This document shows positions 1 through 42,288 of a DNA stretch of 42,288 nt, piece by piece. A program made the translations under genes and the position numbers. The notes beneath the pieces were generated by a model that was not told the origin of the DNA, searched no databases, and was given only the letters and a program-made list of their open reading frames with translations. This DNA is from Deltaproteobacteria bacterium (GTDB lineage Bacteria; Myxococcota_A; UBA796; SXON01): contig CANKOI010000031.1 of the NCBI GenBank assembly GCA_947484175.1, forward strand, positions 1-42,288, in the 5' to 3' direction. How positions within the stretch are numbered: position 1 is the first letter of the stretch; each line of letters begins with the position of its first letter.

Positions 1-360
1 GTGTACTTCACCAGTGAGCGCGGAGTGGGCCGCTGGGATGTGGGCGCGGTTCCCGTGGCGGGCGGCGACCGCCGCATCGTGGCGAGGGACGTGCGGTTGC
101 CGATCCGTACCACACCGGCCGTGACGCCCGATGGCAAGTCGGTGGTGTACGGCAGCTCCGAGCCCGCCAAGGATGGCTCGGTGTACATCACGCGGCTCGA
201 CGGCAGCGTCACCAGCGAGATCAAGACCGGGCTCGCGGCCGTGGGCGAGCCCGCAATCAGCACCGTGGGCGGAAAGTCCTTCCTCTCCTTCACGGCGTTG
301 CCCTCGTCGGGAAGCGACTGGCGGCAGCTCCATGTCGTGGACATCACGGGGAAGTTCTAG
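1..360 (+). CDS. C-terminal part of a TolB-like (PD40) beta-propeller protein, truncated by the window edge
   Basis: This reading frame is open from the first base and stops at TAG 358-360, giving 119 residues. The GTG at position 1 is probably an internal Val codon, not a start, because the sequence opens inside a repeat. Blade-like stretches are visible, such as VYFTSERGVGRWD, then PAVTPDGKSVVYGSSE and DGSVYITRLDG. These resemble the WD40-like PD40 repeats of TolB-type propellers, where a 'xSPDGxxxxY' strand pair recurs. Propellers of this kind usually act in the periplasm or at the cell surface as binding platforms. The 3' end overlaps the 3' end of the convergent TorD-like gene by 17 bp. 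Substrate or partner cannot be told from this fragment. Confidence 0.6.
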   Translation: MYFTSERGVGRWDVGAVPVAGGDRRIVARDVRLPIRTTPAVTPDGKSVVYGSSEPAKDGSVYITRLDGSVTSEIKTGLAAVGEPAISTVGGKSFLSFTALPSSGSDWRQLHVVDITGKF

Positions 361-1276
361 GCTGAGCCTCCGCGAGCCGAAAGAACACCTCGCACGTGAT
401 TTGGATGCGCTCCCGCCACGGCTGGCCTAATGGGCGGAGCGGACCCGCCAATGCCCCCCAGCTCTCCGCCCAGCCGGTCGCGAGCGCTGCGAGAGCGCCT
501 AACAACTCGCTTCGCCGGTCGTAGTGCGACGCCGAACGGAGCAGTCCCTCCAACAGGTCGGCGCGGGAGCCGAATCCGGCGGGCAAGTCGTAGTCGCGGG
601 CGAGCCCGATGAGGGTGGAGCGGGCGAACGCCCCGCCGGCGAGAGCCGGCACCGCGAGGTACTCTGCGATCGCTCGAATGCCTGTGCCGGGCGCGTCGAG
701 CAGCGCCGGCAGCGGCGGGAGCGTCGGCGCGTCGAAGGGGGCGCCGAGGGCGGCCCGGTGGGCGATGGTGAGGTCGAGCGCCAGCTCGGCCGCCAGCTCG
801 TAGAGGGGGGCGGGTTCGCCTGCGGCGCGCAATGCCGCCACCCCCCCAGGGAGCCACGCCAGCAAGGAGTTCAGCGCCTGGCGTTCGAGCAGTCGCACAT
901 CGGGAATCCTCGCTCCGTCGCGTTCGGCGTCGAGGACGGCGCCGCTGAGGAAGCCGAGGAGGGCGAGTTGATTGCCGAGGGAGTCGGGCTCGGCGCCCAC
1001 CGCGCGCCCGCAGCGGCCGAGGAGCGCGGCGGCGTCGGCGGCGTCGTCCCCGCCCACGAGGCCGTCGGCGCTGCGCCACGCGCTGGCGCGCAGCGGCAGG
1101 TCGAGCACCACGACACGGGTGTGGACCTCGGCCGCTTGGGCCAGCGGCAGGTCGGCGAGCGCTCCCCGTGCCAGCGGCACCTCGCCCCATGCCTCTTTCG
1201 ACGAGGGGGTGAGGCCCCTCTGAAAGAGGTCGCCCAATAGGGTGTAGGCGCGGCACCGGGCCAGAACGTCGTTCAC
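344..1276 (-). CDS. TorD/DmsD-family molybdoenzyme chaperone
   Basis: This is a 310-residue, mostly helical protein starting at GTG 1276. The opening CRAYTLLGDLFQRGLT and the mid-protein region around YELAAELALDLTIAHRAA resemble TorD-family chaperones, which bind the apo form of DMSO-reductase-type molybdoenzymes and assist cofactor insertion. It is longer than the usual 200-230 residues, with much Ala/Leu-rich helical sequence. The likely client is the molybdopterin catalytic subunit encoded on the same strand at 3040-6051, but a cotH gene on the other strand separates the two. A GAGGTG sequence lies about a dozen bases before the start. Assignment is by sequence feel and context; no single invariant motif proves it. 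Confidence 0.65.
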   Translation of the reverse strand: MNDVLARCRAYTLLGDLFQRGLTPSSKEAWGEVPLARGALADLPLAQAAEVHTRVVVLDLPLRASAWRSADGLVGGDDAADAAALLGRCGRAVGAEPDSLGNQLALLGFLSGAVLDAERDGARIPDVRLLERQALNSLLAWLPGGVAALRAAGEPAPLYELAAELALDLTIAHRAALGAPFDAPTLPPLPALLDAPGTGIRAIAEYLAVPALAGGAFARSTLIGLARDYDLPAGFGSRADLLEGLLRSASHYDRRSELLGALAALATGWAESWGALAGPLRPLGQPWRERIQITCEVFFRLAEAQPRTSP

Positions 1277-1345
1277 GGGGCGTCGTATTCACCTCGGAGG
1301 GTGCTTGCGGCGGGGCAGCCGGAATGGAGCTACGATGGCCGCCCC

Positions 1346-3025
1346 ATGTTCTTTCTCTCGCTCCTCCTCGCATGCGCCGGCACCTCCAAGATTTCGCTGG
1401 GCGGTGCAGAGACCGGCGGTCCGGTGGCCGACCCCGGCGATCCCGACAGCGGCGAGTCCCTTCCCGACCCCGATCCGGGGGAGGTTTTGGGCCACCCCGT
1501 GATGATCCCAGCCGGGGGCGGTTTTGTGGAGCCGACAACCGTGGAGCTGAAGGTGGAGGACGGGGAGGGACTCCTCGAATATTGCCTTGCCGATCCCCAT
1601 GAGAACGGGTGTAGGTACGAGTCCTATCTGGCTCCCTTTGAGGTGGCCGAGTCCACGATTGTGCACGCCCGAGTGGTGCTCGCCGCTGAGCAGTCACCGC
1701 CGATCGCACACAGTTTCATACGGGTGAACTCAGGCTTGGCGAGCAGTTTCAACTCCACACTTCCCGTGTTGTTGTTTTGGACCGACGAAGGGGAGCCGGA
1801 CTCTACCAACGATGTCCCCCTCGGTCTCACCGTGATTTCTCCGGTCGATGGTGGCTCGCTGAGCCTGTTGGACGACGTTGAGTCGAGCGGCCGGGCGCGG
1901 CTGCACGTTCGGGGCTCCTCGAGTGCTGGTTTCGACAAACATGCGTGGGACCTCGAACTCTGGGACGCGGACACCGAGGAGGATCGCACGGAAGCGATGA
2001 CCGGCCTGCCCGCCGAGGGAGACTGGGTACTCTATGCCCCGTACTACTTTGACGAGGCCCTCATCCGAAACCCGTTGGCCTTCACCATCAGCAATGCGGT
2101 GGGGCGGTACGCCCCGAGGACCCGCCTCGTGGAGGTTTTCGTGGCGGAACGGGGGCAGTCGCTGGGCAGTTCGGCCTACGTGGGCGTGTACGTGCTCACC
2201 GAGGAGGTGGAGCGGGGGCCGGACCGGGTGGCGATCACGCCGCTGTTGCCCGAGGACGTGGCCGCGCCCGAAGTGACGGGGGGATACCTCTTCAAGGTGG
2301 ACCGGCTGGCGGGCGGAGAGCGGGGGTTCACGGCTGGAACTGCGCGAGGCGAGTGGGAATTTCAGCAGACCTTTGTGTGGGTAGACCCTTCAGAAGCCGA
2401 TGTTGCCCGCGCCCAGCAGACCTTCCTCGAAGACGAACTCGACGGAATCGGGAATGCGCTCGTAGAAAGCGACTTCATCGATCCCGCGAGCGGTCGCCGC
2501 TACGACCAGATCCTCGATGTCGACAGCTTCATCGACCACCACATCATCAACCTGGTGATGAAGAACCCCGACTCGCTTCGCCTGAGCGCGTACATGCACA
2601 AGGACCGGGAGGGCTTGGTGCAGGCGGGCCCGGTGTGGGACTTCGACCGCGCTGCGAGCTCGCAAGACTCGCGCTCGGTACAACCCACGTGGTGGGACAA
2701 CCAAAACCAGACCAGCGATTGCACCGATGTATGGGACTTTGGATGGTACCCGGGGCTGTTCGAAGACTCGGCGTTCGCGGACCGGTACTGGGCGCGTTTC
2801 GCGGAGCTCCTCGACGGCGAACTCTCCGCCGAGAATCTCGACGGAATGATCCTCGCCCTTGCCGACGGATTGGATGACGCCGCCGACCGAAATCAGGCCC
2901 GCTGGGGCGGTGCAGACTTTCGCCCCGAGATCGAAGAGTTGCGCGGCTGGATGGGGCAGCGGCACGCTTGGATGCGGGCATGCATCGATGCCTACGAAGA
3001 CCCGCGCCGGTGTCCGGGGTCGTAA
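1346..3025 (+). CDS. CotH-kinase-family lipoprotein
   Basis: This 559-residue protein starts at ATG 1346. An upstream in-frame GTG at 1301 is less likely, because ATG 1346 places a signal sequence MFFLSLLLAC with a lipobox-like Cys at residue 10. A low-complexity Gly/Asp/Pro linker follows. The CotH domain fills most of the rest: HAWDLELWD, then GDWVLYAPYYFDEALIRNPLAF, GVYVLTEEV, GGYLFKVDR and VWDFDRA near the C-terminal side. The family has a degenerate kinase fold: Bacillus CotH phosphorylates spore coat proteins, and the GPVWDFD Asp and the Lys of YMHKD match conserved positions. Probably an envelope or surface protein; its target is unknown. It lies between a molybdoenzyme operon and its likely chaperone. 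Its 3' end is 14 bp from the convergent molybdoenzyme stop. Confidence 0.85.
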   Translation: MFFLSLLLACAGTSKISLGGAETGGPVADPGDPDSGESLPDPDPGEVLGHPVMIPAGGGFVEPTTVELKVEDGEGLLEYCLADPHENGCRYESYLAPFEVAESTIVHARVVLAAEQSPPIAHSFIRVNSGLASSFNSTLPVLLFWTDEGEPDSTNDVPLGLTVISPVDGGSLSLLDDVESSGRARLHVRGSSSAGFDKHAWDLELWDADTEEDRTEAMTGLPAEGDWVLYAPYYFDEALIRNPLAFTISNAVGRYAPRTRLVEVFVAERGQSLGSSAYVGVYVLTEEVERGPDRVAITPLLPEDVAAPEVTGGYLFKVDRLAGGERGFTAGTARGEWEFQQTFVWVDPSEADVARAQQTFLEDELDGIGNALVESDFIDPASGRRYDQILDVDSFIDHHIINLVMKNPDSLRLSAYMHKDREGLVQAGPVWDFDRAASSQDSRSVQPTWWDNQNQTSDCTDVWDFGWYPGLFEDSAFADRYWARFAELLDGELSAENLDGMILALADGLDDAADRNQARWGGADFRPEIEELRGWMGQRHAWMRACIDAYEDPRRCPGS

Positions 3026-3039
3026 CGGCGGGGTGGGGC

Positions 3040-6000
3040 TTACCCCTTCCGGACGAAGGGGTCTGCCGGCAGCTTGAAGGCGGAGCGGAGCGGTTTCAGC
3101 GGGCGGTTGAGCCAGAAGGGGCGGCGCTCCCCGTTGGGGCTGTGGTGAACCGCGGAGCGAGCGAGCGCGTGCCAGCGTCGGTAGACGGCGCGACTCTTTT
3201 CCAAGTCTACATGTACGTCGCCGTGGCGCTCCCCGGGCACGGCTTTGCGAACGGAGACGACCTTCTGGAGCCAGCAGTGGGCGCCGCTCACCGGGTCGGG
3301 CTGCACGGCGTGGGTGAGGTTCTGGTGCACCCCGACGTCCTTCCACCAGATGCGCGCGGTGTCGGGATCGGGCGAGGGGTAGGCCCGCGCGCCCTCCAAC
3401 ATTCGTAGGGTATGTCCGCCCCGCCCGTCTTCGTCCAGGCTGGCGAGCGCGCTGGTGCCTTTGCTTCCGCCGGCATCGTCCTGCAATCGCCAGCGACCGA
3501 GGTGGTGGCTCATCGCGAGGATGCCCGGCTTGATGGCCTCGGTCACCCACGCACGGTCGATGAACCATCCGATCTCCGTCTCCACCCGCAGCAGTTCGCC
3601 GGTCCGTACGCTGAGCCGGTCCGCGTCCTCAGGGTGAATCCACACCGGGTTGTTGTGGCCGATTTCGTACAGCCACTTGGAATTCGCGGAACGGGTGTGG
3701 ATGAGGTGCGGCAGTCGAAAGTTGGGCAACAGAATCATTTCGCCCGCGGCGCGGTTCAGCTCGGCAGGGTCTACGTGGCTGGGCAGCGACCAGGGAATCA
3801 CGCGGTCGAGCTCCGGCCACCCCCAGTCTCGCAGCGTGGTGCTGAAAAACTCGAGTTTGCCGCTCGGAGTGCCAAAGCCGGCGCTGAGGATGCCGTCCAC
3901 CACCACGCCGAGTCGCGTGCCGTCGGCTCGCGTGGCGAGCCCATCTTCGGTGACCGTTGCGGGCTCGCCCTCCACTACGGCATCGAAGGGGCGTTCGCTG
4001 CCCCGGCGAATCTCAAACGCCCCGTATTTCCGCATGTACCCCAGCGGCGAGAGCCCCTCCTTCGCGGCGGCTTCGGGCAAGCCGGGAACGCTGTGATCGA
4101 AAATCCACGCCCAATATTCGTTCTGGCTCACCGGCGTTCCGGGCCTCTCGATGCTCTCGACCCATTGGCGTACGCCGAGGGCGCCGTCCGCGTCCATCCG
4201 CCACGTGAGGTCTACCCAAAACTCGGCCTCCTCCCAAACCTCGCCCGGATTGGCCTCCCACGTGCGCGTTACCGGAGTTCCCAGCCGCTCCATGGCCACC
4301 CGCCGCACGGGTTGGCGGAAGCCGATCCACGTGGCAGCGTGGGTTTCCTGACTCATGAGGTCGTGCCGCTCGCCGGCGTGCCCCATCGGCAGAACATAGT
4401 CAGCAAACCACGCACTCTCGTTCCACGTGGGCGTGAGCGCCACATGGCACTTGATTTGCGTTTCGTCGCGCAGGCTTTCGAGCCATGCAAACCCGTCGGG
4501 ATTTGTCCACATGGGGTTGTAGACGCGCGTGAAATAGACGTCCACATCGCCGCGCCCTTCCTGAAGGAAGTGCGGCAGCAGGAAGGACATCTCGTACATC
4601 GCTAAAGGCCATTCGTGGGGCAGGTGCAGCTCGTTCCAACTGTCGAACGCCGGTGGACTCTTGTACGGTTTCGGAACAAACTTGTTCCAATTGTTGAGGT
4701 TGGTGCCTCCCACGGCACCCACACTCCCCGTGAGCACGTTCAGGAAGAACAGGCACCGCGCCACCTGCCAGCCTCCGCGATTGCCCATGCTCGCGGCGCG
4801 CCACACGTGCGCCGCGAGCCGGTTCCCTGCCTGGGCTACATAGTTGGCGGCCTGCCGAATCCGGGCCTCCGGCACCTCGGAAACCTGAGCCGCCCACGCA
4901 AAGGTGAATCCGCCGTACAGCGCGCGCAGCGCTCGTTCGAAGTCGTCGAAGCGGAGCTCCGCGTCGGCTGCGGGCAGCGCGGCGAGCACGGCGGCCTTCT
5001 GGTCGGGCGGCAGGTCACTCGCCTTCACGGCTTCCCCAGCTTCACGCAAGAACGTCCGCCAATTCACCCACCGGCGCACGAACTCGCGGTCCCACTGGCC
5101 GGTCTCAAGCAGATGGTTGGCGATGGCCAACAGGACGGCGGCTTCGCTGCCCGGCCACGTGGGCAACCAGCAGTCACTCTTACTTGCGGTATTCGAGAGT
5201 CGTGGGTCGAGGGTGACGATTTTCGCCCCGTTGGCCTTGGCCTCCATGATCCGCTGGGCATGGGGGTTGAAATAATGGCCGGTTTCGAGGTGGCTGGAAA
5301 TGAGCAGAATACATCGTGCTGCGGCGTGATCGGGGCTTGGACGGTCTGCGCCTCCCCAGAGCGAGTAGCCAGCCCGCGACGCCGCGCTGCAGATATTGGT
5401 ATGAGAGTTGTGTCCGTCCACCCCCCAGGCCGTGATGATCCGGTTGGTGTAATGGTCCTCCCCAGGGCGCCCCACGTGGTACATGATCCCCGTGCGGCGC
5501 ACCTCGCGGCTCGCCCGCATCCTCGCCGCGATGTCGGCGAGCGCCTCCTCCCACGACACCCGCACCCACTTGCCTTCGCCCCGTTTGCCGGCCCGTTTCA
5601 GGGGATAGAGGATGCGCTCGGGGTCGTACGTCTGGTTGAGCGTAGCCGGCCCCTTTGCGCAGTTGCGGCCGCGGCTGCCGGGATGCGCCGGGTTCCCCTC
5701 AAACTTGCGCACCTCCAAGGTTGTGCGGTCGACGTAGGCCAAAAGACCGCACGCGCTCTCGCAGTTGAAACAGATGGTGGGCACCAACGTGTAGCGGCGG
5801 GGTACTCGGCGGGGCCAGGCTTTGGCGTCCAGCTCCACCCAGTCGTCCCACAGCTCAGGCGGCGGGTACTGGTTCAGACGCCCGTCGTCCTGCCGCACCT
5901 CGATGAGGGGCACATTCGCATGGGCGCTCTCGCCGAAGGAGGGCATGGCGGTGCCGGCGGCGTTGGTGGGAACCCGGCCCGACTCGCGCTCCGGAGCGCG

Positions 6001-6051
6001 GGAGAGTCCCATCATGGCGGCCAGGAAATTCTCGAGAGGGGAGTTGGCCAT
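3040..6051 (-). CDS. Molybdopterin (bis-MGD) oxidoreductase catalytic subunit, CISM family
   Basis: This is a 1003-residue catalytic subunit of a complex iron-sulfur molybdoenzyme. A [4Fe-4S] site is formed by Cys94, Cys97, Cys101 and Cys131 (CFNCESAC, then NCAKG). Cys221 in HTNICSAASRAG sits where PsrA/NarB-type enzymes carry the Mo-ligating Cys, so Cys is the probable metal ligand. MopB-type features follow (ETGHYFNPHAQRIMEAK, SNTASKSDCWLP), and the C-terminal region holds the molydopterin dinucleotide-binding barrel (HTRSANSKWLYEIGHNNPVWIHPEDA). An unusual 90-residue N-terminal extension precedes the cluster. No twin-Arg signal is visible, so the subunit is probably cytoplasmic, as in SoeABC-type sulfite dehydrogenases. 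It starts 3 bp after the stop of the FeS/NrfD gene, consistent with translational coupling. Substrate is not determined; sulfur-compound chemistry is one inference. Confidence 0.85.
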   Translation of the reverse strand: MANSPLENFLAAMMGLSRAPERESGRVPTNAAGTAMPSFGESAHANVPLIEVRQDDGRLNQYPPPELWDDWVELDAKAWPRRVPRRYTLVPTICFNCESACGLLAYVDRTTLEVRKFEGNPAHPGSRGRNCAKGPATLNQTYDPERILYPLKRAGKRGEGKWVRVSWEEALADIAARMRASREVRRTGIMYHVGRPGEDHYTNRIITAWGVDGHNSHTNICSAASRAGYSLWGGADRPSPDHAAARCILLISSHLETGHYFNPHAQRIMEAKANGAKIVTLDPRLSNTASKSDCWLPTWPGSEAAVLLAIANHLLETGQWDREFVRRWVNWRTFLREAGEAVKASDLPPDQKAAVLAALPAADAELRFDDFERALRALYGGFTFAWAAQVSEVPEARIRQAANYVAQAGNRLAAHVWRAASMGNRGGWQVARCLFFLNVLTGSVGAVGGTNLNNWNKFVPKPYKSPPAFDSWNELHLPHEWPLAMYEMSFLLPHFLQEGRGDVDVYFTRVYNPMWTNPDGFAWLESLRDETQIKCHVALTPTWNESAWFADYVLPMGHAGERHDLMSQETHAATWIGFRQPVRRVAMERLGTPVTRTWEANPGEVWEEAEFWVDLTWRMDADGALGVRQWVESIERPGTPVSQNEYWAWIFDHSVPGLPEAAAKEGLSPLGYMRKYGAFEIRRGSERPFDAVVEGEPATVTEDGLATRADGTRLGVVVDGILSAGFGTPSGKLEFFSTTLRDWGWPELDRVIPWSLPSHVDPAELNRAAGEMILLPNFRLPHLIHTRSANSKWLYEIGHNNPVWIHPEDADRLSVRTGELLRVETEIGWFIDRAWVTEAIKPGILAMSHHLGRWRLQDDAGGSKGTSALASLDEDGRGGHTLRMLEGARAYPSPDPDTARIWWKDVGVHQNLTHAVQPDPVSGAHCWLQKVVSVRKAVPGERHGDVHVDLEKSRAVYRRWHALARSAVHHSPNGERRPFWLNRPLKPLRSAFKLPADPFVRKG

Positions 6052-6054
6052 GAC

Positions 6055-7707
6055 TTAGGAGTTGGGGAGTTCTTGGGGCGCGCGCACGAACACGGATTCG
6101 TAGACGTAGAGGCCGACCAGCGTGGCGACGACCGCCGCGAGCGCGGCCCCCGCGTGCGGCACGGCCACTAGCGCCAGAGGCACGACATGTCCCAACCCCA
6201 CCGCACCCCACCAGAAGGACCGGCTGTGTTTCCCCCGAACGATGCTGTGCGCGGCCCGGGCGGCCTGTTCGCTCGCATGGGGCATCGTGAACTCGGCCGC
6301 CAGCAACACACCGTGCAGCGAAAGGGCTACGCACAATCCGAGGTGCGGGCTCGGGAAGAAGGGTTCGGCCTGGGAGGAGAAGGAAGCAACGGCCAGAGTG
6401 GCGGCAAATCCGCCGACGAACATCTGGACCAGCAGCTGCACCGGCAGGAGCGGACTCTGCCAGAGGTCGCGCCCCTCACACTGGCCAAACAGGAAGGCCG
6501 TGTAGATCGCCGCGCCCACGGTGAGGGGGAGGTTGGCTGTGGCGAGGCAAGTGCGGAGGCCGTCGAAGCCCGGCGACAGGATCCCTGTCGCCAGCGCGAG
6601 GTCCATGCCGAACACGGCGGTGCTCACCAGCGAGGCGGCGATGAGCAGGAAGGCACCGCGCGTCAGCCAGCTCCGCCACTGGGGGCGCGTGAGAATCCGC
6701 AGAAAACGTTCGGGGCGCCCGAGATCGCCCACCAGGAGCGCGGTGGTGGCTACGAGCGCTACGAGGCCGACTCCGCCCACCCAGGCGCGCAGAACCGGGA
6801 ATGCATCGACGCTGAGCAGCCGCGCGACAGCAAGCAAGAAGAAAGCCCCTGCCCCCACCGACTTCGTCATGAGGTAGGCCGGAACCTGCCAGTGCCACGG
6901 GATTACGTGCCAGGCCGTGTGCGCGACCTGAGCCACCATCTGCCCGGCCATGCGGCCCTCGCCCACATGGATGGGACCGCTGGGAACCCCTTGCACACCC
7001 GAGCCTCGTGCGGGGGGGAGTACGTCGTCGCCGATGCGGATATGCACCTCGTACCGGGCGGCGTCTGCGTAGCCGGGGCTGCGATTGTGACCATCGGCGT
7101 CGAGCACATCCACCATGGCCACGCCGTCGGGCTCGCGCGGGAGTGCCGTCGGATGCAGCGAGGGGGCGTGGCCCTGCACATAGAAGAGTTTGGGAGCGGT
7201 GCCCTGCTCCGGCTTGCGCACGGACACATCGTTGCCTGCGATGGCTCGAGCAATCTCGGAGGCGGGGTCGTCGAGATCGCCGGCGAGGATGGCGTGGGTG
7301 GGGCACACGACGACGCAGGCGGGTTCGAGGTTCTGTTCCACCCTGTGCGCGCAGAAATTGCACTTGGCCGCCGTGTCGCTTCCCGGATCCATGTAGATGG
7401 CGTCGTAGGGGCAGGCTTGGAGGCAGGCCTTGCAGCCGATGCAGGCGTCGCCGTCGAAGTCCACGATGCCGTCGGGTCGCTGAACCATCGCGGCCACGGG
7501 GCAGATTCGTACGCACGGCGGGTTCGCACAATGGTTGCAGCGAGTCACCTGGAAGTTGCGCCGGACGTCGGGGTACCGCCCCGTTTCGGTGTACTTCACC
7601 CAGGTGCGGTGCACCCCGAGGGGCACCTCGTTCTCCGACTTACACGCGGTGGAACAGGCATGGCAGCCGATACACGAGCGGGTGTCGATCACAAAGCCGT
7701 AGTTCAT
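6055..7707 (-). CDS. Fused 4x[4Fe-4S] ferredoxin and NrfD/PsrC-type membrane anchor subunit
   Basis: This is a 550-residue electron-transfer subunit starting at ATG 7707. Residues 1-140 contain four complete Cys quartets: CIGCHACSTAC, CNHCANPPCVRIC, CIGCKACLQAC and CNFC with PACVVVC. That is the PsrB/DmsB four-cluster ferredoxin pattern. From about residue 265 to the end lie roughly eight hydrophobic helices in the NrfD/PsrC style (MTKSVGAGAFFLLAVARLL onward), which exchange electrons with the quinone pool. In most CISM enzymes the FeS and membrane subunits are separate genes; here they form one chain. No twin-Arg signal is seen, in line with the catalytic subunit. It is the first gene of the operon, 3 bp before the catalytic subunit. 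An inverted repeat directly abuts its start codon. Confidence 0.85.
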   Translation of the reverse strand: MNYGFVIDTRSCIGCHACSTACKSENEVPLGVHRTWVKYTETGRYPDVRRNFQVTRCNHCANPPCVRICPVAAMVQRPDGIVDFDGDACIGCKACLQACPYDAIYMDPGSDTAAKCNFCAHRVEQNLEPACVVVCPTHAILAGDLDDPASEIARAIAGNDVSVRKPEQGTAPKLFYVQGHAPSLHPTALPREPDGVAMVDVLDADGHNRSPGYADAARYEVHIRIGDDVLPPARGSGVQGVPSGPIHVGEGRMAGQMVAQVAHTAWHVIPWHWQVPAYLMTKSVGAGAFFLLAVARLLSVDAFPVLRAWVGGVGLVALVATTALLVGDLGRPERFLRILTRPQWRSWLTRGAFLLIAASLVSTAVFGMDLALATGILSPGFDGLRTCLATANLPLTVGAAIYTAFLFGQCEGRDLWQSPLLPVQLLVQMFVGGFAATLAVASFSSQAEPFFPSPHLGLCVALSLHGVLLAAEFTMPHASEQAARAAHSIVRGKHSRSFWWGAVGLGHVVPLALVAVPHAGAALAAVVATLVGLYVYESVFVRAPQELPNS

Positions 7708-7744
7708 GCGCTCGCGGGGCAGCCGTGCTTTAGCACGCGAGCGC
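7708..7744. promoter_or_regulatory. Inverted repeat abutting the start codon of the FeS/NrfD gene
   Basis: The 9-bp perfect arms are GCGCTCGCG (7708-7716) and CGCGAGCGC (7736-7744). An alternative inner stem CGTGC/GCACG around TTTA lies at 7724-7737. In the minus-strand transcript the hairpin ends at the base before AUG 7707. No Shine-Dalgarno sequence is visible. It could control initiation or be a protein-binding palindrome. Confidence 0.4.
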
Positions 7745-7790
7745 GGCCCCGCCCCTTGCCGCTCGCGGGCCGCTGCCCTAAGCGGGGCCG
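7744..7790. promoter_or_regulatory. Second inverted repeat abutting the start of the divergent small gene
   Basis: The perfect 9-bp arms are CGGCCCCGC (7744-7752) and GCGGGGCCG (7782-7790), leaving a GC-rich 29-nt loop. The downstream arm ends at the base before GTG 7791. Together with the adjacent repeat it fills the whole 83-bp divergent intergenic space. No canonical -35/-10 pair is obvious in that space. Confidence 0.35.
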
Positions 7791-8189
7791 GTGCCGTCTT
7801 TGCGCCTGTCCCCCGCCGTCTCCCACCGCCTCACGCGGGCGGTGCGCGGGATCGCGGAGGCCGAGGTGGCCGAGGAGCTCGACCGCAACGATCTGAGCGG
7901 CGTGCCGGGACTGGCCGAGACCGTCGACGTTCTCCAACGCCGCCTCTTGGGCATGCCGCTGCACTTCGCCGCCGGAATGGTGGCGCTCACCCTTGGTTTC
8001 GAGGCCGCTGGGACCTTTTCCAGCCTCCCGCTGGAGCGTCGCCGTCGGCGTCTGGCCCGCCTCCGCGCCCTCCCACTCGGCCCGCTCAAGAACTTCAGCA
8101 CCTTCTACGACAAGATGGCGCCGTTCATCTTCTGGTCGGTGATCGAGGAAGCCGGCGAGCTGCAGGCCGTGCTGGAGGAAGCACCTTGA
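7791..8189 (+). CDS. Small helical protein, probable accessory subunit of the GMC oxidoreductase
   Basis: This 132-residue protein begins at GTG 7791 (alternative TTG at 7800) and is followed immediately by a GMC oxidoreductase whose start overlaps its stop. It has no signal peptide. The order of helices, with HFAAGMVALTLGFEAAGTF, a basic patch and then LKNFSTFYDKMAPFIFW, recalls the small N-terminal/third-subunit-like domain (gluconate 2-dehydrogenase subunit 3 type) that precedes the flavin domain in long-chain-alcohol oxidases. I infer that it is a partner split off from a fused architecture. This is a resemblance from memory, not a proven match. Confidence 0.4.
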   Translation: MPSLRLSPAVSHRLTRAVRGIAEAEVAEELDRNDLSGVPGLAETVDVLQRRLLGMPLHFAAGMVALTLGFEAAGTFSSLPLERRRRRLARLRALPLGPLKNFSTFYDKMAPFIFWSVIEEAGELQAVLEEAP

Positions 8190-9625
8190 AGGTGGAGCGG
8201 GCGGACCTCCTCGTCGTGGGCTCGGGCCCCGGGGGCGCCATGACTGCCGTTGTGGCCGCCGAAGCGGGTCGCGATGTGCTCGTGGTGGAAGAAGGCGCCC
8301 ACTGGCCGCTGCGGAGCGCGCCCAGCTTCTCCCTCGCGGAGATGGACCAGAAATACCGGAACGGCGGACTCAACGTGACGTTCGGCGGCACCAGCATCAC
8401 CTACCTCGAAGGACGCTGTGTGGGCGGTGGCAGCGAGATCAACGCCGCTTTGTACCATCGCCCGCTCGCCAGTACGCTCGCAGACTGGCGTGACCGCACC
8501 GACATCGCGGACTTCGAGCCCGACAGTCTGGTCCCCCACTTCGAGGCGGTGGAGCGGGACTGCGAGGTACACATGCTCCCGCAAGGCAACGGTCCGGCGT
8601 CCGCGCTCTTGCAGCGGGGTGCCGGTGCGATGGGATGGAGCACCAAGGAGATCGCTCGATTCTGGAGCTACGAAGGGGAGGGGCCTCGTGCTGGCCTGCT
8701 CGACGGGCGGCGGTCCATGTCCGTCACCCTCGTCCCCCGTGCGAGCCGCGCAGGAGCACGCCTCTCCCCTGACACGCGCGTGATCCGGCTCCTCCGCAAC
8801 GGTCGCAGGGTCAGCGGCGCACTCGTCGAACGCACGGATTCGGAGGGGCGCCCCGAGCGCGTCACCATTGAGGCGCGCGACGTCTTTGTGTGTGCGGGAG
8901 CCGTGCAAACACCACGGCTGTTGCGCCGGTCCGGATTTACTCACAACGTGGGTGACACGCTGCAGCTCCACCCCATGATCCGCGTCACGGCCCGTTTTCG
9001 GGAAGAGATGAACGACCCCGCCTGGGGCGTTCCTACCGAGCAGGTCGACGAATTCAAGCCCGCGCTCACCTTGGGGTGCAGCTACAGTTCTGTCCCCCAC
9101 CTCGCCTTGTGGATGGGCGCCGAGCTGGGCAACAAGCGGGCGCAGCTGCGGGACTGGAAACGCACCGGGATCTTCTACGTCGCGGCCGTGGGAACCGGGG
9201 TGGGCAAGATCCGCGACTTGCCGCTGTTGAACGAGCCGCTGGTGCGGCTCCCGCTGACTTCCGCCGATCTGGCGCGCTTGGGGGAGGGCTTGCTGCGCCT
9301 CGGTCAGCTGCTGTTCGCGGCTGGCGCGGTGGAGTTGTCCAACCCCGTGGAGGGGGGGAAGGCCATCCGCACGGTGGCGGACCTCGAGGCGCTCGCCAAG
9401 GCGCTTCCCCAGGGAAAAATGGCGGTCTCTACCATCCACCTGTTCTCGTCGGTGCCGATGGGCCGCAACGAAGCGCTCACCGCTACCGACAGCTACGGCC
9501 GAGTGCACGGAACCGAGAATCTCTACGTGAACGACGCTTCGCTCTTTCCAGCCAGTCCCGCGGTGAATCCTCAGGGAACGGTGCTTGCATTGGCGCGACG
9601 GAACGTCCAGCGCTGGGTGGGCTAG
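8186..9625 (+). CDS. GMC-family FAD-dependent oxidoreductase
   Basis: This 479-residue flavoprotein starts at TTG 8186; the in-frame GTG at 8192 is an alternative. The TTG is preferred because GGAGGAA at 8174-8180 is spaced 5 bases before it and the TTGA overlaps the upstream stop. The FAD dinucleotide motif is GSGPGGAMTAVVAAEAGRDVLVVEEG near the N-terminus. The family's second motif appears as EGRCVGGGSEINAALYHRP. The C-terminal segment HLFSSVPMG through NPQGTVLALA matches the GMC C-terminal domain, with the His of HLFSSVPMG at the usual catalytic His position. Substrate is unknown; alcohol or sterol type is possible. Its probable partner is the small protein directly upstream. Confidence 0.85.
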   Translation: MKVERADLLVVGSGPGGAMTAVVAAEAGRDVLVVEEGAHWPLRSAPSFSLAEMDQKYRNGGLNVTFGGTSITYLEGRCVGGGSEINAALYHRPLASTLADWRDRTDIADFEPDSLVPHFEAVERDCEVHMLPQGNGPASALLQRGAGAMGWSTKEIARFWSYEGEGPRAGLLDGRRSMSVTLVPRASRAGARLSPDTRVIRLLRNGRRVSGALVERTDSEGRPERVTIEARDVFVCAGAVQTPRLLRRSGFTHNVGDTLQLHPMIRVTARFREEMNDPAWGVPTEQVDEFKPALTLGCSYSSVPHLALWMGAELGNKRAQLRDWKRTGIFYVAAVGTGVGKIRDLPLLNEPLVRLPLTSADLARLGEGLLRLGQLLFAAGAVELSNPVEGGKAIRTVADLEALAKALPQGKMAVSTIHLFSSVPMGRNEALTATDSYGRVHGTENLYVNDASLFPASPAVNPQGTVLALARRNVQRWVG

Positions 9626-9627
9626 AC

Positions 9628-10545
9628 GTGGATCGGGTGCGCCGCCGCTTCGTGCGGGTGCTTTTCGGCGTGGCTGTGGGGTTGCTGGTGGCGGAGGGTG
9701 TGGCGCGCTTGGTGGAGGGCCGCCTCAGCGTGGGGGACTTTGCCCGGCACCTCGATGCCACCACGGCCGGTTGCGCGCAGCCCTCGGTTACGCGCATCTA
9801 CGAGGTGGTGGGGCGCTGCGGGCGCGATCGGCACGGCTTCCTGCTCGACCAGGAGCGCCCACTCGGAAACCCCTCGGCTCGTCGGCTGATGGTGATCGGG
9901 GACTCGGTGGGCGAACAGAGTTGGACGCTCCAGCTGGGGGACGCCCTGCAGCGCCGCGGGCGCGGACAGGTGGAGGTGTGGAATGCCTCGGTGGGGGGGT
10001 ACGGCACCTGCCAAGAGGCGGCTGTCGCGCGTGAGCTGCTCGCCGTGGCCCGGCCCGACGCGGTAGTCGTGGAGACCTGCCCGAACGACGTTTTTGGCAG
10101 CCCCGTGGTGATGACCGGGCCGAGCGGCGCCGCCGAGGTGGTGATGGGGGGGCGGCTCCGCGCCGTGCCTCGCCCGCTCCTGCATGTGGCGATGTTTCGG
10201 TTGGCGCTCCCCCTCCTCGCGGTGTCGGGGCGCTACGACACCACCGTGGCCGAGGCGCAGGCCTGCGCGCGCGACCTCGTGGCCACGGTGGGCGCCATCC
10301 CGCTCGTCGTGGTGCACTTTCCCGCGTTGGTCGACGACCCCGCTCACCCGCTCCTCGTCGAGGAGCGGAACGTTCTGGCGGCTTGGTCCGACGTGCCGGG
10401 GATTCGTCTCCGCGAGCGGCTCAGCGAGCGAGGTCCGCTCTCCCGGCTGCGCGAGTCCTCGGCCGACGCGATTCACCCCCGCGAGTCGGTGCAGGGCGAC
10501 ATCGCGGCGGTCTTGGTGGAGGATGTGGCGGCAGCGTTGGAGTAG
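9628..10545 (+). CDS. Membrane-anchored SGNH/GDSL-like hydrolase
   Basis: This 305-residue protein starts at GTG 9628, 2 bp after the GMC stop. Residues about 8-28 form a signal anchor (VRVLFGVAVGLLVAEGVARL). The SGNH hydrolase blocks are visible: GDS with Ser93 in VIGDSVGEQ, a block II Gly in NASVGGYG, the Asn of CPNDVFG, and Asp280/His283 in SADAIHP. Together they supply the Ser-Asp-His triad and oxyanion-hole residues. In such enzymes the substrate is an ester of a lipid or carbohydrate; the specificity here is unknown. The anchor and position suggest envelope modification. A second, unrelated-in-detail SGNH hydrolase occurs at 22867-23949. Confidence 0.75.
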   Translation: MDRVRRRFVRVLFGVAVGLLVAEGVARLVEGRLSVGDFARHLDATTAGCAQPSVTRIYEVVGRCGRDRHGFLLDQERPLGNPSARRLMVIGDSVGEQSWTLQLGDALQRRGRGQVEVWNASVGGYGTCQEAAVARELLAVARPDAVVVETCPNDVFGSPVVMTGPSGAAEVVMGGRLRAVPRPLLHVAMFRLALPLLAVSGRYDTTVAEAQACARDLVATVGAIPLVVVHFPALVDDPAHPLLVEERNVLAAWSDVPGIRLRERLSERGPLSRLRESSADAIHPRESVQGDIAAVLVEDVAAALE

Positions 10546-10546
10546 T

Positions 10547-11185
10547 TCAGTACCGAACCAACCGCGCCACGTCGGGAACGTCACAGAGCGTGGTGGTGAA
10601 CGCCGCCTCGAGGGTTTCGATGTGATCGTCGCCCGCGCCGAGGTCTTCCCCGCCGCGCGCCTCGAAGCTCCCTGAGAAAGCACCGAACAGGTCGAACGAG
10701 AGCTCAGCCGTGCCGTCCTCGAACCACCAGACGCCGACTCCTTCCTCGGGTTCCGCCGACGTGACCGAACACGTCTCGGGATCGAATCGCTCCCGGAACG
10801 ACGAGGGCTCCGAACTCGTATCGAGCTGGAGCGTCACGCCGTTCGCCTCGCCGGCGCCCAGCACTACGGCGCCGTCGAGACCCTCGCAGTTGGGGCACAG
10901 CGAGAGCGCCATCGTCTTTCCAAGAGGGGGTAGCGCGGCCTCCGCGGCGTCCATCTCCATCAGAAAGTCTGGCATTCCCTCGCAAAACGCGGCGCCGTCT
11001 TCGCCCTCGTCACTCGCGGCGAGGAGCGTCTCGGTTGCATCGGCCCAGCGCTGTAAGAAATCGCGGGTCTCGAAGCACCGGTCCACATGATCGCTGAGCG
11101 CGACGACCACATCTGACTCCCAATCGGCCCGGGCCACGGTCCACGCCGGCTCGGTCCCTTCCCACACCATCTGCGGATACACCAT
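10547..11185 (-). CDS. Uncharacterised 212-residue protein
   Basis: I do not recognise a family. Starting at ATG 11185, the protein is acidic, with Cys residues spread through it (for example CFETRDF, LCPNCEGLDG, TTLCDVPD). It has no clear signal peptide or membrane helix. It lies 29 bp downstream of the POT transporter on the same strand, so it may be its operon partner. Its stop faces that of the SGNH hydrolase 1 bp away. No good ribosome-binding site precedes the start. Confidence 0.5.
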   Translation of the reverse strand: MVYPQMVWEGTEPAWTVARADWESDVVVALSDHVDRCFETRDFLQRWADATETLLAASDEGEDGAAFCEGMPDFLMEMDAAEAALPPLGKTMALSLCPNCEGLDGAVVLGAGEANGVTLQLDTSSEPSSFRERFDPETCSVTSAEPEEGVGVWWFEDGTAELSFDLFGAFSGSFEARGGEDLGAGDDHIETLEAAFTTTLCDVPDVARLVRY

Positions 11186-11214
11186 CGCGAAGGAGATCCG
11201 CGCCCGCCCGCGGC

Positions 11215-12732
11215 TCAGTGCCCGCCGAGGGCACGCTTCAACGGCTTGTTGAACGTCCACATCGCGGCGCCGGTGGCGATGCCGATGAGGGTGAGCAGCC
11301 CGAAGAACGCCGTGCGAGACTCTGCGTAGTACCAGTCGAACCCGCCCGCTGCCTTCGCGTAGAAGAAGGGCATCGAGTCGTAGAAGGTGCCGATCCAGCC
11401 CGAGAGGAAGTTGCCGAAGAAGCTCGAAGCCAACCACATGCCCATCATCATGCTTACGATGCGTACCGGCGACACCTTGGTGACCAGCGAGAGGCCGATC
11501 GGCGAGAGGTACAACTCTCCGACGGTGAGGATCAGCGTACAGGCGAGCGGCCAGAACAGGCTGCCCTTGCCGCCGCCGATCATGTAGGCGCCTACCATCA
11601 TCACCACGAACGAGAGTCCAAGAATGGTACTGCCAATCGCCATCTTGCCCACCGAGGTGGGCTCGGTGCCCGACTTGGCCTGCGAACGCCAGAACATGTC
11701 CAACAACGGAGCCAGCATGAAGATCATGAAGGGGTTGAAGCTCTGGAACCAGTTGGGCGGAATCGCGAAGCCAAAGATCACCGGCCAGTTCGTCTGGGTG
11801 TCGGCCCAGGTCTGCATGGTGTTTCCCTGCTGTTCGTACACTGCCCAGAACGCGATGTTGAGGACACAGAGGGCGCAGAGCGCGCCGACCTTCACCCAAT
11901 CGTCGCCATTCAGGGGTCCATGCGCCGCGTTCTGCTTGGCCTTCTCCGCTCGCTCCGGCTCGGGCGCCAGGTACTTGCGGCCGAAGGAGTACATGACCAG
12001 GCCGATGCATAGCCCCACGCCCGCGGCCCCAAAACCGTAGTGCCAACCGAAGGTTACCGCGAGTGCTCCACACACGATGTTGGAAATGAAGGCGCCGAGG
12101 TTGATGCCCATGTAGAAGATCGTGAACGCGCCGTCGCGACGAGGATCACCCTGCGGGTACAGCGCGCCCACCTGCGTGGAGATGTTGGGCTTGAAGAAAC
12201 CGTTGCCGACGATGAGCAGGCCGAGCGCGACCAGAAAGAGCTGCTCGGAGGCCATCACGAAGTGGCCGAGCGCCATGACGATGCCGCCGATGTACACGGC
12301 CTTGCGCTGCCCTAGCCAACGATCCGCGATGATCCCACCGAAAAAAGGAGTGGCATACACCAGCGCGGTGTACATCCCGTACATGCTGGACGAGAAGTCG
12401 CTCACGGAGGTCATGGAGACCATCCAGTCGGGCAACGCCTCAATCAGGTTCCAGCCGAGGATGTTGAACGGGTTGCTCGGCACCTCTTTCGGCACGGGGG
12501 GGCTATCCGTGGGGTAGAAGACCTTCGAGGCGCTGGAGCACAAATAGTACACCATGTACGCCTTCAACAGCCCGCGCATGCCGTAGAAGCTGAAGCGCTC
12601 CCACATCTCCGTGAAGAACAGCACGAACAGCCCGAGCGGGTGACCGAAGAACTGCGGCTGTTTGTCGGGGTGGATGTGGTTGGCCGCGGCGGCCCCTTGC
12701 CAGGGATCTACTTCGGTGGTTGGGCTGGACAA
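11215..12732 (-). CDS. POT/PTR2-family proton-coupled peptide transporter
   Basis: This is a 505-residue integral membrane protein of the major facilitator superfamily, with about 12-14 hydrophobic segments. The POT signature ExxERFxxY is intact as Glu42, Glu45, Arg46 and Tyr50 in TEMWERFSFYGM, and the expected region around VGNGFFKPNISTQVGALY follows. Family members import di- and tripeptides, and sometimes nitrate or other solutes, with protons. The start is TTG 12732. Motifs match the family well, although the exact substrate is not visible. It is preceded on the same strand by the large repeat gene and followed by the unknown 212-residue gene. Confidence 0.85.
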   Translation of the reverse strand: MSSPTTEVDPWQGAAAANHIHPDKQPQFFGHPLGLFVLFFTEMWERFSFYGMRGLLKAYMVYYLCSSASKVFYPTDSPPVPKEVPSNPFNILGWNLIEALPDWMVSMTSVSDFSSSMYGMYTALVYATPFFGGIIADRWLGQRKAVYIGGIVMALGHFVMASEQLFLVALGLLIVGNGFFKPNISTQVGALYPQGDPRRDGAFTIFYMGINLGAFISNIVCGALAVTFGWHYGFGAAGVGLCIGLVMYSFGRKYLAPEPERAEKAKQNAAHGPLNGDDWVKVGALCALCVLNIAFWAVYEQQGNTMQTWADTQTNWPVIFGFAIPPNWFQSFNPFMIFMLAPLLDMFWRSQAKSGTEPTSVGKMAIGSTILGLSFVVMMVGAYMIGGGKGSLFWPLACTLILTVGELYLSPIGLSLVTKVSPVRIVSMMMGMWLASSFFGNFLSGWIGTFYDSMPFFYAKAAGGFDWYYAESRTAFFGLLTLIGIATGAAMWTFNKPLKRALGGH

Positions 12733-12799
12733 GGGGGGCTCCGGACGGTGGGCGGGAGGGTACCACGAACACCCCGAGGGTGGGCAGGCCTCCCGCTCG

Positions 12800-14030
12800 T
12801 CAGAACTCCTCAGGCGAGAAGATCGCCACGCCGCCGCCGGCGTGCCCGCCGATGCCGTCGCCGCCTGCCAGCACCTCGGAGAGGCCGTCGCCGTTGAGGT
12901 CTACCATCCCTACAGAGGCGCCGATCCCCGCAGAGGCGGCGGCATCCGTGAACACGGCCGTGGCCGTGGTGTCATCGTAGTTTCCGCGGGCGATGGGCCC
13001 CGAGTACAGCCAGGCCCCGCCGATCCCGGCGGCGGCAGGCGCGCCGATCAACAAGTCGGGCTCGCCGTCCTGGTCTACGTCTCCACCCGTGGCCACGCTG
13101 TAGCCGAACTGGCCGTCGCTGTAGGTGCCGGTAAACTTCACGTCGGCGTCGCTGGTGTCCTCAGCCCCTCGGATCGGGCCGAAGTGCAGGTAGGCGTAGC
13201 CGTCCTCGTCGTCGGGGGCGCCGATTGCGAGGTCGGGCGTTCCATCCCCATCCAGATCGGACCGGGCATCCATGGCCCAGCCGAAGCCACCGTCCGTCGT
13301 GGCGATGTAGCCGGCGGCGTCGGTGAAATCGAGGCTGGCGCCGGGGATGCCGCCGTCGAACTGGTACACGTCGTCGGAGTCCCACTGGCCCGAAAAGATC
13401 TCTTCCACGCCGTCGCCATCCACGTCGCCGGCCGCCACCCGCACGCCGAGGCTCACGTCGATGTATACGTCGCTCACGGTGTAGTCGGCCGCGTAGCCGG
13501 GTGTGATCGGTCCGAACTCGATGTAGATCTCGCCGGACTGATTGCTCCAGACGAGGTCCTGTTGGGTGTCGTCGTTCCAATCGGTGGAGATGACGGAGAA
13601 GCCGCCGTAATCGCTGGAGCTGTTGCCGGCGCGAGCGGCCCAGGCGTCGGCCTCGGTCTGTTCGCGCTCGAAGGGGGCCAGGAAAACATAGGCGTAGCCG
13701 CGATTGCTGCCGGCGCGGTCCGAAAAGGGGGAAGCGGCCACGAGGTCGGAGAGGCCGTCGCCATCGAGGTCGGCCGCGCTCCAGATTTCGTAGGTCATCT
13801 CGTCTTCGACTTCGCCGTGTACCCCGTAGAGGCCATGGTCGTCGGCGGTCATCTCGCCGTCGGGTAGCCCCGCGAGCAGGGTGGCAGCGCCCGAGCCAGT
13901 GCCGGACGGGGCAGCCAGCGAAGAAACCCAGGCCTCGAGCACGCCGTCGCCATCGCTGTCGCCGCCGGTGCTGATTTTCCAACCCCCGGCATCGCCCGCG
14001 CTCGATGAGTACACCAGTGCGTTGGCATCG
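12800..14030 (-). repeat. FG-GAP-like propeller, module B (about 7 repeats)
   Basis: Seven units can be counted, such as AADLDGDGLSDLVAASP, ARSDLDGDGTPDLAIGAP and VDLNGDGLSEVLAGG. They fit one seven-bladed propeller and finish at the stop 12800-12802. Confidence 0.6.
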
Positions 14031-17000
14031 CTGCTGAGCAGCTGGCCGTCGAACGCGCACCCGCGAGCGGAGCCGTCGCAGTTCTGATCGATCCGATCGC
14101 CGCATACCTCGCGCTCGCCGGGGTTGATTCCGCTGTTCGCGTCGTTGCAGTCCCCGTCCTTTTCGGCCTCGCCGGGAGCGGTGTCGCACCCTACCCGCGC
14201 GCGCGAGCCGGAGCCGTAGTGGTCGCTGTCCTTGTCGTTGAACAGCGGAATCGCGCCCTCGGGGGGTTCCGCCTCTTCGTCGTCGGCCGCGCCGTTGCAG
14301 TCTTCGTCCATGTCGCGGGAGTCACACACTTCGACCTCGCCGGGATTCACGTCCGCGTCGTCGTCGTCGCAGTCGCCGTCCAGCTCGGCAAAGCCGTCGC
14401 CCCCATCGCAACGGGCCACCGCGTCGCCGGTGCCGTAGCCGTCGCCGTCGTCGTCGGCGTACCACGGCGCGGTGCCGCTGAGGTCGTCGTCTTCGTCTTC
14501 AGACAGCCCGTCGCAGTCCTCGTCCACGTTGCTGGCGTCGCACACTTCGGGGTTGCCGGGAAAACGATCCGGGTCGCTGTCGTCGCAATCGTCGTCGTAC
14601 TCGACGAACCCATCCTTGGGCAGGCAGCGGTCGTCCACATCGTCAGCGTCGCCGTGGCCGTCGCCGTCCTGATCGCGGAACCACAGGGGCGGGTCGACGA
14701 GGTCGTCGTCGTCGTCGTCGAGTTTCCCGTCGCAGTCGTTGTCCGTCTTGCTGCCGTCGCAGCTCTCGCCCGCCCCCGGGTGCACCTTCGGAGCGCCGTC
14801 GTCGCAGTCCACGTCGGCAGTGAAGCCGTCGGCGTCGAGGTCGAACATGAAGCCCAAGGGGCCGGTGCAGCCGAGAACGGAGGCTACGGAGACGGCGCCT
14901 GCGGTGGCCACCGCGGCTGAGCGCGCGCGGCGTCGGATCGCGGCCAGCACCGCTAGCCCGGCCAGCCACGAGGGCGCGGCGCCCGGCGTGCTGCACGAGC
15001 AGCCCTCGAGGAGGTCGGCGAGGGGATCGGGGGGGGCGGTGTCCTCCCCGCTGCCCTCGCAGCCGCCGAGCACGGCGGTGTCGGTGTCGTCGCAGTCGTC
15101 GCCGAAGGTCACGCCGTCGCCATCCTGGTCGTCGTCGTTGCCGTCACAGTCCTGATCGATGCCGTCGTACCAGACCTCGCTCGCGCCGGTGTTCACGGTC
15201 GCGTCGGTGTCGTCGCAGTCGTCGCCGCCGTCGCCGGCGCGCCGCTCGCCGTCCCCATCGGCGTCGAATTCCGCCGCGGGGTCGCAGCCGTCCACTTCGC
15301 CGTCGTACGGGTCGTCCGGCGCGCCGAGGTACACGTCGTCGTCGGCGTCGTCGCAGTCGGTGCCGCCCCTCGTCGCGGCGTCTTGGCCGTCGCCGTCCAT
15401 GTCGTTGTTGGCGGTGCCATCGCAGTCGCCGTCGATGCCATCGTAGGCGTAGTCGGTGCCCCCGGGGAACGCCTCAGGGTCGGTGTCGTCGCAGTCGTCG
15501 CCGCCGTAGGCATCGCTGTCGTGGCCGTCGCCATCGTCGTCGTAGTCGGAGTCGCCCTTGCAGTCGCCGTCCACGCCGTCGTAGGGAACCTCGGGCGCGT
15601 ACGGGTGTACGTCGTCGCGCGTGTCGTCGCAGTCTCGGGCGTCGTCCACGTAGCCGGCGTCGGGCTCGCAGGTCCACGAGGTGTTGGCGGCGTCGCCGTA
15701 GCCGTCGTCATCGAGGTCGGCGTACCAGGTGAGGCCGTCGCCGATCGCGGCGTCGGTGTCGTCGCAATCGTCGGCCGCGGCGACGTAGCCACTGGGTGCC
15801 GCACAATCGAGTACGGAGGCGCTGCCGCCGAAGCCGTCGCCGTCGGCGTCGACATACCAGGCGGTGGTTGCGATGCCGTCGTCAACAAGGCTGTCGCAGT
15901 CGTCGTCGATGTCGTTGCAGCTCTCGCTGGTTCCGGGCGAACGAGAGGCATCGCTGTCTGCGCAGTCGCCGCCAGAGGTTGAGTACCCGGACGGCAGGGC
16001 GCATGCCGCGAGGGTGCTGGCCGTGAGTCCGTAGCCGTCGCCGTCTGCGTCGAGGTAGTAGGTGGTGGTCACGCCCTCGTCGGTGGCGCCGTCGCAGTCG
16101 TCGTCGTCGCTGTTGCAGGTCTCCGTAGCGCCGGGCTTGACGGCGGCGGAGGTGTCGTCGCAGTCGGTGCTGGTGGCCGCGTAGCCGGAGGGGAGGGAGC
16201 AGGCGTCGGACGACGACGAGGCATCGCCGTAGCCGTCGCCATCGGCGTCCAGGTAGTAGGTCGTGGTCACGCCTTCGTCGGTGGCGCCGTCGCAATCGTC
16301 GTCGATGGCGTTGCACGTTTCCAGCACGCCGGGGTGCACCTTGCCCTCGCTGTCGTCGCAGTCGGTGGAGCTCGCCGAGTAGGCCACAGGTGCGGAGCAC
16401 GCCACAGTTGTCACGCTCAGGTCGCCGTAGCCGTCGCCGTCGGTGTCGGCGTACCAGGTGGGCGCGTCGATCGCGGAGGCCTCGTCGGTGGTGCCGTCGC
16501 AGTCGTCGTCGGTGCCGTCGCAGGTCTCTGAGGCGCCGGGGTAGGCGGTGGCGTCGTCGTCGTCGCAGTCCGTGGCGTTCGCGGTCCACCCCGAGCCGAG
16601 CGAGCAGAACAGGTTGCTGGACGAGGAGTTGCCGTAGCCATCGCCGTCGGTGTCGGCGTAGTAGCGTGTGCCGCCGGTGGCGCCCGCCTCGTCGGTGGAG
16701 CCGTCGCAGTCGTCGTCGACGGCGTTGCAGGTCTCGACCTCGCCCGGGTTGAGGTTCGCGTCGCCGTCGTCGCAGTCGTCGTCGGTGGCCGAGTAGCCCG
16801 CAGGGGAAGCGCAGCTCGCGGTGCCGGTGCCCGCGCCGTAGCCATCGCCGTCGGCGTCGGGGTACCAAGTGGGGATCGTCTCGTCTACGTGGCCGTCGCA
16901 GTCGTTGTCGATGCCGTCGCAGAGCTCGGCCTCGCCGGGGCTCAGATCGGGGTCTGCGTCGTCGCAGTCCTCCCACGCGTAGTAGCCGTCGCCGTCGCCG

Positions 17001-19948
17001 TCTTCGAGGGTGTAGACGTAGGCGCGACCGGCGTTGTAGGCGGTCACGAGCAGCTCGTCGCGGCCATCGGCATCGAGGTCGCCCGCGCCGCCCACCTCGC
17101 CGCCGTACCCCGTGCCGGGCACGTCGCTGGTCAGGGTGAACTCGGGGCTGGAACCAAGGCCGCTCCCGCTGCCCATGAAGACCAGCGCGCCGCCATCGCC
17201 GTCGTAGGTCACGTCGAAGCTGCTGCTGCCGAGCGCGAAGTCGTCGAAGCCGTCGTCGTCGAAGTCGCCGCCCTTCCGGATGGGCGAGCCGATCGCCGCG
17301 GAAGCCACTCCCCCATCGAGGGTCCAGTCGGCGGTGGTGGAGGGCCCGGTGGCGCTTCCGTAGAAGGCCATCACGCGGCCTTCGTTGGTGAGCGTGGCTG
17401 AATAGCCGGGGCAGCCCACGGCCACATCGTCGTAGCCGTCGAAGTCGACGTCTCCGAGCCCTGCCAGCCCGTAGCCGCACTGGGCGCTGCGAACCCCCCC
17501 GAGCAGCGTCCAGTCCGGCGTGGAGGTGAGGCCCCCGGTGGCGCCGAAGTACAGGAAGGCGGCGCCCTCTCCCGCGAGGGTGCCTTCGTAGTTGTAGGCG
17601 CCCGCGAGGAGCTCATCGAAGCCGTCGCCGTCGACGTCGCCGGCTTTGGCCACGGTGGTGCCGAAATAGGCGCTGTCTACGTTGGACTCGAGCGTGATCG
17701 TGGCGGTGGTGGAGGGCCCGCTCGAACGACCGTGGTGCACGACCACCGCGCCTTCGTTGGTCTGCCCGTTGTCGTACTGGCTGGCGCCGGCCGCCACGTC
17801 GTCGTAGCCATCGCCGTTGATGTCGCCGAGGATCGCCACGGAGCCGCCGAGGTACATGCTCGACGTGGCGCCCGCGAGCGTGGTGGAGCCGGTGGTTGCT
17901 GGCCCCGAGGCCGAGCCGTAGTACACATAGGCAGCGCCGCGGTAGGAGCTGTACGAGGTGTAGCCGATGACCAGGTCGTCGTAGCCGTCGCCGTTGGTGT
18001 CGCCGCCCGCGTCGAGCGCCGCGCCGTAGGAGCTGCTGCCGGTCAACGTGTACTGCACGGTGGTGTCGACGCCGTCGGCGGTGCCGCCGAACCAGCTCAC
18101 GATGCCGGACGACGACGAGCCGAGCGCGAGGTCGTCGAAGCCGTCGGCGTCGAAGTCGGCTCCACCTGCGGCGAGCTCGGCGCCGAAGTAGGTGACCGTG
18201 GAGGCCAGGGTGGCGACGGAGGGTTCGTTTCGCGTGGCACCGTCGGGACCGCCGGCGAGAAGCCAGGAGCGGGCTACCGCCCCGCCGACCACGAGGTCTA
18301 CGTAGCCGTCGGCGTCCACGTCTCCGCCATCGAGGGTGAAGCCGAAGTACGCAGAGTTCTGCGGCCCGTCCACGGTGGAGCTCGCGGTGGAGGCGAGGCC
18401 ACTCGTGGAACCGGAGAAGACGCGGACCGTGCCGGAGAGCCGGCCGACTCGCGCCTCGTAGTAGGCGCCTACCGCGAGGTCGTCGTAGCCGTCGCCGTCG
18501 ATGTCGCCAGGGCCCGCGAGCGCCGAGCCGAGGTAGGCGCTGGCGGTGTTGGGCTCGAAGCTCCACGCGGAGGAGGTGCCGAGGCCGGAGGCGGAGCCGT
18601 GGTAGACCCACACCTTTCCTTCACTGGTCTCGGTGTTGTCCCACGCGGTCGCGCTGATCGCGAGGTCGTCGTAGCCGTCGCCGTTTACGTCGCCCGCGCC
18701 GCTCACGGCGCTGCCGAGACCGGCCGAGCTCTGGTCGCTGTCGGCCGACCAGGAGGCGGTGGCGCTCGGGCCGGCTGCCGCGCCGTGCCACACGAAGACC
18801 ACTCCTTCGTCGGTCTGGCCGTCGTCGTAGGCGGCCGCGGCGGCGGCGATGTCCGCGTAGCCGTCGCCGTTCACGTCGCCCGCGCCTGCAACCGCGCTGC
18901 CCAGCGCGGCCGACGTCTGGTTGCACTCGAGCCGGGTGATGGTGCTGCCGAGACCCGTGCTGCTGCCCAACCAGTAGTAGACCGCACCCTCGTTGGTGGA
19001 GCCGTTGTCGTAGTCGGGGGCCCCCGCGATCACGTCGTCGTAGCCATCGCCGTTGAGGTCGCCGGCGCCGGCCACGGCGGTGCCGAGGTCGGCCGAGGAC
19101 TGGCCGCCCGCGGCGCGGAAGTTGTAGGAGCTGCCGGGGCCGGAGGCGCTGCCGTGGAACACGTAGATCGCGCCTTCGCCGGAGTAGGCGCTGGTGTACC
19201 CGGCGGCCCCCGCCACGAAGTCATCGTAGCCATCGTTGTTCACGTCTCCGGCCGCGGCGACCGCGCCGCCCAAAGCGGCCGACGAGGAGCCCGGGTCGTA
19301 TTTCCAGTCGGCGGTGACGCTCGGCCCGTCTGCCGAACCGTAGTACAGGAAGATGCCGCCTTCGTTGGTGGTGCCGTTGTCGTAGTAGGGCACGCCAAGC
19401 AGCACATCGTCGTAGCCGTCGCCGTTCACATCGCCGACCACGGCTACGTCATCGACCACATCGCCGGTGCTCACCAGCGTGTACCAGGCCGGTGCCAAGG
19501 TGGGGTCGACCGTGATCGGGAAGCGGGCGTTGGCCACGTTCACCACGATGCGTAGGCCGTCGCCGAGCGGCTCGAAGTGCGAGGCCAGCTCGACTCCGCC
19601 TGCGTCGGTCACGTACAGGCCGTCGTAGCGCACCTTCCGGCCGTCGGGCAGCACGAAGCGGGCGTTGCGGGCGTCGGCAACGACGCTGGCGCCCTCCACG
19701 GCGATGTCGATGAACAGCTCGTCGCCTGTGCCGGCTGGCTCATCCAGCTCGAAGCCGTGCTCGTAGCTTCCGTCGCGGGCACGCAGGAACTCGACCACGC
19801 CCGGCGAACGCAGTTCCGCCCTCGCGATGCAGGCGCCGTCGATGCCCGGCGTGTCGCCGGGCGTGCAACGACCCAGCGTTGCGGAACGGTCCGGCAGCGG
19901 CTCGGCAGGCTCGTTCACGCGGCCCACCCGTTTGGTGACGAGCCGCAC
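12800..19948 (-). CDS. Giant FG-GAP/MopE protein with internal MYXO-CTERM tail fused to a second lipoprotein-like module
   Basis: This open frame of 2382 codons begins at GTG 19948, but probably lacks its true N-terminus (see 19952-20176). Module A has about 14 FG-GAP repeats (GDVNGDGYDD and similar), as in two seven-bladed propellers. About 12 MopE-type repeats follow (DCDD then NDCDG), then a MYXO-CTERM tail: Cys1650/Cys1652, helix PSWLAGLAVLAAI, RRRAR. The frame does not stop. Module B begins with the hydrophobic stretch SAAVATAGAVSVASVLGC (Cys1694) like a lipobox, then 4 MopE repeats, then about 7 FG-GAP repeats. FG-GAP propellers bind calcium and extracellular ligands. MYXO-CTERM tails are removed by myxosortase. 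Both modules are probably surface proteins. The two modules may be separate genes fused by stop-codon loss. Confidence 0.85.
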   Translation of the reverse strand: MRLVTKRVGRVNEPAEPLPDRSATLGRCTPGDTPGIDGACIARAELRSPGVVEFLRARDGSYEHGFELDEPAGTGDELFIDIAVEGASVVADARNARFVLPDGRKVRYDGLYVTDAGGVELASHFEPLGDGLRIVVNVANARFPITVDPTLAPAWYTLVSTGDVVDDVAVVGDVNGDGYDDVLLGVPYYDNGTTNEGGIFLYYGSADGPSVTADWKYDPGSSSAALGGAVAAAGDVNNDGYDDFVAGAAGYTSAYSGEGAIYVFHGSASGPGSSYNFRAAGGQSSADLGTAVAGAGDLNGDGYDDVIAGAPDYDNGSTNEGAVYYWLGSSTGLGSTITRLECNQTSAALGSAVAGAGDVNGDGYADIAAAAAAYDDGQTDEGVVFVWHGAAAGPSATASWSADSDQSSAGLGSAVSGAGDVNGDGYDDLAISATAWDNTETSEGKVWVYHGSASGLGTSSAWSFEPNTASAYLGSALAGPGDIDGDGYDDLAVGAYYEARVGRLSGTVRVFSGSTSGLASTASSTVDGPQNSAYFGFTLDGGDVDADGYVDLVVGGAVARSWLLAGGPDGATRNEPSVATLASTVTYFGAELAAGGADFDADGFDDLALGSSSSGIVSWFGGTADGVDTTVQYTLTGSSSYGAALDAGGDTNGDGYDDLVIGYTSYSSYRGAAYVYYGSASGPATTGSTTLAGATSSMYLGGSVAILGDINGDGYDDVAAGASQYDNGQTNEGAVVVHHGRSSGPSTTATITLESNVDSAYFGTTVAKAGDVDGDGFDELLAGAYNYEGTLAGEGAAFLYFGATGGLTSTPDWTLLGGVRSAQCGYGLAGLGDVDFDGYDDVAVGCPGYSATLTNEGRVMAFYGSATGPSTTADWTLDGGVASAAIGSPIRKGGDFDDDGFDDFALGSSSFDVTYDGDGGALVFMGSGSGLGSSPEFTLTSDVPGTGYGGEVGGAGDLDADGRDELLVTAYNAGRAYVYTLEDGDGDGYYAWEDCDDADPDLSPGEAELCDGIDNDCDGHVDETIPTWYPDADGDGYGAGTGTASCASPAGYSATDDDCDDGDANLNPGEVETCNAVDDDCDGSTDEAGATGGTRYYADTDGDGYGNSSSSNLFCSLGSGWTANATDCDDDDATAYPGASETCDGTDDDCDGTTDEASAIDAPTWYADTDGDGYGDLSVTTVACSAPVAYSASSTDCDDSEGKVHPGVLETCNAIDDDCDGATDEGVTTTYYLDADGDGYGDASSSSDACSLPSGYAATSTDCDDTSAAVKPGATETCNSDDDDCDGATDEGVTTTYYLDADGDGYGLTASTLAACALPSGYSTSGGDCADSDASRSPGTSESCNDIDDDCDSLVDDGIATTAWYVDADGDGFGGSASVLDCAAPSGYVAAADDCDDTDAAIGDGLTWYADLDDDGYGDAANTSWTCEPDAGYVDDARDCDDTRDDVHPYAPEVPYDGVDGDCKGDSDYDDDGDGHDSDAYGGDDCDDTDPEAFPGGTDYAYDGIDGDCDGTANNDMDGDGQDAATRGGTDCDDADDDVYLGAPDDPYDGEVDGCDPAAEFDADGDGERRAGDGGDDCDDTDATVNTGASEVWYDGIDQDCDGNDDDQDGDGVTFGDDCDDTDTAVLGGCEGSGEDTAPPDPLADLLEGCSCSTPGAAPSWLAGLAVLAAIRRRARSAAVATAGAVSVASVLGCTGPLGFMFDLDADGFTADVDCDDGAPKVHPGAGESCDGSKTDNDCDGKLDDDDDDLVDPPLWFRDQDGDGHGDADDVDDRCLPKDGFVEYDDDCDDSDPDRFPGNPEVCDASNVDEDCDGLSEDEDDDLSGTAPWYADDDGDGYGTGDAVARCDGGDGFAELDGDCDDDDADVNPGEVEVCDSRDMDEDCNGAADDEEAEPPEGAIPLFNDKDSDHYGSGSRARVGCDTAPGEAEKDGDCNDANSGINPGEREVCGDRIDQNCDGSARGCAFDGQLLSSDANALVYSSSAGDAGGWKISTGGDSDGDGVLEAWVSSLAAPSGTGSGAATLLAGLPDGEMTADDHGLYGVHGEVEDEMTYEIWSAADLDGDGLSDLVAASPFSDRAGSNRGYAYVFLAPFEREQTEADAWAARAGNSSSDYGGFSVISTDWNDDTQQDLVWSNQSGEIYIEFGPITPGYAADYTVSDVYIDVSLGVRVAAGDVDGDGVEEIFSGQWDSDDVYQFDGGIPGASLDFTDAAGYIATTDGGFGWAMDARSDLDGDGTPDLAIGAPDDEDGYAYLHFGPIRGAEDTSDADVKFTGTYSDGQFGYSVATGGDVDQDGEPDLLIGAPAAAGIGGAWLYSGPIARGNYDDTTATAVFTDAAASAGIGASVGMVDLNGDGLSEVLAGGDGIGGHAGGGVAIFSPEEF
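14030..14830 (-). repeat. MopE-type repeat array, module B (4 repeats)
   Basis: Four units carry DCDD or DCND, then EVCD-type Cys and EDCDG or QNCDG. They begin just after the lipobox-like Cys (codon 14869-14867) and end near FDGQLLS. Confidence 0.65.
15020..17010 (-). repeat. MopE-type metal-binding repeat array, module A (about 12 repeats)
   Basis: Each unit has DCDD, a Pro-Gly segment, then CDG-x2-DDCDG and DADGDGYG. Six full-length units with the second Cys pair are followed by shorter ones. The seventh lacks the CDG-DDCDG half. The Asp-rich loops look like calcium-binding loops. DNA periodicity follows from the coding repeats. Confidence 0.7.
17015..19455 (-). repeat. FG-GAP repeat array, module A (about 14 repeats)
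   Basis: In translation, the motif GD-[VLI]-[ND]-x-DG-[YF]-DD and its flank, ending in strands like YYGSASG, recurs with roughly 55-60-residue spacing. I count 14, two propellers' worth. Later copies are degenerate, such as GGADFDADGF and GAGDLDADGRDE. Confidence 0.7.
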
Positions 19949-19951
19949 GCC

Positions 19952-20176
19952 TCAGGGGGCCGACCCGTCTTCGCCGATCAACTCCACGCCGCCAGACTCG
20001 ACCGTCAGCGACAGCGTTCCCGCCGCGGTTTCGGACACGAGGCCCATCGCAGACGGGCTGAACGCACGATTCGAGGCCGCCACCCGAGCTTGGACCTCGG
20101 CCAGCCACGGGTCGGCAGCCGACGGCAGCTCGGAAGGTGCGGAAACGCAGGCGAGCGCGACGAAAAGGGACAGCAT
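19952..20176 (-). CDS. Signal peptide and N-terminal fragment of the giant FG-GAP protein, cut by TGA
   Basis: This fragment of 74 residues starts at ATG 20176 with MLSLFVALACVSA (lipobox-like Cys10 or signal peptidase I site), and contains WLAEVQARVAAS and SLTVESGGVEL. It stops at TGA 19954-19952. The next frame-matched GTG is 19948, only one codon later, and the following sequence continues in the same reading frame. The N-terminal layout (alpha stretch, then beta strands leading into RVGRVN) is what I recall as one continuous domain in Myxococcota FG-GAP proteins. I therefore think this is the missing signal-peptide end of the downstream gene. A nonsense mutation, an assembly error or recoding are all possible. 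Confidence 0.6.
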   Translation of the reverse strand: MLSLFVALACVSAPSELPSAADPWLAEVQARVAASNRAFSPSAMGLVSETAAGTLSLTVESGGVELIGEDGSAP

Positions 20177-20253
20177 GGCGCGATCTGGGGAACCCGGGCA
20201 CCATAGCACGCGGCAGCGGCAGGCTAAGGAGCGCGACCACCCCGGATGATCGC

Positions 20254-20709
20254 ATGAAGTGGGACATCGCCCCCAAGCTCCGCGCCGACCTCGTGTGCTA
20301 CGCCGGCCTCAACCTCTCGGGCGAGCGCCGCGTGGTCGACATCCACGTGGTGAGCGGGCGGCAGGGCGCCGATGTACCCACGGCCGAGCTAAAGTCGCTG
20401 GCGTTCATCGCCCCGCTCGGTACACGACTGATTCTGAAGACCACGGAGGGCGACGACTGGGAGTCGCAGCCGTGGCGGTGCATCCGCATTCAGAAGGGCA
20501 CGTCGTTCAAGACCCAGGAGGGGAACTACGGGGTGCGTATTCCCGACCTTGAGTACCTCGACAAGCCCGACGCCCGCCGGAACGATCCCGAGTGGCAGGA
20601 GAGCTACCCGCTGGTGCAGCGGCTGGCAGACGGCACCGGCTGGACCTTCGGCCGCGAGGGCGACCTGAAGGGGCGGGTTCGCGTGATCACCATCGACAAG
20701 CTCGGGTAG
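20254..20709 (+). CDS. Uncharacterised 151-residue protein
   Basis: I do not recognise a family. Starting at ATG 20254, the protein has no signal peptide. It looks beta-rich, with charged patches and an aromatic motif near WESQPWRCIRIQKG. It is divergent from the giant-protein start, with 77 bp between them. An AAGGAG about 22 bases upstream is too far to be a normal ribosome-binding site, so the start is uncertain. Its 3' end faces the GT-C-like gene. Confidence 0.55.
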   Translation: MKWDIAPKLRADLVCYAGLNLSGERRVVDIHVVSGRQGADVPTAELKSLAFIAPLGTRLILKTTEGDDWESQPWRCIRIQKGTSFKTQEGNYGVRIPDLEYLDKPDARRNDPEWQESYPLVQRLADGTGWTFGREGDLKGRVRVITIDKLG

Positions 20710-20754
20710 CGCCGCGATGCCGGGCTGCCGACGCCTCAAACAGGGCGGACGGGC

Positions 20755-22857
20755 CTACGGCATCGCCCCCACGGGCTGTTCGGGGGAGGGGACTGCGGCC
20801 GTCCACACGCGGCCTAGGTGCCAACCGCCGCGCGGGCCATGTTGAACGGAGGTGGGCACCAGTCGGATGGCGGCCGTTTCGGGGCCGGCCGGGAGGGGAA
20901 GACTGAGCTCTACCCACGCGCCGCTGGGCACGGCGGGGAGGCTCCATGTGCCGACGGCCGTGTCGTCCACGAAGAGTTGAAGCTCGGCGGGGCCTTCGCT
21001 GGGGCCGAAACGGGCCACGAGGAGCGTGGGGATGGCGGGGCGAGCGAGGCGGAAGGAGGCCGGCCCGTCGAGGCGGCGGGCGCTGTCTACGACGTCGACA
21101 CCGGCGTGCAGTTCGCCCACTACGACCGTGTTGGCGCGGGCGGCGAGGAGGGGGTCGTCGCTGTGGGTGAAGGTGTGCCGGATCTCGTCGGCGCGGTCGC
21201 CCACGTCGAGGGTGTCGAACACGACGCCGACGCCTGCGGGCGGGGTACTGCCGGATTGTGCGCGGTCGAGGTCGAGGGTGGCGAGCACGAGGTCGTCGCC
21301 TCCCGACACCGTGCGCTCGGCCAGTCGGGCGTGGCGCTCGGGGACGAAGACGCGCGATTGGAAGGCAGTCGGGAACCAGCCGGGGAAGACGAGCAGGGCG
21401 TCGGGCCGCTCGCGCAGCACGCGGGAGTAGACCGCCCCTTCGCCGGCGAGGGCGTCGGGAAGGACGCTCATCGACACGATGCCTTCGAGGTCGAGCACCG
21501 TGCGGCCGCTTAGGTAGGCAAGGGCGCCGATGTCGTTGGCGGCCACCACCGCGTTGGCGGGAAGGTGCTCGTCCACCCAGCGCGCCTGGTCCACGTGCTG
21601 GGTGAGGATGTCCACCGTGTTCTTGCTGTATTTGTCGGCCCAACTCGGCACGCCTGTGCCCCAGATGACGACCAGCGCGGTGAGCACGAAGGGCGTGGCG
21701 GCGGTTCCGGAGCCGCGGAGGCGTGCGATCGCCTCGTCGGCGAGGGAGGCGCCGAGCGCTGCGACGGGCACGTACACCACGAGGTAGGGCAGCACGTAGC
21801 GGTAGTGGTTCCAGGTGAGCGGCAGGAAGAGGCCGAGGAAGAGGAGCGGCAGCGACCAGAAGAGCGCCGCGGAAGCCCCCAGTCCGGGGCGCCCGGCGGC
21901 GTGGTCTCGCACGCAAAGGGCCACCAAACCCGTGAAGAAGAGGAGCAAGACCACGAGGCCCATCGGGCCCACGAAGTACCGGGCGAAGCCACTTCCCACG
22001 ACGTCCCATACGAAGTCGGCCAGCACCGTTTCGGACGGGCCCTCGATGCGGGGGTTTCGTTTCGCGAGGGCGGAGGAGCTGGTGATCACCCCGGTGTACA
22101 GGAAGTTGAGCAGGGGTTGGAGGGCGCCGAGGGCGGCGGGCAGGAGCCACGGGAGGAGGGCCCGCGCCGGCTCCTCTCGCCCCCGGCGCCAGGCCACTGC
22201 CTTGACCAACACGAGGGCCCCCGCGAGCATCGCCCCCTCCGGGCGCACCAGCGCCAGCGCGCATCCCCACGCGAGGGCGCCGCGGCGCGCTCGCTCGCCG
22301 GGCTCGACCGCGAGGTCGAGCACGCCCGCGAGCGCGGCGGAGAACAACACGATCTCCATGCCGCTGAAGGCACCCCACAGCCAGGGGCCGCTGAGCAGCA
22401 GGGCCAGCGCGCCCGCCGTGCCCGTGCGGGCGCCGGCCACCCGCCCGAGCCACCGCTGCGTGTGCCAGGCGCTCGCGGCAACGAAGGGAAGCGCTAGCGC
22501 CAGCGCCCACCCGTACAGCGCCATTCCCCCGAAGCCCAGCTTCACGCCGGCCGCGAGCAGCAGCGGCCACAGCAGGCTGGTTGCGCCCGACGACGGGGCG
22601 GCCCCTGCTTGGTACTCGTACGGGTGCCCGTTGGCGAGCTGGCTGGCGTATTGGAAGTGGATGTAGGCGTCGTCGAGCGGCGGGCTCAGTTCGCCGCCGT
22701 TCCTCCCCAGCGCGGCCGAGAGGAACACAGCGAGGAGCAGGGCGGCGAGGGCGAGCCATGCAGGGAAGGTGGGGCGCAGTGCGGAATCCTCGCGAGGGCC
22801 AACCCTATCGCACCCGATCGCGCGCGGTCGTGGGCTATGAGGGTGGAGACGCCTCAT
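20755..22857 (-). CDS. Polytopic GT-C-like membrane protein (probable glycosyltransferase fold)
   Basis: This 700-residue protein starts at ATG 22857. After a basic N-terminus there is one helix, then PPLDDAYIHFQYASQLANGHP. The Asp pair in the first periplasmic loop is typical of polyprenyl-phosphate-dependent GT-C enzymes, where it binds metal. About ten further hydrophobic segments follow, then a soluble C-terminal domain of about 250 residues with beta-sandwich-like strands. GT-C enzymes move sugars from lipid carriers onto lipids, proteins or polysaccharides. The start lies 9 bp from the divergent SGNH gene start, so one transcript must begin inside the other gene. Specific substrate unknown. 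Confidence 0.65.
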   Translation of the reverse strand: MRRLHPHSPRPRAIGCDRVGPREDSALRPTFPAWLALAALLLAVFLSAALGRNGGELSPPLDDAYIHFQYASQLANGHPYEYQAGAAPSSGATSLLWPLLLAAGVKLGFGGMALYGWALALALPFVAASAWHTQRWLGRVAGARTGTAGALALLLSGPWLWGAFSGMEIVLFSAALAGVLDLAVEPGERARRGALAWGCALALVRPEGAMLAGALVLVKAVAWRRGREEPARALLPWLLPAALGALQPLLNFLYTGVITSSSALAKRNPRIEGPSETVLADFVWDVVGSGFARYFVGPMGLVVLLLFFTGLVALCVRDHAAGRPGLGASAALFWSLPLLFLGLFLPLTWNHYRYVLPYLVVYVPVAALGASLADEAIARLRGSGTAATPFVLTALVVIWGTGVPSWADKYSKNTVDILTQHVDQARWVDEHLPANAVVAANDIGALAYLSGRTVLDLEGIVSMSVLPDALAGEGAVYSRVLRERPDALLVFPGWFPTAFQSRVFVPERHARLAERTVSGGDDLVLATLDLDRAQSGSTPPAGVGVVFDTLDVGDRADEIRHTFTHSDDPLLAARANTVVVGELHAGVDVVDSARRLDGPASFRLARPAIPTLLVARFGPSEGPAELQLFVDDTAVGTWSLPAVPSGAWVELSLPLPAGPETAAIRLVPTSVQHGPRGGWHLGRVWTAAVPSPEQPVGAMP

Positions 22858-22866
22858 GTCAGCCCC

Positions 22867-23949
22867 ATGACCCCCTCCCGCCGCAGAATCTTCGCCCTGG
22901 TGACGGTGCTCGGTCTGCTGGCATTGGCGGAGGGGGGTGCGCGGCTGTGGATCGGGAAGACCGTGGGGGATGCCAAGTCGCTCACGCCGGATTCCGGGCG
23001 GCTGTGGAGGCTCGCGCCGCTCTCCAGCAAGGAGTACAGCACCGACGACGACGGCTTCCGCGCCGTTTCCGCTCCTGGGCCCGAGGGTGCCCCGCTGCTC
23101 GTGACCGTGGGCGACTCGAGTATCTTCGGCCACGGCGTGGCCGATGGCTCCACCATTCACGAGTCGATCGGGGCAACGCTGGCCGCCCGCGGCGCGCCGG
23201 CCCGAGTGCGGTCGCTCGCCGTTCCCGGCTACTCCACGATGCAAACGCGCGTCGTGATGGACGAGCTCGGCTGGGCGCTGCAGCCGAAGCTGCTGGTGAT
23301 CGGCAATTTGTGGAGCGATTCGACGCTCGACGTCGTGCGCGACGCCGACCTCTACCGCCAATACGCGACGCCCACCGCCCGGGCGGAGTTGCTGCTGTCG
23401 CGGTCGGGGCTGTTCCGGCTCGTAAAGCGCGCGTTCAACACCTCCCGCGGCGTGCCCGCGGAACGGGTGATCTCCTGGCCCCAGCCGGGCGACGTGGGCG
23501 TTCGGCGCGTACCGCTCGCCGACTACGCGGCCAACCTCGAAGCCCTGCTCGAGGGCGCGCGCGAACGTGGCATCGGCGTGGTGATCCTGGGCCTGTGCAC
23601 CGAACGGATGGTGTGGGCCGGCCGCAGCACGCTCGATCCGGTATTCGTGTACGCGGACACTCAATACCGCGTGGCCATGGCCCACAACGTTCCCTACGTC
23701 GATGCCGTGCGGGTGTTCAGCGCGGCGGGCGGCGCCTCTCTCTTTGGCGACGACCTGCACCCGAACAACGCGGGCTCTGCCCGGCTCGGCGAAGCCATTG
23801 CGCTGGAGCTTTTGCGCGACGGCTGGCCGGCCCGGGTGCCCGTGCCGCTGCCGGCTCCCGCCATCCGCGTGGCCGTGGACCGGAAGGACGGCACGGCTCG
23901 CACCGAGAAGACCAGCATGGCCGGAGCCTTGGCCAACGGCGAGCTGTAA
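22867..23949 (+). CDS. Membrane-anchored SGNH hydrolase
   Basis: This 360-residue protein starts at ATG 22867; ATG 22837 is an in-frame alternative. Residues about 8-25 form a signal anchor after an Arg-rich start ([20 protein letters not shown]). The SGNH blocks are [11 protein letters not shown] with Ser84, the Gly of VPGYSTMQ, the Asn of IGNLWSD, and the Asp-His pair in [10 protein letters not shown]. Thus the catalytic set looks complete. It heads a tight plus-strand group with the metallo-beta-lactamase and beta-barrel genes. A role in acyl removal or transfer on envelope glycans is a guess supported only by the nearby GT-C-like gene. Confidence 0.8.
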
Positions 23950-23953
23950 CGGG

Positions 23954-24787
23954 ATGCGGGCCCTCGCCATCCTCGGCAACCGCCAGCGGCTCGATGGCGG
24001 CGCGATGTACGGAAACGCCCCGCGCGCGCTTTGGGAGCGGTGGTCGCCGCCCGATGAGCGCCACCGCATCGAACTGGCCTGCCGCGCGATGCTGGTGGAA
24101 ACGAACGACGGTCGCCGCGTGCTCTGCGAGGCGGGAATCGGGGTTTTCTTCCCCCCCGAGTCGCGTGACCGGTTCGGCGTGGTCGAGCCGGATCACCGCC
24201 TGGTGGCGAACCTCGCGGCCGAAGGACTGAAGCCCGACGACATTGATGTGGTCGTGCTGAGCCACCTGCACTTCGATCACGCGGGTGGGCTGCTCGGCCC
24301 CCACGAAGACGGCGCCCAGCTCCTGTTTCGGAAGTCGCAGTTCGTAGTGAGCCGTCCGGCCTGGGAGCGTGCCTTCGCCCCCCACGCCCGAGACCGCGCG
24401 AGCTTCATTCCGGCCCTCAACACCCAACTGGCGGCTACGGGAAGGGTGGAGCTCCTCGACGGCCCCCGTTCCGCCACCCTCGGCCCGGACTGGCACTTCC
24501 ACCTCTCCGAGGGGCACACGCCCGGCCTCCTCCTCGCCGAGGTGCCGACCGAGGCCGGTCCGCTCCTATTCGCCTCCGACGCCATCCCGGGGCGCCCTTG
24601 GGTGCACACGGCCATCACCATGGGCTACGACCGCTTCCCGGAGCGCCTCATCGAGGAGAAAGAAGCCCTGCTAGCCGACCTGCACGCTCGCGGCGGGAGC
24701 GTGTTCTTCACCCACGACCCCGAGGTGAGCCGCGGTCGGGTGCACCGCGACGAACGAGGTCGATTCGGCGTAGTGGACGCGGCATGA
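23954..24787 (+). CDS. Metallo-beta-lactamase-fold hydrolase
   Basis: This 277-residue cytoplasmic protein starts at ATG 23954, 4 bp after the SGNH stop. The metal motif HLHFDH is present as His104, His106, Asp108 and His109. Later ligands are plausible in EGHTPG (His), FASDAIPG (Asp) and FFTHDPE (His), so a two-metal site is expected. Proteins of this fold hydrolyse lactones, thioesters, phosphodiesters and other bonds; the quorum-quenching and glyoxalase types cannot be told apart here. The last bases overlap the next gene's start by 4 bp (ATGA), suggesting co-translation. Confidence 0.8.
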
Positions 24788-25446
24788 GGATGCTGCTGTT
24801 GGGACTGACCGCAAGCCTGGCCGTCGCTGCGGAGCCGCTCCGCGAGCCGGCCGTGGAGCGGGGGGTGGAGGTGGCCATGGGAGTGGGGTCGGGCTGGGGG
24901 GTGGGCGGGACCACGGCGGCCTGGGCGCCCGCGCTCAGCCAGCGGTTTGAGGTGGCCGGGGCGGTGGGTCGGCACCACGTGGCGGTGGGGTTCTCGTTGA
25001 CGCACGCGCGGCGCGAGTTGGTGGACAGCTCCGTGCTGATTCCCGATGGGGGGGTGCCTGCCGACGCGGTGAGCGGTCAGCGCGACGAACTGGCGTTGCT
25101 CTTTTCGGTGCGCGTGCCCCTCGACGTGGGGGCGGACATTCCCGCCCGTCAGCCCGTGCTTCGCGTGCTGCCCACGTTCGGTGTCTCCGCCGGCCTCTTC
25201 GCCAGCGATGCTCAACTGCAGGTGCCGTCGTACTCTACGACGGTGGCCCTGCGCAGCCGCGCGCTCCTGCCGACGATTGGGGCGAGGGTGGGCTGCGAGC
25301 TGCGTGTACTGGGGTGGATGTCGCTGCTTCCGCACGCCGAGCTGCTGGTGCTGGTTGCGGGAAATCGCGGCGAACTCTCGGGACACGAGCAGTTCGACGT
25401 GGAGGGGCGAGTGATGCTCGGAGGGGACGTGGTCGTGCGGTTTTAG
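24784..25446 (+). CDS. Probable outer-membrane beta-barrel-like protein
   Basis: This 220-residue protein starts at ATG 24784, overlapping the upstream stop. The N-terminus [17 protein letters not shown] is a convincing signal peptide with an Ala-rich cleavage region. The rest alternates polar and hydrophobic residues, with strands ending in VVVRF; a C-terminal Phe is typical of barrel targeting. I recognise no specific family. The gene is in the SGNH/metallo-beta-lactamase group. Confidence 0.65.
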
Positions 25447-25562
25447 GCCGCCGCAGCGTCCTGCAGTGGATCGCGGTGATGACATATCGATAGACCCCCG
25501 CCGACAGGGCGGTGACGGGGCCTCGGGGGGTGCAGGTACAGTGGTCCGTTCCCCGGCCCGCC

Positions 25563-26285
25563 ATGTTCGATTCCATCACTACCGCCCGGCGCTCCGACGA
25601 CGGCGGCCGCCGCCTTTCGTCCTTCGCCCTCAGCGCCACGTTGCTGGGCGGGGCGCTCGCCGTCGCCGCCCTCGCGGAGCCGCCTCCGCGCCTCGCGGAG
25701 ATCATGCTGCCGCCTATGCCTGCGATGGTGGAGGTGTTTCTTCCGGAGCCCGCTGGTGGTCCCCCGGAGCCTGGGCGCGGGGGCGCGGGCAGCTCCCGAC
25801 CCCAGCCGGCTCCCGCCGCGGCCCGGGAGCCGCCAGAGGTCGCGCCGAGCGAAGAACCCCCTCCCGATGTGCCGGCGAGTGTCCTCCCCACCACGGAGGG
25901 CGGCGGCAGCGCGGCGCCGACCGAAGGGCCGCCGGGGGGGCCGGGGGAACCGCCCGGAGGGCCTTCCGGGGGTGGTGGCTCGGGCCTGGGTGACGGTGAG
26001 ATGCTCTTCGTCCACAACACCGATCTCGCCGTGCTCACGCGCGTGGAGCCACGCTTCCCGGAGGCCGCCCGTTCGTTCGGCCGACGCGAGGAGCGCTGCG
26101 TCGTGCGAGTGGAGGTCGACATCCGGGGCGCGCCGGCCTCGGTGACGCCGCGGTCGTGCCCGGTGGTGTTTCAGCAGGCGGCCCTCGACGCGGCGAAGCA
26201 GTGGCGCTGGTCGCCGTACCTCGCGGCGGGGCGGCCGGTATCCGCTACGTTCGACCTCCAGTTCGTGTTCCGGCTGCGGGATTAG
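25563..26285 (+). CDS. TonB-like energy-transducer protein
   Basis: This 240-residue protein starts at ATG 25563, 116 bp after the barrel gene. One membrane helix lies near residues 18-38. A long Pro/Gly-rich linker (about 41-140) follows, as expected for spanning the periplasm. The C-terminal region from about 150 (RVEPRFPEAARSFGRREERCVVRVEVD to LQFVFRL) resembles the TonB C-terminal domain. No exbB or exbD is present nearby. TonB would couple the proton gradient to outer-membrane receptors. Its 3' end overlaps the convergent MopE gene's end by 4 bp. Confidence 0.75.
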   Translation: MFDSITTARRSDDGGRRLSSFALSATLLGGALAVAALAEPPPRLAEIMLPPMPAMVEVFLPEPAGGPPEPGRGGAGSSRPQPAPAAAREPPEVAPSEEPPPDVPASVLPTTEGGGSAAPTEGPPGGPGEPPGGPSGGGGSGLGDGEMLFVHNTDLAVLTRVEPRFPEAARSFGRREERCVVRVEVDIRGAPASVTPRSCPVVFQQAALDAAKQWRWSPYLAAGRPVSATFDLQFVFRLRD

Positions 26286-28228
26286 CCAAGCTTCCCGCCG
26301 CGGCCCCCCCGCCGGCGCCGCCGTACGGCGGCTACGCCGGCAGCGAGGAGGAGGGCGCCGGGGAAGGCGGACGCCGACCCGCATCCGCAGGAGTCGGGCG
26401 CCTTGTTCGTGGTGGCGTCGTCTACCTGCTCCTCGTTGCACCCCTCGTCGATGGCGGCGTCACAGTTGTCGTCTACGTCGTTGCAGACCTCGATCTGCGC
26501 CGGGTTCACCCACGGCTCGCTGTCGTCGCAATCGCCGTCTGCCGGCGAATAGCCGTCTGCGTCCTCGTCGAAGTTCTCGGTGCCTTCGTCTACCAAGCCG
26601 TCGCAATCGTCGTCCACGCCGTTCGCCACCTCGGGGGTGCCGGGATGCCGAGCGGCGTCCGCGTCGTCACAGTCGCCGGCCGACTCGGTGACCCCGTCCT
26701 GGTCGTCGTCGAAGTGGTCGCCGCCTTCGTCTACGATGCCGTCGCAGTCATCGTCGGAGCCGTTTTCGTACTCGGGCGCGCCGGCATGCACGAAGGCGTC
26801 GGTGTCGTCGCAATCGCCCTCCACTTCCGATTCGCCATCGCCGTCGTCGTCGTAGTTGGCGGTGCCCTCGTCCACGGTGCCGTCGCAGTCGTTGTCGACA
26901 CCGTCGGGCAGCTCCGGGTTGCCGGGAAATACGGCGGCATCGGCGTCGTTGCAGTCGCCGCCTGCGAGCGACACGCCGTCGCCATCCCCATCGCCACCCC
27001 CGTCGTCCACGACCCCGTCACAATCGTCGTCGATCCCGTTGCCCATCACCTCGCTGGTAGCGGGGTGGATGGCCGCGTCGCCATCGTGGCAGTCGCCGTC
27101 GTCTTCGGTGTAGCCGTCGCCGTCGTCGTCGCCGCAGCCTGTCCCTTCGTCGGTCTGGCCGTCGCAGTCCTGGTCCACCCCATCGCACAGTTCGGCCTCT
27201 CCGGGATGAATGTCGGCGAGGGCGTCGTCGCAGTCGCCGCCGTCTTCGGTCCAGCCGTCGCCGTCGTCGTCGTGCAGCTCGGTCGTTTCGTCCACGGTGC
27301 CGTCGCAGTCCTCGTCCACGCCGTCGCCCGTTTCGGTGGCACCGGGGCGCACGGAAGCGTCGGTGTCGTCGCAATCGGCCCCGCCGACCACGTCGGCATC
27401 GTAGCTGTCGCCGTCTACGTCGGTGAGGTCGGCGCCGTCGCAGTCCTGATCGATGCCGTCGTAGGGCACCTCGGTGGCACCGGGGCTGATCGCCGGGTCG
27501 GTGTCGTCGCAGTCGTCGCCGCCGCAGGCGCCGGAGGTGGAGTCGTACCCGTCGCCGTCGTCGTCGCAGCGGCCGTAGATGGTGTAGTAGATCTCGTTCG
27601 CGATCAACTCCACGATGTCCCGGTTTCCGTCCGCGTCCTGGTCGCCGCCGTAGTCGTCGAAGAGGAGGCCGTTGTACAGCGTCGCGCCCCCGTTTGATTC
27701 GCAGATCGCCCCTCGAGTGGTGCTGACGGCGGACGCATACCCGCCGGGGAGGGTGGCGGAGCCGCTTGCCCGCAGCTCGTCGCCGTCATCCGACCAGCCC
27801 ACGTCGGCGCGAGTGGTGATGTTGGGGATGGCGTAGGGGGTGGTGAAGATGGGGTGGGTCGTGTCCCACTGGTAGATGGATCCCGGCGTGGAGAGCGTGC
27901 TCGTGACGGTGCAGTCGAAGGCCGCCTGCAGGGTGGCGCTGGTGTCAAAGTCCCAGTACCCCATCACGACCAGCCCGCCGCCTGCGATGTGGTTCGAGAT
28001 CGCCGTCTCCCAGGAGCCCGTGGGGAGCGTGCTGGGCATGTCGATCACGAGGAGCTCGTACGTTCCCGAATTGACGCTGCCGGTGAAGCTTGAGGAGCTC
28101 GAAAGGGTGTAGGCGTAGCCGAGCGTAGTGAGGGCCGTGCGGGCGTAGCTGCTGCGCGCGGATTCCTGGTAGAGCAGGATGTCGGTCGCGTGGGCGGGAG
28201 CGGCGAGTGTGAGCAGGAAGGGGATCAC
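26282..28228 (-). CDS. Secreted Rossmann-like/MopE repeat protein with MYXO-CTERM tail
   Basis: This 648-residue protein starts at GTG 28228, overlapping the upstream stop by 4 bp (GTGA). The start IPFLLTLAAPAHA is a short signal peptide. Residues about 15-220 form an alpha/beta domain (DILLYQESARSSYARTALTTLGY, then HIAGGGLVVMGYW) that looks like a glutamine-amidotransferase-like/ThuA-type fold. Eight MopE repeats follow, and the C-terminus is SCGCGSASAFPGALLLAAG then RRRRR, a clear MYXO-CTERM sorting tail. The protein is probably exported, anchored and released at the surface. No activity can be assigned. Confidence 0.8.
   Translation of the reverse strand: MIPFLLTLAAPAHATDILLYQESARSSYARTALTTLGYAYTLSSSSSFTGSVNSGTYELLVIDMPSTLPTGSWETAISNHIAGGGLVVMGYWDFDTSATLQAAFDCTVTSTLSTPGSIYQWDTTHPIFTTPYAIPNITTRADVGWSDDGDELRASGSATLPGGYASAVSTTRGAICESNGGATLYNGLLFDDYGGDQDADGNRDIVELIANEIYYTIYGRCDDDGDGYDSTSGACGGDDCDDTDPAISPGATEVPYDGIDQDCDGADLTDVDGDSYDADVVGGADCDDTDASVRPGATETGDGVDEDCDGTVDETTELHDDDGDGWTEDGGDCDDALADIHPGEAELCDGVDQDCDGQTDEGTGCGDDDGDGYTEDDGDCHDGDAAIHPATSEVMGNGIDDDCDGVVDDGGGDGDGDGVSLAGGDCNDADAAVFPGNPELPDGVDNDCDGTVDEGTANYDDDGDGESEVEGDCDDTDAFVHAGAPEYENGSDDDCDGIVDEGGDHFDDDQDGVTESAGDCDDADAARHPGTPEVANGVDDDCDGLVDEGTENFDEDADGYSPADGDCDDSEPWVNPAQIEVCNDVDDNCDAAIDEGCNEEQVDDATTNKAPDSCGCGSASAFPGALLLAAGVAAVRRRRRGGRGGKLG
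26430..27570 (-). repeat. MopE-type repeat array (about 8 repeats)
   Basis: Eight DCDD/DDCDG units such as DCDDTDPAISPG, DCDDALADIHPG and DCDDSEPWVNPA precede the MYXO-CTERM tail. The middle units lack the extra Cys found in the giant protein's repeats. The DNA repetition is codon repetition. Confidence 0.7.
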
Positions 28229-29655
28229 TGGGCGCTCCCATCGCAGTCGTTGTCGACGCCGTCGCCGACCGTTTCGAGCTCGTGGGGGCCGATGTCGTCG
28301 TTGGCGTCGTTGCAGTCGCCGCCGTTCTCCGTGTAGCCGTCGCTGTCGTCGTCGTAGGCGGCCGTCCCTTCGTCTACGGTGCCGTCACAGTCGTCGTCCA
28401 CGCCGTTGGCCCTTTCGGTGCCCGCCGGGCTCGTGGTGCTGGCGCTGTCGTCACAGTCGCCCGCGGCCTCGTCGTACCCGTCGCCGTCGTCGTCTCCGGC
28501 GCTCGTGCCTTCGTCTACGCTCCCGTCGCAGTCGTTGTCCACCCCGTCGGCTGTCTCCTCGCTACCGGGAGACGTTGAGCCAGCCGCGTCGTCGCAGTCA
28601 CCGCCGTTCTCCGTAAACCCGTCTCCGTCGTCGTCGTAGCCGTCCGTGCCGTCGTCCACCGCGCCGTCACAATCATCGTCCACCCCGTCCAAGGTCTCGG
28701 CAGCGTCCGGGGAGACCGCCCCGTCGCCGTCGTTGCAGTCGCCGCCGTTCTCCGAGTAGCCGTCGCCGTCGTCGTCCCCCGCCTCCGTGTCTTCGTCCGT
28801 CGTGCCGTCGCAGTCGTTGTCCTGCCCATCGGCCACCTCGTTCTCGCCGGGAAATACGGTGTCGTCGGCATCGTTGCAGTCTCCCGCGCATGCGGCCACG
28901 CCGTCGCCGTCCACGTCCACTGCGCCTTCCCCGAGACACGCGTTGGCTGCGAGCGGAACCACGACCAACGGGAGGTCGGGGTCGTCGGTGGTCAGCTTCA
29001 GGGCGCCGGTCTGCCCCTCGGAGTCCACCGGGCCGAAGCCCACGCTCAGTTGGACAGTTGCGCCTGCTTCCACCTCCGCCGGCGTGGTGAGCGCGACAAG
29101 GTAGAAGCCCGCATCACCGGACACTTGTGCGTCGGTGATCGTAGCGGAGACGGAGCCGAGCGACTGCACACTCACGGTGGCGAACACATCGGCCCCGAGC
29201 GGCACGAGGCCGAAGTCCACGGCCGAGGGGTACACCACGAGGGAGGGTGCGCCGGCGAGGCCGCGAAGGTGCACCACGACTGCATCCTCGCCGGTGTTCG
29301 CGTCGCTCTGCACGGTGAGGTCGGCTTCGAAAGCTCCCACGTCTTCGGGACGGAACCCGATCGTCACGTCCACCGACTCGCCCTTGGGGAGCTGCGCCCC
29401 CTCTGCGGTGGTGTCGATGACGAACGCCTCCGCGTCGTTCCCGGCCACCGTGAGCGACACGACTGTGAGCGAGCCCACCCCGACGCTGCTGACCGAGAGC
29501 GTGCCCGTGGACTCGCCGCCCACGGCCACGATGCCGAAGTCGAGCAATTCTGGATTCACGGCGAGCTTGGTGGCGGCGGCCGAGAGCTGCGTGTCGATGC
29601 ATCCGGCGGTGAGGACGAGTAGCAGCGCGGGGGCGAGGGCGAAGGGGACACGCAT
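28225..29655 (-). CDS. Lipoprotein with ASH-like domains and MopE repeats
   Basis: This 476-residue protein starts at ATG 29655. The N-terminus MRVPFALAPALLLVLTAGC has a canonical lipobox (TAGC, Cys19). Residues about 35-245 contain two immunoglobulin-like ASH/choice-of-anchor-D repeats: PELLDFGIVAVGGESTGTLSV and PSAVDFGLVPLGADVFATVSV. Each has the DFG-x-V-x-x-G pattern of that family. Five MopE repeats end the chain at DNDCDGSAQ, with no MYXO-CTERM tail. It is probably a surface lipoprotein. Its stop overlaps the start of the next gene, so the two should be co-translated. Confidence 0.8.
   Translation of the reverse strand: MRVPFALAPALLLVLTAGCIDTQLSAAATKLAVNPELLDFGIVAVGGESTGTLSVSSVGVGSLTVVSLTVAGNDAEAFVIDTTAEGAQLPKGESVDVTIGFRPEDVGAFEADLTVQSDANTGEDAVVVHLRGLAGAPSLVVYPSAVDFGLVPLGADVFATVSVQSLGSVSATITDAQVSGDAGFYLVALTTPAEVEAGATVQLSVGFGPVDSEGQTGALKLTTDDPDLPLVVVPLAANACLGEGAVDVDGDGVAACAGDCNDADDTVFPGENEVADGQDNDCDGTTDEDTEAGDDDGDGYSENGGDCNDGDGAVSPDAAETLDGVDDDCDGAVDDGTDGYDDDGDGFTENGGDCDDAAGSTSPGSEETADGVDNDCDGSVDEGTSAGDDDGDGYDEAAGDCDDSASTTSPAGTERANGVDDDCDGTVDEGTAAYDDDSDGYTENGGDCNDANDDIGPHELETVGDGVDNDCDGSAQ
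28235..28925 (-). repeat. MopE-type repeat array (5 repeats)
   Basis: Five DCND/DCDD units alternate with DNDCDG or DDDCDG and DDDGDGY linkers. They lie at the very end of the lipoprotein and are separated from the next gene's array by its N-terminal domain. Confidence 0.7.
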
Positions 29656-29664
29656 CGGTGCAGT

Positions 29665-30201
29665 CTACCCCGACTCGACCCACCGGTGTTCCGTTCCATC
29701 AAGGGGTCCGCCCGGCCACGGCAGGACCAGCCGGATTCGCCAACGATCTGCGAGTCGAATGGCTCCTGCGAGGGCGCGGTAGGGTCGAATTCCGAACTGG
29801 GATGGGGTCACGATCGTGTCGACGATCACATGATCCTCTTGGACCGTGAGGGGTACGAGCAGCTCGGCGCTCCCGCTCGCCAAGGTGAGGCGTCCTGCCA
29901 CTACGGAGGCCGCGCCGCCCGCGACTCGCCCTTCGAATCTCACCTCGCCTGAGCCAACCACGTCGGCCACCAGAGTTCGCTCGATGCTGGCCTTGTCGGC
30001 TCGGGAGAGGCCTTCGGGGTCCACCGCTTCTCCCCGCGCGACCCCGTCCACCCGGGCCGAGCGGGGGTCGAAGGTCGCTACCACCTTCCCCCCGCTCAGA
30101 CGTACCTCGTAGCGGTGCACGGTGAGCCTCAGGTCGTGCGCCATCCGCGCGAGAAGGCCCTCCCTGTAGGTGTAAACGTGGAACATCGGGCGGCGTACCA
30201 C
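29665..30201 (-). CDS. YceI-like protein
   Basis: This 178-residue protein starts at GTG 30201 or, as likely, at ATG 30186 (MFHVYTYREGLLARMAHDLRL). The HVYTYREGLL...HDLRL opening and the strand-rich C-terminus (GIRPYRALAGAIRLADRWRIRLVL) resemble the YceI lipocalin-like fold, which binds isoprenoid lipids. No secretion signal is seen. It ends 9 bp before the ASH lipoprotein start, so it probably shares an operon with it. The family match is moderate. Confidence 0.6.
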   Translation of the reverse strand: MVRRPMFHVYTYREGLLARMAHDLRLTVHRYEVRLSGGKVVATFDPRSARVDGVARGEAVDPEGLSRADKASIERTLVADVVGSGEVRFEGRVAGGAASVVAGRLTLASGSAELLVPLTVQEDHVIVDTIVTPSQFGIRPYRALAGAIRLADRWRIRLVLPWPGGPLDGTEHRWVESG

Positions 30202-30224
30202 GGTCGGCGGCGCCGCGGGTCCCC

Positions 30225-31280
30225 TCAGCGGCGCGCCATTTCGTGTTCGTGCCTGTCGTCGCGTTCGTGCTGGCCGCGGTCGTAGCGCTCCACCCGACCG
30301 AACTGCATGTCCGTGGAGCGGAGCGGGTCGACATTCACGACGCTGCGCGCCACCAGCGTGCCGTCCAGCTCACGAACCTCGAGGTAGGCGGGCCCTCGGG
30401 GCAGGAGCAAGGTGGTCTCCTGGAAGGGTGCCATGGTGGCCACGAGGCGACCCTCCACCGTTACGCGGAGCATGTCGTCGTCCGCGCTCTCCAGTTGGAC
30501 CAACCCGGTGTTGGGCACCTCCACGCGCATCCGACCTCCATGGAAGGGATCGACGTCCACGGTGCTCTGGTCGACGAACTGCCCGCCCAACCGGCGCACA
30601 GTCACTTCGGTTCGACCCGTCCTGACGTCGTCGAGCACGGTGCTGCCGTAGGCCGCCACGCGCCGGGAAGTGCCGCACCCCAACGTGAGTTCCACCGCGA
30701 AGGGCAGGGGATTGGACACGGCGAGGTCGGCGGACCGGGGCGCATGCCCCACGACGGTATCGTTGCCGAACGCGTTGACGATGAGGTGTTCACTCTCCAA
30801 CGTGAGGCCCTCGGCGACGATGTGCACATCGTTGCGGCCGAGCGGGACGGTGAGGATGCGGGAGGCGCCAGGAGCGAGGTCGGCCACCTCGTGCCCGTTG
30901 TCGAAAACTCTCGCCAGCACGCGCGTGTCGTTCACCACCTGCACCCTTCCGACCTTGGGCGGCGTGGCGTCGAGCCGGACGACTCGATGATCCCGTACCC
31001 GCACTTCGGTGCTGAAGAGCGTGTGGATCGCGGAGAACTGGGAGTAGGTGGCGCGAACCGTCCTGCGTCCTGCTGCGACCGAAAAGTGTGCGGTCTCCCA
31101 AGGCCGGAGCACGCGGGTGCCGCCACTCTCCACCGACACGGTGATCGGCACCGGGGTGCGGTTCATCACCTCGATCGTTCCGATGTCTCGCGGGTGGGAG
31201 CGGTTGGAGTGAGCCTCGGCGGGGGAAGCGACGAGCGAGAGGGTAAGGAACGCGAGCAGGCTGGGAGCGGTACGAGTCAT
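30225..31280 (-). CDS. Secreted protein of unknown function with His-rich C-terminus
   Basis: This 351-residue protein starts at ATG 31280 with AAGGAAG (31286-31292) 5 bases before it. The signal peptide is MTRTAPSLLAFLTLSLVASPAEA, with cleavage likely after AEA. The rest repeats beta-strand units such as GTIEVMNRTPVPITVSVESGG and GRVQVVNDTRVLARVFDNG, four or so times, perhaps a tandem beta-sandwich. The C-terminus is rich in His and charged residues (YDRGQHERDDRHEHEMARR). I do not recognise a named family. It is 23 bp upstream of the YceI-like gene and may head that operon. Confidence 0.6.
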   Translation of the reverse strand: MTRTAPSLLAFLTLSLVASPAEAHSNRSHPRDIGTIEVMNRTPVPITVSVESGGTRVLRPWETAHFSVAAGRRTVRATYSQFSAIHTLFSTEVRVRDHRVVRLDATPPKVGRVQVVNDTRVLARVFDNGHEVADLAPGASRILTVPLGRNDVHIVAEGLTLESEHLIVNAFGNDTVVGHAPRSADLAVSNPLPFAVELTLGCGTSRRVAAYGSTVLDDVRTGRTEVTVRRLGGQFVDQSTVDVDPFHGGRMRVEVPNTGLVQLESADDDMLRVTVEGRLVATMAPFQETTLLLPRGPAYLEVRELDGTLVARSVVNVDPLRSTDMQFGRVERYDRGQHERDDRHEHEMARR

Positions 31281-31406
31281 GGGGTCTTCCTTGGGTTGAT
31301 GGTCTTGACGACCACGTTGAGGAGACGCGCGCCCGCCGCGGCCATTCGGGATTGAAGAAAGTCGTGAGAGCCGCGTAAGTGCAATTTGCAGCCGTACTGG
31401 GCAGCA

Positions 31407-31435
31407 TTGACGGGTCAAAGCCGGGTCGGTAGAAA
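31407..31435 (+). promoter_or_regulatory. Promoter of the HNH gene, with a palindrome over the -35
   Basis: The -35 TTGACG (31407-31412), a 17-bp spacer and the -10 TAGAAA (31430-31435) form a good sigma70-type promoter. The -35 also lies in TTGAC-GG-GTCAA (31407-31418), a perfect 5-bp inverted repeat that may be an operator. The expected start point is at or next to GTG 31441, so the transcript would be leaderless. Confidence 0.55.
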
Positions 31436-31440
31436 GCACC

Positions 31441-32073
31441 GTGCATCAGGTCCTCCAGCTCAACGCGGACTACCAGCCGCTCAAAGTCATCCGCTGGCAG
31501 CGGGCCGTGGAGCTCGTTTTGGGGGAGCGGGTGGTGCTGGTTGCCGCGTGGCCCAATCGGTTCGTGCGCTCCGCGTCGCTCGCGTTGCCGTGGCCGGCGG
31601 TCGTGGCCCTGCGCCGCTACTCAGCCCTTCGGGGGCGCGTGCGCTTCTCTTCGCGCAGCGTGCAGGCACGAGACAACTTTACATGCGGCTACTGCGGGTT
31701 GCGTCCGCTGTTGGCCAACGGCATGCCCGATCGGCAGCAGCTCACCATGGACCACGTCATCCCCCGCGCTCAGGCCCGTGAGGGCAAGGTGCACCTGCCG
31801 TGGCTGCGTACCTGGGTGAACGTCACCTGCTGGGAGAACACGGTCACCGCATGCCGTGCGTGTAACGCCCGTAAAGCCGACCGAACTCCACTCCAAGCCC
31901 GGATGCCACTCCGAATCTTCCCGCGCGTGCCGACGCAGCACGACGTTCTACGCATGACTCTCGCCCGTGCCGCCGAAATTCCGGAACCCTGGCAACCGTG
32001 GCTGCCTGCAGGCGTGGTGATCCCCCACGATGCCACCGCGCTGCCCGATGACCTTTCCTTCCGCGGGGCTTGA
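31441..32073 (+). CDS. HNH endonuclease family protein
   Basis: This 210-residue protein starts at GTG 31441. The N-terminal half (QVLQLNADYQPLKVIRWQRAVELVLGE) matches the widespread family of small HNH proteins. The HNH core is present: zinc-type Cys82 and Cys85 in CGYCG, Asp104-His105 in MDHVIPRA, Asn133, and Cys138/Cys141 with Asn142 in CRACNARK. HNH domains cleave DNA with a metal ion, but the biological role of this subfamily is not established. The gene sits directly upstream of lexA, and its stop codon lies inside the lexA -35 region. Confidence 0.8.
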   Translation: MHQVLQLNADYQPLKVIRWQRAVELVLGERVVLVAAWPNRFVRSASLALPWPAVVALRRYSALRGRVRFSSRSVQARDNFTCGYCGLRPLLANGMPDRQQLTMDHVIPRAQAREGKVHLPWLRTWVNVTCWENTVTACRACNARKADRTPLQARMPLRIFPRVPTQHDVLRMTLARAAEIPEPWQPWLPAGVVIPHDATALPDDLSFRGA

Positions 32074-32098
32074 CACCTGCTCAGCCGAGCAGTAGAAC
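32070..32098 (+). promoter_or_regulatory. lexA promoter with candidate SOS operator
   Basis: TTGACA (32070-32075), a 17-bp spacer and TAGAAC (32093-32098) form the -35 and -10. The spacer contains a perfect palindrome, CTGCTC-AGCC-GAGCAG (32077-32092), in the ideal place to block RNA polymerase. It is not the Escherichia CTGT-N8-ACAG form. Autoregulation by LexA is an inference. The AGGAGA ribosome-binding site is at 32107-32112, so the leader should be only about a dozen bases. Confidence 0.6.
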
Positions 32099-32116
32099 AG
32101 GCGTGCAGGAGAAATC

Positions 32117-32752
32117 ATGGATGCTCTGCCGCCACGTCAACGGGAACTTCTCGACTTCGTCGCCGCCTATAGTGATCAAAAGGGAATTCCGCCCACCTTG
32201 CGGGAGATTGGGCAGGCCCTCGGAATTCGCTCCACCAATGGGGTGTCCGATCAGGTGAAGGCGCTCGTGAAGAAGGGCTTTCTGGAGCGGGTCGGCGATG
32301 CCCGCACCTCGCGCGGTCTTCGGGTCACGCACGAGGCTCGCGGTGGGTTCCGGGATGCCTCTACGGTGGCCGTGCCGATCATCGGGCGGGTGGCCGCCGG
32401 TTCGCCCATTCTCGCGGAAGAGAACTACGCGGGCACGCTGCACATGGATGCGAGCGTCATGCCGCATCAGGCGCCCGTGTTTGCGCTCATCGTCCACGGG
32501 AACTCGATGATCGAGGATGGCATTCTCGACGGCGACTACGTGTTCGTGCGGAAGCAAGCGGAGTGCCGCAATGGGGACATCATGGTGGCGATGGTGGATG
32601 GCGAAGCAACGTGCAAGCGCTTCTTCCGCGAGCGTGGCCGAATCCGCCTCCAGCCGGCCAACGCCGAGATGCTGCCCATTTTCGTCGACAGCAGTCGCGA
32701 CCTGCAGGTGCTCGGCGTGGTGATCGGGGTGTACCGGCGCATCATGGCCTGA
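32117..32752 (+). CDS. lexA: LexA SOS repressor
   Basis: This 211-residue repressor starts at ATG 32117, with AGGAGA at 32107-32112. The N-terminal winged helix is intact (PPTLREIGQALGIRSTNGVSDQVKAL). The Ala94-Gly95 self-cleavage site sits in GRVAAGSPI. The serine-lysine protease dyad is Ser130 in HGNSMIEDGILDGD and Lys167 in EATCKRFF. LexA represses DNA-damage genes until RecA filaments trigger self-cleavage. The chain has all key residues and normal length. It is followed by the histidine kinase gene after only 12 bp, so the promoter here could also drive downstream genes. Confidence 0.95.
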   Translation: MDALPPRQRELLDFVAAYSDQKGIPPTLREIGQALGIRSTNGVSDQVKALVKKGFLERVGDARTSRGLRVTHEARGGFRDASTVAVPIIGRVAAGSPILAEENYAGTLHMDASVMPHQAPVFALIVHGNSMIEDGILDGDYVFVRKQAECRNGDIMVAMVDGEATCKRFFRERGRIRLQPANAEMLPIFVDSSRDLQVLGVVIGVYRRIMA

Positions 32753-32764
32753 TACGCTCAGATT

Positions 32765-34174
32765 GTGACTTCGCCGCGCCATCGCGCGACCCTGTGGGTG
32801 GAGATCGGCGTCAGCTTGGCGTTGCTCACCGTCGCGGTGTCGCTCTTCGACGTCGGAGTGTTTTCCTTTGCTACCCGCTACGTGCTGCGGGAGGCGAGCG
32901 TAGACCTTGCGGAGGGCGCCGCCCTCGTCGTGGCGGGGCAGGCCGCCGCCACCCCGGCCGCGGAATGGCCGCTGCTGGTGGCGGAGCACCGAAAGCGGGG
33001 ATTGAAAGGAATCGCGATCTGGTCGCCACGGAATGGGGTTGCGGCGGGCAGCGATGAGGAGGTCGACGCGCTCGTGAAGCGCACCTTGGCCACGCGCGAG
33101 GTGTACAGCGAGATCGAAGGGGACGACGTGCGGGTGGTGGCGCCTGTCGGGAGCGGGCGGCCCATCGCGGTGGTGACCCTCCGGTACCCGATGGCGAGGG
33201 TGGAACGCCCGGCATGGTTGGTGGTGGCGGGGCACGCGCTGTTCTCCTCGACGGTGATCGGTCTGTTCGGGTGGGTGCTGTTCCGCAGGAACGTGGTGGA
33301 GCCGATTCAGCGCATCGGGGCGGCCACGAGGCGAATTGCCGACGGGGACTTCGACACCGCCGTGCCCGCCGATGCGCCGAGAGAGTTGGCGGAGCTCGCG
33401 GAGGCTCTGGCGGGGATGGGGTCTGCGCTCGCCAGCTACCGCTCACGCACCGCGGAGCAGCTCGAGTCACTCGGGCGGGCGAATCGCGAGCTGACTCAGG
33501 CCCAGGATGCTCTCGTACGAACGGAGAAGCTGGCGGGGTTGGGGCGGCTCGCGGCCGGGCTCGCGCACGAGTTGGGGAACCCGTTGTCGGCGGTGCGCGG
33601 CTACCTAGAGCTGCTCGGCAGCAACGCGGACGCGCCGGAGAACGGGGAGATCCTGCGGCGCGCTCAAGTGGACGTGGAGCGGATGCATCGCCTCCTTCGC
33701 AACCTGCTCGACTACGCACGCGAGGAGGACGATCTTCCGGGGCCTGTCGAGTTGGGCGACGTGATGCATGAAGCGGCTCGCACGGTGGAGCATCAGGTGG
33801 TTTTCCGGGGAGTTGCGCTGCGGGTAGCGCCCGGACCGGCGACCGTCGCGGTGCGAGGGGTGCCCGCGAAGCTGCATCAGGTGTTGGTGAACCTGCTGTT
33901 GAACGCAGCGGAGGCGGGCGCGGGCTCGGTGGAGCTTTCGGCCGGTGTGCATGAGGGACACGCCTACCTGCGGGTCGCGGACGACGGCGAGGGGGTCGCT
34001 CTCGAGCATCAGGGCCGGCTGTTCGAGCCTTTCTTCAGCACGCGCCCGCCGGGAAAGGGCACGGGTTTGGGGCTGGCCACGGCCTTCCGCATCATGGAGC
34101 AGCACGGAGGCCGCTTGGAGGTGGAGAGCGCGCCGGGCGCGGGGAGCCGATTCACCTGTTGGTTTCCGCGTTAG
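32765..34174 (+). CDS. Membrane sensor histidine kinase (HAMP, HisKA, HATPase)
   Basis: This 469-residue protein starts at GTG 32765, 12 bp after lexA. Two membrane helices (about 12-35 and 150-173) enclose a periplasmic sensor of about 115 residues. HAMP follows at about 174-226. The dimerisation box LAAGLAHELGNPLSAVRG holds phosphorylatable His268. The ATPase boxes are N (NLLLNAAEAG), G1 (DDGEGV), F (FEPFFST) and G2 (GTGLGLA). This looks like a complete NtrB-like kinase. No response regulator gene is nearby, so it is an orphan here. It is followed by DUF4175 after 34 bp. Confidence 0.9.
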   Translation: MTSPRHRATLWVEIGVSLALLTVAVSLFDVGVFSFATRYVLREASVDLAEGAALVVAGQAAATPAAEWPLLVAEHRKRGLKGIAIWSPRNGVAAGSDEEVDALVKRTLATREVYSEIEGDDVRVVAPVGSGRPIAVVTLRYPMARVERPAWLVVAGHALFSSTVIGLFGWVLFRRNVVEPIQRIGAATRRIADGDFDTAVPADAPRELAELAEALAGMGSALASYRSRTAEQLESLGRANRELTQAQDALVRTEKLAGLGRLAAGLAHELGNPLSAVRGYLELLGSNADAPENGEILRRAQVDVERMHRLLRNLLDYAREEDDLPGPVELGDVMHEAARTVEHQVVFRGVALRVAPGPATVAVRGVPAKLHQVLVNLLLNAAEAGAGSVELSAGVHEGHAYLRVADDGEGVALEHQGRLFEPFFSTRPPGKGTGLGLATAFRIMEQHGGRLEVESAPGAGSRFTCWFPR

Positions 34175-34208
34175 GGAACGGGTGCGCCTTCCGAGGGGTC
34201 CGCAAGTC

Positions 34209-37181
34209 GTGGTGACCGAGTCGGTAGCCCGCATTCACACGCTCCTTGCTCGCTCCGCTCGCCGAGCAGCGGGCGTTGTGGTGCTTCGCGTGCTGCTGGG
34301 TGGGCTTGCCTCGTTGCTCCTCGCGCTCACGATGGCGACGTTGGCGACGAACGCGGGCGCTCGCTCTCTGGCGCTGGGTGTGCTCGTTCTGGGGGCCTGC
34401 GCCGCGCTGGCGCTCGCTGCGCACCGCTTTTGGGGCGCTCGCGGCCTCCTGAGCTCGCGTTGCCAGGCCGACCGAATCGAGGCGCTCCGGCCGGAGCTGC
34501 GGGGCGGGCTCGTTACCGTCGTCGATCGAGCCGCCCGGCCGCAGGGCTCGCCTAGCCTCTTTGCCCGTCTCGTCGGAGAGGTGGGCGGGCGGCTGGCGGC
34601 GGTGCGGCCCGCCGAGGTCTGGCCCCTCGCACCGGCATGGCGCGAGGCCCGCGTCCTCCTGGTCGGGCTCGTTCTGCTGGGCGGCGCCACGCTCCACGGG
34701 CCGCTCGGCCCCCTGGAGACCCTCGCATTTCTCCTCGCTTCGGCGCCGGCTCAGGCCGCGGTGGCGCCGGTTTCCGACGGGGGCCCTCGGGCTCTGCTCG
34801 GCGACATCACGCTACGCTACCTGTACCCGAGCTACACGCGCCTCGAACCCTTGGAAGTCCCCAACACCAGTGGCGAGGTCCACGCCCCGTTGGGCACTGT
34901 CGTGGAAATACGGGCGCGCACGGCCGAGGTGTGGGAGCGGGCCAGCCTCGGGGTAACGGGGCAGGACCCGGTAGAGGTGGCTCTCGAGGGGGGGCGCGTC
35001 GTGCGCGTGCAGTTCACGGTCACCGCAGCCGGGTCGTGGCGGCTTGATTTCGGGAGGATGGCCTCGCCCGATTACCGGATCGTCCCCGAGCCCGATTTCG
35101 CACCTGTCGTGGCCGTCGCCGGTCCCGCCCGGCTGCGCGAACGTCTCGACGCGGGGCTTGCGCTCAACACGAGCGCGAAAGACGACTTCGGAATCACACG
35201 GTTGGTTGCGGAGCTCACCGTGAACGGCACGGTGCGAATCGTGGAGCTGCGTCAGCCGCTCGACACGCCGCTCTCGCTGAACGAGGTGGTGTACTTTTCG
35301 CCGAACGCTTGGGGTCTCAAACGCGGCGATGAGGCGCGGGTGCGGGTTGGCGCATGGGACAATGACGCCGTCTCCGGGAGTAAGCCGGGGTGGTCGTCGC
35401 CCTTCGTGCTGGAGGTGCTCGGTGCTGGAGGAAGCTTTCGCGAGCAGCAGGAGCTCCGAGCCGACCTCCTCGCCGCGCTTATCCCTCCGCTCGCCGACTT
35501 TCTGGTGGACCCCGAGGCGCTCCCCAGCGCCAGCTCGGCGCTTCACCGGTGGGTGGACGAGGCGGAAGAGCGCTACGTTTCGTTCGACGGGGTGGCGGCG
35601 CGCACCGAGGGGCTCAGCGGTCGGCAGTTCGAGGCGCGCATCGTCGAAAACGTGAACAGCCCGCGGCGGAATCTGTTCGCGTTCGCCCGGGGGCTCGGGT
35701 CGGGCGCCGTCTCGGAACGCGACGCCGCCACGCTCCACGATCTGCACACCACCAACGTTTCCGCCTTGGAGATGGCGGTGTGGATGCTCGACCTCGTTCA
35801 GCGCCGTCAAGCGTACGCCGACCTCCTGGCTCTGGTGCGGCAGATGGCCGAGGAGAGCCGAGACTTGGAGGGAAAGGTTCACCAGCTCGACGCTCCCTCG
35901 ATCCTCGCGAAGCTCGACCAGATTGTCCGGTTGAAAGTTCAGGTGGAGACGCTCTCCGAGTCGCTCGAGCGGGGCACGATCCGTGAGTTTTTGGTGTCCC
36001 GTGGAGCCGAGCTCGATGGCGCGATCGCGGCGACCCGACGCGACGTTTCCGGCGGCGACAGGGCGGCGGCGGCAGCGGACATGAAACGAGTGGCCGACCT
36101 CCTGGCTGAGCTGGCGGGGGGCGTGCAGGAGGCCGAGAAGCGGCGCGGAGAGGCGGATGACCAGCTCGGGAAGGCCATCGCGGAGTTGGAGGGTGACCTC
36201 GACGACCTCATCGCACGGCAGGAGTCGCTGCAGGGGCAGGTGGAGCAGGCGCGAGGCAAGTTCGGTCAGAGTCTCGAGGAGGGCCTCGCGGCGTGGAAGC
36301 GTGCGGAGCGCGCGGCGGAGGAAGCCGTGCAGGAGCTGGATTCCAACGCCGTCGAGGCCGCGAGGGATGCCCGCGGCGTACAGGGCGGGGTCGACGACGC
36401 CCGCCACGATGCGCAGGGCCTGCTGGACAGCGTGCGGGCGCGCGATGTGGCACGGGGTGCGGAGCGGGCGGCCGACGGTGCGGACTCGGTCGACCGGGCG
36501 AAGCTCCGGCTGGAGGGGGCACGTCGCATGGGGGGCCTTGAGCCGGCGGAGGCCGCGGCTGCGAAGCAGGCGCTCGACCGTGCAGCGAGGGCGGTCGAGC
36601 GCGCTGCTCAGGCGCTCGACGAGCTGGCGCGCGCGCAGTCGCAGGCCTCCCCGCAGTTGCAGGAGGCGCTCCGCGCCTTGGCGGGCGCGCAGGCGGAGCT
36701 GGCGCGGGACGGCCGGGAGGCGTCAAAAAAGGCCGACCAGGTGGCGAAGTCGCTTCCCACGGACGGCACCGGCCTTCGGGAGGCGGCCGCGGAAGGGGCT
36801 GACCAGTCGCAGCGCGCCAACGAGCTGATGCAGGAGGGTGAAGCGTTCGGTGCGGGCGGAGCCGCAGGCTCCGCGGCCGACGCCTATCGGCGTGCACAGC
36901 GCGAACTGGAGCAGGCCAAAGAGGACATGCGGGAGATGCAGGCCTCCTCGCGCGGCGACGGGAAGGGTGGAGGCGGCGAGGGAGAAGAAGAAGGAGAGGG
37001 GGAGGAATCCGGCGGAAGCCGCGAGCGCGCCAGAGTTCGTGAGGTGGCCATTCCCAAACCCGAGGAGTTCGCCACGCCCGAGGCCTACCGTCAGGCGCTG
37101 ATCGAAGGCATGCAGGGGGACGTTCCGGAGGCCTACCGCGCCGCAAGTCGCCGGTACTACGAAGAGTTGGTGCGCCAGTGA
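34209..37181 (+). CDS. DUF4175-family membrane protein with coiled-coil C-terminal half
   Basis: This 990-residue protein starts at GTG 34209 (GTG 34212 is an alternative), after a GAGGGG at 34193-34198. Two or more hydrophobic helices lie in the first 180 residues (LLGGLASLLLALTMATLA, and VLLVGLVLLGG). A beta-rich domain follows around PSYTRLEPLEVPNTSGEV. The last 400 residues are very Ala/Glu/Arg-rich helices, probably coiled coil, with an acidic Gly/Glu tract near 895-925. The order of domains resembles DUF4175 proteins found in MoxR/DUF58/VWA clusters. Function is unknown. Its stop overlaps the next gene's GTG start by 4 bp. Confidence 0.7.
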   Translation: MVTESVARIHTLLARSARRAAGVVVLRVLLGGLASLLLALTMATLATNAGARSLALGVLVLGACAALALAAHRFWGARGLLSSRCQADRIEALRPELRGGLVTVVDRAARPQGSPSLFARLVGEVGGRLAAVRPAEVWPLAPAWREARVLLVGLVLLGGATLHGPLGPLETLAFLLASAPAQAAVAPVSDGGPRALLGDITLRYLYPSYTRLEPLEVPNTSGEVHAPLGTVVEIRARTAEVWERASLGVTGQDPVEVALEGGRVVRVQFTVTAAGSWRLDFGRMASPDYRIVPEPDFAPVVAVAGPARLRERLDAGLALNTSAKDDFGITRLVAELTVNGTVRIVELRQPLDTPLSLNEVVYFSPNAWGLKRGDEARVRVGAWDNDAVSGSKPGWSSPFVLEVLGAGGSFREQQELRADLLAALIPPLADFLVDPEALPSASSALHRWVDEAEERYVSFDGVAARTEGLSGRQFEARIVENVNSPRRNLFAFARGLGSGAVSERDAATLHDLHTTNVSALEMAVWMLDLVQRRQAYADLLALVRQMAEESRDLEGKVHQLDAPSILAKLDQIVRLKVQVETLSESLERGTIREFLVSRGAELDGAIAATRRDVSGGDRAAAAADMKRVADLLAELAGGVQEAEKRRGEADDQLGKAIAELEGDLDDLIARQESLQGQVEQARGKFGQSLEEGLAAWKRAERAAEEAVQELDSNAVEAARDARGVQGGVDDARHDAQGLLDSVRARDVARGAERAADGADSVDRAKLRLEGARRMGGLEPAEAAAAKQALDRAARAVERAAQALDELARAQSQASPQLQEALRALAGAQAELARDGREASKKADQVAKSLPTDGTGLREAAAEGADQSQRANELMQEGEAFGAGGAAGSAADAYRRAQRELEQAKEDMREMQASSRGDGKGGGGEGEEEGEGEESGGSRERARVREVAIPKPEEFATPEAYRQALIEGMQGDVPEAYRAASRRYYEELVRQ

Positions 37182-38713
37182 TCGGGCTACCGGCCGTTCT
37201 GCTCCTGCCGATCGCTGCGGCCACCCCCGCCGATGACGTGAAGGCGTGCCTCGATCGGTATGACATCGCCTGCGCGAGGCAGGCCGCGGGCTCCTTAGGG
37301 AGCGACGACGCCAGCCTCGCCGCTCGCGCTGAGCTGGAGTTCGCCCTCGGCGAGTTCACCCCGGCGCGGGATCACCTCAAGGCCGCCTCCCGGTCGCTGG
37401 CTTCCGCCGAGGGGTACGCGGAGCGCCTCGCGCTCTTCGAACGCAGCGCGGTGGCCACGGCCGATTTCGTGAGTGAAACGCGCGCCGACGTCACCGTGCG
37501 CTCCCGCCCCGGCTTCGATGCCGTGCTCACCGACGAGGCGTTCGAGACGCTTCAGGCGGCGCACGATCGCATCGGGCCGCTCTTGGGGGGGGCCCCTCCT
37601 GGCGGCGTGCGAATGGAGCTGTACCCCACGGCCCAGCGGTTCATCGACGCGTCCTCGTTGCCCGGATCGGCGGTGCGAACCACCGGCGTCATCGCGCTCT
37701 CGAAGTGGACGCGGCTGCTGGTCAGCTCGCCCCGGGCCCTCGGCCGAGGCTACGGGTGGAAGGACACCATCGCCCACGAGTACATCCACTACATCGTGGC
37801 TTGGCGCACCGAAGACCGCGCTCCCGTGTGGTTGCAGGAGGGGATCGCCCGCAGCCACGAGGCACTCTGGCGGACCGATCAGCCGGAGCCGTTAGCGCCC
37901 ACGCACGCCTCGCTGCTGGCGGAGGCACTGGCCAACGACTCCTTGCTGCCGCTGGCCAAGATGCACCCCTCAATGGCGTTTCTGTCGTCGCCGGAGGAGG
38001 CCTCGTTGGCCTACGCACAGGTGAGCACCATGGTGGTGTACTTGAGGCAGGCGAAGGGGCCGGGCGCGGTGTCGGAGGTTCTCGATCGGGTGCGGGAGGG
38101 GCGCGATGCCCTGCAGGCCGTGGCCGATGTGGGCGCGGGGGGCGACCAGGCGGCGTTCATGGCCGGCTGGCGGGCCTACCTGAAGGGCTTGAAGCTGGTC
38201 GGGCGGAAGCTGGCCGAAGCCGGCGTGGTTCTCGACGGCGCCGGCGACGAGTACGCCGTCGACCCCGTGCTTGGGGAACGGGCCGACCTCGCGCGGGCAG
38301 CCCGAATCGGCGACATCCTCCTCGACGCCGGCCGCCCCGACGCTGCACTGGTGGAGTACCGCAAAGCGGCACCGGACGGGGAGCCCGCCTCCCCGCTCCT
38401 CTCTTCGCGGACGGCCAACGCGCTCATCGCCCTAAAGAGGGAGCCCGACGCACGAAAGCTCCTCGAAGGGTCGGTTCGGGACTATCCAGAGTTCGCCGTT
38501 ACCCGAACCATGCTCGGCAAGCTGCTGCTCGCCGCGGGCAGCACCGGCGCGGCCTTCACGCAGTTCCGCCATGCGGTAGACGTCGATCCCTTCGACCCCG
38601 CTTCGCAAGCTACCCTCGCCGACCTCTACGCCGCACGCGGCGATGCCCCTCTCTCCGAGCGCCACCGGCGCTATTCCCGCCTGTTGCAGAGCAACGAACC
38701 CGCCACCCGCTGA
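37178..38713 (+). CDS. Peptidase MA-like metalloprotease with TPR repeats
   Basis: This 511-residue protein starts at GTG 37178 with a GTGA overlap. The N-terminus MIGLPAVLLLPIAAATPA is a short signal sequence. The zinc motif is H200-E201-x-x-H204 in AHEYIHYIV, with Glu in WLQEGIARSHE about 20 residues later as third ligand. This is the gluzincin/Peptidase_MA pattern. The C-terminal third holds TPR-like helices (RIGDILLDAGRPDAALVEYRKA and LLAAGSTGAAFTQFRHAVDVDP). It is probably secreted and active on envelope proteins. Its position inside the MoxR group points to envelope quality control, which is an inference. Confidence 0.8.
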   Translation: MIGLPAVLLLPIAAATPADDVKACLDRYDIACARQAAGSLGSDDASLAARAELEFALGEFTPARDHLKAASRSLASAEGYAERLALFERSAVATADFVSETRADVTVRSRPGFDAVLTDEAFETLQAAHDRIGPLLGGAPPGGVRMELYPTAQRFIDASSLPGSAVRTTGVIALSKWTRLLVSSPRALGRGYGWKDTIAHEYIHYIVAWRTEDRAPVWLQEGIARSHEALWRTDQPEPLAPTHASLLAEALANDSLLPLAKMHPSMAFLSSPEEASLAYAQVSTMVVYLRQAKGPGAVSEVLDRVREGRDALQAVADVGAGGDQAAFMAGWRAYLKGLKLVGRKLAEAGVVLDGAGDEYAVDPVLGERADLARAARIGDILLDAGRPDAALVEYRKAAPDGEPASPLLSSRTANALIALKREPDARKLLEGSVRDYPEFAVTRTMLGKLLLAAGSTGAAFTQFRHAVDVDPFDPASQATLADLYAARGDAPLSERHRRYSRLLQSNEPATR

Positions 38714-38721
38714 GTGAACGC

Positions 38722-39711
38722 ATGTCCGCCCCCGACGACTCCGTACTCTTTGACCGACTCGCCCAAGTTCGCACCGACGTGCTCACGCAGGTGCGCCGCC
38801 GCATCGTGGGCCAGACCGAGGTCGTGGACCAGATGCTGGTCACCCTGTTCGCCGGGGGGCATTGCCTCTTCGTCGGCGTGCCTGGCCTCGCCAAGACGCT
38901 CCTCGTGACCAGCACCGCCCAGGCCCTCGGACTAAAAAGCGGGCGTGTGCAGTTCACTCCCGACCTGATGCCGGCCGATGTGACCGGGAGCGAGGTGCTC
39001 GACGAAGACCGCCAGAGTGGCCAGCGCGTTCTCCGCTTCGTGCCCGGTCCGGTGTTCACCAACATGCTTCTCGCCGATGAGATCAACCGCACCCCCCCTC
39101 GCACGCAGGCGGCCCTGCTGCAGGCGATGCAGGAGGGGCAGGTGACCGTCGGGCGGCAGACCTACACGCTCGAACGCCCCTTCCAGGTCTTCGCTACTCA
39201 GAATCCCATCGAGCAGGAGGGCACCTACCCGCTCCCCGAAGCCCAGCTCGATCGGTTCATGTTCAGCATCCACATGGGCTACCCGAGTGAGGCGGAGGAG
39301 GTCGAGATTGTGGAGAGGACGATCGGTGAGCTTGGCCCCCCCCCGGAGCCGGTGCTCGACCGTGAAACGCTGCTCGCGCTCCAAGCTCTCGTGCGGCGCC
39401 TCCCTGCCCACGATGGCGTGGCCGCCTACGCGGTGCGTCTCGCACGGGCCACGCGGCCGGGTCCGGGTGCCGCCGAGGTCGTACGCCAGTATGTGCAGTG
39501 GGGCGCGGGGCCGCGAGCGAGCCAGTACCTCGCCCTCGGGGCTCGCGTTCGCGCGGCGCTGGCCGGCCGCCTGAACCCCGACCTCGCCGATGTTCGTGCG
39601 GTGGCCGCCAGCGTCCTCGGCCATCGAGTGATCCCCAACTTCGCCGCCGAGGCGGATGGCGTTCGCGCGGCCGACATCGTGGCTCGCTTGGTGGAGGCGG
39701 TTCCGCGTTGA
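38722..39711 (+). CDS. MoxR-family AAA+ ATPase
   Basis: This 329-residue ATPase starts at ATG 38722, 8 bp after the peptidase stop. Walker A is GVPGLAKT (52-59), Walker B has Asp119-Glu120 in LLADEINR, and sensor-1 Asn appears in FATQNPIEQEGTYPLPEAQLDRF. These match MoxR ATPases, which act as chaperones for metalloprotein or VWA-protein maturation. It is followed by its usual partner, a DUF58 protein, with a 4-bp TTGA overlap, and then a VWA protein. MoxR-DUF58-VWA is a standard functional set. Confidence 0.92.
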   Translation: MSAPDDSVLFDRLAQVRTDVLTQVRRRIVGQTEVVDQMLVTLFAGGHCLFVGVPGLAKTLLVTSTAQALGLKSGRVQFTPDLMPADVTGSEVLDEDRQSGQRVLRFVPGPVFTNMLLADEINRTPPRTQAALLQAMQEGQVTVGRQTYTLERPFQVFATQNPIEQEGTYPLPEAQLDRFMFSIHMGYPSEAEEVEIVERTIGELGPPPEPVLDRETLLALQALVRRLPAHDGVAAYAVRLARATRPGPGAAEVVRQYVQWGAGPRASQYLALGARVRAALAGRLNPDLADVRAVAASVLGHRVIPNFAAEADGVRAADIVARLVEAVPR

Positions 39712-40607
39712 ATACCGTCGGTGGGTCGAACCTGTGGCGCCCGGAGGTGCTGGAGCGGGTGCGCTCGTTGCAACTTCGTGCGCGCTCCGCGGCCGCAGGC
39801 CTCAGCGTGGGGTTGCGCCGGTCCGTGCGGGTCGGTCAGGCGGTCGAGTTCGCGGACTACAAGCCCTATACGCCCGGCGACTCGCTTCGCGACCTCGACT
39901 GGCGCGTCCTGGCCCGCCGCGATCGCCCCGTAGTGAGGCGGTACCGCGCAGAAACGGAGATGGGCGCCACGCTCGTTCTTGATGCATCGGCCGACCTCGG
40001 CTCCACGGCAGCCAAGTGGGAGCAGGCGCTCGCGCTGACTGCCACGCTCGCGTGGGTGCTCTTTCTCGAGAACGAGCCGGTCGCGTTGCACGTTCTCGGG
40101 GGCGAGGGCTTGGCGATGCCAGTGCTGCGCGCGCGCCGCGGGCGGGCCCAGCTCGCGCGAATCCTCGCGGCGCTCACCTCCGTTCGGCCTGCGGGGCGGG
40201 CCGAGCTAAGGGAGGGGCTCTCCCGGGTGGGTGCGCGCGCCCACCCCCGCGGGCTGATTGTGGTGGTGGGCGACTTCATGGAGGCGCCGGACTCGTGGTC
40301 GCCGGCGCTGGATGCCCTGGTGCGGCGGCGGGCGGATGTGCGCTGCGTGCAGCTCTACGACCGCGACGAGATCGGCCTCAGCTACGGCGAGCCGCTTCGG
40401 CTCTATTCACCGGAGGGCGGCGCCGACGAAGTGCTCGACCCTGTGGCGATGCGGGCCGGGATGCGCGCAGAAGCGGTGGCCTTCTTCGGCGAGGTGAGGG
40501 GGCAGGTGCGGCGGCGGAACGGCGTACACGTACTTGCGGAGGCGCACACGAACCTCACCGAGGTGGTGGCCAGTGTTCTGGCGGGCCGCGAGGCCGGGCG
40601 TCTCTGA
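39708..40607 (+). CDS. DUF58-domain protein
   Basis: This 299-residue protein starts at TTG 39708, overlapping the MoxR stop (TTGA), with GGAGG at 39693-39697. The DUF58 core is clear: VEFADYKPYTPGDSLRDLDWRVLARRDRPVVRRY, the family's signature stretch, then a VWA-like region beginning ATLVLDASADL. Members work with MoxR and VWA proteins; exact biochemistry is unknown. There is no signal peptide, so it is cytoplasmic. The stop shares one base with the next start (TGATG). Confidence 0.9.
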   Translation: MNTVGGSNLWRPEVLERVRSLQLRARSAAAGLSVGLRRSVRVGQAVEFADYKPYTPGDSLRDLDWRVLARRDRPVVRRYRAETEMGATLVLDASADLGSTAAKWEQALALTATLAWVLFLENEPVALHVLGGEGLAMPVLRARRGRAQLARILAALTSVRPAGRAELREGLSRVGARAHPRGLIVVVGDFMEAPDSWSPALDALVRRRADVRCVQLYDRDEIGLSYGEPLRLYSPEGGADEVLDPVAMRAGMRAEAVAFFGEVRGQVRRRNGVHVLAEAHTNLTEVVASVLAGREAGRL

Positions 40608-42288
40608 TGTCGGTGTCGCTGCTCGCACCTGCGGCGCTCGCGCTCGCGTTGGCGGCTGCGCTGCCGGTGCTGGCGCACCTCATCCGGCGGCAGCCACGCA
40701 CCCGGGTGGCGTTCGGCGCGATGCTGCTCCTCGAACGGCTGCGTCGCCGGGTGGAACGGCGCCGGCAACTTCACGACCTCTTGCTCCTTCTCTTGCGGGT
40801 CGCGGCGCTCCTGCTGCTGCTTCTCGCATTCACCCGGCCGGAGTTGCGCCTGCCAGAACGCGACGAGAACCTAGGCGGGAGCGGTCGGGTGGTGATCGTG
40901 TTGGACACGTCGTTGTCGATGGATCAGCGAGGCGGAGGCGAGTCAGCCTTTGTGGACGCGCAGCGCCACGCGGCTGCGCTGGTGCGAAACCTCGGGGAGG
41001 GGGTGGGAGTCGCCGTTTTCGCCGCTGGGCTCCCCGAGGCGCCCGGCGTTCCCGCCTTCAGCACCGACCGAGCGGTCGTGGCCGCCGCGATTGAGGCGAT
41101 GCCACAGGCTCAGGGCGGTACCGACCTCGACGGGGCCCTCACCCGGGTGCGTACTCTGCTCGCGGGCGAGCCGGGCGAGGTCGTGATCTTTACGGACGGA
41201 TCGGGTCCGGGCAACGTGGCTGGGGCAGGCCACGGGCTGGAACGGCTACTCGCCACGGGCAGCTCCATTCTGCCTCGGCCCGTGGGCCAGGCATCGCCTG
41301 GCAACCTCGTGGTGGCCGAGGCGAAGTACGGGGATGGGCTGGAAGGGGGCACGGTGGCGCTCACGGTGCACAACTTCGGCGCCGCACCGGTGGAGTCGCC
41401 CGCCACCGTTCGCCTGCCTGACGGCGCGGAGATGACGGTGTTCGTGACGGTGCCGGCGGCAGGGAGTGGTGGCCCAGGTGTGGCCGAGGCGGCGGTCACG
41501 GTGCCCCGCCAGGCGGAGGGTGGCGTGGCCTCCGTGGCGCTCTCCGACGCGGCGCTGCCTCTCGACGACACCCGATATTTCCACCTTCCGCGTGTGGGTC
41601 AGACACGGGTGATGCTGGTCGACGGCGACCCCGGCAGCAGCCCCACTCGTTCGGAGCTCTACTTCCTTGAGCGGGCAGTGGCGCCGTTTGCCGGCAGTGG
41701 GGCCGCGCTCGACGTCGTCGCGCCGGTCGGAGCGCTCCGGCTCTCCGGCGGCAAGTGGCGGGTGGCCGTACTTGCCAACGTCGGCGACCCCGACGCGCTC
41801 GCGCCCACCCTCCTCGACTTCGTGCGGGGCGGTGGCGCGCTCGTGCTCTCTGTGGGCGACAACGTGAGCCCCGCGGTGTGGAACAGTTCGCTGGGTGCGC
41901 TCCTCCCCGCGCCGTTGGCGCGCGCTCGTGACCTGGTCTCGTCCGACGCCGCCGCGGGGATGACCCTGCAAGCGCCTTCGCTCGACGACGAGCTGTTCGC
42001 GCCCTTCGTTCGTTCGGGCCGGTTGGGTTTCGAGCGCGTTCGTTCGAGGCGCATCCTCACGGTCGAGCCCTACGCCGACTCCGACGACGTGAGCACGCTG
42101 CTTCGTTACCAGTCGGGCGCCCCCGCGCTGATCGAGAGGAAGATCGGGGCGGGGCGGGTGCTCCTGTGGACTTCGACCGTCGACCTCGGGTGGTCCAACT
42201 TTGCGCTTCAGAGTGTGTACGCCCCCTTCTGGTCGCGTGCGCTCACCTTTCTGGGCGGCGACCTCGGGGGAGCGGCCGCACGCGTGGA
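40607..42288 (+). CDS. BatA-type VWA membrane protein, cut by the window end
   Basis: The gene starts at ATG 40607 and is open to the last base (560 codons), so it is partial. Two N-terminal helices (7-23 and about 56-78) match the aerotolerance-regulator N-terminal domain. A VWA domain follows, with the metal site DxSxS as Asp100, Ser102 and Ser104, then Thr in GGTDLDGAL and Asp in FTDGSG. All MIDAS residues are present. The rest contains a glutamine-amidotransferase-like fold (VMLVDGDPGSS to GGGALVLSVGDN). The protein should be anchored in the membrane with the VWA domain available for partners such as MoxR. Confidence 0.88.
   Translation, partial: MSVSLLAPAALALALAAALPVLAHLIRRQPRTRVAFGAMLLLERLRRRVERRRQLHDLLLLLLRVAALLLLLLAFTRPELRLPERDENLGGSGRVVIVLDTSLSMDQRGGGESAFVDAQRHAAALVRNLGEGVGVAVFAAGLPEAPGVPAFSTDRAVVAAAIEAMPQAQGGTDLDGALTRVRTLLAGEPGEVVIFTDGSGPGNVAGAGHGLERLLATGSSILPRPVGQASPGNLVVAEAKYGDGLEGGTVALTVHNFGAAPVESPATVRLPDGAEMTVFVTVPAAGSGGPGVAEAAVTVPRQAEGGVASVALSDAALPLDDTRYFHLPRVGQTRVMLVDGDPGSSPTRSELYFLERAVAPFAGSGAALDVVAPVGALRLSGGKWRVAVLANVGDPDALAPTLLDFVRGGGALVLSVGDNVSPAVWNSSLGALLPAPLARARDLVSSDAAAGMTLQAPSLDDELFAPFVRSGRLGFERVRSRRILTVEPYADSDDVSTLLRYQSGAPALIERKIGAGRVLLWTSTVDLGWSNFALQSVYAPFWSRALTFLGGDLGGAAARV

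Follow-up and report, generated by a model that had tools for sequence, protein, structure and literature searches.

An open reading frame on the minus strand of the window (the whole 42,288-nucleotide stretch of DNA that was analysed, contig C31 of a 4.37 Mb assembly in 167 contigs) joins two MopE/FG-GAP modules, A and B, through an internal MYXO-CTERM tail that runs straight into a lipobox-type signal. The modules are fused in frame, the fusion and both motifs are conserved, and the genome encodes enzymes of the myxosortase and of the signal peptidase II class. Sequence comparisons make it probable that the frame is a genuine fusion precursor, which these enzymes would cut into two lipid-anchored surface proteins; the topology, both cuts, both lipidations and the surface location are what we infer from the motifs.

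The junction reads EGCSCSTPGAAPSWLAGLAVLAAIRRRAR-SAAVATAGAVSVASVLGC-TGPLGF and holds no stop (Table 1). Cys1650, encoded by TGC at 15001-14999, is followed by Cys1652, a helix and an arginine cluster, RRRAR, which ends at 14921, and residues S1677-C1694 (14920-14867) come directly after it. A preliminary description of this DNA had reported this passage from a MYXO-CTERM tail into a lipobox-type signal and a second MopE/FG-GAP module, and its coordinates and residues were borne out. A Pfam search of the ORF protein placed MopE and FG-GAP repeats on either side of the junction and found no OmpA domain. Structure prediction of the junction gave two low-confidence helices (pLDDT 42.6). A frameshift at the junction was rejected, since neither of the alternative frames encodes a plausible tail or signal there.

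Table 1. Features of the fused frame in the window, and loci with a collapsed junction.
Feature	Coordinates	Strand	Basis or remark
Probable natural N-terminus of module A (MLSLFVALAC..., signal-like)	19952..20176	minus	ATG at 20176-20174; by-eye alignment with the open G006 N-terminus
Whole open frame, modules A and B together	12800..19948	minus	2382 codons and stop TGA at 12800-12802
Module A: FG-GAP repeats, then MopE repeats	15008..19948	minus	Pfam FG-GAP, Cu-binding_MopE; boundaries approximate
Internal MYXO-CTERM: CSC motif, helix 1, RRRAR	14921..15004	minus	TIGR03382 above cut-off
Second hydrophobic stretch with lipobox-type VLGC (Cys1694), lipoprotein-type signal for module B	14867..14920	minus	sequence; kept in G006 and G004
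Internal GTG, proposed start of module B, not supported	14948..14950	minus	pairing and conservation checks
Module B: MopE repeats, then FG-GAP repeats	12803..14866	minus	sequence, Pfam
CotH-type fusions with collapsed junction in three congeners	L215 850-4290; L216 560-4003; L217 2840-6289		

The internal tail has the cysteine motif, helix and arginine cluster expected of MYXO-CTERM (CSC, helix 1 and RRRAR), and these are common to the congeners G006 and G004. It exceeded the TIGR03382 (GC_trans_RRR) cut-off of 15.85 with 18.5 bits on a 167-aa junction fragment and scored 22 bits in a genome search. TIGR03901 (MYXO-CTERM) remained below its cut-off of 20, scoring 19.4 bits for the 167-aa fragment and 16.6 for the entire protein, which counts against a cut precursor. 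The tail is also not C-terminal, as more than 700 residues follow it. A positive stretch, a hydrophobic stretch and a lipobox cysteine are present in RRRAR-SAAVATAGAVSVASVLGC, as judged by a rule of our own rather than by a signal-peptide predictor, and the lipobox reads LGC, LGC and SGC in the three species. This signal lies inside the protein, some 1690 residues after the ORF begins, and has no conserved start codon of its own.

When the junction region was searched against 58 genomes, the window's own included, G006 (64% identity) and G004 (59%) aligned over positions 1-233 of 234 with the junction open. The genus counts ten other genomes, these two among them; the other matches listed cover part of the query or hold a stop. 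In the full alignment, CxC, RRR.R and the lipobox cysteine are invariant in all three species, and linker length changes by whole codons. Codon differences in the linker (14-19 codons per pair) are most frequent at third positions and least frequent at second positions. The preliminary description had offered simple stop loss at the TCA codon next to RRRAR (14920-14918, one base from TGA) as an alternative, and had held that homologues found solely as two separate genes would speak against a fusion. Both congeners likewise have no stop at this place, and a stop-loss accident is unlikely because three separate occurrences would be needed; the fused forms in G006 and G004 also answer the second point.

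A family search of 22 genomes yielded, among the matches listed, no unfused orthologue of the exact A-B pair of the window. Beyond G006, these matches were A-like N-termini (at most 40% identity) and stand-alone B homologues. The latter, found in G007, G002, G003 and G004 (33-35% identity), open like ordinary lipoproteins: Met and a positive residue come first, then a hydrophobic stretch and a Cys. A scan of named genomes gave at least 79 loci, and the one fused record among those listed, CAISIK010000079.1 (L136, Lake Erken MAG), is the named record of G004. A regex search over 227 sequences gave 41 tails, seven of which continue for at least 16 residues: the three orthologues, C22 (cut by the locus end; described below), a false match in L172 and two short tails. 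We note that the public MAG records L164, L172, L175, L183, L184 and L199 bear the names Klebsiella pneumoniae or Bifidobacterium breve in their titles; their MopE-type proteins are unlike those genera, and the record names look wrong.

The window allele may be broken, because an in-frame TGA at 19952-19954 (minus) near the N-terminus separates a signal-like start from the long ORF. The matching stretch of G006 is open, and the natural N-terminus of module A is probably upstream of 19948. In G004, this half of A has both a frame change and a TAA. The interruptions in the window allele and in G004 count against the precursor reading. The lesions in the A halves of these two alleles may be assembly faults or real decay.

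Other tails in this genome also run on. With TIGR03382 at E values of up to 10, 54 candidate tails were found, of which a few are doubtful. In 48 cases a stop follows within 28 residues, and the tail in C57, which has no Cys motif, runs 67 residues. The remaining five run on for more than 400 residues, each straight into a second signal-peptide-like stretch, with a lipobox in C31 (the window), C22 and C144 and a signal-peptidase-I-like site in C5 and C53. A signal-peptide-like continuation was seen in 5/5 run-on tails versus 1/49 others read in frame past their own stop. This is more than expected by chance, but the comparison is a guide and not a clean test because the run-ons had been seen before the rule was drawn up. 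The second module of C5 contains an OmpA domain (Pfam, 79.5 bits), and that of C53 is related to it (BLAST, 26% over 234 aa); no OmpA domain was found in the available piece of C53. In L259 117-4664 (contig C5 of G000), a TSP3-repeat module, a MYXO-CTERM-like tail and an OmpA-domain module stand in a single ORF, resembling MXAN_5598 of Myxococcus xanthus. The C144 junction retains an internal ATG with strong Shine-Dalgarno pairing (-10.2), an apparent half-way state. The second half of the C144 fusion (L266 962-4522, G000) likewise ends in a MYXO-CTERM-like tail, and its first half is cut by the contig end; the arrangement resembles a tandem duplication whose copies have been joined in frame. 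A family search for C144 found no second fused copy: 4 of 22 genomes matched, and the matches other than C144 itself were confined to short parts.

The C22 frame leads from a MopE protein, through its MYXO-CTERM-like tail and a lipobox, into a choice-of-anchor-D/MopE protein. The same pair is fused in four genomes of three genera (G000, G001, G019 and G016). A stop splits the A half of the G016 copy, which again counts against precursor cleavage. In G013, a similar pair consists of two genes with an ATGA overlap: A ends in RRRKTL and a stop, and the start of the B gene in the overlap has strong Shine-Dalgarno pairing (-9.5). Several other genomes examined for this family have the B-type lipoprotein gene first and the MYXO-CTERM gene after it, overlapping or near. 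In a tree of 20 B domains, three of the fused copies form a clade (100/99), and C22 falls outside it on weaker support. Repeated fusion inside this family is not demonstrated, because a single origin of the four fused copies was not rejected (AU p 0.08). The window itself contains, at 26282-28228 and 28225-29655 (minus), a choice-of-anchor-D/MopE gene with a lipoprotein-like start and a 4-base overlap with the following MopE gene, whose MYXO-CTERM-like tail (15.2 bits) is under the cut-off; the gene order is the reverse of that in the fused pairs.

A profile of eight fused junctions (A3) was searched against 378 genomes with a completeness of 85% or more. Beyond seven seed rows, at least 12 stop-free matches extend to position 42 or further of the 54 in the model; at least 14 further matches reaching as far hold a stop and were left out of the reading. 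Ten of the 12 listed lead from a MYXO-CTERM tail into a lipobox-type cysteine and then 179-1005 more residues (G327, G195, G349, G217, G287, G348, G012, G139, G320 and G113; seven families, the lipobox of G349 being irregular). In G322 the tail is followed by a signal-peptidase-I-like site and then by a relative of the OmpA-type module, and the match in G386 simply ends. All seven tail-only matches of a control set end within 21 residues. BLAST of the halves showed that G217 and G348 carry the same fusion, as do G012 and G010, and linked the A halves of G113 and G287, whose B halves did not match at E 1e-6. The diversity of the B modules points to several independent tail-lipobox fusions in the phylum. 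Because the profile was built from fusions, the search shows their occurrence and not their frequency. The CotH-type fusions of G010, G008 and G007 have a collapsed junction, in which a CGC motif, one hydrophobic stretch and an SAC lipobox are merged without an Arg cluster; G012, a relative of this fusion, has the full hairpin. The collapsed junction falls outside the hairpin model described below, which does not explain it, and counts against the reading as a cut precursor.

As for processing enzymes, this genome encodes one protein that scores above the NF040914 myxosortase-core cut-off (111.7 vs 100) and contains EExxxR and HxxxN. The specific cut-offs of MrtX, MrtP and MrtC were not reached in this genome. 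MrtX-like matches were found in 17/17 genomes searched and the MrtX-specific cut-off was reached in 0/17, which is a further point against cleavage of the precursor. LspA (PF01252) was found in 16 of these 17 genomes, G322 being the one where it was not found. This genome has two signal peptidase II (LspA) genes, on contigs C56 and C68, and two copies are present in 10/17 genomes searched.

If the frame encodes a cut precursor, module A would be exported via its own N-terminal signal, and helix 1 of the internal MYXO-CTERM would halt in the inner membrane and leave the Arg cluster in the cytoplasm. The same cluster would be the positive n-region of the lipoprotein signal peptide (helix 2), where the chain would turn back and module B be exported. 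As the Arg cluster is usable both as the cytoplasmic end of a helix and as an n-region, both modules would end outside. Myxosortase would then cut beside the MYXO-CTERM cysteine and signal peptidase II before Cys1694, which would yield two lipid-anchored surface proteins at 1:1 and a discarded hairpin of ~40 residues. We favor this reading because the congeners keep an open junction with CxC, RRR.R and the lipobox Cys invariant, because stand-alone B homologues start as lipoproteins, and because run-ons enter signal peptides, a second family occurs fused and split, and ten lipobox fusions are present in the phylum. It is also favored by the myxosortase-core protein and LspA encoded in this genome, and by the reported cleavage of MYXO-CTERM by MrtX in M. 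xanthus and in E. coli (Guo, Haft, Wall, mBio 2025, PMC11980579). The idea of a polyprotein, raised in the preliminary description, is thus strengthened by a fusion kept in three species, similar fusions in other pairs and one such pair that also exists as separate genes; its cleavage and lipidation are predictions.

The same topology would result from an uncut single chain, whose two helices would form a membrane hairpin holding A and B at the outer face of the inner membrane. Such a chain makes cleavage unnecessary, and the cuts are themselves predicted from motifs; but three species retain both cleavage motifs down to the very cysteines, the motifs turn up again in unrelated fusions, and the stand-alone B homologues are lipoprotein-like, so we regard an uncut chain as unlikely. 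Cleavage at one site is quite improbable: signal peptidase II would free B with A keeping its tail, or myxosortase would free A with helix 2 holding B. In the passages of Guo et al. (PMC11980579) that we consulted, the N-terminal part alone is proposed as processed in MXAN_5598, whereas both signals of the window type are equally well kept.

A separate start of module B at GTG 14950, additional to the fusion, appears highly doubtful. This internal codon, put forward in the preliminary description, is present, G006 has GTG at the aligned place, and the C144 fusion retains a well-paired ATG. However, the anti-SD pairing of GTG 14950 is weak (-3.6; the background has its median at -2.1 and its best tenth at -5.9), and G004 has GTC at the aligned position, the sole in-frame ATG/GTG/TTG in its junction being a GTG before helix 1. 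An assembly or sequencing error that deleted a stop between two genes would fit the single base between TCA and TGA, the division of the genome into 167 contigs and the other lesions upstream. Such an error is scarcely credible given the open junction in two further species and the recurrent run-ons into signal peptides.

Extended beyond the window, the cut-precursor reading would mean that Myxococcota repeatedly fuse MYXO-CTERM and lipoprotein gene pairs into polyproteins, from which two unrelated intramembrane proteases would excise an Arg-centred hairpin to give, in fixed ratio, two surface lipoproteins, one carrying its lipid at the C-terminus and the other at the N-terminus. We give this broader hypothesis an even chance. 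If true, it would describe a bacterial polyprotein processed by two different membrane proteases. The fused pairs are natural test substrates for whether myxosortase needs a free C-terminus and whether an internal signal supports lipoprotein processing. They also hint at how genes may become fused, with ATGA-overlapping neighbours turning into a single ORF.

Rare internal MYXO-CTERM motifs have been reported, and MXAN_5598 has been proposed as a fusion with its N-terminal part processed, in the passages of PMC11980579 consulted. The window ORF resembles MXAN_5598, as described in those passages, in that an internal MYXO-CTERM is followed in frame by a second exported module; the second module of MXAN_5598 is an outer-membrane barrel with an OmpA domain, whereas that of the window follows a lipobox and is a MopE/FG-GAP protein. 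The lipobox form was not found in a search of the myxosortase/MYXO-CTERM literature (titles, and passages of PMC11980579). A literature search for comparable internal lipoprotein signals gave nothing relevant by title. Judged on this limited access to the literature, the lipobox variant looks new, as does its repeated occurrence. Ordinary MYXO-CTERM proteins (TIGR03382/TIGR03901, e.g. TraA) have a cysteine motif, helix and Arg cluster as in the window, where the motif is internal. Bacterial lipoproteins of the Lgt/LspA pathway likewise share the positive stretch, hydrophobic stretch and lipobox-type Cys with the window signal, which is again internal. In the FbcH cytochrome b/c1 polyprotein of Bradyrhizobium, a membrane protein and a second exported protein are cut at an internal signal peptide by signal peptidase I, without a sorting tag. 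Unlike FbcH, the window ORF has two lipid-linked sorting signals back to back.
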